Assembly: GCF_001984175.1 (NCBI RefSeq)
Contig: NZ_MTQP01000068.1
Coordinates: 124,001-188,000, forward strand
Source of the DNA: Saccharothrix sp. ALI-22-I
Lineage (GTDB): Bacteria > Actinomycetota > Actinomycetes > Mycobacteriales > Pseudonocardiaceae
Direction: 5' to 3'
DNA: 64,000 nucleotides
Part shown: one piece after another, positions 1-64,000 of the stretch
How the letters are laid out: each line of letters opens with the position of its first letter
Position numbering within the stretch: the first letter of the stretch is position 1
Position numbers and translations under genes: made by a program
Notes under the pieces: generated by a model
Databases searched by the model: none
Seen by the model: the letters and a program-made list of their open reading frames with translations, nothing else
Told to the model about the DNA's origin: nothing

Positions 1-590
1 ATGACGACGGTCCGCGCGTGCTCGCGGTGCAGGCGTTGCACGAGGTCGAGCACGTCGATCTGGTGGGCCAGGTCCAGGTAGGTCGTCGGCTCGTCCAGCA
101 GGAGCAGGTCGGTGCCCTGGGCCAGCGCCATGGAGATCCACGCCCGCTGCCGTTGCCCGCCGGACAGCTCGTCCACGGTCCGGTCGGCCAAGTCCGCCAT
201 GGCCGTCATCTCCAGGGCCTCCGTCACGGCCGCCTCGTCGTCCGGCGACCACTGCCGGTACCAGGCCTGGTGCGGGTGCCTGCCGCGCGCCACGAGCTCG
301 GCCACGGTCAGCCCCTCGGGCGCCTGCGGCGACTGCGGCAGCATCGCCAGCACCTTCGCCACCTCACGCGTGGGCGTGCGGTCGATGCGCTTGCCGTCCA
401 GCACCACCGCGCCCGCCCGGGCGGGCAGCAGCCGTCCCAGGGCCCGCAGCAACGTCGACTTGCCGCACCCGTTGGGCCCGATCACCGCCGTCACCGAACC
501 GGACAGCACGTCCAGATCGAGGTCGGACACCACCAGCCGCTCCCCGTACCCGACGGACAGCGACTGGGCCTGGAGCCGAACAGCGGTCAT
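1..590 (-). CDS. Siderophore ABC transporter ATP-binding protein (partial)
   Basis: This is the ATPase of an iron-siderophore importer (FecE/FepC type), on the cytoplasmic face, powering the two permeases encoded just upstream. The start is ATG at 588-590, overlapping the permease stop as ATGA. Walker A (GPNGCGKST) lies near residue 38, followed by the Q-loop (MLPQSPQ), the ABC signature LSGGQRQRA and Walker B (LLLLDEPT). The D-loop (YLDLAHQ) is also present. The gene runs off the left edge, so about the last quarter, including the H-loop, is not seen. Family assignment is firm; the substrate (a ferric siderophore) is inferred from the FecCD neighbours and the iron box. Confidence 0.93.
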
Positions 591-1666
591 ACCCGTGCCT
601 CCCGGCGGCTGCGGACGAGCAGGTACATCAGATAGGGCGCGCCGAGCACCGCGGTCACCACGCCGACCGGCAGTTCGAACCCGCCGAACGCCAGCCGCGC
701 GACCAGGTCCGACACCACGACCAGCAGCCCGCCGACGACGGCCGACCCGAGCAGCGGCGGCGTGGCGGTGCCGGCCAGCCGCAACGCGATCTGAGGTGAC
801 GCCAGCGCCACGAAAGCCACCGGACCGGCAGCGGCCGTGGCCACGGCGGCCAGCACGACGGCCAGCAACAGCATCACGCTGCGCGCGCCGTTGAGCCGCA
901 CCCCGAGCCCGCGCACGGTGTCGTCGTCGAACTGGAGCGCACCCAGCAGCCGGGCCCCGATCAGAGCCGCCGGAATCAGCAGCGCCAGCGCCAGCCCGAC
1001 CGGCACGACGTGCTCCCACCCGCGCCCGTTGAGGCTGCCGGTGATCCACACGATCGCCCGCGACGCGTCCGTCACGTCACCGACCGTCAGCAGGTAGTGG
1101 GTGAAGTTGCCCGCCACCGCCGACACACCGATGCCCACGAGCACCAGCCGGAACCCCTCGATCCCCTGCCGCCACGCCAGCCCGTAGACCAAGAGCCCGG
1201 CCAGCAGCCCGCCGGCGAGGCTCGCCAACGGCACCCCGACCCGCGACAACGTCCCGTCGACCGCGCCGAGCGACCCGGCGAACGTGATCACGCTGACCGC
1301 ACCGGCCCCCGCACCCCACGTGACGCCCAGGATGTCCGGGCTCGCCAACGCGTTGCGCGCGATCGTCTGGAAGACCGCCCCCGCGACACCGAGCGCCGCG
1401 CCGACGAACAGGCCGGTCAACGCCCTGGGCAGGCGCAGGTCGAGCACGATGAACCGCTGCCCCCGCGGCCCTCCGCCCATGAGCACGTCGAACACCTGAC
1501 CCAGTGGGATCGGGAAGTCACCCCGCGCCACGCTGACCGCCGCCGCGAGCACCATCAGCCCCAGCCCGACGACCACCACGACGAACGGCCGCCACCGCAG
1601 CGGCCCGGACACCGGTCCGATCCGGAACCCCTTGGCCGGCAGCCCCTTCGCCGGCGACCCCGTCAC
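587..1666 (-). CDS. FecCD-family iron-siderophore permease (second subunit)
   Basis: Membrane permease of an iron-siderophore ABC importer, 359 residues, the usual size for FecCD proteins. It has about nine to ten hydrophobic segments and the family pattern [21 protein letters not shown] near residue 95, where FecCD proteins carry R-x-x-x-G/A-x-x-x-G-x-x-L-x-x-x-G. An N-terminal cytoplasmic tail of about 25 residues precedes the first helix. I chose the GTG at 1664-1666 because it overlaps the stop of the preceding permease (GTGA), indicating translational coupling; the reading frame extends further upstream only inside that gene. It pairs with the 1663-2661 product to form the channel. Confidence 0.92.
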
Positions 1667-2661
1667 AGCTTCACCAGCTTCCGCCGCCGCACCAAGGCGA
1701 CGAAGAACGGCGCGCCGACCAGGGCCATCACCACACCGACCTCCAGCTCGCCCGGCCTGGTCACCACCCGTCCGATGACGTCCGCGACCAGCAGCACGAT
1801 CGCGCCGATCACCCCCGAGAACGGCAGCAGCCACCGGTAGTCCGGCCCGGTCAACGCCCGCGCCGCGTGCGGCACGACCAGACCGAGGAACCCGATCGGC
1901 CCGCACACCGCCACCGCGCCGCCCACGAGCAACGTGGTCGCGACCACGCCCACGACCCGCGTCAACGCCACCCGCTGCCCCAGCGACCGCGCCACGTCGT
2001 CACCGAGGGCCAGCGCGTTCAACCCGACCGCGTTGAACGCCGCCAGCAGCAGCCCCAGCACCAGGAACGGCAGCACCTGCCACAGCACCGCGAGGTCACG
2101 CCCGGCGATCCCGCCGACCTGCCAGAACCGGAACGCGTCGAGGCTCTGCCGGTCCAGCAGCACCAGCGCCGCCACCAGACCCTGCATCAACGCGCTCACC
2201 GCCGCCCCGGCGAGCGCCAACGTCACCGGAGTCGGCCCCGACCGCCCGGAACCGAGCAGGAACACCACGACGCTGGCCACCAACGCGCCCGCGAACGCGA
2301 ACCACACGTACCCGTAGAGACTGGTCACACCCAGCGTGAAGATCGACAGCACGACGGCGAACGCCGCCCCCTGCGTCACGCCCAGGATGCCCGGATCGGC
2401 CAGCGGGTTGCGGGTGTGCCCCTGCATCAACGCCCCACCGACGCCCAGCGCGATGCCCACGGCGACGCCGAGCAGCGTGCGCGGTACCCGCAATTCGCGG
2501 ACGACGAGGTCGTTCTCCAGCCCCACCGGGGCGGTCAACGCGTGCCAGACGTCGCCGAGCGGGATGTCCTTGGCACCGATGGCGACGCTGGCGAGAGCGA
2601 CCAGCACGAGAAGCCCGAGAAGCCCGAGGAGCAGGAACATGCGGGTGCTGCGGAGGGCCAA
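1663..2661 (-). CDS. FecCD-family iron-siderophore permease (first subunit)
   Basis: First gene of the ABC importer operon, 332 residues, a polytopic FecCD permease. The signal-anchor-like first helix is rich in Leu and Val, and the FecCD signature (RVPRTLLGVAVGIALGVGG) lies near residue 60. The start is TTG at 2659-2661, preceded by a strong GGAGGAG seven bases upstream; the ATG seven codons later (2638-2640) is the alternative. A DmdR/IdeR-type iron box lies 33 bases upstream, so the operon is probably repressed by iron. The solute-binding lipoprotein is not in the window. Confidence 0.92.
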   Translation of the reverse strand: MALRSTRMFLLLGLLGLLVLVALASVAIGAKDIPLGDVWHALTAPVGLENDLVVRELRVPRTLLGVAVGIALGVGGALMQGHTRNPLADPGILGVTQGAAFAVVLSIFTLGVTSLYGYVWFAFAGALVASVVVFLLGSGRSGPTPVTLALAGAAVSALMQGLVAALVLLDRQSLDAFRFWQVGGIAGRDLAVLWQVLPFLVLGLLLAAFNAVGLNALALGDDVARSLGQRVALTRVVGVVATTLLVGGAVAVCGPIGFLGLVVPHAARALTGPDYRWLLPFSGVIGAIVLLVADVIGRVVTRPGELEVGVVMALVGAPFFVALVRRRKLVKL

Positions 2662-2693
2662 AGTGCTGCTCCTCCCGCGCCGGCCGAGTTCGG

Positions 2694-2712
2694 TGAGGCA
2701 AGCCTAACCGAA
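2694..2712 (-). promoter_or_regulatory. Iron box (DmdR/IdeR/DtxR operator)
   Basis: On the minus strand the 19 bases read TTCGGTTAGGCTTGCCTCA, which matches 15 of 19 positions of the DtxR/IdeR consensus TTAGGTTAGGCTAACCTAA. It sits directly upstream of the FecCD operon, where a repressor would block transcription under iron sufficiency. The match is seen directly; binding is inferred. Confidence 0.75.
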
Positions 2713-2860
2713 TGCGTTGCGATGATTGGCGGACACGCTCCGTGCCACCGAACGGTCGAGCGGAAGATCGCCGAACGGCACCCGGAACGCCCGGAACGGT
2801 GCGCGGAAAAGATCATCGTTTCGCGGAGGGCGGTAGCCGCGGGTTCACAAATACAACCGA

Positions 2861-2886
2861 GGGGCACCGGACGAATCCGGTGCCCC
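2861..2886. terminator. Terminator hairpin downstream of lsr2
   Basis: A perfect 11-bp stem (GGGGCACCGGA / TCCGGTGCCCC) with a CGAA tetraloop, 51 bases past the lsr2 stop. It probably ends lsr2 transcription before it reaches the iron-uptake promoter. It lacks a long T tract, as is common in actinomycetes. Confidence 0.75.
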
Positions 2887-2936
2887 TTCGTCGATTGACG
2901 TAATTGCCGTGGCCTGCGCCACGTCAATCACTCCCG

Positions 2937-3284
2937 TCAGCCCTGCTGGTGGTAAGCCTCCAGCACCTCGGCCGGGATGCGCCCGCGATCGGAGACCTTC
3001 ATCCCCTGCTTGCGCGCCCACTCCCGAATGGCCTGGTTCTGCTCGCGATCCGCCGAAGCCGGACGAGCCGCCTTCACACCGGCCGGACGACCCGGACCGC
3101 GCTTGCGGCCACCCGCCTTGCGGGCACTGGCGACGAAGTCGGCGAGAGCGTCACGGAGCCTGTCCGCATTGCTCGCAGAAAGGTCGATCTCGTAGGACAC
3201 ACCGTCCAATCCGAAGCCGACCGTCTCCTCGGCCTTCCCGCCGTCCAGGTCATCGACCAGGGTCACGGTGACCTTCTGCGCCAT
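2937..3284 (-). CDS. lsr2: Lsr2-family nucleoid-associated protein
   Basis: Xenogeneic silencer that bridges DNA and binds AT-rich minor grooves. The 115 residues match the family length. The N-terminal oligomerisation domain starts [15 protein letters not shown] and includes the E-T-V-x-F-G-x-D-G-x-x-Y-E-I-D-L strand pattern. A basic linker ([12 protein letters not shown]) follows, and the C-terminal DNA-binding domain has the typical [19 protein letters not shown], where the R-G-R core enters the minor groove. The gene lies next to lysS, as in mycobacteria. It is a candidate silencer of the AT-richer island at 32-38 kb, which is inference. Confidence 0.97.
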
Positions 3285-3398
3285 GCGTATCCTCCTGGAC
3301 TCGAATGCGCGGTGTTCCCCGACCGCGACCTTAAAGCATTGGCGAGTGCAGGTTAGCGCACAACTCCCTGAATGCGCCCCCCGAGTCCGAGGTGTTAC

Positions 3399-4910
3399 TC
3401 ATTCAGGGCGAACGAGGGGGAACAGGATCGTCTCCCGGATACCGAGACCGGTGAGCGCCATCAGCAGCCGGTCGATGCCCATTCCCACACCACCGCTCGG
3501 TGGCATTCCGTACTCCAGTGATCGCAGAAAGTCTTCATCGACCGGCATCGCCTCGACGTCACCGGTCGCACCAAGGCGTGCCTGGGCTTCCAACCGCTCC
3601 CGCTCGACCACCGGGTCCACCAGTTCCGAGTATCCCGTGGCCAACTCGAAACCGCGCACGTAGAGGTCCCACTTTTCGGCGACCCCCGGCCGGCTGCGGT
3701 GCTGACGGGTGAGCGGCGAGGTCTCCACCGGGAAATCGCGCACAAACGTGGGCGCGTGCAGGGTGTCCCCGACCAGGTGCTCCCACAGCTCCTCGACCAG
3801 CTTGCCGTGACCGAGCTTGGGGTCGGTCTCCAGGCCGTGCTTGTCCGCGAGCTTGCGCAGCCGCTCCGGAGAAGTTTCGGGCGTGACCTCTTCACCGACC
3901 GCGTCGGACAACGAGTCGTACATGCTCAACGTGGTCCACTCGCCACCGAGGTCGTACTCGGAACCGTCGACCAGCGTCACCACGTGCGAACCGGCGACGG
4001 CCAGCGCGGCCTCCTGGATCAGCTCCCGGGTCAGCACCGCGTTCGTGTCGTAGGTGGCGTACGCCTCGTAGTACTCCAACATGGAGAACTCGGGCGAATG
4101 CGACGAGTCCATGCCCTCGTTGCGGAAGTTGCGGTTGATCTCGAAGACCTTCTCGATACCGCCTACCACACACCGCTTGAGGTACAGCTCCGGCGCGATC
4201 CGCAGGAACAGGTCGATGTCGAGCGCGTTCGAGCGGGTGACGAACGGCCGGGCGGTCGCACCGCCCTGCAACGTCTGCAACATCGGCGTCTCGACTTCGA
4301 TGAAACCGCGCCGGTGGAACGACTCCCGCAACGAGCGCACCACGGTCGCCCGGTTGCGCACCGTGTTCCGCGCCTGCTCACGCAGGATCAGATCCACGTA
4401 CCGCTGGCGAATGCGGGTTTCCTCGGCGAGTTCCTTGTGCGCGACCGGCAACGGGCGCAACGCCTTCGCCGTGATCGCCCACCGGTCCGCCATCACCGAC
4501 AGTTCGCCGCGGCGGGACGTGATGACCTCGCCGTGCACGAATACGTGGTCGCCCAAGTCGACGTCGGACTTCCATTCGCCCAGCGCCTGCTCGCCCACAC
4601 CGGCCAGGCTCAGCATGGCCTGCAGTTCGGTGCCGTCGCCTTCACGCAGTGTCGCGAAGCACAACTTGCCGGTGTTGCGGATGAACATGACCCGGCCGGT
4701 CACACCGACGACTTCACCGGTCGCGGTGTCCGGCTCCAGTCCCTGATGTGCTTCGCGGACCTCGCGCAACGTGTGCGTGCGCGGTACTTCGACCGGATAG
4801 GGATCGACACCGCGTTCCAGCAGTCGCGCCCGCTTCTCCCGGCGCACCCTCAGCTGCTCGGGGAGATCGTCGTCGCTGGTCGCGGAACCGGTCGCTGGCT
4901 GCTCACTCAC
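3399..4910 (-). CDS. lysS: Lysine--tRNA ligase, class II
   Basis: Charges tRNA-Lys with lysine in the cytoplasm. The 503 residues match bacterial LysS. An N-terminal OB-fold anticodon-binding domain (about residues 60-160, including [17 protein letters not shown]) precedes the class II catalytic core. Motif 2 is seen as [14 protein letters not shown] and motif 3 as [13 protein letters not shown] near the C-terminus. The start is the ATG at 4908-4910. It is separated from lsr2 by about 115 bases and is divergent from the methyltransferase gene. Confidence 0.97.
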
Positions 4911-4959
4911 AAGGGGAAGGGTACGGAAAGACCGCTCGGGAAAACGAACCGGATCTCAC

Positions 4960-4965
4960 TAGGCT
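4960..4965 (+). promoter_or_regulatory. -10 element of a leaderless gene
   Basis: TAGGCT fits the actinobacterial TAnnnT -10 box and ends seven bases before the GTG at 4973. Transcription would start at or next to the start codon, giving a leaderless mRNA; no Shine-Dalgarno is visible. Inferred from spacing only. Confidence 0.45.
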
Positions 4966-4972
4966 GTGCGTG

Positions 4973-5734
4973 GTGACGGGAGATGACTTGCGGGCCCGGC
5001 GCGCGCACTCCTTCGGAGCGCACGCCTCGGCTTACGCGGAACACCGACCGGACTACCCGATCGAGGCCATCAGATGGGCCCTGGAGCCACTGGGCGAGGG
5101 GCCGCACCACGTGGTGGACCTCGCCGCGGGTACCGGCAAGCTGACCGGCGGCCTGCTCGCCGAGGGCCACCAGGTGACGGCCGTCGAGCCGGACGAGGGG
5201 ATGCTGTCGGAACTGGTGCGCCGGCACGGTCCGGCGCGCGCGCTGCCCGGCAGCGCGGAGCGCATCCCGGTGCCGGACGGCACCGTGGACGCGGTGCTGG
5301 TCGGGCAGGCGTTCCACTGGTTCGACCCCGAGCGGGCGCTGCCGGAGATCGCCCGCGTGCTGCGGCCCGGCGGTGTGGTGGCCGCGATGTGGAACGGCGA
5401 CGACGTCACGGTGCCGTGGGTCGCCGAGTTCGGCGAGGTGAGCACGTCCAGCGTCAGCGTGAAGGACCTGCACGGCGACTGGATGCCGACGCACGAGCTG
5501 TTCACCGTGCCCACCGAGCGGCTGTTCAAGCACACCCACCGGCGCACCGCCGAGTCGCTGGTGGCCACCATCAACACGCACTCGCACGTCCTGGTGATCT
5601 CGGAGGACGAACGGGACGAGCTGAACGCGCGGATGCTCGCGTTCCTCAAGTCCCGTCCGGAAACCGCCGAGGGCGAGTTCGACTACCCGTTGATGACCCT
5701 GGTGAAGCGCATGGTGTGCACCAAGACCGCATGA
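4973..5734 (+). CDS. Class I SAM-dependent methyltransferase
   Basis: Cytoplasmic small-molecule methyltransferase of the Methyltransf_11 type, 253 residues. The SAM-binding motif I is VVDLAAGTGKLTGGL (about residues 44-58), followed by the acidic end of strand 2 (VEPDEGML) and the motif IV region VDAVLVGQAFHWFDPERAL. The F-H-W-F-D pattern is typical of a broad family annotated as UbiE/trans-aconitate-like methyltransferases. The substrate is unknown. The start is GTG at 4973, with another GTG at 4970; a -10 box immediately upstream suggests a leaderless transcript. Confidence 0.85.
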   Translation: MTGDDLRARRAHSFGAHASAYAEHRPDYPIEAIRWALEPLGEGPHHVVDLAAGTGKLTGGLLAEGHQVTAVEPDEGMLSELVRRHGPARALPGSAERIPVPDGTVDAVLVGQAFHWFDPERALPEIARVLRPGGVVAAMWNGDDVTVPWVAEFGEVSTSSVSVKDLHGDWMPTHELFTVPTERLFKHTHRRTAESLVATINTHSHVLVISEDERDELNARMLAFLKSRPETAEGEFDYPLMTLVKRMVCTKTA

Positions 5735-5780
5735 TCTCACCGCGTGACCTCACCGCGAGGTCGACTCCCCAGGCGACCTC

Positions 5781-5804
5781 GCCCGCCGTCTGCGGAGCAG
5801 CGGC
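5781..5804 (+). repeat. Dispersed 24-bp intergenic repeat, copy 1
   Basis: The 24 bases in this gap recur exactly, inverted, at 22994-23017. In that opposite orientation the sequence can fold as GCCG-CTGC, loop TCC, GCAG-A-CGGC with one bulged A. Both copies lie just downstream of gene ends, so a REP-like or terminator role is possible. Confidence 0.6.
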
Positions 5805-5824
5805 CATCAACACGACGTGATCCC

Positions 5825-6610
5825 CTATTTCATGTTGCGCTCGAAAACCAGCCGCAGGCCCAGCAACGTCAGATCCGGCACGTGCGCCTGGATGGTGGCC
5901 GACTCGGTCACCACCAGGGGCGCGAGACCGCCGGTGGCGATGACCGTGACCGGGCCCGGCTCGCTGAGCTGGAGTTCGTCCACGATCCGTCTCACCAGGC
6001 CGTCCACTTGGCCGACGAAGCCGTAGACGATGCCGGACTGCAGGCATTCCACGGTGTTCTTGCCGATCACCGACCGGGGCCGCACCAGCTCGACCTTGCG
6101 CAGCTGCGCGGCGCGTGCCGCGAGGGCGTCCACGGAGATCTCGATGCCGGGCGCCAGCGCGCCGCCCAGGAACTCGCCCTTGGCCGAGATCACGTCGAGG
6201 TTCGTGGACGTGCCGAAGTCGACCACCACGCACGCCGTGCTGTGCAGGTGGTGCGCGGCCAACGTGTTGATCACCCGGTCGGAGCCCACCTCCTTGGGGT
6301 TGTCCACCAGCAGCGGCACGCCGGTCCGCACGCCCGGCTCGACCAGCACCTTCGGCACGGTCGAGTAGTACCGGCCGAGCATCACCCGCAGTTCACGCAG
6401 CACCGCGGGCACGGTGGACAGCGCCGAGATGCCGGTGATCTTGTCGGCGTACTCGCCGAGCAGACCGCGCATGGTCAACGCCAGCTCGTCGGCGGTCATC
6501 CGGGCGTCGGTGCGCATCCGCCAGTCGCGGACGAGCGCGGCGGAATCGCCCGTGCCGTCGTAGAGGCCCAGGACGATGTTGGTGTTGCCGACATCGATGG
6601 CGAGCAGCAC
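5825..6610 (-). CDS. coaX: Type III pantothenate kinase
   Basis: Phosphorylates pantothenate, the first step from vitamin B5 to coenzyme A. The 261 residues match CoaX. The phosphate-1 loop is seen as DVGNTNIVLG at residues 6-15, the PHOSPHATE 2 motif as VVDFGTSTNLDVI near residue 125, and the substrate-binding G-x-D-R as VGSDRVINTLAA. The adenosine motif region ATGGLAPLV is near residue 225. It is last in the panC-panD-coaX operon, 27 bases after panD. Confidence 0.95.
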   Translation of the reverse strand: MLLAIDVGNTNIVLGLYDGTGDSAALVRDWRMRTDARMTADELALTMRGLLGEYADKITGISALSTVPAVLRELRVMLGRYYSTVPKVLVEPGVRTGVPLLVDNPKEVGSDRVINTLAAHHLHSTACVVVDFGTSTNLDVISAKGEFLGGALAPGIEISVDALAARAAQLRKVELVRPRSVIGKNTVECLQSGIVYGFVGQVDGLVRRIVDELQLSEPGPVTVIATGGLAPLVVTESATIQAHVPDLTLLGLRLVFERNMK

Positions 6611-6637
6611 AGCGGGTCTCCCCCTGGTTTCGGCCTA

Positions 6638-7132
6638 CTAGTCCTCGGCCTGGATCAACGCGTCCAGCGCCGCCGCGTCCTCGGTCTCCGCCGACACCGG
6701 CTCCGCCTGGGCCGGTCTCTGCGCGGTCGTCGACCCGTTGACCAGTCCGGAACCCTCCGGAGCGCGCGCCGGGTCGGCGCCCAGGTCGACCACCTTGTTG
6801 TCGGCGTCGACGAAGACCACCTTCGGTTCGTACACCCGTGCCTCGGCGTCGTCCATCTGCCCGTAGGCGATGAGGATCACCAGGTCGCCCGGCTTCACCA
6901 GGTGCGCCGCCGCGCCGTTGATGCCGATCACGCCGGTGCCCCGCTCGCCGGGGATGACGTAGGTCTCCAGGCGCGCGCCGTTGGTGACGTCCACGATCGC
7001 GACCTGCTCGCCGGCCAGCAGGTCGGCGGCGTCCATCAGGTCCTCGTCCACCGTGACCGAGCCGACGTAGTGCAGGTCGGCCTGGGTGACGGTGGCCCGG
7101 TGGATCTTCGACTTGAGCATGGTGCGCAACAT
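6638..7132 (-). CDS. panD: Aspartate 1-decarboxylase (pyruvoyl enzyme)
   Basis: Makes beta-alanine from aspartate for pantothenate synthesis. The proenzyme self-cleaves between Gly24 and Ser25 (HYVGSVTVD is visible at the right position) to give the pyruvoyl cofactor. Conserved features include K9, H11, Y22, the active-site Y58-equivalent region ([13 protein letters not shown]) and the NGAAAHL motif. At 164 residues it is longer than the usual 126-139, because of an Ala/Glu-rich C-terminal tail of about 35 residues. In M. tuberculosis the PanD tail influences protein stability; whether this longer one does is unknown. Confidence 0.96.
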
Positions 7133-7151
7133 CGCGGTCCCCTTACTCGTG

Positions 7152-8042
7152 CTACTCGTCGCCGCTGCCGAGCAGCACGGCGGCGTTGTCGATCAGTCGG
7201 GTGGAGCCGACGCGGGCGGCCACCAGCAGGCGGGCGTCGCCGTTCTCCGGGGCCGGGCCGAGGTCGGGCGCCCGCAGCTCCAGGTAGTCCAGCTCGATGC
7301 CGGGCACCGCGGCGAGGGTGTCGCGCGCGGCCTTGAGCACGGCGTCCGCGCCCTGTCCGCTGACGTACGCGCCCGCCACCAGGGCGGCGGACAACGTGGT
7401 CGCGGCGGAGCGCTCGTCGGCGGACAGGTAGCGGTTGCGCGAGGACAGCGCCAGGCCGTCCGGCTCGCGCACGGTCGGCACGCCGACCACGTCCAGCGGG
7501 AAGTTCAGGTCGCGCGCCATCCGGTGGATCAGCGTGAGCTGCTGGTAGTCCTTCTCGCCGAACACCGCGTAGGTGGGCTGCACGATGTTGAACAGCTTGG
7601 CGACCACGGACAGCACGCCGGTGAAGTGGCCGGGCCTGGTCTTGCCCTCCAGCTCGTCGCCGAGCGGGCCGGGGTCCACCGTGACGGTGCCGCCGGGCAG
7701 GTACATGTCGTCCACGGACGGCGCGAACACCAGGCCGACGCGCTCCTCGCGGCAGATGTCCACATCGGACTCGAAGCTGCGCGGGTAGCGGTCGAAGTCC
7801 TCGTTCGGGCCGAACTGCGTCGGGTTCACGAAGATGGAGACGACGACCACGGTGTTCTGCATGACCTGCGCTTCGCGGATCAGCTTGCGGTGACCCGCGT
7901 GCAGCGCGCCCATGGTCGGCACCAGGGCGATGTTGCGACCGGCCGCCTTCAACGCCCTGGTGACGCGGTGCAGCCGTGCCGGGTCGCGGTGCACCGTCAC
8001 GTCGTTCGGCGTGTAGTCGTCCTTGGTGAGCGGCTTGGTCAT
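7152..8042 (-). CDS. panC: Pantothenate synthetase
   Basis: Joins pantoate and beta-alanine using ATP. The 296 residues fit the family. The HIGH-like nucleotide motif is [10 protein letters not shown] (about residues 41-50), followed by the substrate loop [26 protein letters not shown] and the KMSKS-like region [10 protein letters not shown]. The N-terminus has about 15 extra residues before the core. The ATG at 8040-8042 overlaps the upstream gene's stop (ATGA), so the two are translationally coupled. Confidence 0.97.
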
Positions 8043-8929
8043 GCCTGTTCCTCAAGAGTGGTGCGGACGTCGGACGCCAGTTCGGGCTTGAGCAGCCCGG
8101 CGGCCTGAGCGCGCGCCGCGGTGCGGAGCGCGAGAACCCGGTATGCGGACAGGGTGTCCTGGTCGGCGAGCACCGCCAGGTGCTTGGCCACGGTGCCCGC
8201 GTCGCCGCGTGCGACCGGACCGGTGAGGGCGCGGTCGCCGTGCCGCAGGGCGTTGTCCAGCGCGGCGGACAGCAGCGGGCCGAGCATCCGCTCGGCGTCC
8301 TCGATACCGGCGCCGCGCAGCAGGTCCGCGCAGTCGGCAACCAGGGTGATCAGGTGGTTCGCGCCGTGCGCGAGGGCGGCGTGGTAGAGCGGGCGGGCGG
8401 CCTCGGGGACGCGCACCGGTTCAGCGGACATCTCCACCACCAGCGCCTCGCCCACGTTCCACGCGATCTCGTCGTCGTCGGCCGCGGTGACGCCGACCGA
8501 GCAGGCGTTCATCCGCTGCACGTCCTCGACGCGGCCGGTGAACGTCATGACCGGGTGCAGCGCCACGCACAGCGCGCCCAGCTCGGTGGCGGGCCGAAGG
8601 ACGTCCACGCCCTGCGCGCCGCTGGTGTGCACGACGATCTGCCCGGCCCGCAGCGAACCGGTGGCGACGAGGCCGCGGACCAGGCCCGCCAGCTCGTCGT
8701 CCGGCACGGCGAGCAGCACCAGGTCGGCGGAGGCGGCGACTTCCGGTGGCGGCAGCACGAGCGCGTCCGGCAGCAGGTCTTCGGCGCGGCGCAGCGAGTC
8801 GCGGGAGACGGCGGAGACGGCGCTCACGACGTGGCCCGCGCGGGTCAGCGCGGCGCCCAGCACCGAACCCACCCGGCCTGCCGAGATCACTCCCACGGCC
8901 AGCCGCGCGGGGCGGGGGGTCGCGTCCAT
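8039..8929 (-). CDS. Rossmann-like/DUF2520 oxidoreductase-like protein
   Basis: A 296-residue protein with an N-terminal NAD(P)-binding Rossmann fold ([21 protein letters not shown], about residues 12-32) and a C-terminal helical DUF2520 domain containing the conserved [17 protein letters not shown]. The fold resembles 6-phosphogluconate dehydrogenase-type and ketopantoate reductases. It heads the panC-panD-coaX operon and overlaps panC, and the same neighbours occur in mycobacteria. A role in pantoate formation (a PanE-like step) is plausible from fold and context, but I see no direct evidence for it. Confidence 0.85.
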
Positions 8930-9020
8930 GCGACGTACTCCTTCAGGCGGCGTTCCAGGCCCTGATGTGCGGGTACCGGACGACGGGCGCGAGCGTAATC
9001 CGGTGTGTTGCGATCAGCGC

Positions 9021-10193
9021 TCAACTGCGACGAACGCCACCCGCGGCCTTCAGCGCACCCGGCGCGTCGACCGCGGCCTGGCGTGCCGCGATGAGCGCCT
9101 CCAGCAGCATTTCGTGCCGTTCCTCGGCGCCCTGACCCGCGGTTCCGTTGGCGATGCGGTGCCGCAGGAAGGCCAGTTCGGTGGCCGCCACCTGGTAGCC
9201 CGCGACCGCCTTGGCCGCGTCGTCGCCGACCTTGCGCCGGACCGTGCGCCGCCACCGGCTGCGGCCCTGGAGGCTGGCCAGCAGGGTGACCTCGCTGGAG
9301 GCGATCCACTTGTTGGCCGCCATGACCGGCAGCTGGCCCGCGACTATCCGCTGCTCACGGCGGCGCTGCCAGACCACCATGAACACCATGCCGGCGAAGA
9401 TCGGCACCATGATCAGGAAGTACAGGTTGATGAAGGTGGAGCCGGTGCCGACGGTGGTGGAGAAGTTCCACAGCGAGTGCAGGCCGGCCGCGGCCAGGTA
9501 GCCGAGGACCGGTGCGACGACCCGCAGCTTCGGGCTGGCGGTGATCGCCGCGATGCCGATGCCGATGCCGGTCATCGACGTGAACAGCGGGTGCGCGAAC
9601 GGCGACAGCACACCGCGCAGGATGAACAGCGCGATCACGCCGCTGCTGAGGTTGCCGAAACCGCTGTCGGAGAAGACCCGGCCGAAGTACCAGATGTTCT
9701 CGGTGAACGCGAAGCCGGCGGCCGTCACGCCCGCGTAGACCACGCCGTCCACCACGCCGTCGAACTCCTGGCGGCGGCGCAGGAACAGCACCACGATGAA
9801 CGCCGCCTTCGCGGCCTCCTCGGTGATCGGCGCGCCGATCACGGCGGCGAACGTGCTGCCGTCACCGCCGTCGATCAGCTGGCCGAGCACGTGCGCGGTC
9901 TGGTTGAACACCAGCGAGGTGATCGTCGCGCCGCACGCGCCCCAGAAGAAGGCGAGCAGCAGGATCTTCGCCGGTTCCGGCTCCCAGCGGTCGATCCACA
10001 GGTAGGCGCCGATCACCGCCAGGACTGGCACCAGCGCGGCCACCGCGCCGACCAGGATGGGCAGCAGGCCGATCTTGCTCGTACCGAGGCCGAGCAGCAC
10101 CAGCCCGGACACGCCCAGCGCGATCAGGCCCACTACCGGGAGCAGGACGGTCCAGCGGCGCTGGTCGACGCGCTTGCGGGCGGGAGTGGTCAC
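9021..10193 (-). CDS. PrsW-family intramembrane metalloprotease
   Basis: A 390-residue polytopic membrane protein of the PrsW/CPBP-related protease family, members of which cleave membrane substrates such as anti-sigma factors. The family motif EEAAKA is visible (APITEEAAKAAFIV), with FTENIWYFG and PFAHPLFTSMTGIG supplying further conserved Glu and His residues, and a later H in AAGLHSLWNF. About eight hydrophobic segments are followed by a C-terminal cytoplasmic tail of about 110 residues. The start is taken as GTG at 10191-10193, since the longer reading frame runs back into the divergent neighbour. The substrate is unknown. Confidence 0.87.
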   Translation of the reverse strand: MTTPARKRVDQRRWTVLLPVVGLIALGVSGLVLLGLGTSKIGLLPILVGAVAALVPVLAVIGAYLWIDRWEPEPAKILLLAFFWGACGATITSLVFNQTAHVLGQLIDGGDGSTFAAVIGAPITEEAAKAAFIVVLFLRRRQEFDGVVDGVVYAGVTAAGFAFTENIWYFGRVFSDSGFGNLSSGVIALFILRGVLSPFAHPLFTSMTGIGIGIAAITASPKLRVVAPVLGYLAAAGLHSLWNFSTTVGTGSTFINLYFLIMVPIFAGMVFMVVWQRRREQRIVAGQLPVMAANKWIASSEVTLLASLQGRSRWRRTVRRKVGDDAAKAVAGYQVAATELAFLRHRIANGTAGQGAEERHEMLLEALIAARQAAVDAPGALKAAGGVRRS

Positions 10194-10223
10194 GGGGGGA
10201 AACCTTAAAGGGACACTTGACTG

Positions 10224-11210
10224 ATGGTTGACTCGGAAGCCCTGTGGCGGGAGGCGCTGTACGGGCCGTCGGGGTTCTTCACGCGTGGGGAGGTGCCCGC
10301 CGACCACTTCCGCACCGCGCCGCTGGTAGGCCCTGAGCTGGCCGAAGCGCTCCTCGTGTTGCTCGATCGGGTGGACTTTTGTCTCGGCCGGCCCGCGCGG
10401 CTGGATTTCGTCGACGTCGGTGCCGGTGGCGGGGAGCTGTCGGCGGCGGTGCGGTCGTTGGCGGCCGGGTCGTCGTTGGCGGCGCGGTTGGTGGTGACGG
10501 CGGTGGACGTCGGGCCTTCGCGGGCGGTGCCGGGGGTGCGGTGGGCCTCGTCGCTGCCGTCGTCGGTGTGCGGGTTGTTGGTGGGGCACGAATGGCTGGA
10601 CGCGGTGCCTTGTCCGTTGGTTACGGGCCCGTTATCCCACCCTTGGTTGGATCGGTGGTGGCCGGTGAGGGAGGGGGAGAAGGCGGAGGTCGGGGCGCCT
10701 CGGGATGCGGCGTGGGCGGACGCGGTGTCGCGGGTGCGCGGGGCGGCGTTGGCGGTGGACTACGGGCACGTGCTGGCCGATCGGGCGGCTGGGCGGTACG
10801 CGTCGGGGACGTTCGCGGCCTACCGGGACGGTCGGCGGGTGGAGCCGGTGTTCGACGGGACCTGCGACCTGACCGCGCACGTGGCGCTGGACGCGTGCGG
10901 GGCGGCAGCCGGAGGTGACCGGGTGCTGGTGTCCCAGCGGGACGCGCTGGCGGCGCTAGGGCTCGTCGGCCGGGTCGGCACGGCGGGCTCGGCCGGCGCG
11001 GTCGGCGTGGCTGGCTCGGCGGGCGCAATCGGCTCCGCTGGCTCAGTCGGCGCTGCCGGCTCGGCGGACTGGCTGACGTTGGCCGAACGGGCGTCCCGGA
11101 TCGCGGAGCTGCGGGCGGAAGGTGGGCTGGGCTCGTTCGGGTGGCTCCTGCACGGCGTGGGCGTGTCCGTGTCGTCCCTGCTCCCGCCGCTTCCCCCGTG
11201 GCAGCCGTAA
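10224..11210 (+). CDS. MidA/NDUFAF7-family SAM-dependent methyltransferase
   Basis: A 328-residue protein of the Methyltransf_28 (MidA) family, which includes mitochondrial NDUFAF7, the enzyme that dimethylates an arginine of the complex I 49-kDa/NuoD subunit. The N-terminus LWREALYGPSGFF is typical, and the SAM motif is seen as LDFVDVGAGGGELSAAV near residue 60. HEWLDAVPC and ALAVDYGH are further family positions. An Ala/Gly/Ser-rich low-complexity stretch (about residues 251-276) interrupts the C-terminal part. A NuoD-like gene lies 0.5 kb downstream on the same strand, which supports a NuoD-directed role by inference. Confidence 0.8.
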   Translation: MVDSEALWREALYGPSGFFTRGEVPADHFRTAPLVGPELAEALLVLLDRVDFCLGRPARLDFVDVGAGGGELSAAVRSLAAGSSLAARLVVTAVDVGPSRAVPGVRWASSLPSSVCGLLVGHEWLDAVPCPLVTGPLSHPWLDRWWPVREGEKAEVGAPRDAAWADAVSRVRGAALAVDYGHVLADRAAGRYASGTFAAYRDGRRVEPVFDGTCDLTAHVALDACGAAAGGDRVLVSQRDALAALGLVGRVGTAGSAGAVGVAGSAGAIGSAGSVGAAGSADWLTLAERASRIAELRAEGGLGSFGWLLHGVGVSVSSLLPPLPPWQP

Positions 11211-11267
11211 TGACCGTTTCCAAGGCCGAAGACCGCCGGCGACACCGCCCCTCGGCGGACAACGATC

Positions 11268-11720
11268 ATGCGCATGAGAATCCACGCGTTGCCGACCGAT
11301 GTGCTGGACCGTGCCCGCAAGCTGGCGGGCACGGACGAGCACCACGAGGTGCACGTCGAATTCCCCGGCACCCCACTGCGCTGCTGCCTGCGCAAAGCCG
11401 AGGCGGGCGAGCCGCTGATCCTTTTCCGCCACACCCCCACTGCGGGCACCGGACCGTACGAGGAACTGGGTCCCGTGTTCGCGCACGCCGAACCGTGCGA
11501 CGGCCCGGCGAGCACGACGGAGTTCCCGGAAGCCTTCCGCCACGCACCCAGAACCCTCCGCGCCTACACCGCCGACGGCCGCATCCACGACGGTGAAATC
11601 GCCGAGCCGGAAACCCTCACCGAAACGGTGACAAGAGTGCTCGACGATCCCCGAGTGGCCGAAATCCAGGTGCGAAGCGTTTCCCACGGCTGCTTCCTGT
11701 TCGCCATCACCCGCGATTAA
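11268..11720 (+). CDS. DUF1203 family protein
   Basis: A 150-residue soluble protein matching the DUF1203 pattern: CRYCLR-like CCLRKAEAGEPLILF near residue 40, then GPYEELGPVFAHAEPC, and a C-terminal VRSVSHGCFLFAITRD. Conserved Cys and His residues (CC, HAEPC, HGC) could bind metal, but the function of the family is unknown. It sits between the MidA-like and NuoD-like genes on the same strand, 33 bases ahead of the latter, and probably belongs to one transcription unit with it. The start is ATG 11268, with a second ATG at 11274. Confidence 0.8.
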   Translation: MRMRIHALPTDVLDRARKLAGTDEHHEVHVEFPGTPLRCCLRKAEAGEPLILFRHTPTAGTGPYEELGPVFAHAEPCDGPASTTEFPEAFRHAPRTLRAYTADGRIHDGEIAEPETLTETVTRVLDDPRVAEIQVRSVSHGCFLFAITRD

Positions 11721-11752
11721 GAGCCGTGGGCGGGAGGTGCGAGCATGAACAG

Positions 11753-12817
11753 GTGGAGATCACCGTGGGCGTTGGCGCCGGGGCGCGGCACCTCGGGGTG
11801 GATCGGGTGGTCGATCTGGGCCCGCTGCACCCGTCGGCGCACGGCGCCTACCGACTGCGGCTGACGGTCCGGGATGACGAGGTCATCACCGCCGCCGAGC
11901 CCCTGGTCGGGCACCTGCACCGAGGCGCGGAGAAGCTGTTCGAGGTCCGCGACTACCGGCAGGTCCTCACCCTCGCCAATCGGCACGACTGGCTCGCCGC
12001 CTTCTGCAACGAACTCGCCGTCGCGCTCGCCGTGGAGCGGATGACCGGCATGGACGTCCCACTCCGCGCCCAGGCCCTGCGCGCCCTGCTGTGCGAGCTC
12101 AACCGGATCATGGCGCACCTCGTGTTCCTCACACCCCTCACCGGCGCACGCGACCGTGACGCCGTGCAGGCCGTGCTGGAGGAAGCGTCGGGCGGCCGCA
12201 TCCACTTCATGTTCAACCGGATCGGCGGCCTGCGCGAGGACGTCCCCGCCGGCTGGACCGACCGGGTCCGCGAAGTACTGTCCACTGTGGACCCCGGCGA
12301 GGCGCCGGAGGGGTTGACCGGTATCGGGGTGTTGACGCGGGACGCGGCACTCGCGTTCGGCGTCACCGGGCCGATCGGCCGGGCGTCCGGGGTGGACTTC
12401 GACCTGCGCCGCGACGACCCGCTGCCGGGCTACCGGAACCTGGACGTCCACCCCGTGGTCCGGACCGAGGGCGACGCGCTCGCCCGGGTCCGCTGCATGG
12501 TGGACGAGGTCCGCCACTCCATCGCGCTCGCCCACCAGTGCCTGGACCGGCTGCCGACCGGCCCGGTCAACCTGCGACTGCCCAAGGCGATCAAAGCGCC
12601 CGAGGGGTCGGTCTACACGTGGGTCGAGGCGCCGTTGGGCACGTCCGGCGTCCACCTGGCGTCACGCGGCGAGAAGACCCCGTGGCGGCTGAAGCTGCGG
12701 ACGCCGTCGTTCAACAACGTCCAGGCCCTGTCCGCGCTGCTGCCGGGCACCCGGGTGGCGGACCTGCCCGCGGTGCTCGGGTCGTTCGCCGTGGTCGTCG
12801 GCGACATCGACAAGTAA
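11753..12817 (+). CDS. Stand-alone NuoD-like (complex I 49-kDa) protein
   Basis: A homologue of the NADH-quinone oxidoreductase subunit D, here without the rest of the nuo operon. About 354 residues if it begins at GTG 11753 (GTG 11726 is possible). The quinone-site region reads GPLHPSAHGAYRL, keeping both His residues, and GHLHRGAEKLFEVRDY keeps the arginine that NDUFAF7 methylates in the mitochondrial protein. The quinone-contacting Tyr of the usual D-R-x-D-Y is Trp here (NRHDW). The C-terminus ends SFNNVQAL...VVGDIDK, as NuoD does. It is probably a paralogue with a changed quinone pocket rather than the core subunit. Confidence 0.85.
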   Translation: MEITVGVGAGARHLGVDRVVDLGPLHPSAHGAYRLRLTVRDDEVITAAEPLVGHLHRGAEKLFEVRDYRQVLTLANRHDWLAAFCNELAVALAVERMTGMDVPLRAQALRALLCELNRIMAHLVFLTPLTGARDRDAVQAVLEEASGGRIHFMFNRIGGLREDVPAGWTDRVREVLSTVDPGEAPEGLTGIGVLTRDAALAFGVTGPIGRASGVDFDLRRDDPLPGYRNLDVHPVVRTEGDALARVRCMVDEVRHSIALAHQCLDRLPTGPVNLRLPKAIKAPEGSVYTWVEAPLGTSGVHLASRGEKTPWRLKLRTPSFNNVQALSALLPGTRVADLPAVLGSFAVVVGDIDK

Positions 12818-12829
12818 CGGCGCGCGGGT

Positions 12830-14584
12830 CTAGTCGTCGCGGCGGCGACGGCGACGCGGCGAATCGCCACCGCCGAACGCGGCGAGCAGTTCGCTGACCG
12901 ACTTGCCGTCCGCGTGCGCCCCGGCGGGCTCGGCCGGTTCGGGCGCGCTGCGCCTACCGGACGACTTGGGGCTGTCCTCCCAGCTGTCCCACGACTCCTC
13001 GGCCCGACGCCGACCACCCGACCCCGACTCGCCGGCCACAGGCTCCGCCGCCCGACGACGGCCCTCCGACGGCGTCACGGCGGCCGACGCGGAATCGGCC
13101 GAACGTCCGCCAACCGGCTCACCTCGCACCGGCTCATCGACCACCGGGCGGTGACCACCGGTCATCTCGGCCGCACTGCGGCGCGATCGGCGCACGTCAT
13201 CCTCGGCAGGCCGCCGCACGGGCTCCGACCGACCCACCGGAAGGTGCTCGCCGGTCAACTCCGCCTGCACAGCCTGCCGGCGCACCTGCTCGCTGAGCGG
13301 GTCAGGACGACCCACCGGCCGATGCTCACCGGTCAGGTCCACCCGAGCCGCAGGCCGACGCACCGGCTCAGCGGCCGGCTCCGCACGCCCCACCGGCCGC
13401 TGTTCACCCGTCATGTCCACCCGAGCCGCAGGCCGACGCACGTCCACCGGCCGGTGCTCGCCGGTCAACTCCACCCGCGCGGTCGACGGGCGACGGATCT
13501 CGCCCGGCACGGACCGCTGCTCGCCGGTCGAGTCCACGCGCGGCACCGACCGCTGCTCGCCGGTCATCTCGGGACGCCCGGGCGTCCGCCGCACCGGCGC
13601 ACCGGCACCCTCCGGACGACGCACCGGCCCCTCGGCCAACGCGTCCCGGCTGATCATCTCGGTCCGATCGGCCACCCGGCTGCGCCGCTGCACGGTGTGC
13701 TCGGTCTTCGACGGCTCGGTCCGCTGCCGCTCGGCGGGCTCGGCCGGCCGACCGGCAGGCCCAGCGGGAGGCGCCAACCGCGCCGCCACGTCCCGGCTCA
13801 CCCGTTCCGTCGGATCGGCCTTCGGCGGCTCCCGCCGCACCACCACGGGCGGTGTCGGGCGGGGCTGGGCGGCGGCGCGGGCCGGTTCACGGCGCACCGG
13901 CTGGGCCGGCTCACGCCGTGAGGGCTCGGGACGCGTCGGTTCGGGACGCCGAACCTGATCTTTGCGCGAACTGTCGACGTTGACCCGCTCGATCAACTCG
14001 GTGCGGTCCGCCTGCGGCTTGTCCGGGGCCTTCTTCGCGACCGGCACGGCCGCCCCGGCGGTGATGATCCGCTTGTCGCCCCCGGCCATCAGCCGGGACT
14101 GGTCGGACAGGGTGCGCATCCGGGTCGACTCGGCGCGCAACGCCACCCGTTCGACCAGCACCTCGCCGCCGAGCAGGGCTTCCAGGTTCTCCCGCAGGGT
14201 GCGCAGCTCACCGCGCAGCGCCTCCAGGTCGTCCTTCGCCTCTTCCTGCACCCGCTTGCGGGTCTCGGCCTCGACTTCGAGTTCGTACTCGCGACGTGCG
14301 GCGACCTCGCGTTCCAGCTCCAGCTCGTACACCGACTGGAGGTCGGCGACCTCGTCCTCGCGCTCGGAGATCTGCTTGCGGTACCGGGCCGCGAGGAACG
14401 CGCCGACCAGCGCGGCCCACAGCGCGGCGACCACGGCCAACCGCAGCCAACGGGCGTTGTCGCTCAGCACCAGCACCGCCGCCGCCCCGAGGGCGAGCGC
14501 CAATGCCGCTACCAGCAGTAGCCGCCCGGAGCCACGACCGTGATCTTGCTGCTCGTCATCTTCCGACGCGCCTCGCCCGGTCAT
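12830..14584 (-). CDS. DUF6779-type membrane protein with repeat-rich tail
   Basis: A 584-residue protein with two adjacent membrane helices near the N-terminus (LLLVAALALALGAAAVLVL and LRLAVVAALWAALVGAFLA), then a coiled coil of about 100 residues rich in Glu and Arg. A long disordered Pro/Arg/Glu region follows, in which a TGEHRPV-like unit recurs about eight times. The position next to the DUF3180 gene corresponds to Rv3604c in mycobacteria (from memory). The last residues are strongly basic (RRRRRRDD). Function unknown; the layout suggests a membrane-anchored scaffold. Confidence 0.75.
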   Translation of the reverse strand: MTGRGASEDDEQQDHGRGSGRLLLVAALALALGAAAVLVLSDNARWLRLAVVAALWAALVGAFLAARYRKQISEREDEVADLQSVYELELEREVAARREYELEVEAETRKRVQEEAKDDLEALRGELRTLRENLEALLGGEVLVERVALRAESTRMRTLSDQSRLMAGGDKRIITAGAAVPVAKKAPDKPQADRTELIERVNVDSSRKDQVRRPEPTRPEPSRREPAQPVRREPARAAAQPRPTPPVVVRREPPKADPTERVSRDVAARLAPPAGPAGRPAEPAERQRTEPSKTEHTVQRRSRVADRTEMISRDALAEGPVRRPEGAGAPVRRTPGRPEMTGEQRSVPRVDSTGEQRSVPGEIRRPSTARVELTGEHRPVDVRRPAARVDMTGEQRPVGRAEPAAEPVRRPAARVDLTGEHRPVGRPDPLSEQVRRQAVQAELTGEHLPVGRSEPVRRPAEDDVRRSRRSAAEMTGGHRPVVDEPVRGEPVGGRSADSASAAVTPSEGRRRAAEPVAGESGSGGRRRAEESWDSWEDSPKSSGRRSAPEPAEPAGAHADGKSVSELLAAFGGGDSPRRRRRRDD

Positions 14585-14634
14585 GGCGTCTACCGTACCG
14601 GTCAGTTACCCGATTGAGACCTCCGCGTCTGTAT

Positions 14635-15087
14635 TCATTGATCGAGATGCGGGTCGTCAGGGGTTTTGCAGCAGCGTTCCAGCCACAAAGCGGCGCCGAT
14701 GAGAAGTGCGGCACAGACGATCCCGACGATCCCGCTGACCGCGTCGTGATCGGCCGCCTCGAACTCCCCGCGCGCCGGCAGCACGTAGACGAGCACACCG
14801 GCCCACGCGCCGAGCATGATCGCCCCGAGCAACGACGACGCCTTGGCGAACGCCACCGCCCGGGCCGCGGTCAACGGCTCCACGGGCCGCGCACCGGGCT
14901 TGCGGAGGATGCGGGCGCGCAGCGAGAAGGCGAGCCACAGGTTGACCGCCGCGATCAGGAGGAGGGTGAAACCGGCGAACGTCGGCAGCGGCGGCAATGT
15001 GTCGTAGGCGAGCCGGATGAGCAGGTGCGCGAGCAGGCCCGCGACGAGTCCGGCGGCGAGCAGGTCACGGGGTTTGGTGAACCTCAC
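14635..15087 (-). CDS. DUF3180 membrane protein
   Basis: A 150-residue integral membrane protein with four predicted helices, matching the actinobacterial DUF3180 family (Rv3605c position), normally found directly after folK. The start is taken as GTG at 15085-15087 (VRFTKPRDLLAAG); a GGAGGG abuts it, closer than usual, so the start is not certain. The upstream gene ends 18 bases away. Function unknown. Here it is separated from folK by about 1.1 kb of inserted genes. Confidence 0.78.
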   Translation of the reverse strand: MRFTKPRDLLAAGLVAGLLAHLLIRLAYDTLPPLPTFAGFTLLLIAAVNLWLAFSLRARILRKPGARPVEPLTAARAVAFAKASSLLGAIMLGAWAGVLVYVLPARGEFEAADHDAVSGIVGIVCAALLIGAALWLERCCKTPDDPHLDQ

Positions 15088-15104
15088 CCCTCCATCGTCC
15101 CCGA

Positions 15105-15761
15105 CTACTCGGCCAGGACGGTGTCGCGCCTCCCGAACACGTGCAGCACGGGCAGCCACGGCCCCGGATCGGTGTCCCAGTCCAGCGCACGCACCTGGTC
15201 GTCGTTGCGCCGCCCGCCCAGCACGCGCAGCAACTCGAACGACGACGTGTGCAGCACGCCCGCCGGTTCTCCTTCGCCGACCACGCGGTCGCCGTGCTCC
15301 AACGTGATCCGCAACGCGGGCAGGTGTCGCGCCCGCATCCTCTTGTCCAACTCCTGCAACGGCCGCGTCAACGCCGCCCGCACGGCCACGTTGTCCCGCT
15401 CCCCCGGCTGCCCCAGCGCCGTCCGGATGTCGTGCTCGTGCGAGATGATCTCCGCGATCAGCACCGCGCCCATCGGCGTGTCGAACAGCCCTTCGGCGAT
15501 CTGGAAGTTCCGCTCCCACTCGACCAACAGCTCGCTCAGGCTGCGGTCCCGCCGCTCCTCAACCTGCCGCTCGCCCCACGAGCCGTCCTCGATCCCGTCG
15601 AACCGCTGCTCGGTGAAATCCCCCAACCCACCGGCAAGGTGCGCGACCACGTCCTTCACCGTCCACCCGGGACAGGCTCCGACCGCCGCGTCCGGATTCC
15701 CCTCGGTGACCAGACTGATGATCCGCCGCCGCGCGGCGTCGTAAGTGACCGCGTTACTCAT
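15105..15761 (-). CDS. DinB/maleylpyruvate-isomerase-family protein
   Basis: A 218-residue protein of the mycothiol-dependent maleylpyruvate isomerase family (MDMPI N-terminal, DinB-like four-helix bundle). The typical PGWTVKDVVAHLAG motif (about residues 30-43) carries the first metal-binding His, and EIISHEHDIRTALG carries the second pair. ATG at 15759-15761 has GGAGG seven bases upstream. Members bind a divalent metal and mycothiol; the substrate here is not known. It lies inside the block that separates folK from the DUF3180 gene. Confidence 0.82.
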   Translation of the reverse strand: MSNAVTYDAARRRIISLVTEGNPDAAVGACPGWTVKDVVAHLAGGLGDFTEQRFDGIEDGSWGERQVEERRDRSLSELLVEWERNFQIAEGLFDTPMGAVLIAEIISHEHDIRTALGQPGERDNVAVRAALTRPLQELDKRMRARHLPALRITLEHGDRVVGEGEPAGVLHTSSFELLRVLGGRRNDDQVRALDWDTDPGPWLPVLHVFGRRDTVLAE

Positions 15762-15838
15762 CGCGCCACCTCCGCACCCAACGCTAGCCCCGCCACGCAC
15801 CCACCGCAGTGCCACGCCGGCGGTCCACCGCCGTACCG

Positions 15839-15975
15839 CTACTCGGTCGCCTTGGGATGCCCGATACCCGCCCAAGTGATCCACACGGTGCTTGTCTGCT
15901 CAACTCGTCCCACCCCTTGGCCGCGTCGTTGTGCGCGAAACGTACGTCCCATTCGACAAGTCGCGGGGGTGGTGC
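15839..15975 (-). pseudogene. Remnant of a small toxin-like gene
   Basis: Two conserved ends of a small actinobacterial protein are present but joined out of frame. The N-terminal piece is LVEWDVRFAHNDAAKGWDEL; the C-terminal piece VWITWAGIGHPKATE follows within 15-20 bases in another frame. In intact relatives, as I recall them, some 60-80 residues lie between. This is an internal deletion with frameshift. It follows the small gene at 15999-16247, the usual partner position, so it is read as the dead half of a toxin-antitoxin-like pair. The pair identity comes from memory of family sequences. Confidence 0.6.
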
Positions 15976-15998
15976 GGCCCGATCGCCACACCTCGGGC

Positions 15999-16247
15999 TC
16001 ACTCTTCCTCCACCACCGGCATGGGCACCGGGCCGAAGTCGCCCTCTGTGGGTCCGGTGAGGATCGCCAGCAACTCGGGATCGGCATAGATGTCGGCGGT
16101 GTTCTTCCACACGGCGATGACCGTCGCGACCGGCACGTTGGTGTCCAACTCCGCCGTGGAGCGCATGGCCTCGACGAGCTTGACCACGAACTCCTCGCGG
16201 CCCGCCTCCGGCAGGTGGCGTACCCACGGGAAGATCCTCAGCACCAC
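15999..16247 (-). CDS. Small antitoxin-like protein
   Basis: An 82-residue acidic protein (IFPWVRHLPEAGREEFV, then IAVWKNTADIYADPEL, ending PMPVVEEE). This pattern recurs in actinobacteria next to a small basic protein ending in G-H-P-K-A-T-E, and I take the two as a toxin-antitoxin-like pair; the partner here is broken (15839-15975). GTG at 16245-16247 overlaps the end of folK by ten bases, so it is probably translated from the folate operon message. Function is inferred only. Confidence 0.6.
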   Translation of the reverse strand: MVLRIFPWVRHLPEAGREEFVVKLVEAMRSTAELDTNVPVATVIAVWKNTADIYADPELLAILTGPTEGDFGPVPMPVVEEE

Positions 16248-16723
16248 AGCGACAGATCAGCCCTTCGAGTGACCCCGCTCAGGTCCAGACCGGCCACCAG
16301 CGAACGCACCGGGCCATGCCCCGGCACGACGGCGTCCGGCTCGACGTCCAGCCACGGCACCAGCACCGAAGCGCGTTCGTGCGCCCCCGGATGCGGCAAA
16401 AGCAACTCCGGATCGGAGGACCGCACGCCGTCCACCGTCACGACGTCCACGTCCAGCGTGCGCGGCCCCCAACGCCGCTCCCGGACACGCCCGGCGGCCT
16501 GCTCCAACGCCTGACCACGCCGCAGCCAGCCCCACTCGTCCACGTCACCGGACACGATCAGCACCGCGTTGAGGAAGTCGTCCTGGTCGGTCACGCCCCA
16601 CGGCGCCGTCTCGTACACCGGCGACACCGCCACCAGCACGTCGGCGAACCCGTCCACCGCCAACCGCAGGTACCCCAGCCGGTCGCCCAGGCTGGAGCCG
16701 AGCGACAGCACCGCCCTAGTCAC
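16238..16723 (-). CDS. folK: 6-hydroxymethyl-7,8-dihydropterin pyrophosphokinase
   Basis: Transfers pyrophosphate from ATP to the dihydropterin alcohol, the step before folP in folate synthesis. The 161 residues fit HPPK. LSLGSSLGDR near the N-terminus, SPVYETAPWG, DFLNAVLIV and the diagnostic RRWGPRTLDVDVVTVDG (Mg-binding D-x-D) are all visible, with LLPHPGAHERASVLVPW after it. GTG at 16721-16723 overlaps the folB stop. Last gene of the overlapping folE-P-B-K set. Confidence 0.96.
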   Translation of the reverse strand: MTRAVLSLGSSLGDRLGYLRLAVDGFADVLVAVSPVYETAPWGVTDQDDFLNAVLIVSGDVDEWGWLRRGQALEQAAGRVRERRWGPRTLDVDVVTVDGVRSSDPELLLPHPGAHERASVLVPWLDVEPDAVVPGHGPVRSLVAGLDLSGVTRRADLSLWC

Positions 16724-17144
16724 GCGTGCGCCGGATCGTCACCGACACGTCGCCGAACGCCAACGGGATCGGGGCGGACGGCTTGTGCACCGTCACCTCG
16801 GTCGCGCGCACCCGCAGGTCGGTCATCACCTCGTCGGCGACCTTGCCCGCCACCGTCTCGATCAGGTCGTACGGCCCACCGGCCACGATCGCCGCCGCAC
16901 GTTCGGCCAACTCCCCGTAGTGCAGCGTCTCGCGCAGGTCGTCCGTCGCCGCCGCGCGGGACAGGTCCAGCCACGCCGTGATGTCCACCAGGAAGTCCTG
17001 GCCGTCCCGCTTCTCGTGCTCGAACACGCCGTGGAACCCGCGCACCCGCAGACCCCGCAGCGAAATCCGGTCAGAAATCTCGACCACCTCCGCTGAGACA
17101 CTTACGGCTGAGACATCTACACCAGTGGGCATGTCAGTCGGCAT
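16716..17144 (-). CDS. folB: Dihydroneopterin aldolase
   Basis: Converts dihydroneopterin to 6-hydroxymethyl-dihydropterin and glycolaldehyde. Core features are ISLRGLRVRGFHGVFEHEKR (family motif with the active-site Glu), DDLRETLHYGELA, FDLIETVAG-like PYDLIETVAGKVAD, and the catalytic Lys in VTVHKPSAPIP. ATG at 17142-17144 overlaps the folP stop; a second ATG at 17132 is possible. That gives 142 residues with an N-terminal extension of about 25 residues relative to the core. Confidence 0.94.
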   Translation of the reverse strand: MPTDMPTGVDVSAVSVSAEVVEISDRISLRGLRVRGFHGVFEHEKRDGQDFLVDITAWLDLSRAAATDDLRETLHYGELAERAAAIVAGGPYDLIETVAGKVADEVMTDLRVRATEVTVHKPSAPIPLAFGDVSVTIRRTRD

Positions 17145-17955
17145 GTCCGAGCCTCCACGCCCGCGCCACAGCCACCGCGTCCAGAGACCGGTCCACGTCG
17201 TGCACCCGCACCCCCCACGCGCCGGTGAACGCCGCCAACGCGGAGACCGCCGCGGTCGCGTCCTCCCGGCCGTCGGGGGCCCGATCGCCCAGCAGGCTGC
17301 CCAGGAAACGCTTGCGGGACGCGCCGACCAGCACCGGGAACCCCAGCTCCAGCAGCGAACCCAACCCGTGCAGCAGCTGCCAGTTGTGCGTGGCGTTCTT
17401 GGCGAACCCCAGACCGGGGTCGAGGATGATGTCGTCCGACGCCACGCCCGCGGCCAGGGCGGCGTCCACCTGGTGGCACAGCTCGTCGCGCACGTCGCGC
17501 ACCACGTCGTCGTACACGGCCAGCTGGTCCATCCGCCTGCTGTGCCCACGCCAGTGCATCAGCACGTACGGCACGCCCGCCGACGCCACCAGCGACGCCA
17601 TCGCGGGATCGGCCAGCCCGCCGGACACGTCGTTCACGATCGACGCGCCCGCCTCCAGGGCGGCCGACGCCACCTCGGCCCGCGTGGTGTCCACGCTGAC
17701 CGGCACGCCCTCGGCGACCAGCGCCCGGATCACCGGCGCCACCCGCGCGGCCTCCACCGACGCCGACACCCTGGACGCACCGGGCCGCGTGGACTCGCCA
17801 CCGACGTCCACCAGGTCGGCCCCGCGCCGGAACATGGCGACGCCGTGCGCGACGGCGTCGTCCAGGTCGAGGTAGCGGCCACCGTCGGAGAACGAGTCCG
17901 GGGTGACGTTCAACACGCCCATCACCACGCAGTGCCCCGGCCTGGGGACGCTCAC
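17134..17955 (-). CDS. folP: Dihydropteroate synthase
   Basis: Condenses pterin pyrophosphate with p-aminobenzoate; the target of sulfonamides. About 273 residues from GTG at 17953-17955, which overlaps the folE stop (GTGA). Motifs are [57 protein letters not shown] and [12 protein letters not shown], with a final [11 protein letters not shown]. All DHPS signature residues look intact. Confidence 0.97.
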
Positions 17956-18596
17956 CGCAGACGTCCCCGGATCAGCTCGATGGCCTCCGCCCGCGATGTC
18001 GCGGAGCTGCGCAGCTGCCCGCGCACCGCCGACGTCGTGGTCCGCGAACCGGGCTTGCGCACGCCGCGCATGCCCATGCACAGGTGTTCGGCCTCGACCA
18101 CCACGATCACGCCGCGCGGTTCGAGCCGGCGCACCAACGCGTCCGCCACCTGCGACGTCAGCCGCTCCTGCACCTGCGGCCGCTTGGCGTACAGGTCGAC
18201 CAGCCGGGCGATCTTCGACAGCCCGGTCACCCGGCCGTGCTCGTTCGGGATGTACCCGACGTGCGCGACACCGTGGAACGGCAGCAGGTGGTGCTCGCAG
18301 AACGAGAACATCGGGATGTCGGTGACCAGCACCAGCTCCTCGTGGCTCTCGTCGAACGTCTTCCTCAGCACGCTGTCCGGGTCGGTGTAGAGCCCGGCGA
18401 ACAGTTCCCGGTACGCCCGCGCCACCCGCGCCGGCGTGTCCCGCAGGCCTTCGCGCTCCGGATTCTCACCGCACGCGAGCAGCAGCTCACGCACCGCCGC
18501 CTCGGCGCGCTTCTGGTCGAAGGGTCGGCGCGCGAGACCGGCCCCCCCGTTTCCGGAGAGGCCGGTCTGGTCGTGCTCGGTGACGTGCTCGGTCAC
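17952..18596 (-). CDS. folE: GTP cyclohydrolase I
   Basis: Opens GTP to dihydroneopterin triphosphate, the first step of folate synthesis. 214 residues from GTG at 18594-18596, overlapping the ftsH stop. The zinc ligands and active site are in [22 protein letters not shown] (first Cys and His) and [17 protein letters not shown] (second Cys). [20 protein letters not shown] is also typical. The short N-terminal extension contains a repeated TEHVTEHD. Confidence 0.97.
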
Positions 18597-20848
18597 GTGC
18601 GGTTGTCCGGGTCCGTGTCGAAGGACCGCTTCCCCGCTTCCGCGTCCGTCGGCTCCGGCTGCCACTGCGGTGGCTGCGGGGCGCCGCCGGGCACCGTGGC
18701 CGGGGTCCACCCGGGCGGCGCGCCGTAGTTCGGCGGGCCGGACGACGGGTGCTGCGGCTGCGGCTGGTAGGCCTGCGGCTGCGGCGCCTGCGCCTGCGGG
18801 TAGGGCTGCGGGTACGGCTGGGGCTGGACGCCGTTGCTGCCGTTGGGCGGCGTCGGCACCGGGTCCTGGGCGGGCGGCAGCTCCTGGTCGAGGGTGTCCT
18901 CGATCGCGGGCGGCCACGGCTCGCCGCGCTCCTTGGCCAGTTCCGCCGGGGTCTTGACCGGCGGCTTGTCCGACGGGGTGCGGTTGCCGAAGTCGTTGAA
19001 CTTGGTGATCCGCGGGCGCTTCTCGACGCCGGCGAAGACCCGCTCCAGGTCCTTCTGGTGCAGGGTCTCCTTCTCGATCAACTCCAGCGTCAACGCGTCG
19101 AGCACGTCGCGGTAGGTGTTGAGCACCTCGTACGCCTCGGTGTGCGCGGCCTCGATCAGCTCGCGGACTTCCTCGTCGATCTCGTGCGCGACTTCCAGCG
19201 AGTAGTCGGCCTGCCGGCCCATGCTGCGGCCGAGGAACGGCTCACCCTGCTCTTGGCCGTACTTGACCGCGCCGAGCCGGGCGGACATGCCGTACTCGGT
19301 GACCATCGCGCGGGCGATCTTGGTCGCCTGCTCGATGTCGTTGGACGCGCCCGTGGTCGGCTCGTGGAAGACCAGCTCCTCGGCGGAGCGGCCACCCAGC
19401 GCGAACACCAGCCGGGCGATCATCTCCGACCTGGTCATCAGGTCCTTGTCCTCCTCGGGCACGGACAGGGTGTGACCGCCCGTCCGGCCGCGGGCCAGGA
19501 TCGTGACCTTGTAGACCGGGTCGATGTCCGGCATGGCCCACGCGGCCAGGGCGTGCCCGGCCTCGTGGTAGGCGGTGATCTTCTTCTCCTTCTCGGAGAT
19601 GATCCGGCTCTTGCGGGCCGGACCGCCGATCACGCGGTCCACCGACTCCTCCAGCTCGACGCTGGTGATGATGGTGCCGTTCTTGCGCGCGGTGAGCAGC
19701 GCGGCCTCGTTGACCACGTTGGCCAGGTCGGCGCCGGAGAAGCCCACGGTGCGCTTGGCCAGGCCGTCGAGGTCCGCTTCTTCGTGCAACGGCTTGCCCT
19801 TGGAGTGCACGCGCAGGATCTGCTTGCGACCCTTCAGGTCCGGCGCGGACACCGGGATCTGCCGGTCGAAGCGGCCGGGGCGCAGCAGCGCCGGGTCCAG
19901 GATGTCGGGCCGGTTCGTGGCCGCGATCAGGATGATCCCGCCGCGCGAGTCGAAGCCGTCCATCTCGACCAGCAGCTGGTTGAGCGTCTGCTCGCGCTCG
20001 TCGTGGCCGCCGCCCATGCCGGCGCCGCGGTGGCGGCCGACCGCGTCGATCTCGTCGACGAAGATGATGCACGGCGCGTTCTGCTTGGCCTGTTCGAACA
20101 GGTCGCGGACGCGCGAGGCGCCGACACCGACGAACATCTCCACGAAGTCCGAGCCGGAGATCGAGTAGAACGGTACACCGGCCTCACCGGCCACGGCGCG
20201 CGCCAGCAGCGTCTTGCCGGTGCCGGGCGGGCCGTAGAGCAGCACGCCCTTCGGGATCTTCGCGCCCAGGGCCTGGTAGCGGCCCGGGTTCTGCAGGAAG
20301 TCCTTGATCTCGTAGAGCTCTTCGACGGCCTCTTCGGCGCCCGCGACGTCGGCGAACGTCGTCTTGGGCATGTCCTTGGACAGTTGCTTGGCCTTGGACT
20401 TGCCGAAGTTCAGGACGCGGTTGCCGCCGCCCTGGGCGTTGTTCATCATCCACATCAGCAGGAGCAGCAACAGACCCAACGGGATCATGTACAGCAGCAT
20501 CTGCATCAGGAACGAGTCCTGGGTGACCTTGGTCTCCAGGACCGGCTTGTTGCCCGCTTGGTCGAGGATGGTGAAGATCTCGTCCGTGGAGCTCGCCGGG
20601 AACTGGGCGCGCACGCGGTTGCTGCCGTCGACCGTCACCCCGTCGTTGAGGGTGAGCTTGAGGAGTTGCTCCTTGTCCTCAAGCGTGGCTTCCTTGACGT
20701 TGCCGTCCCGGATCTGTTGCAGTGCCTGGGACGTCTTGATCGGGGCATAGCCCCGGTTGTCGTCGAAAAGCACGCTGAAGGCGTAAAAAAGCAACAACAC
20801 CGCCACGATCCACAGCAGCGGGTTGCGAAGCAGGCGCTTGCGGTCCAT
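18593..20848 (-). CDS. ftsH: ATP-dependent zinc metalloprotease FtsH
   Basis: Membrane-bound AAA+ protease for quality control of membrane and cytoplasmic proteins. 751 residues. Two N-terminal membrane helices (about residues 10-25 and 112-135) flank a small periplasmic-side domain. Walker A is GPPGTGKT, Walker [12 protein letters not shown], the second region of homology [19 protein letters not shown], and the zinc site [10 protein letters not shown]. The C-terminal 120 residues form a Pro/Gln-rich disordered tail typical of actinobacterial FtsH. It leads the folate operon and overlaps folE. Confidence 0.97.
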
Positions 20849-21268
20849 GCACTTACGGCCGGCGGGCGGCCTCGACCCTCCCTGACTTGTCGACGGGCGC
20901 AGACGGGCACTCCCGTCCGACCAGCCTACCGCCCGAGGCTCGGGCGGAGCGCTCCGCGTACGGGCCCTGTCGCGTCTTGTCGAACCAACGGTCGGGAGCC
21001 GTCCAGTGTTCCCGGGGTGACCCTGGACACGCGTACCAGGTCAGCGCGGTTCATCCGGTCGACTGAGTTGACCATGAACCGGGTGGGCATCAACCCCGTA
21101 ACACTTACGAGGGGTATTCCGTTACTAGCAGGTAGCAAGGACATGAGGACCACTCGGGTGACATAGAGCACGAGAGTTTGTCAGAAGAGTGAGCCGTGTC
21201 ATCCTCGGCAACCAACTGAGTGTTCCTCACCCACCCGAAAGGGTGAACACCGACCAAAGGTACGAAGC
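20849..21268. other. 420-bp divergent intergenic region
   Basis: Spacer between ftsH and the vWA gene, with promoters expected in both directions. A 19-bp near-perfect palindrome (CCGCCCGAG-G-CTCGGGCGG, 20929-20947) lies about 80 bases upstream of ftsH. Near the vWA start, GTGTTC at 21220-21225 pairs with GAACAC at 21245-21250 and ACCC with GGGT inside it, making a bulged hairpin in the 5' leader. I see no small gene here. Confidence 0.5.
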
Positions 21269-22969
21269 ATGACTGCTCGCAACCCGGACGGCCCCGGTCG
21301 CCTCCGCCGCGTCATCCTCCCCGTTGGTGCCCTGCTCGGCGTCCTCGCCGCCGCGGGCGTCACCGTGGTGGCGCTGCGAGCCACCAGCGGCCCCGAGTGC
21401 AAGGGCACCCTCCCGCTCAAGATCGCGGTCACCCCGGCGATCGAGGAGGTCGTGCGCGGCGCCGCAGACGACTACCAGGCCAATCAGACCATCGTCGACG
21501 GCAAGTGCGTGCAGGTGCAGGTCGAGGCGCGCGGCGCGGCCGACGTGTCCAACGATCTGCCCACCGCCCAGATCAACCCGCCCGCGCTGTGGGTCCCGGA
21601 CTCGTCCATGTGGGCCGCCGAAACCCAGCGGCAGGCCGGTGACCAGGGCGCCGAGGCGCCGCGGCTGGACATCCTGGACTCGCTGGCCAGCTCGCCGCTG
21701 GTGATCGCGGGCTCGGAGCAGGCGATGACCAAGCTCGGCTGGCCCGTCACGCCGGTGACCTGGGCGAGGGTCGTCGACCCCAACGTGACCGTGACGCTGA
21801 GCGACCCGACCACGTCCACCGAGGGCCTGGCCACGCTCGCGGTCATCCGCGCGCAGCTGGGCAACCCGGACGGCACGCCGAAGCCGGAGCTGATCGGCGC
21901 GCTGCTGCGGGTCGGCCGGGACGCGCTGCCGTCCGTGCGCGACGCGTTCGGCAAGGTCGTGCAGGGTGCCGAGGACGCGCCGGTGTTCACCGCTTCGGAG
22001 CAGTCCGTGCTGGCCGCCAACCGGGCCGCCGCGTCACGCCGGGTCGTCGCCTCCTACCCCAAGGAGGGCACCATCTCGTTCGACTACCCGGTGGTGCGGG
22101 TCAGCCGGGAGGGTGAGCAGACGGGCACGGCGGAGGCCGCGGAGGGTTTCGTGAAGGCCCTGCGCACCGCCCGGACCGCCCAGCGGTTCGCCGAGGCGGG
22201 CTTCCGCACGCCCGACGGCAAAGCGCCCGGCGGCTGGACCAACGAGAAGGACGGCGTGCGCGGCGACGAGGTCGTCGTGCTCAAGACCCCCGACCCCGAC
22301 CAGGTCTCCGAGCTGCTGCGCACGTGGGGCGCGGTGAGCCTGGACACCCGGATGCTGGCGGTGCTGGACGTGTCCGGCTCGATGGCCGAGAAGATGAGCA
22401 ACGGTCAGACCAGGGTCGACGCGGCCAAGGAGGCGGCGCTGACCGCGTTGGCCATGCTGCCCGACACCTCGGAGATCGGTCTCTGGGCGTTCTCCACGAA
22501 CAAGAAGCCGCCGAACGACTGGATCGAGCTGGTGCCGGTCGGGCCGCTGGGCGAGCCGATCGCCGGCGCGACGCGCCGGTCCCAGCTGCAGAAGGGCGCC
22601 GGGAGCCTGCCCGCGCTGGTCGGCGGCGGCACCGCGTTGAACGACACGGCGCTGGCCGCGTTCCGGCACATGCAGCAGACCTACGAGCCGTCGAAGATCA
22701 ATTCGGTGACGCTGTTCACCGACGGCAGCAACGACGACATCTCCAGCATCGACCTGCCCGGCCTGCTGGCCGCGTTGAAGGCGGAGGTCGACCCGGCCCG
22801 TCCGGTGCCGATGATCATGATCGGCCTGGGCACCTCGGCCGATATGAACGCGCTGCGGCAGATCGCCGACGCCACCGGCGGCAAGGCTTACCAGGCCCTG
22901 GAGCCGGAGGACATCCGCGGCGTGCTGCTGGACGCCATCTCGCAACGGCGCTGCCGGCCCAGCTGCTGA
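21269..22969 (+). CDS. Exported solute-binding-like/von Willebrand factor A protein
   Basis: A 566-residue envelope protein with an N-terminal signal anchor (VILPVGALLGVLAAAGVTVV, about residues 15-34). A periplasmic binding-protein-like domain (about 50-350) precedes a C-terminal VWA domain (about 360-555). The VWA MIDAS motif is complete: DVSGS near residue 369, the Thr in GGGTALND and the Asp in FTDGSND. A short Cys-containing tail (RRCRPSC) ends the protein. The domain pair is common in actinobacteria; the role is unknown, possibly adhesion or stress-related protein interaction. It is transcribed away from ftsH. Confidence 0.82.
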   Translation: MTARNPDGPGRLRRVILPVGALLGVLAAAGVTVVALRATSGPECKGTLPLKIAVTPAIEEVVRGAADDYQANQTIVDGKCVQVQVEARGAADVSNDLPTAQINPPALWVPDSSMWAAETQRQAGDQGAEAPRLDILDSLASSPLVIAGSEQAMTKLGWPVTPVTWARVVDPNVTVTLSDPTTSTEGLATLAVIRAQLGNPDGTPKPELIGALLRVGRDALPSVRDAFGKVVQGAEDAPVFTASEQSVLAANRAAASRRVVASYPKEGTISFDYPVVRVSREGEQTGTAEAAEGFVKALRTARTAQRFAEAGFRTPDGKAPGGWTNEKDGVRGDEVVVLKTPDPDQVSELLRTWGAVSLDTRMLAVLDVSGSMAEKMSNGQTRVDAAKEAALTALAMLPDTSEIGLWAFSTNKKPPNDWIELVPVGPLGEPIAGATRRSQLQKGAGSLPALVGGGTALNDTALAAFRHMQQTYEPSKINSVTLFTDGSNDDISSIDLPGLLAALKAEVDPARPVPMIMIGLGTSADMNALRQIADATGGKAYQALEPEDIRGVLLDAISQRRCRPSC

Positions 22970-22993
22970 ATTGGATTGCCGCGGTGTTGGATT

Positions 22994-23017
22994 GCCGCTG
23001 CTCCGCAGACGGCGGGC
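22994..23017 (-). repeat. Dispersed 24-bp intergenic repeat, copy 2
   Basis: Exact inverted copy of 5781-5804. It follows the vWA gene by 24 bases and is preceded by TTGGATTGCCGC repeated twice at 22974-22985 and 22987-22998. It folds into a small hairpin with a bulged A. Confidence 0.6.
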
Positions 23018-23040
23018 TCGGCCGCCTGGAAGTCGGCCCA

Positions 23041-23093
23041 TCGTGCCGTGTTTCCGCCGATCGAAGAGCGTGATCGGCGGAAACACGGCACGA
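23041..23093. terminator. Bidirectional terminator, 22-bp perfect stem
   Basis: Two 22-base arms (23041-23062 and 23072-23093) are exact inverted complements with a nine-base loop. It lies between the convergent vWA gene and hpt, and can terminate both. Confidence 0.85.
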
Positions 23094-23138
23094 CAGACCG
23101 ACGCGGCCTCACGGGTTAGGCAGACGCGGCCTCGCGGG

Positions 23139-23711
23139 TCAGCTGGAGTAGACCTTGGGGTCGAGCGTGCCGATGTAGGGCAGGTCGCGGTAGCGCTCGG
23201 CGTAGTCCAGGCCGTAGCCGACCACGAACTCGTTCGGGATCTCGAAGCCGACGTACTTCACCGGCACCTCGACCTTCACCGCGTCCGGCTTGCGCAGCAG
23301 CGTGCACACCTCCAACGACCGCGGCTTGCGCGACGCGAGGTTCTTGAGCAGCCACGACAGCGTCAGGCCGGAGTCGATGATGTCCTCGACGATGATCACG
23401 TCCCGGTCCGCGATGTCCCGGTCGAGGTCCTTGAGGATGCGCACCACGCCGGAGGACGAGGTCGACGAGCCGTAGGAGCTCACCGCCATGAACTCCAACT
23501 GGACCGGCACCGGCAACGCCCTGGCCAGGTCGGTCATGAACATCACCGCGCCCTTCAGCACGGTGATCAGGACCAGGTCGTTCCCGCTGTCGGCCGGGTA
23601 GTCAGCCGCGACCTTGTTGGCCAACTCGGTGACCTTGTCGCTGATCTCCTGCTCGGTGATGAGCACGGAACTGATGTCGCCGTCGTACACGGACGGTTCC
23701 CCTTTTGTCAT
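23139..23711 (-). CDS. hpt: Hypoxanthine phosphoribosyltransferase
   Basis: Purine salvage: converts hypoxanthine or guanine plus PRPP to IMP or GMP. 190 residues. The PRPP-binding loop is [18 protein letters not shown], with [16 protein letters not shown] and a late [22 protein letters not shown], all typical. ATG at 23709-23711 overlaps the tilS stop (ATGA). A direct repeat (GACGCGGCCTC-A/G-CGGGT) flanks its stop codon. In mycobacteria the same tilS-hpt-ftsH order is found. Confidence 0.96.
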
Positions 23712-24619
23712 GACTGCACTGGTTCCACTTGCAGCCTGCCATGCGCGCGCCGTGCCACAAAGCCGCCCGGCAACCACACCCCGCCTTGACCTCGCCACTC
23801 GCTCACGAGTGCGTCGACCCGGCGCAGGTGCGAGTCGGACAGCTCGGGCACGTTCTCCCGGAGCAGCCAGCGGCGCAGAACGCGGCGCCGGAGGGCGGTG
23901 GGCAGGCGTCCGATGTCGTCCACCGAGCGGCAGTCGCCGTCGAACGCCTCGGCCAGTTCGTCCAGCGCGTCGTTGTCCTCGCGCAGGTGGGCGGCGGTGC
24001 GGGCGAGGGCGTCGGCCACCCCGCCCTGGAGGACTTCTTCGAGCAGCGGGAGGACCTCGCGGCGCAGCCTGACCCTGGTGTAGCGGGGGTCTTCGTTGTG
24101 CGGGTCGCTCCACGGCGTCAGGCCGAGTTCGTCACACGCGGCCCGGGTCGTGGCGCGGGAGATGCGCAGGAGCGGACGGCCCCAGGGCGGGTCGTGCGCG
24201 CGCATGCCGGCGATGCTGCGCGGCCCGGAGCCCCGGCCGAGGCCGAGCAGGACCGTTTCGGCCTGGTCGTCCCGGGTGTGGCCGAGCAGGACCAGGCCGC
24301 GCTCCGGTCTCAGCGCCGCGTATCTGACCCTTCGGGCTGCCGCTTCGGGGCCGCCCGGTCCGGTGACCTCGACTCGGCGCACCTCGGTGGGCAGGCCGAA
24401 GTCGCGGCACGTGCGCGCGGCGCGTTCGGCGACCTCGGCGGAGTCGGGTTGCAGGCCGTGGTCCACGACGACGGCCGACGCCTCCGTGAGGCCGGCCGTG
24501 ACAGCGGCCAGGGCGAGCGAGTCCGCGCCGCCGCTGACCGCCACGGTGACCTGCTCCGGCCGGTGTTCGCGCAGGAAGCGCTTGACGGCCGTGCGCACGT
24601 CGGCGAGCGGGCCGTTCAC
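23708..24619 (-). CDS. tilS: tRNA(Ile)-lysidine synthase
   Basis: Modifies the wobble cytidine of tRNA-Ile(CAU) to lysidine, changing codon meaning from AUG to AUA. 303 residues, the short actinobacterial form without the long C-terminal domains of E. coli TilS. The PP-loop is [11 protein letters not shown] near residue 30; [26 protein letters not shown] and RPLLRISR follow as in the family. The start is GTG at 24617-24619. It precedes hpt with a four-base overlap. Confidence 0.95.
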
Positions 24620-24671
24620 GGTCGAGTGCTCATGACTGGGTGCTCACGGCTGGGTGTTCACGGTCAGGCGC

Positions 24672-25685
24672 TCACGGTCGGACGCGACGCAGCCAGCCGG
24701 CCGGGTCGGCGATCTCCGCGCGCGTGGGGAGGGTGTCCGGGCTGGTCCAGATGGTGTTGAAGCGGTCCATGCCGACCGCGTCGACCACGTGCCCGGTGAA
24801 CGCCGCGCCCTCCGCGTACTGGCGGACCTTGGCCTCGACGCCGAGGAGGGTGCGCAGCACGCGGTCCAGCACGCCGCCGCCCTGGCGGCGGGCGGTGAAG
24901 CGTTCGCGGATGGTGCGCACGGACGGCACCACGTCCGGGCCGACGGCGTCCATCACGTGGTCGGCGTGGCCTTCCAGCAGTGTCGACAAAGCGATGAGCC
25001 GATCAAGCACCTCGCGTTGGGCCGGGCTCTGCAGCAGTTCCACCAGGCCGTCCGCCTCGCGCAGGCGTTTGGGCAGGTCGCGCAGGCGCGGCGCGGTGCT
25101 CTCGTCCATGCTGCCGAGCAGGGTGGCGACCAGGCTCGCGAAGTGCCCGGCCAGCCACGGCACGGCGGTGAACTGGAGGCGGTGGGTGCCTTCGTGCAGG
25201 CAGACCCACATGCTGAAGTCCTCGCCGGAGACGTCGAGGGCCCGTTGGGCGCCGACGATGTTCGGTGCGACCAGGAGCAGCCTGCCGTCGTCGGAGAACG
25301 GGTCGTACTGGCCGAGCACCCGGCCGCTGAGGAAGGCGATCACGACGCCCGCCTGGACGCCGGCCGTGCCCGCCATCACCCCGCTGAACGCGCCGGACTG
25401 CTTGGGCAACGCCCCGTCGGTCAGCGCGGCGAGGCCTTGCACGGCGGCGCGCACCCACCCCGGGCGGTCGACCACCTCGCCCTGCTTGAGCGGCAGGCCG
25501 TGACCGAGGCCGGTGAGGTCGCGGACGTGCACCTCGGCGTCCACGGCGAGCTCCCGGAGGCGGTGCACGGCGATGTCCGCCTCGGCTCTGGGCACGATCG
25601 GGCCGGGGCGGACGAGCCTGGTCGCCGTGGTGACGGCCAGAGCCCAATCGACCGGGGCACTGCGGTCCTGCGTCGCCGGGTTCAC
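24672..25685 (-). CDS. Zincin-like zinc-dependent metalloprotease (DUF2342 type)
   Basis: About 337 residues from GTG at 25683-25685, which has AGAAGG just upstream; an ATG 24 codons earlier (25757) would fall in the tandem repeat. The zinc motif is HEGTHRLQF near residue 183, with a downstream EGHADHVMD. It matches the actinobacterial coenzyme-F420-associated or DUF2342 metalloprotease-like family found between dacB and tilS. No signal peptide is seen, so it is probably cytoplasmic. The substrate is not known. Confidence 0.83.
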   Translation of the reverse strand: MNPATQDRSAPVDWALAVTTATRLVRPGPIVPRAEADIAVHRLRELAVDAEVHVRDLTGLGHGLPLKQGEVVDRPGWVRAAVQGLAALTDGALPKQSGAFSGVMAGTAGVQAGVVIAFLSGRVLGQYDPFSDDGRLLLVAPNIVGAQRALDVSGEDFSMWVCLHEGTHRLQFTAVPWLAGHFASLVATLLGSMDESTAPRLRDLPKRLREADGLVELLQSPAQREVLDRLIALSTLLEGHADHVMDAVGPDVVPSVRTIRERFTARRQGGGVLDRVLRTLLGVEAKVRQYAEGAAFTGHVVDAVGMDRFNTIWTSPDTLPTRAEIADPAGWLRRVRP

Positions 25686-25756
25686 CCTTCTGACGCTACC
25701 TGCGCGGACCGCCCGAACAACACTCCAGCCCACGTCCCGAGCGTTCAACTCGCCCA

Positions 25757-25881
25757 TTCTGAACGTTGGACACGCGCGTTCTGAACGTTGGACACGCGGG
25801 ACCTGAAGGTTCGGCTCTCGGGAGAGTCGAACGTTCGGGGCGCGAGAGTCGATCGTTGGGGACCGCTGAGTTCAACGCTCG
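25757..25881. repeat. Tandem array of six ~22-bp repeats
   Basis: Degenerate units with the core AACGTT or a one-base variant start at 25762, 25784, 25806, 25830, 25852 and 25874, a spacing of 22, 22, 24, 22 and 22 bases. A consensus is GAGTCGAACGTTCGGGACGCGG. The core is palindromic. The array fills most of the gap between the dacB stop and the zincin start, and its two-helical-turn spacing would place protein sites on one face of the DNA. Confidence 0.8.
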
Positions 25882-25888
25882 GGTCGGG

Positions 25889-27514
25889 TTAGCAGCCGCA
25901 GGTGCGGAGGGCGGCGGCCATCTCGTCCAGGGCGCCGCGGACGTCGGCGGCCCTTCCCGGGTTCAACGACATGAACGTGAAGACCAGCAGCCGGCCGTCG
26001 GTGGTCAGGACCACGCCGGCCAGGGAGTTCACACTGGTCAGCGTGCCGGTCTTGGCGCGGACCCAGCCGCGGCCCTCCGCGCCGAACTCCTCGTAACGCC
26101 CGGCCAGCGTGCCGCTGCCACCGGCCACCGGCAGGGCCGTGAGCAGGGGCCGCAGCTTCGCGGTCTTGGGATCGGAGGCGTCCGGCTTGGCCGCCGCGGC
26201 GAGCACGTCCGCCAGCAGCTTCGCGGGCACCTTGTCGTTGGGCGACAGCCCGCTGCCGTCCACGATCGTGGCCGACGACAGGTCGAAACCGTTCTCGGTC
26301 AGCACGTCCCGCACCGCCTTGGCCGCGCCCGCGAACGACAGCTCCGCGCCACGTGCCTTGGCCACCTCACGGGCCATCGTCTCGGCCAGCACGTTGTCCG
26401 AGATCTGCATCAGGTTCTCGACCAGCTGGTCCACCGGCGCCGACTTCACCTCGCCGAGCACCTTCGCGCCCGGCGCCGCCACACCGGCCGCCACCGCCGG
26501 CACGCCCAACCGCTGCGCCAACACCCGCGCGGCCTCGGCGGCGGGCGCGGACGCGCGCGGTGTGTCGTACGCCTTCGGGTCGTTGCGGCCGCCGTCCAGC
26601 ATCACCGGCTCGATCGGCGCGACGTACCCGTTCTGCACGTCGGCGGGGTCCCAGCCGGGCGCCATCGTGGCGCCCGCGTACCGCGACACGTCGTACTGCA
26701 CCTGGGTCACCGGCCCGGCGGCACGCACCTGCGCGGCCAGGTCGTCGATCGTCGCCGCGCCGGGGTACACCGTGCTCTCACCGGCGGGCAGGGACGACAG
26801 CGTCGGATCGCCACCGCCGACCAGCACCACCGTCCCCGGCTGCGCGCCCTGGACGACCTGCGTCGACAGCTGTGACGTGTGGTCGAGGGCGAGCAGCGCC
26901 GCCGCCGCGGTCAGGATCTTGATCGTGGACGCGGGCGTCTGCGGCGTGGTCTCGCCCTGGTTCCACAGCGCCGTGCCGGTCACCGGGTCCACCACGAGAC
27001 CCGCTATCGGGTTCAGCAAGCCGTTCGCCGCCGGACCGGTCAGCATCGCCCGCACGCCCGCGGCCGTCGGCGCCGCGCCGTCCGCGCCGACGCCCTTCAT
27101 CGACAGCGCCACCGGCGCCGGTGGCAGGGGCGCGGCGGTCGTCGGCGCGGGCGTGGTGTCGAACCACCCCATCTGGGCGCCGGTCACCGCCGTGCCGGCG
27201 AGGGCCACGACCAGCAGCGCCGCGGCGCCGAGCACGAACGGGCGCTTGCGCCGACGAGCCCGCGGTGGCGGCGGTTCTTCACTTTCCGTGATCGGTTCAG
27301 CAACCGGTTCAGGTTCCGACTTGATCTCGGTCGCGGGCTCCGGTCGGGGCGGCGGAGGCGGCGCGACGGGCTTCGGCGGCACCCGCACGGGCTTGGCCGG
27401 AACCGGCGCCTGCATCCGCATGGTCGGCGGTTCAGGGCGTCTGACCTGCACCGTCGGCGGCTCGCGGTCGACCTCGTCGCCGTCAACGGTCGGCCACGAT
27501 GGCTCGTCGGGCAA
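25889..27514 (-). CDS. dacB: D-alanyl-D-alanine carboxypeptidase/endopeptidase (PBP4, S13)
   Basis: Cell-wall enzyme that trims or cleaves peptide cross-links. 541 residues from TTG at 27512-27514, chosen for the GGAGG six bases upstream. A Pro/Glu-rich cytoplasmic region of about 85 residues leads to one membrane anchor (FVLGAAALLVVALAGTAV), then the S13 domain. The three active-site motifs are ASTIKIL (S-x-x-K), SDNVLAE and AKTGTL. It is divergent from ppa, as in mycobacteria. The extended N-terminal tail is unusual in length and probably disordered. Confidence 0.93.
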   Translation of the reverse strand: MPDEPSWPTVDGDEVDREPPTVQVRRPEPPTMRMQAPVPAKPVRVPPKPVAPPPPPRPEPATEIKSEPEPVAEPITESEEPPPPRARRRKRPFVLGAAALLVVALAGTAVTGAQMGWFDTTPAPTTAAPLPPAPVALSMKGVGADGAAPTAAGVRAMLTGPAANGLLNPIAGLVVDPVTGTALWNQGETTPQTPASTIKILTAAAALLALDHTSQLSTQVVQGAQPGTVVLVGGGDPTLSSLPAGESTVYPGAATIDDLAAQVRAAGPVTQVQYDVSRYAGATMAPGWDPADVQNGYVAPIEPVMLDGGRNDPKAYDTPRASAPAAEAARVLAQRLGVPAVAAGVAAPGAKVLGEVKSAPVDQLVENLMQISDNVLAETMAREVAKARGAELSFAGAAKAVRDVLTENGFDLSSATIVDGSGLSPNDKVPAKLLADVLAAAAKPDASDPKTAKLRPLLTALPVAGGSGTLAGRYEEFGAEGRGWVRAKTGTLTSVNSLAGVVLTTDGRLLVFTFMSLNPGRAADVRGALDEMAAALRTCGC

Positions 27515-27629
27515 CGCAGTCCTCCGCGGTCGAGTACGGGCAACGTCACACCCTCGGCAGGGGGTTGACGAGACGTCGTAGTCCACACTAGTGGCGTAAC
27601 GAACGGCGAAGACGAGCGAGGACCGCGCA

Positions 27630-28133
27630 GTGGAGTTCGACGTCACCATCGAGATCCCCAAGGGGGTCCGCAACAAGTACGAGATGGACCACAAGACGGG
27701 GCGCATCCGGCTGGACCGGACCCTGTTCACGGCCACTCAGTACCCGGCGGACTACGGGTTCGTCGACGACACACTCGGTGAGGACGGTGACCCGCTCGAC
27801 GCGCTGGTCGTGGTCCAGGAACCCACGTTCCCGGGCTGCCTGATCCGGGCCCGCGCGATCGGCATGTTCCGGATGACCGACGAGAAGGGCGGCGACGACA
27901 AGCTGCTCTGCGTCCCGGCGGACGACCCGCGCTCCGAGCACCTGCGCGACATCCACCACCTCAACGAGTTCTACCGGCTGGAGATCCAGCACTTCTTCGA
28001 GGTCTACAAGGACCTGGAGCCGGGCAAGAGCGTCGAGGGCGCGACCTGGGTCGGCCGCACCGAGGCCGAGGCCGAGATCGTCCGTTCGTACCAGCGCCTG
28101 AAGGACGCCGTCGCGCGCGGCGAAGACCACTGA
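27630..28133 (+). CDS. ppa: Inorganic pyrophosphatase (soluble, family I)
   Basis: Hydrolyses pyrophosphate in the cytoplasm, pulling biosynthetic reactions forward. 167 residues, the family length. The Mg-binding signature is DGDPLDALV near residue 52, and [18 protein letters not shown] precedes it; the substrate-binding K-x-N-K-Y and later Y-K-D-L-E residues are present. GTG start at 27630. A proton-pumping pyrophosphatase (hppA) lies elsewhere in the window, so two routes for pyrophosphate exist. Confidence 0.96.
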
Positions 28134-28144
28134 GCTGACCGCAC

Positions 28145-28182
28145 GAAGAGGCCCGCTCCCCGATCGGGGAGCGGGCCTCTTC
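28145..28182. terminator. 38-bp perfect palindrome terminator
   Basis: The 38 bases are fully self-complementary (19-bp arms, centre CGATCG). It lies 12 bases past ppa and just beyond the end of the convergent MFS gene, so it can stop both transcripts. Confidence 0.85.
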
Positions 28183-28223
28183 CGCGTTCAGCGGGTCAGT
28201 ACGGCGTCAGTACGAGGTCGGCG

Positions 28224-29897
28224 TCAGTGCATCGCGATCGGCGCGGGCGCCTCGCGGTCGGCGTTCTCGTCCTGCACCCGCTCCAGGCCGGAACGGTCGG
28301 ACAGCGGCACCTCGCGCAGGAACCACACGATCGCGAAACCGACCAGCGTCACCAGGCCGCCGACTAGGAACACCAGGCCGATCGAGCTGGAGAAGCCGTC
28401 CAGGAACGGCCGGGCCAGCACCGGGTCGAGCGTCCTCAGGAACTCGGTGTTGTCCAGGTCGAACCCGGTCCCGCTCTGCAACGACCGGGCGAACTCGCCG
28501 TTCTCCGGACGGGCCAGCGCCGCCTGGAAGTCCGGCGTGCCCATCGCCGTGCGCAGCGCGTTGCCGATCTTGTCGCCGACCGTGCTGAACAGGATCGACA
28601 GGAACACCGCGGTGCCGACCGTGCCGCCGATCTGGCGGAAGAACGTGGCCGACGAGGTCGCCACGCCCATGTCCCGCGGCTCGGCGTCGTTCTGGATGGC
28701 CACCAGCAGGGTCTGCATGCACAGGCCCAGGCCGGCGCCCACGAAGAACATCAGCACCAGCGGCTGGAAGATCGGCGTGTCCGTGCCGACCGTGCTGAAG
28801 ACGAACAGCGTCAGCGTCATCAACCCGAACCCGACGATCGGGAACACCTTGTAACGGCCGGTCTTCGCGGTGATGGTGCCGCTCGTGCCCGCCGCCATCA
28901 TGATGCCGAGCGTCAGCGGGATCATCATCAGGCCGGCCTCGGTGGCCGAGTAGCCCCTGACGATCTGCAGGTACAGCGGCAGCGAGACCATGGCGCCGAA
29001 CATCCCGATGCCGAGCACGAAGTTGATCGCGTTGCCCAGCGCGAACGTCTGCCGCTTGAACAGCCGCAACGGCAGCAGCGCCTCGTCACCCATGCGCTTC
29101 TCGGTGAACACGAACCCGATCAGGCCGAGCACGCCGACCACGTACATGGCGATCGAGGTGCCCGACGCCCAGCCCCACTCGCGGCCCTGTTCGGCCACGA
29201 TCAGCAGCGGCACCAGGCCGGTGGTCAGCAGACCGGCGCCGACGAAGTCGATCCGGTGGTTCACCCGCTGGTGCGGGATGTTGAGCACCTTGGCCACCAC
29301 GACCAGGGCGACCAGCGCGATCGGCACGTTGATCAGGAACACCCAGCGCCAGCCGGCCGTGCCCAGGAACGACTCCATGCCGGCGAACAGACCGCCGACG
29401 ACCGGGCCCGCGACGCTGGAGATGCCGAACACCGCCATGAAGTAGCCGGTGTAGCGGCTGCGCTCACGCGGCGACGTGATGTCCGCCAGGATCGCCATGG
29501 CCAGCGACATCAGACCACCGGCGCCGAGACCCTGCACCGCGCGGAACGCGGCCAGCTCGTACATCGAGTTGGCGATGCCGGACAGCAGCGAGCCCGCGAG
29601 GAACAGCGAGATCGCGGTCAGGTACATCGGCTTGCGGCCGTAGATGTCGGACAACTTGCCGTACAGCGGCGTGGAGACCGTCGCGGTGATCAGGTACGCG
29701 GTGGTCGCCCACGCCTGCAGCGTCTGGCCGTGCAGCTCGTCCGCGATGGTCTTCATGGCGGTCGCCACGATCATCTGGTCCAGTGCGGCCAGGAACAGCC
29801 CGAGCAGCAGGCCCGACAGGATGGTCAGGATCTGCCGGTGGGTGAGCAGAGCGGCGCCGGGTGGCGGCGCGTCGGCTCGAGTTGTCGTTTCCGACAT
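28224..29897 (-). CDS. DHA2-family MFS drug:proton antiporter
   Basis: A 557-residue multidrug efflux protein with 14 predicted membrane helices. Motif A is GKLSDIYGRKP; the DHA2 antiporter motif C-like GISSVAGPVVGGLF and LDQMIVATAMKTIA near the N-terminus are present. ATG at 29895-29897 overlaps the stop of the MarR regulator gene, so the pair is co-translated. The substrate is likely an antibiotic or lipophilic compound, regulated by the MarR protein; the exact ligand is not known. Confidence 0.92.
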   Translation of the reverse strand: MSETTTRADAPPPGAALLTHRQILTILSGLLLGLFLAALDQMIVATAMKTIADELHGQTLQAWATTAYLITATVSTPLYGKLSDIYGRKPMYLTAISLFLAGSLLSGIANSMYELAAFRAVQGLGAGGLMSLAMAILADITSPRERSRYTGYFMAVFGISSVAGPVVGGLFAGMESFLGTAGWRWVFLINVPIALVALVVVAKVLNIPHQRVNHRIDFVGAGLLTTGLVPLLIVAEQGREWGWASGTSIAMYVVGVLGLIGFVFTEKRMGDEALLPLRLFKRQTFALGNAINFVLGIGMFGAMVSLPLYLQIVRGYSATEAGLMMIPLTLGIMMAAGTSGTITAKTGRYKVFPIVGFGLMTLTLFVFSTVGTDTPIFQPLVLMFFVGAGLGLCMQTLLVAIQNDAEPRDMGVATSSATFFRQIGGTVGTAVFLSILFSTVGDKIGNALRTAMGTPDFQAALARPENGEFARSLQSGTGFDLDNTEFLRTLDPVLARPFLDGFSSSIGLVFLVGGLVTLVGFAIVWFLREVPLSDRSGLERVQDENADREAPAPIAMH

Positions 29898-30415
29898 CAG
29901 TTCGTCTTCCCTTCTGAGCGCGGCCCCAGTCCGCTCCCAGCGATGAAATCCGGCAGCGCTTTCTCGTAGTCCCCCACGAAGCGCTCGAAGTACTCGATGA
30001 ACTGGTCCCACTCCTGCGTGGACCAGTCCGTGAACAAGCGGGCCAGCACCACGTTGCGCTGGGTACGGCGTTCCTGAAGCAGGCGGGCGCCCGCCTCGGT
30101 CACCGCCAGCACACTCGCGCGGCCGTCCTCCGGGTCCGCCCGGCGTTCCACCAGACCGTCCTTGACCAGCGTCGCCACCTGGCGGCTGACCGTGGACGGG
30201 TCGGAGAACACCGCCTCAGCCAGGGCGCTGGACCGTGACGGGCCCAGCTGGTTGAGGTTGGCCAACAACACGAAGGAGGCCTTGTCCAGGCCCGACTTGC
30301 TCATGTGCGCGGCGACGCAGGCGTGCATCTTGTTGATGCGTACCAGGGCAATGCCGATCCGGTCGGCCCTGGCGAGCTCTTCGGCCCGCTCTTCGTCACT
30401 CGCCGCGGTCGCCAT
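29897..30415 (-). CDS. MarR-family transcriptional regulator
   Basis: A 172-residue winged-helix regulator upstream of and overlapping the efflux gene. The recognition region reads VFSDPSTVSRQVATLVKDGLVERRADPEDGRA, with the wing D-x-R typical of MarR. The start is ATG 30413-30415, or GTG one codon earlier; GGAG lies four bases upstream of the ATG. It probably represses its own operon through the palindrome at 30442-30451. Ligand unknown. Confidence 0.9.
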   Translation of the reverse strand: MATAASDEERAEELARADRIGIALVRINKMHACVAAHMSKSGLDKASFVLLANLNQLGPSRSSALAEAVFSDPSTVSRQVATLVKDGLVERRADPEDGRASVLAVTEAGARLLQERRTQRNVVLARLFTDWSTQEWDQFIEYFERFVGDYEKALPDFIAGSGLGPRSEGKTN

Positions 30416-30441
30416 CACACACTCCGTTTGCTTGCATCAAC

Positions 30442-30451
30442 CAACTAGTTG
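30442..30451. promoter_or_regulatory. Candidate MarR operator
   Basis: CAACTAGTTG is a perfect ten-base palindrome about 27 bases upstream of the MarR start. MarR proteins bind such inverted repeats; the assignment is by position and symmetry. Confidence 0.5.
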
Positions 30452-30531
30452 CTGAGTACAAGCATGCACCCGGAGAGGGATCTTGGCAAATCGAATACCC
30501 GGTGACTCGCGTCTCGCGGGTTACCGGCCGG

Positions 30532-30537
30532 TAGCAT
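30532..30537 (+). promoter_or_regulatory. -10 element of a leaderless gene
   Basis: TAGCAT ends seven bases before the ATG at 30545 and no Shine-Dalgarno lies between, so the thioesterase mRNA is probably leaderless. Confidence 0.45.
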
Positions 30538-30544
30538 CCTGGTC

Positions 30545-30997
30545 ATGAGCGCTGACTACTCGTTCGTGCCGGACGCGATGAAGCGGGCCGTGCCGTGGGT
30601 GAAGACGATGGGCGTGGAGTTCCCCGAGGTCGCGGGCGATCGGGTGGTCGCCGAACTGCCCGACCGCGAGGAGCTGCGCAACCACGTCGGCGGCCCGCAC
30701 GCGGCGATGATGTTCGGCGTCGCGGAGACCGCGTCCGGCGCCGTGGTGATGGCCGCGTTCACCGACCACACGGACAAGGCGACACCGCTGGTGGTGCGGT
30801 CGGAGATCACCTACAAGAAGGTGGCGATGGGCACCCTGCGTGCCGAGGCCGTGCTGGGGCGGCCCGCGGCGGACGTGGTGGCGGAGTTGGCGTCGGGCAC
30901 GCGGCCGGAGTTCCCGGTCGGCGTGACGATCACCAACGCGGAGGGTGTCACGACCGGCGAGATGACCGTCGTGTGGACCCTCCGCCCGAACCGCTGA
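30545..30997 (+). CDS. DUF4442/PaaI-like hotdog thioesterase
   Basis: A 150-residue protein of the hotdog fold. The central helix region NHVGGPHAAMMFGVAETASG (about residues 41-60) has the PaaI/DUF4442 layout, where the acidic residue in the helix is part of the active site. Members hydrolyse acyl-CoA thioesters. The substrate is unknown. It is divergent from the MarR gene and followed about 70 bases later by an F420-type oxidoreductase, each with its own likely leaderless promoter. Confidence 0.8.
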   Translation: MSADYSFVPDAMKRAVPWVKTMGVEFPEVAGDRVVAELPDREELRNHVGGPHAAMMFGVAETASGAVVMAAFTDHTDKATPLVVRSEITYKKVAMGTLRAEAVLGRPAADVVAELASGTRPEFPVGVTITNAEGVTTGEMTVVWTLRPNR

Positions 30998-31051
30998 TCA
31001 GCTCTCGACACCCACCGCAGACTCAAGCCGATTTCCGGCGTGGCGTGCGAG

Positions 31052-31057
31052 TAGTTT
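31052..31057 (+). promoter_or_regulatory. -10 element of a leaderless gene
   Basis: TAGTTT ends eight bases before the GTG at 31066. Same layout as the preceding gene; leaderless transcription is inferred. Confidence 0.4.
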
Positions 31058-31065
31058 CCGGTGCT

Positions 31066-32016
31066 GTGAAGGTGGACCGGCTGGAGATCGCGTACGACCC
31101 GCGGACCGTGCTCGACGCGGCCCGTGCGGCGGAGGCCGACGGCTGCGACGGTTTCTGGCTGGCGGAGATCAAGCACGACCCGTTCCTGGCGCTCGGACGG
31201 GTGGCCGGGCAGGTGGAGCGGGTCGAGTTGGGCACGGCGATCGCGGTGGCGTTCGCGCGCAACCCGATGAGCACCGCGGTGCAGGCCAACGACCTCCAAC
31301 TGCTCTCGGGCGGCCGGTTCAACCTGGGCCTCGGCTCGCAGGTGGAGCCGCACGTCACCAAGCGGTTCGGCATGCCGTGGTCGCGGCCGGCCGCGCGGAT
31401 GCGCGAGTTCGTCCTGGCGTTGCGCGCGATCTGGCACAGCTGGGCCACCGGCGACCGGCTGAGGTTCCGCGGCGAGTTCTACACGCACACGTTGATGACA
31501 CCGTTCTTCGACCCGGGCCCGAACCCGTACGGGACGCCCAAAGTGTGGCTGGCCGGTGTCGGCGAGCTGATGACCGAGGTCGCGGGCGAGGTGGCGGACG
31601 GGTTCCTGTGCCACAACTTCACCACCGAGCGCTACCTGCGCGAGGTGACGCTGCCCGCGTTGGCGCGTGGCCGGGCCAAGGCCGGTAAACCGTTGGCGGG
31701 CTTGGAGATCAGCGGTCCGTCGCTGGTGGCGTGCGACGAGGAGGCCGTCGTCGAGGTCAGGCGTCAGATCGCCTTCTACGGCTCGACGCCGTCCTACCGC
31801 AAGGTCCTGGACCTGCACGGCTGGGGCGACCTGCACGAGGAACTCCACCGCCTGTCCCGACGGCAGCTGTGGGACGACATGGCCGCCGCCGTCACCGACG
31901 AGGTCCTGGACGCCTTCGCTGTCGTAGGCACGCCGGCGGAGGCGAAGGCCGAGCTGACCCACCGCTACGGCGACGTGATCACCAGGATCGCGGCCCCGGT
32001 CCTCAGAACCGGATGA
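31066..32016 (+). CDS. LLM-class F420-dependent oxidoreductase
   Basis: A 316-residue luciferase-like monooxygenase-fold enzyme of the F420-dependent subgroup (TIGR03617-like). DGFWLAEIKHDPFLAL (about residues 24-39) and VELGTAIAVAFARNPMSTA lie near the cofactor pocket, and GRFNLGLGSQVEPHV is the typical loop. WLAGVGELMTEVAGEVADGFLCH matches the phosphate-binding end. It probably uses coenzyme F420 to reduce or oxidise a small molecule; the substrate is not known. Starts at GTG 31066 with no Shine-Dalgarno. Confidence 0.85.
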   Translation: MKVDRLEIAYDPRTVLDAARAAEADGCDGFWLAEIKHDPFLALGRVAGQVERVELGTAIAVAFARNPMSTAVQANDLQLLSGGRFNLGLGSQVEPHVTKRFGMPWSRPAARMREFVLALRAIWHSWATGDRLRFRGEFYTHTLMTPFFDPGPNPYGTPKVWLAGVGELMTEVAGEVADGFLCHNFTTERYLREVTLPALARGRAKAGKPLAGLEISGPSLVACDEEAVVEVRRQIAFYGSTPSYRKVLDLHGWGDLHEELHRLSRRQLWDDMAAAVTDEVLDAFAVVGTPAEAKAELTHRYGDVITRIAAPVLRTG

Positions 32017-32173
32017 GGTACTGCCCGCTCGGCTCCTCACGCACCCAATGCCGGAACAACTCCGCCCGCACCCGCGCAACGGTCCGCCGCCGGACCCACC
32101 GACGACGCCCCACCCGCGCCGCGAGCACGGCTAACGGCAGGGCCAGCACCGTAAACACGATCATCGTGACCAT
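32003..32173 (-). CDS. Small single-helix membrane protein
   Basis: A 56-residue protein: MVTMIVFTVLALPLAVLAAR forms one membrane helix, then a strongly basic cytoplasmic tail. ATG at 32171-32173 is preceded by GGAGG at eight bases, a textbook ribosome site, which is the main support for a real gene. Its last 14 bases overlap the 3' end of the convergent oxidoreductase gene. It is the last chromosomal gene before the inserted element. Function unknown. Confidence 0.6.
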   Translation of the reverse strand: MVTMIVFTVLALPLAVLAARVGRRRWVRRRTVARVRAELFRHWVREEPSGQYLIRF

Positions 32174-32355
32174 CGCCCTCACCTCCACGGTGGCAACGAC
32201 ACGGTGACTCACACCTGACGCCAATGGTGAAAAGGTCACCCTGATGGAGCAACCTCGTCTCCGTTTGACTACGCCGGTACGACATCGCAGCCGAACGACG
32301 ATCCGCCACTCGGAGATCACCACCGCTGATCCGGTCAGCAGGCCGGAAAAAGAAG

Positions 32356-32386
32356 GAGGGCCGGGTCAGCAACTGACCCGGCCCTC
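32356..32386 (-). terminator. Hairpin flanking the left att site
   Basis: A 14-bp stem (GAGGGCCGGGTCAG / CTGACCCGGCCCTC) with a CAA loop. It lies five bases from the displaced tRNA-Thr end and corresponds to the hairpin at 37767-37799 beside the intact tRNA, so it is probably the original tRNA-Thr terminator. Confidence 0.75.
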
Positions 32387-32390
32387 GTCC

Positions 32391-32438
32391 CGCTGAGCCG
32401 CCTATCGGAATCGAACCGATGACCTGTTCATTACGAGT
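32391..32438 (-). repeat. attL/attR: 48-bp direct repeat with displaced tRNA-Thr 3' end
   Basis: Identical to 37804-37851. It contains the 3' 43 bases of tRNA-Thr from within the anticodon loop to the discriminator base, and no 5' half follows. This is the classic mark of site-specific integration into a tRNA 3' end. Confidence 0.92.
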
Positions 32439-32472
32439 TCGTCAGTGATCGAGTCGGACACTGACGGGCGGT

Positions 32473-32512
32473 GTCGCCCCGGTCTGATCCGTACTGGTCA
32501 GACCGGGGCGAC
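32473..32512. terminator. Hairpin just inside the element
   Basis: A 15-bp perfect stem (GTCGCCCCGGTCTGA / TCAGACCGGGGCGAC) with a ten-base loop, 73 bases beyond the CYTH gene's stop. It probably ends the minus-strand cargo operon. The 411-base gene-free stretch 32174-32584 otherwise holds the att site, its terminator and the arm repeat. Confidence 0.75.
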
Positions 32513-32555
32513 TGCCGTTCCGGGCCGGTCCCTGCCGCTCGCTGATCAGGCGTCC

Positions 32556-32574
32556 GGGCACACATCGGGCACAC
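32556..32574 (+). repeat. Arm-like repeat, left end
   Basis: GGGCACACATCGGGCACAC: two GGGCACAC octamers 11 bases apart. Matches 37694-37712 at 18 of 19 bases, same orientation, 118 bases inside the att repeat. Confidence 0.65.
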
Positions 32575-32584
32575 CGGTTGGTGT

Positions 32585-33184
32585 TCAGAAGCGCAGGTCA
32601 GGGATGGTGTTCAGGTCGATGCCGTAGAGGGCGTAGACCTTGATGGTGTTCTCTCCGGTCAGCTCTTCCTCGGCGTACCCCAGCAGTGCGGCGACCCGAA
32701 CGACCTCGTCCTTCGACCCGGCTTCGATCTCGACGTAGGGCGGGATGCGCGGCCACGTGTCGATCTCGACCTGCGCGCCGTCGAGGAGGAAGCTCGTGCG
32801 CTTGGTCTCCTGGTAGGACTTCGCGGTGAACCCGAGCACGCCGAGCAGGGCGTTGGTCGTGTCGAAGTCGTCCACGCGCACCTCGGTCTCGTGGGTGCCG
32901 TCGATGGCGTCGCTGGTGATCTGCTTGACGGTCAGCGTCACCTCGTCGCCCGTGTCCCGCAGCCTGATCCACTTGGACTGGTCGCCGGGCGTGATGTCGT
33001 AGACGTAGCGGCGCATGAACCGCTCGGCGAGCTTCTGGCCGCCCTTGTCGAGGATGAGCTGTTCCATCTGCGCGGGGTCTACGTCGAGGATCTTGCCTTC
33101 GAACTCAATGGGCGCTTCGTGCTCGATGGCACTCGCGGTCGTCCTTCCGGGTTGATCGGTGATGGTCTCGACGCTATGCCGCAT
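32585..33184 (-). CDS. CYTH-domain (triphosphate tunnel) protein
   Basis: A 199-residue protein of the CYTH superfamily (class IV adenylate cyclase, thiamine triphosphatase), which binds triphosphates in an eight-stranded tunnel. The signature E-x-E-x-K is EFEGK at residues 27-31. Other tunnel charges are in WIRLRDTGDEVTLTVKQ, HETEVRVDDF, YQETKR and QVEIDTWPRIPPYVEIE. ATG at 33182-33184 overlaps the radical-SAM stop, so the two are coupled. It probably hydrolyses or cyclises a nucleotide or organic triphosphate; the substrate is unknown. Confidence 0.85.
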   Translation of the reverse strand: MRHSVETITDQPGRTTASAIEHEAPIEFEGKILDVDPAQMEQLILDKGGQKLAERFMRRYVYDITPGDQSKWIRLRDTGDEVTLTVKQITSDAIDGTHETEVRVDDFDTTNALLGVLGFTAKSYQETKRTSFLLDGAQVEIDTWPRIPPYVEIEAGSKDEVVRVAALLGYAEEELTGENTIKVYALYGIDLNTIPDLRF

Positions 33185-34256
33185 GGCGGCGGGTGAGTCG
33201 GTCGTACTCGACCTCACGCAGGGCCAGCACTTCTGCCAGCACCGGGCCGGTGAGGAAGTCGTCCAGGGTCATGCACAGGTCCATGCGTTGGATGCAGACA
33301 CCGACCTGATAGCGGCCGGTGCGGTCGTAGTAGAGCCGCACGCCGTAGAAGCCCTCTTGGCAGTCGGTGTCGTTGTTGAACCGGCATCCGGCGCAGGTCT
33401 CGGGCAGTCGGACGCGCCGGATCTGCTTGAAGTACACCCGCCGTCCGTCCGGGAGGCGGTAGGCGGTGCGTGAGCCGGACACGCCTGCGGTGATGTAGTG
33501 CGTCTCGGCGACAGCTCCGCGCTCAGCCAGGATGCGCTCGATGGCTTCCACCGACGCGGTGCCGTGATCCAGCGAGTTGAGCAGCCGGACCGACAGGTGC
33601 GGGGAGTACTCATCGAGCAGGCGGTGCACGCGCGGCGCGTGGCTGTAGTCGAGTACCACGATGTTGGCGCTGGCCTTGACCCCGTGTGCCTCGCACGCGG
33701 CGATCGAACGTTTCAGGGCGTCGATCTTGCGTTGCGCGCGATCGGCGTCGCGGTAGCGGGCGTGCTGGACCTCGGCGAGTTCGGCGGCCGTCGTGCCGAA
33801 GATCGAGAAGTTCACCCGGTCGAGGCCTGCGGCGGCACAGTCGGGCAGCACGTCCGCTCCGTGCTCACCGTTGGAGGTCATCCCGACCCGCAGACCCGCC
33901 TCGGTGGCGATCTTCGTCAGGCGCGCCACGGCGGGGTGCAGAGTCGGTTCACCGCCGGTCAAGTGCACTTCGGTCAGGTGCATCGCGTCGCGTAAGGCGG
34001 CGAGGGCGTGCCCTAACTGCTCGTTCGCGGGAACCGGTGCGGGCAGGAACGCCGCGCCGTTGGTGGCGGCGTAGATCGACACGCGCCCGCTGGGACCGGC
34101 GGTGGTGAAGTCGCCGAGTGGGCGGCGGCGGTTGTCCACCGCGACCGGTGTGCCCTCGTTGTGGCAGAACGTGCACGTCATGCCGCAGGCGTCCAGGATC
34201 TTCACGCGCAGTGTGGAGTCTCTGACGACGTGGACCGGTACACCGGGGGGAGTCAT
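33174..34256 (-). CDS. Radical SAM enzyme, MoaA-like with C-terminal Cys cluster
   Basis: A 360-residue radical SAM protein. The [4Fe-4S] motif is C24-x3-C28-x2-C31 (DACGMTCTFCHNEG), followed by TEVHLTGGEPTLHP (the GGEP SAM motif) and VNFSIFGTT. A second Cys set near the C-terminus (CAGCRFNNDTDCQEGFYGVR, then GVCIQRMDLCM) suggests an auxiliary cluster, as in MoaA or SPASM/twitch enzymes. The substrate is not known; nucleotide and peptide substrates are both possible. It lies 200 bases after the 114-aa gene, behind an inverted repeat, and overlaps the CYTH gene. ATG at 34254-34256 has only a weak ribosome site. Confidence 0.88.
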   Translation of the reverse strand: MTPPGVPVHVVRDSTLRVKILDACGMTCTFCHNEGTPVAVDNRRRPLGDFTTAGPSGRVSIYAATNGAAFLPAPVPANEQLGHALAALRDAMHLTEVHLTGGEPTLHPAVARLTKIATEAGLRVGMTSNGEHGADVLPDCAAAGLDRVNFSIFGTTAAELAEVQHARYRDADRAQRKIDALKRSIAACEAHGVKASANIVVLDYSHAPRVHRLLDEYSPHLSVRLLNSLDHGTASVEAIERILAERGAVAETHYITAGVSGSRTAYRLPDGRRVYFKQIRRVRLPETCAGCRFNNDTDCQEGFYGVRLYYDRTGRYQVGVCIQRMDLCMTLDDFLTGPVLAEVLALREVEYDRLTRRHAA

Positions 34257-34293
34257 GAGATTGGGTGCCCTTCAGGGTGTTGTGTTGGGCTGG

Positions 34294-34344
34294 GCGCGGC
34301 GGGGAACGTTGTCCGGTCGGGGCGGACGTCGTTCCCCGCCGCGC
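34294..34344 (-). promoter_or_regulatory. 15-bp inverted repeat in the radical-SAM leader
   Basis: GCGCGGCGGGGAACG and CGTTCCCCGCCGCGC are perfect 15-bp arms around a 21-base loop, 37 bases upstream of the radical-SAM start codon. It could be a terminator with read-through, an attenuator or an RNA structure hiding the next start. Confidence 0.6.
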
Positions 34345-34407
34345 TAGTGCTCCGGTGACTGGGGTGGCCGTGTGCGGGAGGGGTCCCGCCCTGCCTCACC
34401 GGAGCGG

Positions 34408-34476
34408 TCAGGTGGTCTTGCGAAGCGACACTCCGCGAATCGGATCGGGATTGGCCGGTCGAGCTATGGCGTCCAC
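34408..34476 (-). CDS. Candidate 22-residue peptide ORF
   Basis: GTG at 34474-34476 opens a 22-codon frame (VDAIARPANPDPIRGVSLRK and two more Thr) that overlaps the stop of the 114-aa gene and ends before the radical-SAM gene. It could be a precursor or signal peptide for the neighbouring radical-SAM enzyme or TPR regulator, but no Shine-Dalgarno is visible and the third-codon bias is weaker than in neighbours. It may be chance. Confidence 0.2.
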   Translation of the reverse strand: MDAIARPANPDPIRGVSLRKTT

Positions 34477-34808
34477 AGCGCGGGCGCGGACGCGACCACC
34501 AGGCAAGGGGCGAACCGCTGGGTCGGCGCGGGCAGGCTCAGCAGACCTTCGACCACGTCGGACAACGAACCAGCGCGTTCCCACACGATTCCGGGCGGCT
34601 CGTTGCCGTCCGCGCGCAACGCCATCGCGTCGGTGCTGTTGCGCACCCGGATGGCGTCGTGCCAGCCGTCCGACCAAAGCCGGTAGCCGTCCACCTGGGT
34701 GGGCACACCGTCAGCTACGTCTCGGTGGACGAACTGCCATCCCGCGTCCCTGATCGCAACCAGGCCCGCCAAGGCGGGGAACGCACGCACCGCCGCCTCG
34801 TCGCTCAT
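34464..34808 (-). CDS. Conserved actinobacterial 114-aa protein
   Basis: A 114-residue soluble protein (DAGWQFVHRDVADG, then YRLWSDGWHDAIRVRNSTDAM, IVWERAGSLSDVVEGLLSLP, and APCLVVASAPALWTP). I recall similar Trp-rich small proteins in streptomycetes but no assigned function. ATG at 34806-34808 overlaps the oxygenase stop (ATGA), indicating coupling. As the second gene of the cargo operon it could be a partner or chaperone of an enzyme there; this is inference. Confidence 0.7.
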   Translation of the reverse strand: MSDEAAVRAFPALAGLVAIRDAGWQFVHRDVADGVPTQVDGYRLWSDGWHDAIRVRNSTDAMALRADGNEPPGIVWERAGSLSDVVEGLLSLPAPTQRFAPCLVVASAPALWTP

Positions 34809-35557
34809 ACCGCAGTGCTCCGCGCTCCGGTGGGGATGCCGGTCTGGATGCCGAGGTGGGGCAGCGGGTTCCCGTTGACGCGGTGCACGACGCGGTGCCC
34901 GCTGAAAGCCCTTCTGCCGTGCAGCCATCGGTGGTTGTCGAGGATGTAGCCCTGTCCGGCGGTCAGGTCCAACTCGATTGCGTGTCGGTCAATCGTCGCT
35001 CGCAGCGTCGGCAGCCATCGGCTCACCTCCGGTGAGAACTGGGCGAGATCGTCCATGCGCAGCCTGACGGTGACCTGTCGTTCGGCGTCCTCGGAGAAGA
35101 TCGCTCCCAAGTGTCCGGATGCTCCACCGAACAGGACCGACCGTGGAGCGCACAGCGCTGCCAGTGCCTCGGGTTCAGCTTCGGCAAGATCGAGGTAGAC
35201 GGACTGGCCGTCGATCAGCACGCACTCACCACCGCTCGTCGCCGGTCGCGAGCAGCTCAACATCAGCAGCGCGGGCGGGTGAGCAACTCCCGAGCGGTCG
35301 GTGTGCGGGTCAAGCGCGCACGCGCTGAACCCGGCGAACCCACTGGGCGCGGCAGGACCCAGGTCAACGAGCGTGGTCACACCGTCCGACGCGCTGTCTC
35401 TGTGCGGCACCACGGTCGCGACCGAGCGAGCAAGCCGGAGCAGGTCCGCCGAGTCGGCGAGACCATCCACCAGGACCAGACCGCGACGAGCGAGCACATC
35501 CACCAGGCCGAGCGCGTCGTCAGCCGCGACGCGGCAGCCCGCGAAGGGGTCGTTCAT
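34805..35557 (-). CDS. TauD/TfdA-type 2-oxoglutarate/Fe(II) oxygenase
   Basis: A 250-residue oxygenase with the facial triad visible: HTD at residues 85-87 and the distal His in NHRWLHGRRAF (H213), with a nearby Arg to bind 2-oxoglutarate. It resembles TauD/clavaminate-synthase-like enzymes that hydroxylate or desaturate amino acids and small molecules. ATG at 35555-35557 has GGAGG eight bases upstream. First gene of the minus-strand cargo operon, divergent from the NUDIX gene. The substrate is unknown. Confidence 0.87.
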   Translation of the reverse strand: MNDPFAGCRVAADDALGLVDVLARRGLVLVDGLADSADLLRLARSVATVVPHRDSASDGVTTLVDLGPAAPSGFAGFSACALDPHTDRSGVAHPPALLMLSCSRPATSGGECVLIDGQSVYLDLAEAEPEALAALCAPRSVLFGGASGHLGAIFSEDAERQVTVRLRMDDLAQFSPEVSRWLPTLRATIDRHAIELDLTAGQGYILDNHRWLHGRRAFSGHRVVHRVNGNPLPHLGIQTGIPTGARSTAV

Positions 35558-35718
35558 CGTCCCTACCTCCCGAAACGGTCGTCTCGTGAGGATCATGGGA
35601 GCGCGATTCGACTCAGAACGTCCAGTGACAAGCTGTCAACACAGCGTCGCCGGTATTCGTATGTCTCGGTGCTACGTTGCAGGTGAGCAGCCATCCGCCA
35701 CTCCGGAGGTCATCGCTG
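35558..35718. promoter_or_regulatory. Divergent promoter region of the element
   Basis: The 161-base gap between the oxygenase and NUDIX genes. It contains TGACA-AGC-TGTCA (35626-35638), a short inverted repeat whose minus strand includes a TTGACA -35-like box. It is a likely operator for the element's HTH/TPR regulator; this is inferred from position. Confidence 0.5.
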
Positions 35719-36141
35719 ATGGACCAGTTCGTCTACGCCGTCTCGATCAAGGGCGTGGTGGTGCGCGATGGCAGAGTGCTGCTGCTGAAGAACGAGCGCG
35801 AGGAGTGGGAGCTACCGGGAGGCCGGATCGAGCCCGGCGAGACGCCCGAGGAGTGCGTGGCGCGGGAGATCACCGAGGAAACGCAGTGGAAGGTGACCAC
35901 CGGCCCGATCCTCGACACGTGGATGTACTACATCAACGTGGCGGAGAAGAACGTGTTCATCGTGACCTACGGCTGTTACCCGGACGGTGACGCTGAGCCC
36001 GTGCTCTCCCACGAGCACAAGGAAGTCGGTCTGTTCACCGAGTCCGATGTGCGCGACCTGAACATGCCGGACGGGTACAAGCGCTCGATCGCGAGTTGGT
36101 TCGCGTATTTGCGCGAGACCGACCGGGAACTGATCCGGTAG
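35719..36141 (+). CDS. NUDIX hydrolase
   Basis: A 140-residue NUDIX protein. The Nudix box is GGRIEPGETPEECVAREITEET, matching G-x5-E-x7-R-E-x2-E-E with Thr in place of the usual Gly at its end. Members cleave nucleoside diphosphates linked to another group. ATG 35719 has GGAGGT eight bases upstream. It precedes the regulator gene by six bases, so the two form an operon. The substrate is not known; with the CYTH protein it makes two phosphohydrolases in one small element. Confidence 0.92.
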   Translation: MDQFVYAVSIKGVVVRDGRVLLLKNEREEWELPGGRIEPGETPEECVAREITEETQWKVTTGPILDTWMYYINVAEKNVFIVTYGCYPDGDAEPVLSHEHKEVGLFTESDVRDLNMPDGYKRSIASWFAYLRETDRELIR

Positions 36142-36147
36142 GCGCTC

Positions 36148-37416
36148 ATGACGGGTGGACGATGCGAGGCGTGCGGGGCCGAGCTGAGCAGGCTGGCCAT
36201 CGAGCCCATCTGCCCGACGTGCCACGCCAGCGCACGTCACGCACCGCCCGCCATGCCAGCGCGCCCGCTGACCCCGGCGGTCTGGCTGTGGTCGGCTCCC
36301 GAGGCCGCAACCGCCCTACGGAGTCGTGACCTGGCGACGATCCTGCGCCTGTACCGCCGGTTGAACCAGCTCAGTCAGGAACGGCTGGCCACGCTGCTCG
36401 ACTATGACAAGACCTACGTGTCGATGATCGAGACCGGTCGGCGCACCATCAGCGATGTGGCCACGCGGCGCCACATCGCGCGCGTGCTCGGCCTGCCGAT
36501 GCACGTGCTCGGCGTGACCGACAACGACGATGCCGACTTCGCCGCCATGATCCAGTTCGGCGACTCGACCATCCGCCTGGCCGAGATCGCCCGCCAGGCA
36601 GGGCGGGCCGTCGATGCGGTCAACGAGCTGTGGCCACTCGTCGCCAGGTTGGAGGCGCGCGCCGCCGAAGGCCGCGCCGAACGCGACACCTTGATCCTGC
36701 TCGGCCAAGGCAGAGCGGCGCTGGGCGTGTCCCTGGGGACCGTGCTGCCCGAGGAACGCTTGTCCGCAGCGGCACGGTGGACCGGAAAGGCGCTGGCAGT
36801 GGCCGAGCGGCTGGGCGATTCCACGTTCCTGGCGCACGCACTGCGAATGCACGGCAACGAACTGCGCAAGGCCGATCACATCGGCGCGGCCGTCGCCCGC
36901 CTCGGCCGAGCAGTGGCCACGTCCGACGACCAGGAAGGCCGAGGAACTGCGTTCGCGCTGCTCGCTCGGGCAGCGGGCGAGCAAGGCAACCCCGACCTGT
37001 TCGATCGCGCGATCAGCGGTTACCGCGATCTTCTCGACAGCGGGAATGCACGCGGGATGCTGTTCAACCCGTTCACCTTCCGAGAGATCCAGCTACGCGG
37101 CCTGATCTCGACCGGTCGCGCCGCCGAAGCCGTGCGCGTCATGCAGACCGACCAGCCCAACGCGGTGCCGGTCGCACCGCAGTGGCACATCATCGAACGC
37201 GTGACCGCCGGGCAAGTGCTGCTCGCTGCCCGGCAACGAGACGGCGCAGCGGATGCACTTCGGGCAGCGCTGATAGCCTCCGAGACGCACCGCCTGCCGC
37301 ACCAGATTCAGCGGACCATCCGAGCGGCCGATGACGCCGGACTCGCCGAGATCAGCGCCGATGGCCGTGCCGCTCTCCAACGGCTGAACGATCAGCTCGC
37401 GCCGTCTCGCGGTTAG
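36148..37416 (+). CDS. XRE-family regulator with zinc ribbon and TPR-like domain
   Basis: A 422-residue regulator. The N-terminus has a zinc ribbon (C6-x2-C9-x12-C22-x2-C25). A helix-turn-helix follows (about residues 65-120, LSQERLATLLDYDKTYVSMIETGRR is in this region), then about 290 residues of helical repeats rich in Ala, resembling TPR sensor domains. In RRNPP regulators of Firmicutes such a domain binds a peptide; in actinomycetes the ligand is usually unknown. It is a likely controller of both cargo operons. Confidence 0.85.
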   Translation: MTGGRCEACGAELSRLAIEPICPTCHASARHAPPAMPARPLTPAVWLWSAPEAATALRSRDLATILRLYRRLNQLSQERLATLLDYDKTYVSMIETGRRTISDVATRRHIARVLGLPMHVLGVTDNDDADFAAMIQFGDSTIRLAEIARQAGRAVDAVNELWPLVARLEARAAEGRAERDTLILLGQGRAALGVSLGTVLPEERLSAAARWTGKALAVAERLGDSTFLAHALRMHGNELRKADHIGAAVARLGRAVATSDDQEGRGTAFALLARAAGEQGNPDLFDRAISGYRDLLDSGNARGMLFNPFTFREIQLRGLISTGRAAEAVRVMQTDQPNAVPVAPQWHIIERVTAGQVLLAARQRDGAADALRAALIASETHRLPHQIQRTIRAADDAGLAEISADGRAALQRLNDQLAPSRG

Positions 37417-37453
37417 CCAAAGTCTGGGAGTTCCGTACACACAGCGAGCTGCT

Positions 37454-37789
37454 ATGACGTACCGGTCGAGGAAACGACCGCCAGGGGGTCGCCCCCCACC
37501 GCTGGTCAGAGCTGCTCTCGTGCGCGCGGGAGCGCTGGCGGCGGGCGCGGACATGAAGACGGTTCAAGAGATGCTCGGCCACTCGTCCATCACGATCACC
37601 TCGGACATCTACACGAGCGTGCTGCCCGAGGTCGCCCGAAAGGCTGCCGAGGCAGCCGCCAGCCTCGTCCCTCGCCGGTCCACCGGTACCGATGGGCACA
37701 CTTCGGGCACACAGCAAGCCCAAGTCAGCTCAGTGCTTCACCTGGTGCAAGGCCCTGAAAAGGAAGAAGGACCAGGTCAGAAGCACTGA
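37454..37789 (+). pseudogene. Tyrosine integrase, C-terminal fragment
   Basis: Only the end of a phage-type integrase is left: GADMKTVQEMLGHSSITITSD contains the G-H of the second catalytic box, and DIYTSVLPEVA carries the catalytic Tyr. The N-terminal arm-binding and core domains and the first catalytic Arg are absent; the short upstream part (LVRAALVRAGALAAG) looks like a degraded H-x-x-R region. It lies beside the tRNA-Thr att site as in pSAM2-like elements. It cannot be active by itself. Confidence 0.85.
37694..37712 (+). repeat. Arm-like repeat, right end
   Basis: GGGCACACTTCGGGCACAC, 18 of 19 bases identical to 32556-32574 and in the same orientation, 92 bases inside the right att repeat. 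It overlaps the end of the integrase fragment. Confidence 0.65.
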
Positions 37790-37799
37790 CCTGGTCCTT
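37767..37799 (-). terminator. tRNA-Thr terminator carried by the element
   Basis: A 14-bp stem (AAGGACCAGGTCAG / CTGACCTGGTCCTT) with an AAGCA loop, ten bases from the tRNA 3' end. A competing hairpin is possible: TCAGTGCTTC at 37730-37739 is the exact complement of GAAGCACTGA at 37780-37789. Confidence 0.75.
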
Positions 37800-37803
37800 A
37801 TCT

Positions 37804-37851
37804 CGCTGAGCCGCCTATCGGAATCGAACCGATGACCTGTTCATTACGAGT
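37804..37851 (-). repeat. Second att repeat, inside the intact tRNA-Thr
   Basis: 48 bases identical to 32391-32438, from the anticodon loop through the 3' end of the tRNA and five bases beyond. Confidence 0.92.
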
Positions 37852-37882
37852 GAACCGCTCTGGCCGACTGAGCTAAGGCGGC
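37809..37882 (-). tRNA. tRNA-Thr (anticodon CGT)
   Basis: On the minus strand a full cloverleaf is present: acceptor GCCGCCT/AGGCGGC, D arm GCTC...GAGC, anticodon stem GTTCA/TGAAC with loop CTCGTAA (anticodon CGT, Thr), T arm ATCGG-TTCGATT-CCGAT and discriminator T. The CCA is not encoded. Its 3' half is now supplied by the inserted element. Confidence 0.95.
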
Positions 37883-38006
37883 GAGACGCGACAACTATAG
37901 CTCAAGCTTTTGCGTCACCTGAGCGGGGGCCGGGTCGTTGGGCGAGGAGTGACGATGCTCACGCGGGCGTCGCACGATGACGCCGTCGTCATGGAGGTAG
38001 GACCGC

Positions 38007-39599
38007 ATGCGCCTGATGGCTCTGCCTGCCGCCGCCGTGTTGGTCGTGCTCTGTGCCGGTCCCGCGTTCGCCCAGCCGGCGACCACGCCGGTGCCCGGGC
38101 CGCGTGACCCGAACCAGCCGCCGGTGTCCGCGGGGCCCGCCATCCGGGCGCACGCGGTCGGGGACGCGGGGACCGGGTTGGCGGTCGTCAGGCTGGCGCC
38201 GGACTCCACGCCGACCAACACGATCCTGCCCGGCTTCGGCGAGCGGCTGGGCGAGCAGTCGGCGGCGGAGATCGGGGTCGGGCTGGCGTCCGCGCAGGCG
38301 AACACCGAGGCGTTCCTGTCCTACGAGAGAGCCGTGGCGCAGGCCTCGCCGTTGGGTTTCGCGGTGCGGGGCCGGGCGCCGCAGACACCGGGCACGCTGG
38401 TGCAGACCGCCTCACCGGACAACGCGAACCCCGTCACGGGTGGCCTCATGCCGCCCACCACCCCGCTCGACGCCCTGCTCAAGGTCGGTCTCCTCGACGG
38501 CAGCGTGCACGCCCGCTGGAACGACGAGCTGGGCCCGTGCGTGCAGCCCCTCGCCGACGCCAAGACCTCCGTGGCGACCCTCAGCGTCCTCAACGCCATC
38601 CCGACTCTCCCCAGCTCACTGGACCTGACAGGCCTGCTCACCCAGGTCACGCCGAAGCTCGACGCCGCCGCCAAGCAGTCGCTGATCGACAACGTCAAAC
38701 AGCTCGCCGCCCCGCTCAGCCACCTCGGCGGCCTGCTCTCCGGCACCCCCGGCACCGGCGCGAACGGCTCGCTGCTCAGCCTCCCGGACACCCTCAGCGC
38801 CCACTCCACCGTCGAACTGGTCGACCTCCCCGGCAGCCCGAACAAGGCCGTGCGGTCGACGTCCACGCTCCAGGCCGCGAGCGTCCGGCTCCTGGCCGGC
38901 AGCCCGGCGGAGATCCGCATCGACGTGGTGAGCCAGCCGACCCTGGTCGCGCTGTCCACCGGCGACAAGGCGACGTCCGGCATCACGTACACCGCACCGG
39001 TCCTCCGGGTCACCCAGAGCGGCAAGGACCTGGGCACGCTCGACGCGGCCAACCCGAAGCTGGACGTCCCGATCGGCGTTGCCCCCGGCGAGAAACTCCC
39101 GCGCGTCGGCGCCCAAGGCCTGCCCAAGCTCGACATCGGCGTGTTGCGGCTCCAGATCGCGCAGCTCAACCAGCGGGACACGGTGATCGACGGCCCCCTC
39201 CAGCAGGGCGGCCCGATCATCAAGGGGTACATGCTCGGGGCGACCGCGCGCTTGCTCGACCTCCAACTGCTGCCGACCGACGCCCTCGGTCTGCCGAACC
39301 TGCCGTCGGCGCTGGCGCAGGTGTCCCTGGGTGAGCAGATCGTGCGCGCGGCCGCCCCGAACGGCGGTGTGGTCTGCGCTCCGGCGCAGGCCCCGCCAGG
39401 AGGCGGCGGACAGGCGGCCCCGCCGAAGAAGGACCAGCCGCTGGCCTACACGAACGCGGCGTACAAGACGGTCCCGATCTTCTGGACCGGGACCGCCCTG
39501 CTGCTGATCGGCGTGATCATCGTCGCCGCCCTGCCGACCCGCCGCCGTCCGGCGCCGAAGGTCACAAGCCGATCGCCCGAGCCACCGCCTGCGGTTTGA
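38007..39599 (+). CDS. Secreted, membrane-anchored protein of unknown function
   Basis: A 530-residue exported protein. The signal peptide (MRLMALPAAAVLVVLCAGP, cleavage near AFA-Q) is clear, and one membrane helix near the C-terminus (FWTGTALLLIGVIIVAALP, about residues 492-510) is followed by a short basic tail. The extracellular part (about 450 residues) is Leu/Ser/Thr/Ala-rich with beta-like strands and few Cys residues. No known motif is recognised. ATG 38007 follows a GGAGG. Confidence 0.75.
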   Translation: MRLMALPAAAVLVVLCAGPAFAQPATTPVPGPRDPNQPPVSAGPAIRAHAVGDAGTGLAVVRLAPDSTPTNTILPGFGERLGEQSAAEIGVGLASAQANTEAFLSYERAVAQASPLGFAVRGRAPQTPGTLVQTASPDNANPVTGGLMPPTTPLDALLKVGLLDGSVHARWNDELGPCVQPLADAKTSVATLSVLNAIPTLPSSLDLTGLLTQVTPKLDAAAKQSLIDNVKQLAAPLSHLGGLLSGTPGTGANGSLLSLPDTLSAHSTVELVDLPGSPNKAVRSTSTLQAASVRLLAGSPAEIRIDVVSQPTLVALSTGDKATSGITYTAPVLRVTQSGKDLGTLDAANPKLDVPIGVAPGEKLPRVGAQGLPKLDIGVLRLQIAQLNQRDTVIDGPLQQGGPIIKGYMLGATARLLDLQLLPTDALGLPNLPSALAQVSLGEQIVRAAAPNGGVVCAPAQAPPGGGGQAAPPKKDQPLAYTNAAYKTVPIFWTGTALLLIGVIIVAALPTRRRPAPKVTSRSPEPPPAV

Positions 39600-40002
39600 G
39601 CACGCGCAACAGCGCCTCCACGAAGTAGTAATCCCCGTACGGCAACGGCACCTCGACACCGATCTCGGCGGGACGGTCGCGCGTGCCGCGTGCCGGCACG
39701 GCCTCATGCCGGGTGGACGCCGAGGTCAGGCACGTGCGGCACAGGGCGTCGAGGATCAGTAGCGCGCGATCGCGGTAACGCGCCACGCCGGTCACGCGTG
39801 ACAGGTCCAGCAGCGCACAAGCCGGGATCGCGCACGCGGAGGCGTCCTTGACGTCGTTCGGGGCCAACGGCGACCGGTAGTCCCACACCGGCACGTGGTC
39901 GGGCGTCAACGCGACCAGCGCGAGTCCGCCATCCGCCGCGCGGCGTCCAGGAACTCCGGATCACCGGTCCGCCGGTACATCGTGGTGGCCGGGACTGCGG
40001 CC
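39562..40002 (-). pseudogene. Decayed GH88/GH105-like glycoside hydrolase, 3' remnant
   Basis: In one frame the region directly after holB reads ATTMYRRTGDPEFLDAARRM and stops; in the next frame it continues ALVALTPDHVPVWDYRSPLA, then DVKDASACAIPACALLDLSR, to LKPQAVARAIGL. These are the C-terminal segments of an unsaturated-glucuronyl hydrolase-like enzyme. A frameshift and the missing 5' two-thirds show that it is broken. Its last 38 bases overlap the end of the convergent gene. Confidence 0.7.
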
Positions 40003-41205
40003 TCAGCCCCGCTGGAGGGTGGTCAGCATGGCCTCGACGGCGATGCGCGGCTTCACGTTCCGTTCCAGCGCGGTCCGGCAGTTCAGCACGGCCTCCAGTC
40101 GGCGCAACGTCGACTCCGGCGTCCATGACGACGCGGCCGCACGGGCGTCCTCGGCCCGGTCCGGGTGGTTCAGCACGGCCGGCGCACCGGACGCCGTCAC
40201 CAGCACGTCCCGGTAGAACGCGGCCAAGTCCACCAACGCCTGGTCCAACGAGTCGCGCTGGGTCCGGGTCGTCCGCGACTTCTGCCGCTTCTCCAGGTCC
40301 TTCAACGCGCCCTTCGCGCCGCGGGTCACGGCAGCCGTCCCCTTGCCGGTGCCACCACCACCCATCGCGGTCTCCAGAGCCTCACGTTCGGCCAGGTCAC
40401 GACCCTCGTTGGCGGTCAACGCATCACCCTCGGCCGCCGACACGAGCTGGTCGGCACAGGTGAAGATGTCCGCCGGACGCCGCAACGCGAGAGGAATCCG
40501 CAACACCGCCTCGCGCCGTGCGCGCACCTGCTCGTCCGTGGCCAACCGCCGCGCCCGCCCCACGTGCCCGCCGCACACCGAAGCCGCCCACGACGCCACC
40601 TCCGGCGCCACGCCGTCGTACTCCAACGCCGACGCGATGGCCGCGACCCGAGGCGTCGCCAGCGACACGATCCGGCACCGCGACCGGATGGTCACCGAGA
40701 CGTCGTCCGGGTGGTCCGACGGCGCGCAGAGCAGGAACACCGTCCGCTCCGGCGGCTCTTCCACGGCCTTGAGCAGCGCGTTCGCCGCGCCCTCGGTGAG
40801 CCGGTCGGCGTCGGTGATGATCACCACCTGCCACCGCCCGGACGTCGGCCGCCGAGCGGACACCTGCACCAGCGCCCGCATCTCGCCGACGGAGATCGAC
40901 AGCCCTTCGGGGGAGACCACCCGCACGTCGGCGTGCGTGCCGGCCAACGCCGTGTGGCAGCCGGCGCACGAGCCGCACCCCGGCCGGTCGTCCACGGCGA
41001 TGCACTCCAGTGCGGCGGCGAACGCCCGTGCCGCTCCCGAACGCCCAGAACCGGGCGGTCCGGTGAACAGCCAGGCGTGGGTCATCGCTCCCGGAGCCGG
41101 CGACCCGCCCGCCACGATCGACGCGGCGGCCTCGGCCGCCGCCGACAACACCGCGACCGCCTCGGGCTGGCCGACGACGTCGCCCCACACACCACGGTTC
41201 ACCAC
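40003..41205 (-). CDS. holB: DNA polymerase III delta-prime subunit
   Basis: Clamp-loader subunit, about 400 residues. The start is a GTG pair at 41200-41205 (VVNRGVWGDVVGQPEAV). The P-loop is GPPGSGRSGAA, where the Lys is replaced as in other delta-prime subunits that do not hydrolyse ATP. The zinc module is visible as CIAVDDRPGCGSCAGCH, and the arginine-finger loop as TIRSRCRIVSL. It follows the MFS/kinase gene by 17 bases. In mycobacteria Rv3644c has the same position near topA. Confidence 0.92.
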   Translation of the reverse strand: MVNRGVWGDVVGQPEAVAVLSAAAEAAASIVAGGSPAPGAMTHAWLFTGPPGSGRSGAARAFAAALECIAVDDRPGCGSCAGCHTALAGTHADVRVVSPEGLSISVGEMRALVQVSARRPTSGRWQVVIITDADRLTEGAANALLKAVEEPPERTVFLLCAPSDHPDDVSVTIRSRCRIVSLATPRVAAIASALEYDGVAPEVASWAASVCGGHVGRARRLATDEQVRARREAVLRIPLALRRPADIFTCADQLVSAAEGDALTANEGRDLAEREALETAMGGGGTGKGTAAVTRGAKGALKDLEKRQKSRTTRTQRDSLDQALVDLAAFYRDVLVTASGAPAVLNHPDRAEDARAAASSWTPESTLRRLEAVLNCRTALERNVKPRIAVEAMLTTLQRG

Positions 41206-41222
41206 GCGACCGTACCGATCCG

Positions 41223-43259
41223 TCAGGACGCCCCGGCCACGGGCTTGCTCCGCGCCACCGACATCGTGGTCCGCCGCGCCAGCAGCGGCACCACCGCGAC
41301 CCGCACCCGTTCGGCGACCTCGTCCTCGGTGCCGTCGGCGTCGACCACGACGTACCGCTCGGGGTCGGCCGACGCCATGTCGGTCAGCAGCTTCTGCACC
41401 CGCCAGTGGTGCTCGACGGTGTCCAGCGTGCCGCCGGACTCCCGCACCTGCGACGGCGTCCGGTCCAGCAGCACGGTCATGTCCGGCCGCAGCCGTCCGG
41501 TGGCCCAGTCGACCAGGCCCTCCACCTCGCGCGGCTCCACGCTGCCCGCCGCGCTGAAGTGCGCCAACGGGCTGTCGACGTACCGCTCCATCACGACCAG
41601 GGCGCCGTTGTCCAACGCCGGCCGCACCTCGCGCTCGACCACGTCCGCCCGCACCGCCGCGGCCACCAGCGCGTGCGCCCGCACCCCGGCCAGGTCGGCG
41701 GTGGACAGCAGATTGCGCAACCGCTGCTCGTCCAGATCCGGGTCGGACGCCAGCACGACCTCGCGCCCGGTCTCGCGCAGCGCCTCGGCCAGCCGCCGGG
41801 CCTGCACGGACGTGTCCAGCCGGTTGTCGCCCTCGACCGCGATCAGCAGGCCCGCGGTGCGCCGCGCCCGACCGCGCAACACCGCCAGCAGGTCGGACAG
41901 GATCGGCTCGGACCGCCGGTTGTCCATCTGCCGGTAGGCGATCAACCCGAGCAGCGCGGCGATCACGCCCGCGCCGAACAGCACTGGACGGGTGCCGTCC
42001 ACCTGCATCGGGTGGTTGAAGATCGTCACCGTGCGCTTCTGCACCAGCGACACCAGCAGCGGCGCGGCGGCCGACGCGGCGAACAGCACGATCTTCAGCA
42101 ACGACTGGAGCAGCGCCACGGTCCGGCCGCGCATCGCGTCCTCGACCTGCGAACCGACGATGGTCAGGCCGGTCAGGAACGCCATGCCCGCCGTCGCGCC
42201 GACGAACGCCACCGCGACCAGCGCCACCCACAGGTGCGGCGCGAACGCCACCACGAGCAGGCTCAGGCCCGCGACCAGGATCGTCACGCCGAACAGCCGG
42301 TCGTACGGCAGCCGCCGGGCCATCCGCGGCGCGGTCGCCATGCCGACCGCCAGACCGACGAACACGGCCACGAACAGCAGGCCGAACGTCGACTCGCCGC
42401 CGAGCAGCGAGTCCGCGTACAGCGGCGCGGTGCCGATGACCGCGCCGGCCGCCGCGAACGCGCCGATCATGCCGATGACCAGGCCCCGGACCAGCGGCGT
42501 CCGGCCCGCGTACTTCATGCCCTCGCGCAGCATGGCGAAGAAGCCGGGCGCCTTGCCGTTCTCGCGTATGTGCTTGACCGTGGCGATCCGGCCGGACAGC
42601 TCCGGGATGCGCGTCGCCACGATGATCGCCGAGGTCACGTACAGCGCGCCGTTGACCATGACCGCGATGGTGGCGATGCGGAATTCGAGGTCGCTGCTCT
42701 GCAGGCCCAGGTAGCCGGGGATGCCGGAGATGATCGAGTACAGGCCCGCGCCGGAGATCACCGAGATGCCGTAGGTCATCACCAGGCCGAGCTGGTTGGC
42801 CGTCTCCACCTGGTCCGGCCGGCGCAGCAGGTTCGGCACGGCCGAGTCCTTGGCCGGGATCCACAGCATCGCGCAGCAGCCGACCAGGAAGTTCGCGATG
42901 AACAGCCACCACGTGGTGCCGACCAGCGCGATGGAGATGAACAGCCCGCCGCGCAGCAGGTCGCAGACCATCATGATCTTGCGGCGGTCGAACCGGTCGG
43001 CCAGCACGCCGCCGAGCGGGGCGAACAGGATGCCGGGCAGGAGCTGGGTCAGCACGACCAGGCTGAGCGAGAAGCTCTGCCACTGGTAGCTCTCGGTCAT
43101 CTGCCGGACCAGGCCGGTCAGCGCCAGCAGTGACAGCCAGTCACCAACACTGCACAGGTAGGTGACACCCCAAAGCCTGCGGAACGGCCGGATCGCCAAC
43201 ACGCTGCGAATCCGGTGGTTGGTCGAAGCCGCTGTGCCGCCGTCTTGGATGGTGCTCAC
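41223..43259 (-). CDS. MFS transporter-thymidylate kinase-like fusion
   Basis: A 678-residue fusion. Residues 1-460 form an MFS domain with about 12 membrane helices (motif A-like GGVLADRFDRRK). Residues 470-665 match thymidylate kinase in order: core strand AVEG, VVMERYVDSPLAHF for the D-R-Y region, and LRPDMTVLLDRTPSQVRE. The ATP-binding P-loop, normally E-G-x-D-G-x-G-K-S-T, is EGDNRLDTSVQ here, without Gly-Lys-Ser/Thr, and the E-P-G-G-T/D-R-A-x-H substrate motifs are lost. The kinase is probably inactive; a separate Tmk would be needed. Domain fusion itself occurs in other actinomycetes. Confidence 0.85.
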   Translation of the reverse strand: MSTIQDGGTAASTNHRIRSVLAIRPFRRLWGVTYLCSVGDWLSLLALTGLVRQMTESYQWQSFSLSLVVLTQLLPGILFAPLGGVLADRFDRRKIMMVCDLLRGGLFISIALVGTTWWLFIANFLVGCCAMLWIPAKDSAVPNLLRRPDQVETANQLGLVMTYGISVISGAGLYSIISGIPGYLGLQSSDLEFRIATIAVMVNGALYVTSAIIVATRIPELSGRIATVKHIRENGKAPGFFAMLREGMKYAGRTPLVRGLVIGMIGAFAAAGAVIGTAPLYADSLLGGESTFGLLFVAVFVGLAVGMATAPRMARRLPYDRLFGVTILVAGLSLLVVAFAPHLWVALVAVAFVGATAGMAFLTGLTIVGSQVEDAMRGRTVALLQSLLKIVLFAASAAAPLLVSLVQKRTVTIFNHPMQVDGTRPVLFGAGVIAALLGLIAYRQMDNRRSEPILSDLLAVLRGRARRTAGLLIAVEGDNRLDTSVQARRLAEALRETGREVVLASDPDLDEQRLRNLLSTADLAGVRAHALVAAAVRADVVEREVRPALDNGALVVMERYVDSPLAHFSAAGSVEPREVEGLVDWATGRLRPDMTVLLDRTPSQVRESGGTLDTVEHHWRVQKLLTDMASADPERYVVVDADGTEDEVAERVRVAVVPLLARRTTMSVARSKPVAGAS

Positions 43260-43342
43260 CCCCGCCGATGATGCAGGCCGTAAGGGTAGCCGGACCGATT
43301 CACCCGTATGACCACAGCCGCCATTCGGGTGACCGAAGCGAG

Positions 43343-43789
43343 TTACTTCACCAGGTCGATCACGGCTTCGATGATCTCACGCACCACGTTGAACAGCAGC
43401 CCGCTGAGCGCGGCGAGCACCACGAGGCACCCGATCAGCCCACCCTTGCTCTTCTTCGGCCCCTGCTGGATCGCCGTCTGCTTGGGCTGATGACGGGCCA
43501 ACTCCGCGTGGGGCACGTGCGCCGCCGGCTGCCCGGAGGCCTGCCTGGGCGTCTGTCTGGAGTGCTGCACGGGCCGCAGCGCCTGACCGCGGGCCGAACG
43601 GCGGGGCGGGACGTACGCCGGTCCCGGCTGCGGCGGGGGCAGTGGAGCCGGCACCACGATCGGCGGCACGGCGTCGGCCTCGTAGCGCTCGCCGGTCACC
43701 AGCCCCGCGAGCGCGTCCGGGAAGACGTGCGGGGGCGGTGGAGCCTGCGTTCCGTCCTTGCCGAAAGGACCAGCGCCGAAATCGTCCAC
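43343..43789 (-). CDS. Small Pro-rich membrane-anchored protein
   Basis: A 148-residue protein: a Pro-rich disordered N-terminal part of about 110 residues, then a C-terminal membrane helix (GLIGCLVVLAALSGLLFNVV) and a short tail. GTG at 43787-43789 has GGAGG eight bases upstream and starts 16 bases after the topA stop, so it is in the topA transcript. Nothing in it identifies a function. Confidence 0.65.
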   Translation of the reverse strand: MDDFGAGPFGKDGTQAPPPPHVFPDALAGLVTGERYEADAVPPIVVPAPLPPPQPGPAYVPPRRSARGQALRPVQHSRQTPRQASGQPAAHVPHAELARHQPKQTAIQQGPKKSKGGLIGCLVVLAALSGLLFNVVREIIEAVIDLVK

Positions 43790-43805
43790 CGCCCCGCCTC
43801 CACTG

Positions 43806-46568
43806 CTAGCTCTTGCTCTTCGCCGGAGCCTTCTTGCGCGCCGGCGCCTTGCGGGTCGCCGGGGCCTTCTTCTTTGTCGTCGGCCCCTTGGCCCGCTTCT
43901 CGGCCAGCAACTCGGCCGCCCGCTCGTCGGACAGGCCCTCGACGCTGTCGGACTTGCGCAGCGACGCGTTGGTCTCGCCGTCGGTCACGTACGGGCCGAA
44001 CCGGCCCTCCTTGACCACCATCGGCTTACCGGACACCGGGTCCGCGCCCAGCTCCTTCAACGGCGGCGCGGCGGCCGCCCGGCCCCGCTTCTTCGGCTCG
44101 GCGTAGATCTTCAGCGCCTCGTCGAGGGTGACCGTGAACAGCTGGTCCTCGCTGGTCAGCGACCGCGAGTCGGTGCCCTTCTTCAGGTAGGGCCCGTACC
44201 GGCCGTTCTGCGCGGTGATCTCCGCGCCGGTCTCCGGGTCCTTGCCGACCACGCGCGGCAGCGAGAGCAGCTTGAGCGCGTCGTCCAGCGTGACCGAGTC
44301 CAACGACATCGACTTGAACAGCGAGCCGGTGCGCGGCTTGGGCGCCTTCTTGGCACCGTCCGGGGCCTCCGGCAGCACCTCGGTCACGTACGGCCCGAAC
44401 CGGCCTTCCTTGGCCACGATCTCGTGCCCGGTGACCGGGTCGTTGCCCAGCGAGCGGCCTTCCTGCGGCGTCGAGAACAGCTTCTCCGCGGCCTCGCGGT
44501 TCAGCTCGTCCGGCGGCAGGTCGTCGGGCAGGTTCGCCCGCTGCGCGCTGGTCTCGCCGTCCGGCCCCTCGACCTCGCGCTCCAGGTACGGCCCGTAGCG
44601 GCCGACCCGGACGTAGACCGTGCGGCCCTCCAGGTCCGGGAACAGCGGGATCGAGTTGACCTCGCGGGCGTCGATCGCCTCGACGCTGGAGCCGACCAGC
44701 TTCTTCAGCCCACCGGAACGGCCGACCGAGGACTCCGGGCCGACGTTGCCGCCGAAGTAGAACCCGGACAGCCACGTGGTGCGCTCCTGGCGGCCGGCGG
44801 CGATGCCGTCCAGCTCGTCCTCCAGCGCGGCGGTGAAGTCGTAGTCCACCAGCCGGCCGAAGTGCTGCTCCAGCAGCCCCACCACGGCGAACGCCACCCA
44901 CGACGGGACCAGGGCGGAGCCCTTCTTCCACACGTAGCCGCGGTCCTGGACGGTGCTGATGATCGAGGCGTAGGTGGAGGGGCGGCCGATGCCCAGCTCC
45001 TCCATGGTCTTGATCAGGCTCGCCTCGGTGAAGCGCGGCGGCGGGGAGGTCGAGTGGCCGTCCGCGGACAGTTCGGCGGCCAGCAGCGACTGGTCCTTGA
45101 CCAGCTGCGGGAGGCGCGATTCGGCATCGTCGGACTCGCCGCCGGCCTCCGAGTCGACCGTCTCCACGTAGGCCTTGAGGAAGCCGGCGAAGGTGATCGT
45201 GCGACCCGACGCGGCGAACGTGACCTGCTCGCCACCGGTCGTGGTGCCCGAGATGCGGACGCTGGTGGTGTTGCCGCGGGCGTCGGCCATCTGGGAGGCG
45301 ATCGTGCGCTGCCAGATCAGCTCGTACAGCTTGAACTCGTCCGACTCCAGCTCACGGGCCACCTGGCCGGGGGTGCGGAACACCTCGCCGGCCGGGCGGA
45401 TGGCCTCGTGCGCCTCCTGCGCGTTCTTGACCTTGCGGGTGTACTGGCGGGGCTCCTTGGCCACGAACTGCGAGCCGTACAGCTCGGTGGCCTGCGCCCG
45501 TGCCGCCGTGATCGCGGTCTCCGACAGCGTCGTGCTGTCGGTACGCATGTAGGTGATGTAGCCGTTCTCGTACAGCTTCTGCGCGGTGCGCATGGTGCGG
45601 TCCGCGGAGAAGCGCAGCTTGCGGCCCGCCTCCTGCTGGAGCGTGGAGGTCATGAACGGCGCGTACGGCTTGCGCGTGTACGGCTTCTCCTCCACCGAGG
45701 AGACCGTCATGGTGGCCTTGGCCAGACCCGCGGCGATGGCCCTGGCCTGCGCCTCGTCCAGCACGCGGACCTCGGAGCCGGCCTTGAGCCTGCCGTCGGA
45801 GCCGAAGTCGCGGCCCGCCGCGAGGCGGGTGCCGTCGACCGCGATCAGCCGGGCGCCGAACGTGCGCGGCGAGGCGTCCTTGCCCGCGTCCATGGTCGCC
45901 GAGACGTCCCAGTAGGAGGCGGTGACGAACTTCATCCGTTCGCGTTCGCGTTCGACCACGATCCGGGTCGCCACGGACTGCACGCGGCCCGCCGAGAGCT
46001 TCGGCATGACCTTCTTCCAGAGCACCGGGCTGACCTCGTAGCCGTAGAGGCGGTCGAGGATGCGGCGGGTCTCCTGGGCGTCGACCAGGTCCTGGTCCAG
46101 GTCGCGCGGGTTGGCGGCGGCGGCGAGGATCGCGGGCTGGGTGATCTCGTGGAACACCATCCGCCGGACCGGGACCTTGGGCTTCAGCGTGTCCAGCAGG
46201 TGCCAGGCGATGGCCTCGCCCTCGCGGTCGCCGTCTGTCGCCAGGTAGAGCTCGTCGACGTCCTTGAGCAGTTCCTTCAGCTCGGCGACGGTCGACTTCT
46301 TGTCCGGCGTGACGACGTACAGCGGCTCGAAGTCGTTGTCCACGTCGACCCCGAGCCGGGCCCACGACATGCCCTTGTACTTCGCGGGCACGTCGGCGGC
46401 ACCCCGGGGCAGATCCCGGATGTGTCCCTTGGATGACTCCACGACGAAGTCGGCCCCGAGGTAAGACGCGATCTTCCGCGCTTTCGCGGGCGACTCGACG
46501 ATCACCAACCGCCGGTTGCCGCTCGCTGATCCCCCGTTTGTCTTCCTCGCCCGTGTCGATCCAGCCAC
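43806..46568 (-). CDS. topA: DNA topoisomerase I
   Basis: Type IA topoisomerase that relaxes negative supercoils. About 920 residues from GTG at 46566-46568 (VAGSTRARKTNG); longer starts exist upstream. The Toprim domain begins LVIVESPAKARKIASYLG, followed by DGDREGEAIAWHL. The catalytic Tyr is in GYITYMRTDSTTLS. The C-terminus has four repeats of the type G-x-D-P-x-T/S-G, then G-R-F/Y-G-P-Y, and a Lys-rich tail, as in mycobacterial TopA, which lacks Cys4 zinc fingers. Confidence 0.96.
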   Translation of the reverse strand: MAGSTRARKTNGGSASGNRRLVIVESPAKARKIASYLGADFVVESSKGHIRDLPRGAADVPAKYKGMSWARLGVDVDNDFEPLYVVTPDKKSTVAELKELLKDVDELYLATDGDREGEAIAWHLLDTLKPKVPVRRMVFHEITQPAILAAAANPRDLDQDLVDAQETRRILDRLYGYEVSPVLWKKVMPKLSAGRVQSVATRIVVERERERMKFVTASYWDVSATMDAGKDASPRTFGARLIAVDGTRLAAGRDFGSDGRLKAGSEVRVLDEAQARAIAAGLAKATMTVSSVEEKPYTRKPYAPFMTSTLQQEAGRKLRFSADRTMRTAQKLYENGYITYMRTDSTTLSETAITAARAQATELYGSQFVAKEPRQYTRKVKNAQEAHEAIRPAGEVFRTPGQVARELESDEFKLYELIWQRTIASQMADARGNTTSVRISGTTTGGEQVTFAASGRTITFAGFLKAYVETVDSEAGGESDDAESRLPQLVKDQSLLAAELSADGHSTSPPPRFTEASLIKTMEELGIGRPSTYASIISTVQDRGYVWKKGSALVPSWVAFAVVGLLEQHFGRLVDYDFTAALEDELDGIAAGRQERTTWLSGFYFGGNVGPESSVGRSGGLKKLVGSSVEAIDAREVNSIPLFPDLEGRTVYVRVGRYGPYLEREVEGPDGETSAQRANLPDDLPPDELNREAAEKLFSTPQEGRSLGNDPVTGHEIVAKEGRFGPYVTEVLPEAPDGAKKAPKPRTGSLFKSMSLDSVTLDDALKLLSLPRVVGKDPETGAEITAQNGRYGPYLKKGTDSRSLTSEDQLFTVTLDEALKIYAEPKKRGRAAAAPPLKELGADPVSGKPMVVKEGRFGPYVTDGETNASLRKSDSVEGLSDERAAELLAEKRAKGPTTKKKAPATRKAPARKKAPAKSKS

Positions 46569-46694
46569 GCCGTCCCGCTCTCTTCGAACACTGTGTCCCG
46601 ACCCGCCAGTGTGCACTGTCCTTCGTCGCCGCTGGGCAGCCCTGGTCGGGACAGGGTGACACAACTGTGCCGGATCTTCCGTCAGGAGGACGCG

Positions 46695-47276
46695 CTACGC
46701 GGCCGGCCAGGTGCGGTCGGCGACGCCCCGCGGCGCACGTCCGACCAGCTCCGCGAGCCGTTCGAGCCGCCGTCTGCCGACGACACGCAGCGCCGGCCCT
46801 CCGGCTTTCTCCGTCAAGAGTGTCGAGGGCAGGCCCGATGTGGCCAACGCTTTTCGCAACGCTTCATGCGTGTCGGGTGCTTCGGGGTCGAGGCCGAGGA
46901 AGTACCCGGACTCCACCCACCGGCCCGACGCCAGCGCCCAGAGCCGCAGCGCGCCACCGTCCAGGGTGAGGTCGGCGGGCACGATCTTGCGGTGACCGTC
47001 CAGCCACTGCGCGGCCAGCCCGGCCAGATCGGTCCGGAAAGCGGTCGTGACCTGCACTGACCCGTCCTCGTCGAGATCGGCCCTGGCCTGCACGCCGCGC
47101 TCGGCCAACGCCGCCACGACGGCGGCGGCACGGGCCCGGCCGTCGACCCCCACCGACACCCGGGCCGCCCGTCCACGGGCGAAGCCCAGCGCCCGGCCGG
47201 GCCCGCACAGCAGGCCCGCCAGGTCACCGACGCAAGGCTGTCTCGCCTCGGCCGAGAAGAAGGACAGTTGCCCCAC
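46695..47276 (-). CDS. Conserved protein upstream of topA (Rv3647c-like position)
   Basis: A 193-residue soluble protein (MGQLSFFSAEARQPCVGDLA, then a weakly homing-endonuclease-like LDGHRKIVPADLTLDGGAL). The family is conserved next to topA in actinobacteria, Rv3647c in M. tuberculosis by memory. Function unknown. Start ATG at 47274-47276. Confidence 0.75.
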   Translation of the reverse strand: MGQLSFFSAEARQPCVGDLAGLLCGPGRALGFARGRAARVSVGVDGRARAAAVVAALAERGVQARADLDEDGSVQVTTAFRTDLAGLAAQWLDGHRKIVPADLTLDGGALRLWALASGRWVESGYFLGLDPEAPDTHEALRKALATSGLPSTLLTEKAGGPALRVVGRRRLERLAELVGRAPRGVADRTWPAA

Positions 47277-47386
47277 GAAAAGGCAGCGTAGAACACACGT
47301 TCGACCGCGGCCAGTCTCCGAAGGGCTGAACCACCAACCCCAACGGCCTCACGTGTATCAGCGGCACCGGATCTCTCCGGCGCGAG

Positions 47387-48013
47387 TCAGCTGCCGAGGC
47401 TCTTCAGCGTCTCGTTCATCTGCACACACTGCGGCGCCTGCTTGAACGCCTCGTTGAGCTTCGGATCGGCCTGGAGCTTCTTGACCTGCTCCTGGAGCTT
47501 GGACGGGTCGGTCTGGTCGCCGCCCAACTGCTCCAGCTTGGCGAAGAAGTCCGGGTCGGCCGGGTCCAGCTTCGCCAACTCGGTGTTGAACTCGGCCGAC
47601 GTCTTGCCCCAGTCGGTGAAGAAGGCGACCACTTCGTCGTGCAGGGCCTGGCTCTCCGGCGAGGGGGCGCCGAGGTCCTTCAGCTTCTCGCCCGCCTCGG
47701 ACAGCGACTTGCCCGCCTTGCCGCCGTTGTCGAGCAGCGCGGCCTTCAGCACGGCCGGGTTCTCCGCTCCACCCTCGAACATGGTCTTCAGCAGGGCCAG
47801 CACGCCCTCGATCGCGGGTTCCATGCCCTCGCAGAACGTGCCGGTCCACTCGATCGGGTCGGCGGTGCCCGCCCCGGCGGCGGCGGTGGCGGTGGTGGTC
47901 GTCGTGGTCGTGGACGAGCCCGAGGACGACGAGGACGACGACCCGCCACCACTGCACGCGGTGGTGACCAGGACAGCGGCGAGCGCGCCCGCGAGCGCGA
48001 CACGGTGCTTCAC
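47387..48013 (-). CDS. Putative lipoprotein
   Basis: A 208-residue exported protein. A signal peptide ends in LVTTACSGG, a lipobox-like site, followed by a Ser/Thr-rich linker (GSSTTTTTTTATAAAG) and a helical domain of about 155 residues with two Cys (FCEG and QCVQM) that could pair. GTG at 48011-48013 is used. It resembles its neighbour at 48053 in layout, and the two may be paralogues. Function unknown. Confidence 0.78.
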   Translation of the reverse strand: MKHRVALAGALAAVLVTTACSGGGSSSSSSSGSSTTTTTTTATAAAGAGTADPIEWTGTFCEGMEPAIEGVLALLKTMFEGGAENPAVLKAALLDNGGKAGKSLSEAGEKLKDLGAPSPESQALHDEVVAFFTDWGKTSAEFNTELAKLDPADPDFFAKLEQLGGDQTDPSKLQEQVKKLQADPKLNEAFKQAPQCVQMNETLKSLGS

Positions 48014-48052
48014 AAAGCCCCCAAAGATCGGAGAAGGCGAGGCGGCAACCTA

Positions 48053-48634
48053 CTACGACGTGGGTACCGCCGACTCGGACGGCTGCGGCGTCTTCATACC
48101 CTGGCAGGCGGGGGCGCTCTCGGCCGCCGCCGTGAGCTCCGGCGACGTCTCCAGCGCCTTGAGGGGCTCGATGAATTCATCCAATCGCTTGATGGCCTCG
48201 CCGGCGGCCTGCAGCCCGCCCACCGGGTCGTTGGCGTCCGCCGCCTCGATGGCCGCCTTCGAGTCGGAGAAGTTCTTCGCGATGTCGGTGAACGTGGCCG
48301 CCATCTTCTCCACCTGCTCGTCACCGCCGGGCACCGGCGACGGCCCGACCTCGCGCAGCTTGGTGGCGGTCTGGGTGAACGCGTCCGCCATCTGACCCAT
48401 GTACACGGCCATGTCGGCCTTGCGCTTCGCCGGGTCGCTCCCCTCGAGCGGCGGCGGCGTCTTGGGCGCCGCCGTGTACGACGAGATCGCCGTGCAGACC
48501 TTGTCCATGTACACCACCGCCGGCGCGTCGGACGGCACCGTGGACGTCGTGGGCGCGGCGGAGTCACCCCCGGACCCGCACCCGGCGAGCGTCACGACCA
48601 AGGCGGTCGCGGCGACCAGCGGCAGAAGTCTCAT
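48053..48634 (-). CDS. Putative lipoprotein
   Basis: A 193-residue lipoprotein with a clear lipobox (LAGCGSGG), a Ser/Thr/Pro linker and a helical domain containing two Cys (KVCTAISSY near residue 50 and PACQGMK near the end). ATG at 48632-48634 has GGGAG seven bases upstream; a longer start at 48661 is possible. Its architecture parallels the 47387 gene. Role unknown; both could be cell-surface binding proteins. Confidence 0.8.
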   Translation of the reverse strand: MRLLPLVAATALVVTLAGCGSGGDSAAPTTSTVPSDAPAVVYMDKVCTAISSYTAAPKTPPPLEGSDPAKRKADMAVYMGQMADAFTQTATKLREVGPSPVPGGDEQVEKMAATFTDIAKNFSDSKAAIEAADANDPVGGLQAAGEAIKRLDEFIEPLKALETSPELTAAAESAPACQGMKTPQPSESAVPTS

Positions 48635-48701
48635 CAGGGTGCTCCCAACAGTCTTAGGCATCACCCACAGTGTGCCCCCACCTGGCGTATCCCACCCAAA
48701 C

Positions 48702-48737
48702 GAAGGCGGGGTGCCCCGGTTGGAGCACCCCGCCTTC
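48702..48737 (-). terminator. Terminator downstream of hppA
   Basis: A 13-bp perfect stem (GAAGGCGGGGTGC / GCACCCCGCCTTC) with a ten-base loop, 24 bases past the hppA stop. Confidence 0.8.
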
Positions 48738-48760
48738 ACCACAGGTTCACGCGATGGTGG

Positions 48761-51055
48761 TCACGCTGACGTGGTGGCCTCCGCCGGCGTGTCCGCGATG
48801 GCCGTGCCGCGCCGCTTGGACACGACCACGGCCGCCACGATGATCACGACCGCCACGACCGCGATCGTGTACCGGATGCCCGCCGACGCGTCCGCGCCGA
48901 CCGAGAAGCCGACGATGGCGGGCGCGATCAGCACCGAGACCAGGTTCATCACCTTGATCAGCGGGTTGATGGCCGGACCGGCGGTGTCCTTGAACGGGTC
49001 ACCGACGGTGTCGCCGATGACGGTGGCGGCGTGCGCGTCGGAGCCCTTGCCGCCGTGGTTGCCGTCCTCGACCAGCTTCTTCGCGTTGTCCCAGGCGCCA
49101 CCGGAGTTGGCCAGGAACACCGCCATCAGGGTGCCGGTGGCGATCGCGCCGGCCAGGTACCCGGCCAGCGGGCCGACGCCGAGGCCGAAGCCGACCGCGA
49201 TCGGCGCCAGCACCGCGAGCAGACCGGGAGTGGCCAGTTCGCGCAGCGAGTCCTTCGTGCAGATGTCGACGACCTTGCCGTACTCCGGCTTGACCGAGCC
49301 GTCCATGATGCCCGGGTTCTCGCGGAACTGGCGGCGCACCTCGAACACGATCGCGCCCGCCGCACGGGTCACCGCGTTGACCGCGAGACCGGAGAACATG
49401 AACACCACGGCCGCGCCGATCAGCAGACCGACCAGCACGTTCGGCGCGAACGCGACGAAGGCGCCGTCCGAGAACTCGCTGCCCACGTCCGCCAGCGCCT
49501 TCTCGATGGCGTCCTTGTAGGAGCCGAACAGCGCGGTCGCGGCCAGCACGGCGGTGGCGATCGCGATGCCCTTGGTGATGGCCTTGGTGGTGTTGCCCAC
49601 CGCGTCGAGCTCGGTGAGGATCTGCGCGCCCTCGCCGTCCACGTCGCCGGACATCTCGGCGATGCCCTGGGCGTTGTCGGACACGGGCCCGAAGGTGTCC
49701 ATGGCCACGATGACGCCGACGGTGGTGAGCAGGCCGCACCCGGCCAGGGCGACGGCGAACAGCGCCACGATCGCCGAGCCGGACAGCAGGAACGCGCCGT
49801 AGACCGCGCCGCCGATGACCAGGGCGGTGTAGACCGCCGACTCGAAGCCGACCGAGATGCCGGAGAGGATGACGGTCGCCGCGCCGGTGAGCGAGGTGCG
49901 GCCGACCTCCTTGACCGGCTTGTGCTCGGTGCCGGTGAAGTAGCCGGTCAGCCACAGGATGACGCCCGCCAGCGCGATGCCGATGATCACCGCGATGGCG
50001 GCGATCATCGCCGGGTTGCCCTTGGTGCTCGCGTCCGTGGTCGCGCCGGCGAGGTTGAGCCCGGCGAACGAGCTGGGCAGGTAGACGAACGCCGCCACCG
50101 TGCACAGCACCGCCGAGATGACCGCGGAGATGTAGAACGAGCGGTTGATCGCCGACAAGCCGCTCTCACCGGTGCGCGCACGGGTGATGTAGACGCCGAT
50201 GACCGCCGTGAGCACGCCGATCGCGGGCACGATCAGCGGGAACAGCAGGCCTTGCGCGCCGAACGCGGCGGTGCCGAGGATCAGCGAGGCCACCAGGGTG
50301 ACGGCGTAGGACTCGAACAGGTCGGCCGCCATGCCGGCGCAGTCGCCGACGTTGTCGCCCACGTTGTCCGCGATGGTCGCGGCGTTGCGCGGGTCGTCCT
50401 CGGGGATGCCCTGCTCGACCTTGCCGACCAGGTCCGCGCCGACGTCGGCGGCCTTGGTGAAGATGCCGCCGCCGACCCGCATGAACATGGCCAGCAGCGC
50501 GGCGCCGAAGCCGAAGCCCTCCAGCACCCGCGGCGCCTGGCCGACGTAGACGAACACCACCAGCGCGGCGCCGAACAGGCCGAGGCCGACGGTGAACATG
50601 CCGACCACGCCGCCGGTGCGGAACGCGATCCGCATGGCCTTCTCGCGGCCGCCGGTCTCCCTGGCCGCGGCGGCGACGCGCACGTTCGCGCGGGTCGACA
50701 GCCACATGCCGAGGTAGCCGATGATGGCGGAGAACACGGCGCCGACGATGAAGAACAGCGACCTGCCGATGCGCTCCCCCGTGTCCTCGGCGGGAAGCAT
50801 GAACAGCAGCACGAACACGATGACGACGAAGATGCCGAGCGTTCGGAACTGCCGGTTGAGGTAGGCCGCTGCGCCCTCTTGGACCGCCTTGGCGATGTCC
50901 TGCATCTTGGAGGTGCCCTGGCCCGCGGCCAGTACCTCCCGGAGCAGCACATAGCCCACGGCCAGGGCAGCCAGGGCGACCACGGCGACCACGGCCACGA
51001 GGCCGCGATCACCTCCGGAGAGCTCTAGGCCCTCCGCGAGGAATTGCCGGGACAT
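48761..51055 (-). CDS. hppA: Proton-translocating membrane pyrophosphatase (K+-independent)
   Basis: A 764-residue integral membrane pump with about 16 helices that couples pyrophosphate hydrolysis to proton export. The substrate loops are DVGADLVGKVEQGIPEDDPR and NVGDNVGDCAGMAADLFESY, and a second set is DTVGDPFKDTAGPAINPLIK. The sequence GNTTKA, with Lys where K+-dependent pumps have Ala, marks the K+-independent class. ATG at 51053-51055. It lies next to the two lipoproteins and divergent from the helicase. Confidence 0.96.
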   Translation of the reverse strand: MSRQFLAEGLELSGGDRGLVAVVAVVALAALAVGYVLLREVLAAGQGTSKMQDIAKAVQEGAAAYLNRQFRTLGIFVVIVFVLLFMLPAEDTGERIGRSLFFIVGAVFSAIIGYLGMWLSTRANVRVAAAARETGGREKAMRIAFRTGGVVGMFTVGLGLFGAALVVFVYVGQAPRVLEGFGFGAALLAMFMRVGGGIFTKAADVGADLVGKVEQGIPEDDPRNAATIADNVGDNVGDCAGMAADLFESYAVTLVASLILGTAAFGAQGLLFPLIVPAIGVLTAVIGVYITRARTGESGLSAINRSFYISAVISAVLCTVAAFVYLPSSFAGLNLAGATTDASTKGNPAMIAAIAVIIGIALAGVILWLTGYFTGTEHKPVKEVGRTSLTGAATVILSGISVGFESAVYTALVIGGAVYGAFLLSGSAIVALFAVALAGCGLLTTVGVIVAMDTFGPVSDNAQGIAEMSGDVDGEGAQILTELDAVGNTTKAITKGIAIATAVLAATALFGSYKDAIEKALADVGSEFSDGAFVAFAPNVLVGLLIGAAVVFMFSGLAVNAVTRAAGAIVFEVRRQFRENPGIMDGSVKPEYGKVVDICTKDSLRELATPGLLAVLAPIAVGFGLGVGPLAGYLAGAIATGTLMAVFLANSGGAWDNAKKLVEDGNHGGKGSDAHAATVIGDTVGDPFKDTAGPAINPLIKVMNLVSVLIAPAIVGFSVGADASAGIRYTIAVVAVVIIVAAVVVSKRRGTAIADTPAEATTSA

Positions 51056-51265
51056 CCGTCCTCCTGGTGAGTTTTCCTAACCCAACGTGGGTCACACCCC
51101 GCTAGTGTGAGGCGGGTCACTCACGCGACTGTCAGCCCCGACACAACGTGATGCATCCCTCATTGGATGCGATTCGGCGGAGTCTATTCATAGCGCGCAA
51201 GTCCACAACGGGGCGTCCCGATCCGTGCACACACCGTTATGTGCGCAGGCTGAGTCTTATCCCTC

Positions 51266-53677
51266 GTGAGGGGGTCCTTGATGTGCGAAGCTGCGCCCGT
51301 GGCGAACCAGGGGCGTCGTTTGCTGGACCGGGTCCTCGCCGGTGTTCCGGCGGGTGAATCGCCGCTGACGCACACCGAAGATCTGCCGCCACGTGCGGCG
51401 CAGCCCGCCCCGTGGCCGTCGTGGGCGCCGTCCCCGGTGGTGTCGGCGCTGGTGGAACGCGGTGTGGTGGAACCGTGGCGGCACCAGGTGGAGGCGGCGG
51501 AGCACGCGTGGTCAGGGTCACATGTCGTAGTGGCGACGGGCACGGCGTCCGGCAAATCGCTGGCGTACCAATTGCCGGTTCTGAGCGCGTTGACAGTTGA
51601 TCCGAAGGCAACAGCTCTGTACCTCTCGCCGACGAAGGCGCTGGGCGCGGACCAGTTGAGATCGGTGGACGCGTTGGGCGTGGCGGGGGTGCGCGCGGCG
51701 TCGTTCGACGGCGACACGCCGATGGCGGAACGCGATTGGGTGCGGGCGCACGCCAACTGGGTGTTCAGCAACCCCGACATGCTGCACCGGGGCGTGCTGC
51801 CCAACCACGCCCGGTGGATCCGGTTCCTGCGCCGGCTGTCGTACGTGGTGGTCGACGAATGTCACACGTACCGGGGTGTTTTCGGTTCGCACGTGGCGTT
51901 GTTGTTGCGCCGGTTGCGGCGGATCGCCCAGCGGTACGGCGCGGACCCGGTGTTCGTGCTGGCGTCGGCGACGGTGGCCGATCCGGCGGCGTCGGCCTCG
52001 GCGCTGCTCGGTGCGCCGGTCGCGGCGGTGACGGAGGACGGGTCGCCGCGCGCCGGGCGGACGGTGGCGCTGTGGGAGCCGCCGCTGTTGGCCGATCTGG
52101 AGGGCGAGCACGGTGCGCCGGTGCGCCGGTCGGCGGGTGCGGAGACGGCGCGAATCCTGGCCGAGCTGGTGGTGGAGGGCGCGCGGTCGTTGGCGTTCGT
52201 GCGGTCGCGGGTGGGGGCCGAGCTGACCGCGTTGGGCGCGCGGCGGGTGCTGTCGGAGGTCGATCCGTCGTTGGCCGCGCGGGTGGCCGCTTATCGCGGC
52301 GGGTACCTGCCGGAGGAGCGGCGGGCGTTGGAGCGGGCGTTGTCGTCGGGTGAGCTGCTGGGTGTGGCGACGACGAACGCGTTGGAGCTGGGCGTCGACA
52401 TCGTCGGGTTGGACGCCGTGGTGGTGGCCGGGTTCCCCGGCACGCTGGCGTCGTTCTGGCAGCAAGCCGGGCGGGCCGGGCGGACCGGCGACACGGACGC
52501 GCTGGTGGTGTTCGTGGCGCGGGACGACCCGTTGGACACCTACCTGGTGCACAACCCGTCGGCGGTGCTGGACAAACCGGTCGAGGCGACGGTGCTGGAC
52601 CCGACGAACCCGTACGTGCTGGAGCCGCACTTGGCGTGCGCGGCGGCCGAGCTGCCGTTGACACCAGATTCGCTGGCCTCGTTCGGGGGTGACGCGGCGC
52701 TGGCCGTGGTGGAGGACATGACGGCGCGGCGGGTGCTGCGGCGGCGGCCGAACGGCTGGTACTGGACTTCGCACGACCGGCCGCACGCCGACGTGGACAT
52801 CCGCGGGTCCGGTGGCGAGCAGGTCGTGGTGGTGGAGGCCGATTCGGGGCGGATGCTCGGCACGGTCGATCCCGGCGCGGCGTGCTGGCAGGTGCACTCC
52901 GGGGCGGTCTACCTGCACCAGGGCGAGTCGTACGTGGTGGACCACCTCGACTTGGACGGCGGCATCGCGTTCGTGCACGCGGAGCGGCCGGACTGGTCGA
53001 CGACGGCTCGTGACACCAAGGACATCTCGGTGGTGCGGGTGCTGGAGCAGCGCTCGTACGAGGGGGTGACGGTGTGCCTGGGCGAGGTGGAGGTGACCTC
53101 GCAGGTCGTCGGCTACCTGCGGAAACTGCCGTCTGGGCAGGTGATCGACTCGGTGCCGTTGGACCTGCCCGCGCAGACGTTGGTGACGCGGGCGGTCTGG
53201 TACACGGTGTCTCCGGAGTTGCTGGGCAGTGCGCCGGGGGGCGCCGGTCTGGCTCCGGCGCGCGTCCCCGGCGCACTGCATGCCGCCGAACACGCGGCGA
53301 TCGGCCTGCTACCGCTCTTCGCGACCTGTGACCGTTGGGACATCGGCGGAGTCTCGACCGCACTGCACCAGGACACCGGGGAGGCGACGGTGTTCGTGCA
53401 CGACGGTCATCCCGGGGGAGCCGGGTTCGCCGACCGCGGGTTCAACGCGGTAGTCCCGTGGTTGGTCGCTACTAGGGAGGCCATCGTTGCTTGCGCGTGT
53501 CCGGCCGGATGCCCGTCCTGCGTGCAGTCGCCGAAGTGCGGGAACGGCAACGATCCGCTGGACAAGGCGGGCGGGGTGGCCGTGCTGGACGTCGTGCTCG
53601 GTGTGGTCGGGGAGAGACGCCACGACATCCGGCACGGCCACCTGGATCAGGACCGGTCGGCGGCGACCAGGCCGTAG
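51266..53677 (+). CDS. DEAD/DEAH-box helicase with DUF1998 (MrfA/YprA-like)
   Basis: An 803-residue SF2 helicase. Walker A is ATGTASGKSLAYQLP, motif II DECHTYRGVFG (D-E-x-H), motif III SATVADP, and motif VI QQAGRAGRTGDTD. The C-terminal DUF1998 module holds the four-Cys cluster CACPAGCPSCVQSPKCGNGN. MrfA relatives are DNA-repair helicases acting on crosslinks in Bacillus, and Rv3649 is the mycobacterial member. The start is ATG/GTG near 51266, or ATG 51281. It overlaps the convergent primase-like gene by 31 bases. Confidence 0.9.
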   Translation: MRGSLMCEAAPVANQGRRLLDRVLAGVPAGESPLTHTEDLPPRAAQPAPWPSWAPSPVVSALVERGVVEPWRHQVEAAEHAWSGSHVVVATGTASGKSLAYQLPVLSALTVDPKATALYLSPTKALGADQLRSVDALGVAGVRAASFDGDTPMAERDWVRAHANWVFSNPDMLHRGVLPNHARWIRFLRRLSYVVVDECHTYRGVFGSHVALLLRRLRRIAQRYGADPVFVLASATVADPAASASALLGAPVAAVTEDGSPRAGRTVALWEPPLLADLEGEHGAPVRRSAGAETARILAELVVEGARSLAFVRSRVGAELTALGARRVLSEVDPSLAARVAAYRGGYLPEERRALERALSSGELLGVATTNALELGVDIVGLDAVVVAGFPGTLASFWQQAGRAGRTGDTDALVVFVARDDPLDTYLVHNPSAVLDKPVEATVLDPTNPYVLEPHLACAAAELPLTPDSLASFGGDAALAVVEDMTARRVLRRRPNGWYWTSHDRPHADVDIRGSGGEQVVVVEADSGRMLGTVDPGAACWQVHSGAVYLHQGESYVVDHLDLDGGIAFVHAERPDWSTTARDTKDISVVRVLEQRSYEGVTVCLGEVEVTSQVVGYLRKLPSGQVIDSVPLDLPAQTLVTRAVWYTVSPELLGSAPGGAGLAPARVPGALHAAEHAAIGLLPLFATCDRWDIGGVSTALHQDTGEATVFVHDGHPGGAGFADRGFNAVVPWLVATREAIVACACPAGCPSCVQSPKCGNGNDPLDKAGGVAVLDVVLGVVGERRHDIRHGHLDQDRSAATRP

Positions 53678-54249
53678 TCGGGGGTGGGGTTGGCGGCCTG
53701 GAACAGGGCGTCCCGGACCACGCTCGCGTGCGGCAGCTGCCACGCGCAGATCTGCGGCTTGACCCGCCAGTGCACGACGCCGACCTGGCACGGGCTCGGC
53801 GGCAGCGGAACGTACTCGCCCTTGCCGTAGTGCTTGACGTCCTCGCTCGTGGCCACCTGGCCGCCGGAGGCGACCAGGAACATCCAGCGGCCTTCCGGAG
53901 TGGCCACGATCGGGACCGGGATGCCGGTGGCGCGCAGCTCGACCGCGGCCCGGCGGCCGAGGTCGGCGCCGACCTCGATGGCGTCCACACCGTGACCCGT
54001 CGCCAGCAGGATGCTGTAGGAGTGGCCCGCCCACCAGGTGGCGACCTGCTCCGCCTTGGTGCCGATGCGCTCCTGCCAGTCGCGGTGCACCGGAACCGGG
54101 CCGTCGTCCTCGACCCCGTTGCGCCCGGCCCACTGCTCACCCGCCGGATAGGTGCCCGGCAGCACAGGCCACCCGTGCCACGCGAGGTTGACCGCCTCTG
54201 CGCGCAGCTCGATGCGGAAGGCCCCGCGCCAGCTATCCGACCACTCCAT
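53647..54249 (-). CDS. Primase-polymerase (Prim-Pol)-like protein
   Basis: A 200-residue protein of the actinobacterial 'bifunctional DNA primase/polymerase N-terminal'-like family: RAEAVNLAWHGWPVLPGTYP at the N-terminus, then WWAGHSYSILLATGHGVDAI and a late PHASVVRDALFQAANPTPDYG. The usual acidic catalytic residues of primases are not clearly seen, so enzymatic activity is doubtful. ATG at 54247-54249 has GGAGG nine bases upstream. Two palindromes lie just upstream. Confidence 0.75.
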   Translation of the reverse strand: MEWSDSWRGAFRIELRAEAVNLAWHGWPVLPGTYPAGEQWAGRNGVEDDGPVPVHRDWQERIGTKAEQVATWWAGHSYSILLATGHGVDAIEVGADLGRRAAVELRATGIPVPIVATPEGRWMFLVASGGQVATSEDVKHYGKGEYVPLPPSPCQVGVVHWRVKPQICAWQLPHASVVRDALFQAANPTPDYGLVAADRS

Positions 54250-54278
54250 CTTTCGTTCGCCTCCAGTGTTGCGATCCA

Positions 54279-54313
54279 CGACACCGTGTCGGGTCTTGTT
54301 CGACACCGTGTCG
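54279..54313. promoter_or_regulatory. Paired 13-bp palindromes, candidate operator
   Basis: CGACACCGTGTCG occurs at 54279-54291 and again at 54301-54313, 22 bases apart (two helical turns). They are 30-64 bases upstream of the primase-like start. A dimeric regulator could bind each; none is identified. Confidence 0.6.
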
Positions 54314-54517
54314 GTGCCGTCACTTGAACTAACGGCATGACCGGGGGTTTTGGTAACCGTCAGTCGACAACTGGTCGTTGTGGCACGGCGAACGCGGCGT
54401 GCGGGGGCGAGCGGCAGAACGCCACCGGGACCGTTCACCCACCGCCAAACCGCGAATCTGCGGTCCTGTGAGTCCGCTCACCGCCGATGGCCGACCGTTC
54501 GTCGCGGGGTGTAGGGG

Positions 54518-54850
54518 TCATCGTTCAGCCGGACCTGCACGGGAGTGGGCGCTGAGCGCGCCGAATGCCCAGGTAGAGCCGGACACCCGCACCGAGACCT
54601 CCCATCCGTCCACATCGCACGAGGCCAACCGACCGCCCATCCGCTCGACGACCCACTCGGCGCGTCCGCAGGCGTGGACCGTCCCGGACACCAACTGCCC
54701 GGCCGCCGCCAACGCCGCGAGATCGGCCGCCGCGCTCAACCGGTGTCTGGTCACAACGGCTTCGCCGACCTGCACACCGACCACGACCAGCGCGAACCAC
54801 ACCCCGGCGACGGCGACCGCCACAACGGACGCCGCCCCGCGGTCATCCAT
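54518..54850 (-). CDS. TadE-like pilus-assembly protein (helicase/secretion neighbourhood)
   Basis: A 110-residue protein with one N-terminal membrane helix (GAASVVAVAVAGVWFALVVV) after a short DDRG lead, and an extracytoplasmic part with two Cys. It matches the TadE-like family that follows TadE in actinobacterial Tad loci (Rv3655c position). It lacks the Glu at +5 of type IV pilins. ATG at 54848-54850 overlaps the TadE stop. Last gene of the Tad operon. Confidence 0.78.
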   Translation of the reverse strand: MDDRGAASVVAVAVAGVWFALVVVGVQVGEAVVTRHRLSAAADLAALAAAGQLVSGTVHACGRAEWVVERMGGRLASCDVDGWEVSVRVSGSTWAFGALSAHSRAGPAER

Positions 54851-55202
54851 CCGCCACCCCCGGCTCCAACACCGCGTAGGCACGCGCCCGCAACTCCACG
54901 CCCAGGCGCGAGACGCTGACCTCCACCCACGCGGTGTCCCCTTCTTTGTGGACCGCCCACCGGGCCCCTTGAGGCGCGATCGCCTCGACCACGCCGTCAG
55001 CTCGCGAGGCGTCACCACGGGCCACCAGCCGAGCCGCCTCACGTGCCGCGTCGGTGCACCGGAGCTGCCCCACCACCGCCATCACGGCGGCGACCCCGAG
55101 CGCCAGGACGACGACCAACCCGCACACCGCCACCGCCGCTTCGACCGTCACCCCGCCCCGGTCGTCCCCGAACACCTTCGTCGGGGCGCGGTCGCGCTTC
55201 AC
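54843..55202 (-). CDS. TadE-family minor pilin
   Basis: A 119-residue pseudopilin. The prepilin-like site is DDRGGVTVEAAVAV, with Glu five residues after the Gly, then a hydrophobic helix (VCGLVVVLALGVAAVMAVV). GTG at 55200-55202 overlaps the stop of the DUF4244 gene. Part of the Tad pilus machine, exported across the membrane and processed by a peptidase that is not in the window. Confidence 0.82.
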   Translation of the reverse strand: MKRDRAPTKVFGDDRGGVTVEAAVAVCGLVVVLALGVAAVMAVVGQLRCTDAAREAARLVARGDASRADGVVEAIAPQGARWAVHKEGDTAWVEVSVSRLGVELRARAYAVLEPGVADG

Positions 55203-55375
55203 GCGTCCACCGTGAACGCTCGTTGCAGCAGGCCTTGGAGGTGGTTCAGCGTCCAATCCCCGGTCAACAGCGAGTACAGGAGCATGGCCAGCCCCGCCGC
55301 CGCGATCGACGCGATCGCATATTCCACAGTGGACGTTCCACTGTCGTCCAGCACCTTTTCCCGGCTTTGCGACAT
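55199..55375 (-). CDS. DUF4244 pilin-like protein, 58 aa
   Basis: A 58-residue protein (starts MSQSREKVLDDSGTSTVEYA) with a class III prepilin site: G13 is followed by T-S-T-V-E, and a hydrophobic helix (IASIAAAGLAMLLYSLL) comes next. This is probably the main Flp-type pilin of the locus, matching DUF4244. ATG at 55373-55375; the stop overlaps the TadE start (GTGA). It lies between TadC and TadE. Confidence 0.85.
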   Translation of the reverse strand: MSQSREKVLDDSGTSTVEYAIASIAAAGLAMLLYSLLTGDWTLNHLQGLLQRAFTVDA

Positions 55376-55402
55376 CTCTCCATCTCCGTCTACTGTGGAC
55401 TT

Positions 55403-55957
55403 TCACCAGTTCTCGCTGATGCCGCTGACGAGCCCGATCACCACGGGCAGGACGCCCAGGCACAGGAACGCCGGCAGGAAGCACAGGGCGAGCGGCCCCG
55501 CCACGAGCACCGCCGCTCGTTGTGCGCGGGCTTCGGCCTGGTCGGACACCATCGCCCGGGCCTCCGCGGCCAGATCCGCCGCGGCACCGGCCAGGGCCGC
55601 GCCGGAACGTGCGGTGCGGCGTGCCGCTCTCGCCAGTGGTGCGGTGTCCGGGTGGTCGAGGGCTCTGGCCCACGCCTTCACCGGGTCCGCGCCCAACGTC
55701 AGCAGGTCGACCACCTCGCGGAGGCGTTCGGCCGGTCCCGGCGGGACGCCCGCCACGACGGCTTGCACCGCCCTGGCCACCGGCAGACCAGCCCGTAGCG
55801 CGGCCGCGAGGAGGTCCCAGGTCGCCGCTTGGGCGAACGGGTCAGGCGGTCTGGGCTTGGGTTTGGGGTGCCGTCGGGTTTTCGGTTTCAGCCTCGACGC
55901 GGCCCTCGGTGGTGGCGGGAACGCGAGGAGCGCCAGGGCGAGCAGCAGCAGGCTCAC
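55403..55957 (-). CDS. TadC-like type II secretion F protein
   Basis: A 184-residue membrane protein of the T2SSF family. The F-domain pattern is seen as WDLLAAALRAGLPVARAVQAV and LAARARAMVSDQAEARAQ-like helices, with C-terminal membrane segments (AAVLVAGPLALCFLPAFLCLG). GTG at 55955-55957 overlaps the TadB stop (GTGA). It is shorter than full TadC and begins with a hydrophobic Leu-rich segment. Inner-membrane platform of the pilus. Confidence 0.83.
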   Translation of the reverse strand: MSLLLLALALLAFPPPPRAASRLKPKTRRHPKPKPRPPDPFAQAATWDLLAAALRAGLPVARAVQAVVAGVPPGPAERLREVVDLLTLGADPVKAWARALDHPDTAPLARAARRTARSGAALAGAAADLAAEARAMVSDQAEARAQRAAVLVAGPLALCFLPAFLCLGVLPVVIGLVSGISENW

Positions 55958-56721
55958 GCGATCACCTGCCTGGTCAGCCGACCGCTCCACCGCAGCCCGG
56001 CGCAGATCAGGACCACTCCGGCGACCAGCAGCACCTGTCCCGGCGCGGTGCCGGTCAGGACGGCCAGCGGGCTCGCGCCGCCGAGTTCGCCGAGCACCAC
56101 GCCGGCGAGCGGTAGACCGGCCAGGACGGCGGCGCTGACTCGTGGGCCTGCCATCCGGGCGTGGACCTGTCCGGCGAACGCGGTGCGCCGGTCCAGGTCT
56201 CGACGGACCGCGTCCAGCACGTCGGCCAACGGCACACCGTGCACCGCCGACAGCCGCCACGCCCGTGCCAACTGGTGGGCGTCCGGGAAGTCGGCGAGCG
56301 CCGCTTCCACGTCACCACCACGTGCCGACGTCGCCGCGATCGCCCGCAGGACGTCCGTCGCCGGCGGCTCCGCGTCCTCGGCGGCACCGACGGCGGCCTT
56401 GGCCGGGTGGGCACCCGAACGCAGCTCGGCGACGAACGCCTTCAACCCCTCGGCGAGGGCGGCGGACGCCTTCAGGTGGTCGCGTTGTCGTGTGCTCTCC
56501 CGGTACGTGCGCCAGACCGTCGAGGCCAGCAACGCGCCCGCGATCGCCCCGCCCACCCCCACCGGGATGCCCAGCGCGGTGCCCGCCAGGACGACGAGCG
56601 GATGGTTGGGTTTCGGTGGCTTCCAGTGCGCTTTGGGTCCGCGCTGAAGCCGGGCCAGGCGTCGACGCGCCGCCGAGGACGGCAAGACCAGGAGTGCGGC
56701 AGCCAGCAGCAGGAGGCTCAT
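55954..56721 (-). CDS. TadB-like type II secretion F protein
   Basis: A 255-residue inner-membrane platform protein with the T2SSF domain (LAEGLKAFVAELRSGAHPAKA and ARAWRLSAVHGVPLADVLDA) and membrane segments at the N-terminus, near residue 45 and at the end. ATG at 56719-56721 overlaps the TadA stop (ATGA); a GTG two codons earlier is also possible. It works with TadC in the Tad pilus machine. Confidence 0.85.
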   Translation of the reverse strand: MSLLLLAAALLVLPSSAARRRLARLQRGPKAHWKPPKPNHPLVVLAGTALGIPVGVGGAIAGALLASTVWRTYRESTRQRDHLKASAALAEGLKAFVAELRSGAHPAKAAVGAAEDAEPPATDVLRAIAATSARGGDVEAALADFPDAHQLARAWRLSAVHGVPLADVLDAVRRDLDRRTAFAGQVHARMAGPRVSAAVLAGLPLAGVVLGELGGASPLAVLTGTAPGQVLLVAGVVLICAGLRWSGRLTRQVIA

Positions 56722-57848
56722 GGCCACCCCACCAGGGATTGGAGCTCTGCGGCGGCTTCCTGCGGGCCTCCGTCACGCCGCCAGGCCGGCCGGACCACCA
56801 GCTCGCCGAACCGCCGTGCCAGGACCCCGACCTCGGCGAGGTACCGGGTGCCGTCGCCCGCACGGCGCATGTGCAGCACGACCTTCACCGCCGCGGCGAG
56901 TTGGCTGTGCAACGCGTGCCGATCGAGCCCGCCGAGCGCGGCCAACGCCTCCAGCCGAGCCGGGACCTCGGCGGGCGAGTTGGCGTGCAACGTGCCCGCA
57001 CCACCGTCGTGCCCGGTGTTGAGGGACGACAACAACTCGCACACTTCGGCGCCACGAACCTCGCCGACCACGATCCGATCCGGCCGCATCCGCAACGCCT
57101 GCCGGACCAGGTCCCGCATCGTCACCTCACCCGCGCCCTCGACGTTGGGACCGCGCGCCAACAGCCGAACGACCTGCGGGTGGTCGGGCTGCAACTCCCC
57201 CGCGTCCTCCACGCACACCACGCGTTCGTGGTGCGGCACGCAGCCGAGCAGGGCGGCAAGGAGCGTCGTCTTACCGGACCCCGTGCCACCGACCACGAGG
57301 AACGCCTGGCGGGCCACCACGATCGCCCGGAGCAGGTCGCCGGTCGGCTCGTCGAACGTGCCGCACGCCTGCAGCGCCGCCAGGTCGTGCACAGCCGGAC
57401 GGAGGATTCGCAACGACAGGCAGGTGAGCGGCGCGATCGGCGGCAGCACGGCGTGCAACCGCACCGACCCGGGCAGCCACCCGTCGACGTAGGGCGCCGC
57501 ATCGTCCAACCGCCGCCCGGCCGCCACCGCGAGCCGTTGGGCGAGCCGGCGCACAGCGGCTTCGTCGGGAAAGGCGACGTCCGTCCGGCGCAGCCCGGCA
57601 ACGCCGTCGACCCACACCTGATCCGGCCCGGTGACCAGGACGTCGGTCGTGTCCGGGTCACGCAGGAGCGGTTCGAGCAGGCCGGCCCCGACGAACTCCT
57701 GGCGCAACACAGTGAGCGCCCGCTGGACGTCCTCGTCGCCCAGCACCCCACCCGCCTCTCCCCGCACCGCTGCGGCCACGGCGGCGGAGGTGAGGTCGGT
57801 GCGCCCATTGGCCAGCCGCTGCCGGACGCGTTCAACCAGATCGTTCAC
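56718..57848 (-). CDS. TadA-like secretion ATPase
   Basis: A 376-residue AAA+/VirB11-type ATPase powering Tad pilus assembly. Walker A is GGTGSGKTTLLAALLG; the Asp box is VVCVEDAGELQPDHP, Walker B RIVVGEVRG, and the His box GHDGGAGTLHANSP. GTG at 57846-57848 has GGAGG six bases upstream. A small frame ends in the same GTGA, so coupling to an upstream gene is possible. Confidence 0.93.
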   Translation of the reverse strand: MNDLVERVRQRLANGRTDLTSAAVAAAVRGEAGGVLGDEDVQRALTVLRQEFVGAGLLEPLLRDPDTTDVLVTGPDQVWVDGVAGLRRTDVAFPDEAAVRRLAQRLAVAAGRRLDDAAPYVDGWLPGSVRLHAVLPPIAPLTCLSLRILRPAVHDLAALQACGTFDEPTGDLLRAIVVARQAFLVVGGTGSGKTTLLAALLGCVPHHERVVCVEDAGELQPDHPQVVRLLARGPNVEGAGEVTMRDLVRQALRMRPDRIVVGEVRGAEVCELLSSLNTGHDGGAGTLHANSPAEVPARLEALAALGGLDRHALHSQLAAAVKVVLHMRRAGDGTRYLAEVGVLARRFGELVVRPAWRRDGGPQEAAAELQSLVGWP

Positions 57849-58111
57849 CGCCGACCTCCCCCACCAACGCCGTGCAATGCGGAAGAACGACCCCCGCCAC
57901 GCACCGCCAACACCTCTCGGGCCGCCTCGACCAACGCACGACGACCGGCATCCGTCTGCCCCTCCCAACCCGCGGACGAAGCCACCGGATGAGGCATGGA
58001 CAGCTCGGCGAGAACAAGCGCCGACAACAACACCGGACGACAAGTCCGGAACACCGGCACCGGCCGAAACCCGGGATGCCGCTTCACAGTCGGCCTGCGA
58101 TCACAGCTCAC
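57845..58111 (-). CDS. Possible 88-aa protein between Ssd and TadA
   Basis: The gap 57849-58146 has a minus-strand frame from GTG 58109-58111 that ends in the TadA start as GTGA. The product (VSCDRRPTVKRHPGFRPVPV at its start, then VLLSALVLAELSMPHPVASS and DAGRRALVEAAREVLAVRG) is not recognised. The overlap with tadA favours a real gene; codon third positions are less GC-rich than in neighbours, which argues against. The rest of the gap shows nothing notable. Confidence 0.3.
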   Translation of the reverse strand: MSCDRRPTVKRHPGFRPVPVFRTCRPVLLSALVLAELSMPHPVASSAGWEGQTDAGRRALVEAAREVLAVRGGGRSSALHGVGGGGRR

Positions 58112-58146
58112 GAGGCACCCCCGACTCACACCGGGCGTGCGTGCGG

Positions 58147-59205
58147 TCAGTGGGCATGGAGGGCCTCCAAGACTTCTCGGGCCGCCTTCGCCAGCGGGCC
58201 GCGGGTGGTTTCCGGGAAGCGGCCGTGGTCCAGGGCCGTTGCCAGCCTTGGTTCCGGGCGCATGGTGGTGAGCAGGGGGACGTCCACGGCTTCCACCACT
58301 TGCGCGGTGGACAGGCCACCCGGGGCTGGGCCCCGGACTACCGCCTTCAGCTGCACGCCGCGTTCGCCGGCCTGTTCGACCAGGGTCTTCGCGGCCATGC
58401 AGGCCTTCACGTCCGCGGGCACCACCAAGACCGCCAGATCGGCCCGGTCGAGTGCGGCGCAGGCGGCATCGGTCAGTTGGCGCGGCACGTCGCACACGAC
58501 CGTTCCGCCGGCGCGCCTGCCCGCCTCGATGACCGCGACGACGGCATCCGGTTCCGGGCCCGGGCCGGTCCGACCGCAGGACAACACCGTGAGGCTGCCG
58601 CGCCTGCCGGTGCGGCCCGGTAGCGCCGAACGGAGTGCCGCTGCGGGCACGCGGCCGCCGGTCAGCTGCAACGTGGGCCAGCGCAGGCCCTCCTGGCGTT
58701 CCGCGCCCAACGTCAGGTCGAGACCGCCGCCCAACGGATCGCAGTCGACCAGCAGGCCGTGCCCGCCCATGGACAGCACGGCCTGCCCCACCGCCACCGA
58801 CAAGACAGACGCGCCCGCGCCTCCACGGGCGCCCAGGACGGCCAGAACCTTGCCGTCACCAACCGGATCGCCCTCGGCGGCATCGGCCAGCACCGCCCGC
58901 AGGCGGTCTTGGTCGGCGGGCAGCTCCAAAACCTGCTCCGCGCCCAGAGCCAGGGCACGCCGCCACGTCGCCGGATCGGGTGGACCGGCGCCGACGACGT
59001 GGACACCCGGTCTGCGCGGGAACCCGGCCGCCGCGCACGCGACCACCGCCTCCTCGTCCAGCACCACCGCGGGTGCGCCGTGCCAACGGCCGCGCAACGC
59101 GGTCACGTCGACCACGCGTTCCACCTCGCAGCCCACGACCGCCGCCGCGTGCAGCACCTCCTCGACCAGACCCGCTTCGGCCACCAGAGCCACCGGTCGC
59201 TTCAT
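58147..59205 (-). CDS. CpaE/Ssd-like MinD-family protein
   Basis: A 352-residue protein of the TadZ/CpaE-Ssd family: an N-terminal receiver-like half (about residues 1-120) and a C-terminal ParA/MinD-like ATPase. The Walker A is deviant: GARGGAGASVLSVAVG, without the Lys pair of KGGVGKT; Walker B-like GLLVDCDPLGGGLDL follows. In Tad systems it localises the machine to the pole; in mycobacteria the Ssd homologue (Rv3660c) affects septum formation. ATG at 59203-59205 has GGAGG close upstream. First gene of the Tad operon. Confidence 0.88.
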   Translation of the reverse strand: MKRPVALVAEAGLVEEVLHAAAVVGCEVERVVDVTALRGRWHGAPAVVLDEEAVVACAAAGFPRRPGVHVVGAGPPDPATWRRALALGAEQVLELPADQDRLRAVLADAAEGDPVGDGKVLAVLGARGGAGASVLSVAVGQAVLSMGGHGLLVDCDPLGGGLDLTLGAERQEGLRWPTLQLTGGRVPAAALRSALPGRTGRRGSLTVLSCGRTGPGPEPDAVVAVIEAGRRAGGTVVCDVPRQLTDAACAALDRADLAVLVVPADVKACMAAKTLVEQAGERGVQLKAVVRGPAPGGLSTAQVVEAVDVPLLTTMRPEPRLATALDHGRFPETTRGPLAKAAREVLEALHAH

Positions 59206-59439
59206 CCGCCCTCCCCGTTGTCGATCTACGGGTTCCACGGTGGCGGGCGGTGAGGAAGGACACAACGGTTCATGATCAACATGTGGACAACCGAGCCGAC
59301 CGTGGACAACCGAGCGGGCCGCGAGCGGTTATGCATGAGTCGTCATGGTCGACGCGGCGGAGGATCGACAGCCGATGCAAGAAGGGGTGCAAGTGCGCGG
59401 AGGTCCAGCGCGACACCCCGGAAAACCGACCCCGGACAT

Positions 59440-59528
59440 GGGACGACCCCCGCCAGGGGGGAGGGACGGGGGTCGTCATTGGTTCAGTCCCGGGGGGTCG
59501 GACTGAACCTGTCCGGTCGAGCCGGACC
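59440..59528 (-). ncRNA. 6C small RNA
   Basis: On the minus strand two hairpins carry C-rich loops: stem 59481-59490/59500-59509 with six Cs in its loop (GACCCCCCG), and stem 59442-59452/59467-59477 with loop TCCCTCCCCCCTGG. This is the defining shape of the actinobacterial 6C RNA. It also lies between the ssd-like and HAD genes, the position of 6C/B11 between Rv3660c and Rv3661. The 5' end is inferred from the -10 box TACAGT. Its role in other species is post-transcriptional control of targets through the C-rich loops. Confidence 0.88.
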
Positions 59529-59533
59529 CGTCT

Positions 59534-59539
59534 ACTGTA
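59534..59539 (-). promoter_or_regulatory. -10 box of the 6C RNA
   Basis: TACAGT on the minus strand, about six bases upstream of the inferred 5' end and 24 bases before the first hairpin. Apart from the RNA, the 467-base gap 59206-59672 holds two inverted repeats near the HAD start (GTTCG/CGAAC at 59610-59627 and CTACCG-G-CGGTAG at 59630-59642). Confidence 0.55.
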
Positions 59540-59660
59540 TCCCCACAGGACACGGTCATGCGTGTCTTCCGTTAGAGGGACGCGGAAATTTCGGCCGACC
59601 GCACACTCAGTTCGTAAAGTAGCGAACAACTACCGGCGGTAGGTCCCGACGCGTCCGCCT

Positions 59661-59666
59661 TAAGCT
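59661..59666 (+). promoter_or_regulatory. -10 element of the leaderless HAD gene
   Basis: TAAGCT ends six bases before the GTG start. The palindrome CTACCGGCGGTAG at 59630-59642 covers the -35 region, so a regulator could act there. Confidence 0.45.
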
Positions 59667-59672
59667 TGAGCG

Positions 59673-60485
59673 GTGACCGAGCACGCCAACGAAGGCAGTC
59701 GAGTCGCCGCGTTCTTCGACCTGGACAAGACCGTCATCGCCAAGTCGAGCACGCTGGCGTTCAGCCGGCCCTTCTTCCAAGAGGGCCTGATCAACCGGCG
59801 TGCGGTGCTCAAGAGCGCCTACGCGCAGTTCGTGTTCATGCTGGCCGGCGCCGACGCCGACCAGATGGACCGGATGCGCTCGCACATCACCGCGCTCTGC
59901 GAGGGCTGGGACGTCGAGCAGGTGCGCTCGATCGTGGACGAGACGCTGCACGACATCGTCGATCCCCTGGTCTACAAAGAGGCCACCCAGCTCATCACCG
60001 ACCACAAGACCGAGGGCCACGACGTGGTCGTCGTGTCCGCTTCGGGTGAGGAGCTGGTCGCGCCCATCTCCACCATGGTCGGCGCGACGCACAGCGTCGG
60101 CACGCGGATGGTGGTCGCGGCCGGCCGCTACTCCGGTGAGGTCGACTTCTACTGCGCGGGCGAGAACAAGGCGATCGCCATCAAGCAGCTCGCCGAGCAG
60201 CACGACTACGACCTGAGCAACTGCTACGCCTACTCCGACTCGATCACCGACCTGCCGCTGCTGGAGGCCGTCGGCCACCCGACCGTGGTCAACCCGGACC
60301 GCGCGCTGCGCAAGATCGCGGCTCAACGCGGGTGGCCGGTGCTGACGTTCTCCGACCCCGTGTCGCTGCGCGCCCGCATCCCCCGCCCGTCGGGCACCGC
60401 GGTCGCCGTGACCGCGATCGGTTTGGGCGCCGCGACGGCCGCGGGCGTGGCCTGGTACGGCCTGCGCAGGCGACGCCGGAGCTGA
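59673..60485 (+). CDS. HAD-IB family phosphatase (Rv3661-like)
   Basis: A 270-residue HAD-superfamily hydrolase of the SerB-like IB subfamily. Motif I is FFDLDKTVIAKSS (D-x-D), motif II VVSASGEEL, motif III includes the Lys of GENKAIAIK, and motif IV is YSDSITDLPLL. A C-terminal membrane helix (TAVAVTAIGLGAATAAGVAW) and a basic tail anchor it to the membrane. The substrate could be a phosphorylated lipid or amino acid. It is flanked by the 6C RNA and an Ms1-like RNA, as in mycobacteria. Confidence 0.87.
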   Translation: MTEHANEGSRVAAFFDLDKTVIAKSSTLAFSRPFFQEGLINRRAVLKSAYAQFVFMLAGADADQMDRMRSHITALCEGWDVEQVRSIVDETLHDIVDPLVYKEATQLITDHKTEGHDVVVVSASGEELVAPISTMVGATHSVGTRMVVAAGRYSGEVDFYCAGENKAIAIKQLAEQHDYDLSNCYAYSDSITDLPLLEAVGHPTVVNPDRALRKIAAQRGWPVLTFSDPVSLRARIPRPSGTAVAVTAIGLGAATAAGVAWYGLRRRRRS

Positions 60486-60632
60486 TTCACCCCCGGCTTG
60501 CCCCGGTCAGCGGTACCGGCCGCGATCACCGACGCGAAGCCGCCGTCACCAAAGCCTTTCCGCTACTGAACGTCGCTTGACCGGTGCACCCCATCGAGCT
60601 CTTGCTGTGACGCCGAACAGCTATTACAAAGG

Positions 60633-60878
60633 AAGTGCGGACCTCGGGTCGGCCAGGGACGAAGCGGAAGAGAAGCGTCGCCCACCCCGACAGAGCTCCG
60701 TGCGCGGACTTCGAGACACCCACGCGCAGCGCGCCGCGGGAGGCTTGTCGTCTAGGGCCTGCGTACCGGGACGCTGGACGCCGAGGCCATGGTGATACGA
60801 CAGAAGTTGCACGCTTGGTAACTTGCAAGCCCGCGCTGTCGACGGTGGGGCCCCTCACGAGGGGCCCCACCGTCTTTC
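60633..60878 (+). ncRNA. Ms1-like (6S-type) small RNA
   Basis: A gene-free 575-base stretch follows the HAD gene. A -10 like TATTAC (60622-60627) precedes a GC-rich stretch of about 245 bases, which ends in a very strong terminator with a T-rich tail. No protein frame fits. Ms1/MTS2823, an abundant RNA that binds core RNA polymerase in mycobacteria, lies immediately downstream of Rv3661 in the same orientation, and Ms1 homologues were found by that synteny across actinobacteria. The identity rests on position and terminator; the fold has not been computed. Confidence 0.65.
60841..60878 (+). terminator. Terminator of the Ms1-like RNA
   Basis: A 15-bp perfect stem (60841-60855 and 60860-60874) with a CACG loop, followed by TTTC. 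No gene is seen between here and 61060. Confidence 0.9.
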
Positions 60879-61060
60879 TGCGTCCAAAGCCCCACCCTTA
60901 CCCCGAACCGCCCGATCGGGCGACGCTGGGGCCTCCCGAATCTGTCGGTGCTCCCCGCCACAATGCCCACAGAGCGCAACCCGTTGACCCGCCTCTGTGA
61001 CGTGGGTAACTTGCCGATTGCCGCCACTTAGTGGTGGAAGATTTCCAGTGGGAGGCCGCA

Positions 61061-62803
61061 GTGCTCCGTCCGCTCGTCGTCGTCGCCTTGGCCGCGGCTT
61101 CCGTCGTGGCGCCGTCCGCGCAAGCCGCGCCGGCCGACGCCCAGAACACCGGGACGCAGAACACCGGGGCCCAGAGCCTCACCGCCCTGGTCCAGGGCAT
61201 GTCGCTGGAGCAGAAGGTCGGCCAGCTGTTCGTCACCTACGTGCACGGCCAGTCGTCGAACGAGGCGCACCCCGGCAACCTGCGCGACTTCGGCGTGGCC
61301 ACCCCGGCCGAGGTGGTGGCGAAGTTCCAGCCGGGCGGGGTCATCTACTTCAACAACACCAGCTACGACAACATCGACACCCCGCGCCAGATCGCCGCCC
61401 TCTCCAACGGCCTCCAGGGGGCGAGCCGCATCCCGCTGGCCATCTCCACCGACCAGGAGATGGGCATCGTCACCCGCATCGGCCTGCCCGCCACCCAGTT
61501 CCCCGGCAACATGGCCCTCGGCGCGGGCCGCAGCACGCAGGACGCCGAGCTCGCCGCCCGGATCACCGCCCGTGAACTGCGGGCCATGGGCATCACCCAG
61601 AACTTCGCGCCGGACGCGGACGTCAACTCCAACCCGGCGAACCCGGTCATCGGCGTGCGCTCGTACTCCAGCGACCCGGCACTCGCGGCCGAGCTGACCG
61701 CCGCCCAGGTGCGCGGCTACCAGGGCCGCGTCCTGTCCCAGCACTCGGTGAGCGCGACCGCCAAGCACTTCCCCGGCCACGGCGACACCGGCCAGGACAG
61801 CCACACCACCCTGCCGAAGGTCGACCGGACCGTCGAGGAGTGGCGTGCGGTCGACGCGCCGCCGTTCAAGGCCGCCATCGCCGCGGGCATCGACTCGATC
61901 ATGACGGCGCACATCCAGATGACGAAGATCGACCCCTCCGGTGAGCCCGCGACGTTGTCCAAGCCCTCCCTGGACCTGCTGCGCGAGGAGCTGGACTTCG
62001 ACGGCGTCGTCATCACCGACTCGCTGGCCATGGCGGGCGTGCGACAGCTGCACTCCGACGCGGAGATCCCCGTGCTGGCGTTGAAGGCGGGCGTCGACCA
62101 ACTGCTCATGCCGGTGAACCTCCAGGTGGCGTTCGACAGCGTCATCGCGGCGGTCCGCAACGGTGAGCTGACCGAGCGGCGCATCGACGAGAGCGTGCTG
62201 CGGGTGCTGCGGATGAAGTTCCTGCGCGGGATGCTCACCAGCCCGCGGGCCGACGTCGACACCGTCGATTCCGTCCTTGCCACGCCCGAGCACAAGGCCG
62301 CCGCCCGGCAGATCGCCGACCGCACCATCACCGCCGTGCGCAACGACGCGGGCGTGCTGCCGCGGCCCACCAAGCCGACGGCCGCGCTGGTCACCGGCTG
62401 GGGCGAGACGACGAGCCGCACCCTGGCCACCGCACTCGGCGGCACCGCGCTGCCCACCGGCACCGCGCCGACGGAAGCGCAGATCACCGCCGCCGTCCAG
62501 GCCGCCGCCAACGCCGACCTGGTCGTCGTGCTCACCAACGCGCTGTCCCGCCAACCGGCCCAGCAGGACCTGCTGACCAGGCTCCTCGCCACCGGCAAGC
62601 CGGTCGTCGCGGTCGCAGCGCAGAACCCGTACGACGTCGCGTACACCGCCGCGCCGACCTGGCTGGCCACCTACTCCTACGGGGTGGCCTCGATGGAATC
62701 GCTGGCCAGGGTGATCACCGGTGAGGTCTCACCGGTCGGCACACTGCCGGTCGCGGTGCCCGGACCGACGCCGTACCCGTTCGGCCACGGCGTGGGTTGG
62801 TGA
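61061..62803 (+). CDS. Exported GH3 beta-N-acetylglucosaminidase-like (NagZ family)
   Basis: A 580-residue exported enzyme. GTG 61061 follows GGGAGG; the signal peptide runs VVVALAAASVVAPSAQA. The GH3 N-acetylglucosaminidase motif is AKHFPGHGDTGQDSHTTLP, the acid/base-loop hallmark of NagZ enzymes, and the nucleophile Asp is in VITDSLAMAGV. DQEMGIVTRI is the substrate region. A C-terminal alpha/beta domain completes it, as in the two-domain forms. It probably removes GlcNAc from wall fragments. The NamZ-like gene follows in four bases. Confidence 0.92.
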   Translation: MLRPLVVVALAAASVVAPSAQAAPADAQNTGTQNTGAQSLTALVQGMSLEQKVGQLFVTYVHGQSSNEAHPGNLRDFGVATPAEVVAKFQPGGVIYFNNTSYDNIDTPRQIAALSNGLQGASRIPLAISTDQEMGIVTRIGLPATQFPGNMALGAGRSTQDAELAARITARELRAMGITQNFAPDADVNSNPANPVIGVRSYSSDPALAAELTAAQVRGYQGRVLSQHSVSATAKHFPGHGDTGQDSHTTLPKVDRTVEEWRAVDAPPFKAAIAAGIDSIMTAHIQMTKIDPSGEPATLSKPSLDLLREELDFDGVVITDSLAMAGVRQLHSDAEIPVLALKAGVDQLLMPVNLQVAFDSVIAAVRNGELTERRIDESVLRVLRMKFLRGMLTSPRADVDTVDSVLATPEHKAAARQIADRTITAVRNDAGVLPRPTKPTAALVTGWGETTSRTLATALGGTALPTGTAPTEAQITAAVQAAANADLVVVLTNALSRQPAQQDLLTRLLATGKPVVAVAAQNPYDVAYTAAPTWLATYSYGVASMESLARVITGEVSPVGTLPVAVPGPTPYPFGHGVGW

Positions 62804-62807
62804 CCCG

Positions 62808-64000
62808 GTGGACCGCAGGCACTTCCTCACCGCGGGCGCCCTCGCCGTCCCCGCGCTCGGCGCCCTCAACGCCGACAACACCGCCAACGCCGACAACTCC
62901 AACCGCCCGCGCGCCGTCAAGACCGGCGCGGAGCAGTTGGCCGAGGACGGGTGGCAGCGGTTCGCGGGCCTCAAGGTCGGCGTGGTCACCAACCCGACCG
63001 GCGTGCTGCGCGACCAGACCCACATCGTGGACTCGATGACAGCCGCCGGCCTGAAGCCGCAGGCCGCGTTCGGCCCGGAGCACGGCTTCCGCGGCTCGGC
63101 CCAGGCCGGCGGCTCGGAGGGCGACTACCTCGACCCGCGCACCGGCATCCCGGTCTACGACGCGTACGGCGCGAACGCCACCAAGCTCGCCGACATGGTC
63201 GCCAAGGCGGGCGTCGACACGCTCGTCTTCGACATCGCGGACGTGGGCGCGCGCTTCTACACCTACATCTGGACCATGTACACGGCAATGCAGGCCGCCG
63301 CCGCGACCGGCGTGCGGTTCGTGGTGCTCGACCGCCCCAACCCGGTCGGCGGCACGGCCCGCGGCCCGCAGCTCGACCCGGCCTACGCGACCGGTGTCGG
63401 CCGCAAACCCGTGGTCCAGCAGCACGGCATGACCATCGGCGAGCTGGCCCGGCTGTTCGACGGCGAGTTCCTGCCCACCGACGGCGGCCGGCTCGGCAGC
63501 CTCGAAGTGGTCGACGTGAAGGGCTGGAAGCGGGACGACCTGGACTCCGGCCTCCCGTGGATCGCGCCGAGCCCGAACATGCCCACGCACGACACCGCGC
63601 TCGTCTACCCCGGCACCTGCCTGTTCGAAGGGCTGGTGTTCTCCGAGGGCCGCGGCACCACCCGCCCGTTCGAGACGATCGGCGCGCCCGGCCTGGACTG
63701 GCGATGGGCCGAAGACCTCAACGCGCTGGCACTGCCCGGCGTCCGGTTCCGCGAAACCTATTTCACCCCCACCTTCAACAAGTTCGCCAACAAGCTGTGC
63801 GGCGGTGTCGCCCTGCACCTCACCGACGCGCGCCGGTTCGACGCGGTCCGCACCGCGGTGGCCATGATCGTCACGGCGAAGGCCCGCTACCCGGAGGTCT
63901 TCGCGTGGCGGCCGGACAACTGGATCGACAAGCTCACCGGCTCGGACCGGCTGCGCCGCATGGTCGACGCGGGCGCGGGCACCGACGAGGTGGTCGGCGC
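62808..64000 (+). CDS. NamZ-like exo-beta-N-acetylmuramidase (DUF1343), partial
   Basis: Begins at GTG 62808, four bases after the GH3 stop, and runs off the right edge. The N-terminus has a twin-arginine-like motif (RRHFLTAGALA), so Tat export is likely. The DUF1343/GH171 pattern is clear: VGVVTNPTGVLRDQTHIVDS, FGPEHGFRG, VFDIADVGARFYTYIWTM, VLDRPNPVGG and PWIAPSPNMPT. NamZ of Bacillus removes MurNAc from chain ends and is encoded with NagZ; the pair here probably degrades wall glycan in sequence. Confidence 0.92.
   Translation, partial: MDRRHFLTAGALAVPALGALNADNTANADNSNRPRAVKTGAEQLAEDGWQRFAGLKVGVVTNPTGVLRDQTHIVDSMTAAGLKPQAAFGPEHGFRGSAQAGGSEGDYLDPRTGIPVYDAYGANATKLADMVAKAGVDTLVFDIADVGARFYTYIWTMYTAMQAAAATGVRFVVLDRPNPVGGTARGPQLDPAYATGVGRKPVVQQHGMTIGELARLFDGEFLPTDGGRLGSLEVVDVKGWKRDDLDSGLPWIAPSPNMPTHDTALVYPGTCLFEGLVFSEGRGTTRPFETIGAPGLDWRWAEDLNALALPGVRFRETYFTPTFNKFANKLCGGVALHLTDARRFDAVRTAVAMIVTAKARYPEVFAWRPDNWIDKLTGSDRLRRMVDAGAGTDEVVG

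Follow-up and report, generated by a model that had tools for sequence, protein, structure and literature searches.

A small integrative element in the tRNA-Thr(CGT) gene of Saccharothrix sp. ALI-22-I as a probable internally deleted relative of 9-11-kb elements

Among described actinobacterial elements, those closest to the locus analysed here are AICEs of the pSE211 and pMEA100 type. According to the available portion of PMC3218068, pSE211-type integrases use a tRNA-Thr gene, nud and xre genes occur (with mdp) in pMEA100, pSE211 and Sco5349, NUDIX genes are common in AICEs, the nud-xre pair is common to several of them, and Pif is a conjugal immunity function. Two kinds of reduced elements are also pertinent, namely the cis-mobilizable elements (CIMEs), as defined in the accessible part of PMC5704250, and a traB-less remnant element at an AICE accretion site in Streptomyces, reported in an excerpt of PMC9513070. 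The locus considered here lies within a 64,000-nucleotide stretch of the soil bacterium Saccharothrix sp. ALI-22-I (contig NZ_MTQP01000068.1, positions 124,001 to 188,000; hereafter the window). With a probability of roughly 0.9, it would represent an element of 9-11 kb that inserted at tRNA-Thr(CGT) and was then internally deleted, a selected payload being left between the att sites.

The element is bounded by an exact 48-bp direct repeat (32391-32438 and 37804-37851) with a spacing of 5413 bp, delimiting a 5.4-kb insert. The repeat stretches to 67 bp at 93% identity (from 32372 and 37785, respectively) because a terminator-like hairpin is present in both copies; judged by eye, the left hairpin (32357..32385, minus strand) belonged to the original tRNA-Thr gene and now lies downstream of its displaced 3' half. 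A single intact tRNA-Thr(CGT) was called by ARAGORN (37808-37882, minus strand), and from its position the 48-bp repeat covers this gene from the anticodon loop through its 3' end, with four bases in addition. The initial annotation had read the repeat as the 3' part of tRNA-Thr and its left copy as a displaced fragment, and both statements hold: repeat, own-genome search and junction alignment identify the left att copy (32391..32438) as the displaced half, and the right copy (37804..37851), recognised from the repeat and the own-genome search, lies inside the tRNA-Thr(CGT) that the right end of the insert rebuilds. Abundance of the repeat elsewhere in the genome, named there as an observation that would speak against insertion, was not encountered; the 67-bp query matches only the two boundary places, with no third copy, and a longer query adds one tRNA-like place that is 77% identical. 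The orientation is that expected when an element integrates at the 3' end of a tRNA gene, bringing a new 3' half with its own terminator and displacing the old half.

In 12 of 25 genomes of the genus the site is unoccupied, homology to the left flank stopping 62-201 bp away from the 3' end of the tRNA. When 32438 is joined to 37852, the resulting sequence aligns through the site in all four empty loci tried (of the 12), and the empty site predicted for related genomes was thus found. That the repeat arose by chance or by mere duplication of the tRNA, with no insertion, is ruled out by these empty sites and by fuller, integrase-bearing copies at the same junction; it is also contradicted by a second insertion site, flanked by a repeat of its own, and this reading has practically no probability. 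On a tree of the host flanks the element bearers are scattered: the 17 labelled rows include 4 bearers, which require 3 changes, and the row of one of them (genome G274 in our numbering) is short. Evidence for recent transfer of the element is mixed. Compared with S. algeriensis, the CYTH-radical SAM stretch is 89% identical, the TauD-HTH stretch 82% and the flanks 77-80%, a clear excess over the flanks being confined to the CYTH-radical SAM stretch, and compared with G206 the element and the flank are similar, both at 84-86%.

Fuller relatives occupy the same tRNA. Colinear elements are found in Saccharothrix sp. S26 (G206), 10,761 bp (10.8 kb) long, and in G156, where 9,169 bp (9.2 kb) lie between 52-bp repeats at 100% identity; both encode an AAA_25 helicase and an excisionase-like protein of the HTH_17 type besides XRE and a full-length integrase. 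Comparison with G206 places an internal deletion junction at 37530..37549, where G206 has an additional ~3.9 kb encoding the AAA_25 helicase, HTH_17, XRE and integrase residues 1-420; near 37406-37428 there is another gap, of ~1.3 kb. An exact 18-bp microhomology at the junction, derived from overlapping BLAST ends, was discarded, as the letters show a short imperfect GC-rich similarity only. Alignment with full-length recombinase identifies the open reading frame at 37529..37789 (plus strand) as a C-terminal integrase remnant, 37529-37783 aligning at 74% identity with residues 421-505 of a tyrosine recombinase of 506 aa, and an integrase fragment next to the intact tRNA is indeed what had been noted on the right side. 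By these comparisons the window element is an internally deleted relative of the 9-11-kb elements, not a naturally minimal one. The same payload is found in tRNA-Arg(ACG) in G255, the integrase of which is 62% identical, versus 96% for AAA_25 and 93% for the matched part of XRE (residues 166-232). Hence, the claim of the initial annotation that an integrated element occupies tRNA-Thr(CGT) is borne out by the repeats, the empty sites and the integrase-bearing relatives, but its suggestion that small size and missing genes mark a distinct kind of element stands only in part: the window element is devoid of replication-type and recombination genes because of the internal deletion, as the fuller G206 and G156 indicate, whereas the family does differ from canonical AICEs, no FtsK/TraB (PF01580) match being found in the elements of the window, G206, G255 or G292 (the nearest in G292, C31:15232-15504, falls outside the element).

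The elements tested accordingly fall outside the published definition of a canonical AICE. In the window the integrase is reduced to residues 421-505 (it is full-length in G206 and G156), and none of RepSA, RepAM and Prim-Pol was recognised in the 7 window proteins scanned. The family resembles the pSE211/pMEA100 type, as far as the available text of PMC3218068 describes it, in being actinobacterial, in targeting tRNA-Thr with a tyrosine integrase (the integrases being likened by description) and in its nud and xre genes; it differs in the lack of Tra in the fuller relatives tested, in having AAA_25 instead of RepSA/RepAM/Prim-Pol, and in an int gene directed away from the excisionase-like gene. 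Like the remnant of PMC9513070, to judge from the excerpt, the window copy is a relic that direct repeats enclose where an element had inserted, although that one resides in Streptomyces and conservation of a payload is not mentioned for it in the excerpt. No relaxase, as expected of an IME, was present among the Pfam matches of the proteins scanned.

The window copy is best described as CIME-like from its gene content: both att sites are retained at the tRNA 3' end, the integration genes are lost (residues 1-420 of the integrase by deletion) and transfer genes are absent. Unlike a CIME, its fuller relatives tested have no FtsK-type transfer gene, and cis-mobilisation would be putative here. 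Such a relic could still be mobile if the integrase and excisionase of an incoming relative excised or carried it. The att copies are exact over 48 bp in the window and 100%, 100%, 99% and 97% identical in the disarmed copies of G204, G114, G182 and G238, the genus contains fuller relatives, and CIME-ICE tandem transfer is known in other bacteria, according to the accessible part of PMC5704250. However, the genome itself holds no other integrase above 33% identity (limit E 1e-10), no circular or empty form of the window copy was seen, identity between the repeats falls to 86-88% in G172 and G274, and of the 13 tRNA-Thr(CGT) members checked, window included, 9 showed a second att copy and four (G195, G170, G272 and G147) did not; continued mobility is thus a minority possibility.

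It is somewhat unlikely that the fuller relatives are phage satellites and not conjugative-type elements. The integrase and XRE genes diverge from those encoding HTH_17 and a primase/helicase-like product that matches a phage family (for the AAA_25 protein of the G206 element, a polymerase/primase family), FtsK/TraB is missing from the elements tested, and a related 7.8-kb element also occurs as tandem-unit contigs. The NUDIX protein also has a match in a phage family annotated as portal protein, but the aligned part of that family itself resembles a NUDIX domain. Against this, no packaging or helper-redirecting gene was recognised by Pfam or PHROGs in the proteins scanned (the 283-aa and 124-aa proteins were matchless, and orf3 lay outside the PHROGs scan), and a helper phage is not known.

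Under the preferred account, in which an element was inserted and later deleted internally, a tyrosine integrase would have put a 9-11-kb element into the 3' half of tRNA-Thr(CGT), exchanging that half for the element's own copy and terminator; the deletion would later have spared the payload and the two att sites but eliminated the helicase, excisionase-like and XRE repressor genes together with most of the integrase gene. Self-excision would be lost because the element's own recombinase is missing. The payload comprises a TauD-orf3 block divergent from a NUDIX-HTH block and an optional radical SAM-CYTH pair beside the far att site. Next to the left att copy, a block at 32475..32574 that is retained in G172 and G195 without the neighbouring genes may contain integrase arm sites. 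It is followed on the minus strand by genes for a CYTH/triphosphate-tunnel protein with an intact ExExK motif (32585..33217, start uncertain), a MoaA-like radical SAM protein of 360 aa (33174..34256), the small uncharacterised protein orf3 (34464..34808), the start of which overlaps the TauD stop (ATGA), and a TauD/TfdA-type Fe(II)/2-oxoglutarate dioxygenase (34805..35596; Pfam TauD, 5e-25). Across an intergenic region with presumed promoters (35597..35718), the plus strand encodes a NUDIX hydrolase (35677..36141, likely start ATG 35719; Pfam NUDIX, 3e-19) and a 422-aa HTH regulator (36148..37416), in which residues 62-117 match Pfam HTH_31 and a weak NsdA-family match is under the cut-off. 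Judging from folds and neighbours, the HTH protein might control the payload from the divergent region, radical SAM and CYTH could make or convert a nucleotide-type metabolite, and NUDIX and TauD could trim or use the product.

In order to follow the family more widely, 28 relative loci were surveyed, namely that of G172 and those of 27 genomes drawn from the 43 others in which the HTH gene was matched; the 16 not drawn were mostly of lower similarity (55-66%, with higher values for a few partial matches). The loci were mostly picked by the HTH gene, the presence of which is therefore not independent. The block adjoins tRNA-Thr(CGT) in 12 loci, tRNA-Arg in 3 and neither tRNA in 13. The last figure, corresponding to the same genes without a tRNA boundary that the initial annotation had named as contrary evidence, counts against the boundary being essential for the gene block, and because of these loci the TauD-NUDIX-HTH block may also spread by other routes. 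Within the 13 tRNA-Thr(CGT) members (window included) the integrase is truncated or absent in 11, with differing end points, and the family is thus often disarmed. Some of the differing end points could reflect successive erosion rather than separate events; on the HTH tree reversible parsimony requires 4 changes, with 10 of 25 inner forks weak. Disarmed copies mostly retain TauD and NUDIX-HTH, NUDIX is matched in 28/28 loci, orf3 in 15/28, and the radical SAM-CYTH pair is an addition in 5 family members, window included.

Low dN/dS values (0.12-0.33; five relatives, 27 gene comparisons), which as pairwise estimates span the time before and after deletion and do not isolate selection on the disarmed copy, together with the retention of TauD, NUDIX and HTH by most of the disarmed members, suggest a payload under selection; its enzyme genes seem to be the reason why the disarmed element has been retained. 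At this one tRNA gene, several genera of a single family present a natural series (empty, fuller, disarmed and nearly gone) that makes it testable why the payloads of small elements persist once mobility is lost. By analogy with the NUDIX protein Pif of pSAM2, NUDIX and HTH might instead bar the entry or establishment of related elements, with the occupied tRNA helping. The retention of NUDIX in every locus, including disarmed ones, and its pairing with xre in several AICEs are in line with this idea. Nonetheless, pSAM2 is a TraB-type conjugative element whereas TraB was not found in the family members tested, and the retained TauD has no role in such a model, making an immunity island distinctly unlikely. 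PADLOC, which supplies no cut-offs, assigned NUDIX proteins to the candidate family PDC-S07 (2e-16 and 2e-12) and matched HTH proteins to control proteins; no complete defence system was seen in its results.

The radical SAM and CYTH genes were adjacent and on the same strand in 72/72 loci of one scan (66 in one order, 6 in the other); among 29 loci of the same family for which the flanks were short, 4 had no CYTH gene beside the radical SAM gene. The CYTH protein belongs to its superfamily by score (31.5 bits against a Pfam cut-off of 23.2), and in an alignment of the window protein with those of 20 loci (A1) E38, E40 and K42 of ExExK are invariant across the 21 rows. It shares the CYTH fold and these residues with CyaB and the archaeal triphosphate tunnel metalloenzyme Saci_0718 (7ns8), a likeness predicted from fold and residues, but is not a CyaB adenylate cyclase proper (33.9 bits against 57.95). 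The radical SAM protein was aligned with 38 of the 72 loci (A2; L065 was dropped for stops and others were omitted by choice), and of the family cysteines C24, C28, C31, C288, C299 and C321 are invariant and C291 nearly so. Its fold is that of MoaA (GTP 3',8-cyclase) and prokaryotic viperins; however, it is neither a MoaA nor a viperin proper, as its scores are far under the cut-offs of both (63.4, 50.9 and 47.3 bits where the MoaA models require 325, 284 and 231; 39.3 against 180 for viperin), and its partner is a CYTH protein. Its best NCBIfam matches are MoaA models, and in a profile search MoaA 1tv7 (E 1e-12) came second to 8wm2, the match ending short of the C-terminal part of 1tv7.

Could the pair be a viperin-like antiviral module? 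The radical SAM protein matches the PADLOC pVip model (E 5e-14), two Saccharibacteria loci have nucleotide-kinase-type genes beside the pair, PADLOC models kinase-associated viperins, and the pair is carried on mobile elements; yet MoaA models score higher than the viperin family and the stable partner is CYTH rather than a kinase, and we hold such a module to be improbable. Kinases are not among the 25 neighbour families listed for 132 ORFs (A3; chosen from 210 picked ORFs, with 17 loci wholly omitted plus some single ORFs), in which regulators are commonest (HTH_31 20, HATPase_c_2 11) and NUDIX counts 8. XRE-type regulators are often near the pair, as tallied by sequence cluster with a Pfam check on some cluster members, and in places NUDIX, kinase or deaminase genes adjoin it. 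A role in nucleotide chemistry is what this context suggests.

The radical SAM-CYTH combination is apparently a widespread but unstudied pair. Literature searches, most subscription papers lying outside them, did not find radical SAM together with a CYTH domain or class IV adenylate cyclase; the term triphosphate tunnel metalloenzyme was absent among the matches listed on radical SAM gene clusters, and those listed for the CHNEG motif and 8wm2 were unrelated. More speculatively, and with considerable doubt as to the whole, the pair may be an undescribed two-enzyme modified-nucleotide system (a signal, an antimetabolite or an antiviral chain terminator) that mobile elements have in part carried through Actinomycetota, Thermoactinomycetaceae and Saccharibacteria; in the present element family the payload would repeatedly outlive the mobility genes, tRNA-Thr(CGT) acting as a domestication site for small integrative elements. 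The pair is in any case a small, defined and conserved target for enzymology, some neighbours of which point to nucleotides. In a repeat screen around the pair in the 72 loci, overlap with a called tRNA was restricted to L034; L033 has a tRNA-Arg-type repeat without a called tRNA, repeats not accompanied by a tRNA occur in L039, L042, L043 and L047, and in L035 the known repeat (87.5%) is below the identity limit of the screen. The radical SAM protein had no match in plasmid and phage records at the limits used, and an IMG/VR search with it returned four contigs.

The feature is an integrated element, as the initial annotation had correctly seen: the repeat bounding it, empty sites and relatives at the same tRNA all point to this. 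The direct repeat is exact over 48 bp (32391-32438 and 37804-37851 in the window) and lengthens to 67 bp at 93% identity because a terminator-like hairpin is present in each copy. From the anticodon loop onward, the 3' part of an intact tRNA-Thr(CGT) on the minus strand (37808-37882) forms the right copy, and the integrase fragment annotated on this side corresponds to residues 421-505. A search of the strain's own genome returned no match beyond these two copies, and the repeat is thus not common elsewhere. The tRNA is present in all 25 genus genomes examined. The predicted empty site, joining the left flank to the tRNA half, was recovered in 12 of them: left-flank homology stops 62-201 bp from the tRNA 3' end, so the site is empty. 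When 32438 is joined to 37852, the resulting sequence aligns across all four empty sites tried. Four genomes (the window genome, Saccharothrix sp. S26, G274 and G172) hold a second att copy, that is, a repeat copy bounding the element, together with material of the element's family; in a fifth, G195, the element is present but a second att copy was not found. Another genome (G283) carries in the same tRNA an unlike 11.4-kb element (contig L137, 2263-13690) between identical 45-bp repeats, 1.1-2.2 kb separates flank from tRNA in four (S. deserti, G159, G224, G143), and the flanks barely match in three (G059, G021, G240). Paired GGGCACAC motifs, read by eye near both element ends (32545-32580 and 37690-37715), are possibly integrase arm sites.

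Comparison with fuller relatives shows that the window copy belongs to a family of small elements bounded by tRNA sequence, and that it is a disarmed, CIME-like representative. The 10.76-kb element of Saccharothrix sp. S26 occupies the same tRNA and is colinear with it; in the stretch from the HTH gene to the tRNA it carries additional genes for a 283-aa protein, an AAA_25 helicase, a 124-aa protein, a 73-aa HTH_17 protein (23.1 bits, under the Pfam cut-off of 27), an XRE protein and a 506-aa integrase. Relative to it, the window copy is without about 1.3 kb and 3.9 kb, the junction of the larger gap lying at 37530-37549. A 9,169-bp copy from another genus (G156) has perfect 52-bp repeats and a full-length integrase and is without the radical SAM-CYTH pair. 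In S. deserti, helicase and integrase alignments are fragmentary, and both genes may be broken there too. No FtsK/SpoIIIE match was found inside the element in the window genome, S26, G255 or S. deserti. Judged by the integrase, Rep and Tra criteria in PMC3218068, the fuller copies tested are therefore not AICEs, and the family falls outside that definition where tested. The earlier view that the gene set stands apart from typical AICEs thus extends to the tested relatives, but the helicase-bearing ones show that the window copy has lost genes. The meaning of CIME (att sites kept, integration genes lost) in PMC5704250 fits the window copy.

Disarming is recurrent across relatives. Besides the window, 28 loci were examined (G172 plus 27 of the 43 further genomes that gave an HTH match), most of them chosen with the HTH gene as seed. 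NUDIX and TauD matched all 28 (TauD partially in G172 and G238), the HTH match is only partial in G172, and orf3 matched 15. Twelve loci, or 13 counting the window, lie at tRNA-Thr(CGT), and three (G255, G305, S. deserti) at tRNA-Arg(ACG) or at a 3' end almost identical to it. Neither tRNA was found at 13, among which G094 has a tRNA-Ala close past the HTH gene; in G193 and G052 there are direct repeats with no called tRNA. Of the 13 tRNA-Thr(CGT) members, 9 show a second att copy. Two of the 13 (S26, G156) have a full-length integrase, and in the other 11 it is cut short or missing: apart from the window, remnants span residues 455-506 (G274), 118-506 (G195), 378-504 (G204), 444-504 (G182), 461-495 (G238), 320-504 (G170) and 295-495 (G114), and G172, G272 and G147 yielded none. 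Mapped on the HTH tree, the intact or disarmed state requires at least four changes under reversible parsimony, and more than four if only loss is allowed; the number of events is uncertain, since some forks are weak and erosion may be stepwise.

The window element comprises a minus-strand block (CYTH, radical SAM, orf3, TauD) and a plus-strand block (NUDIX, HTH, then the integrase C-terminus). All six payload genes are open frames, with pairwise dN/dS of 0.12-0.33 across 27 comparisons with five relatives. S. algeriensis is without most of orf3 and G195 without radical SAM and CYTH; in the latter's tRNA-Thr element (L138, 3963-4198) this stretch is missing and the sequence on either side is conserved. 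Over 32585-37416, dS to the five relatives is about 0.5-0.75 for TauD and HTH and 0.18-0.38 for CYTH, radical SAM and NUDIX, which hints at mosaic exchange.

Part of the payload is an enzyme pair that is apparently unstudied. In GTDB-based contigs, a single pattern-based scan picked up 72 radical SAM loci, in all of which CYTH adjoins on the same strand (downstream in 66, upstream in six; alignment ends within 100 bp in 67). A whole-genome search in one family found the radical SAM protein in 27 of 297 genomes, with CYTH beside it in 25 of 29 loci; the other four show none. These 29, all with short flanks, exclude the window's own locus, and some overlap the 72. Among the hosts are Actinomycetota, Thermoactinomycetaceae and three Saccharibacteria bins; two of these bins were included in the tree, where their branches are very long. 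Radical SAM residues C24, C28, C31, C288, C299 and C321 are invariant over 39 rows, C291 nearly so, and CYTH E38, E40 and K42 over 21 rows. The nearest solved sequences are 8wm2 (a radical SAM protein), MoaA and cytosylglucuronate decarboxylase for the former, and an archaeal triphosphate tunnel enzyme for the latter. Judging by its length, the IMG/VR viral contig L150 seems identical to the 24,676-bp Thermoactinomyces daqus contig bearing the pair (L050).

The case for a nucleotide-related reading of the pair comes from folds and from a minority of the loci, because nucleotide-like genes occur only at selected loci and other families lead the tally of 132 neighbours (HTH_31, 20; HATPase_c_2, 11; TPR_2, 10; NUDIX, 8). 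AAA_17/AAA_18 and guanylate-kinase-like genes lie near the pair in two Saccharibacteria loci; in L093 and L101, from this group, a nucleotide-kinase-like gene directly adjoins it. In Kribbella (L059, L095) the neighbours of the pair are a cytidine-deaminase-like gene, a RibD_C reductase and an XRE-like protein whose SLOG match is weak and sub-threshold, each identified by scanning one of the two loci. In 49 of the 72 pair loci, an ORF belonging to an XRE-type cluster is found no more than 3 kb upstream. A direct repeat of 84 bp (88%; L039, 8279-8362 and 11807-11889) in Nocardia aurantia encloses NUDIX, XRE, radical SAM and CYTH, a block that resembles a minimal moved cassette. In an actinomycete bin (L047), a 91-bp repeat (96%) with an internal palindrome (8361-8451 and 11674-11764) brackets XRE-radical SAM-CYTH.

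Exchange of the integration module is evident from G255 and S. deserti, which carry the same payload at tRNA-Arg with integrases 62-63% identical and matched XRE and helicase parts 84-96% identical; in G305, also at tRNA-Arg, the values are 61% for integrase and 43% for helicase. Between the window and S. algeriensis, CYTH-radical SAM DNA is 89% identical, flanking genes 77-80% and the TauD-HTH stretch merely 82%. Element and flank are alike against S26 (both about 84-86%), so that comparison gives no transfer signal. On the flanking-gene tree the four bearers are scattered (three changes). In G069 a more distant relative (helicase 54%) occupies tRNA-Thr(TGT), with a repeat of 45 bp (L167, 3635-11479), and additionally fills two contigs (L165, L166) of 7,800-bp units, 99.9-100% identical. 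Such units would be expected if it also existed outside the chromosome as a circle or tandem array, though an artefact of assembly may account for them. The 7.8-kb element carries NUDIX and an XRE-type regulator.
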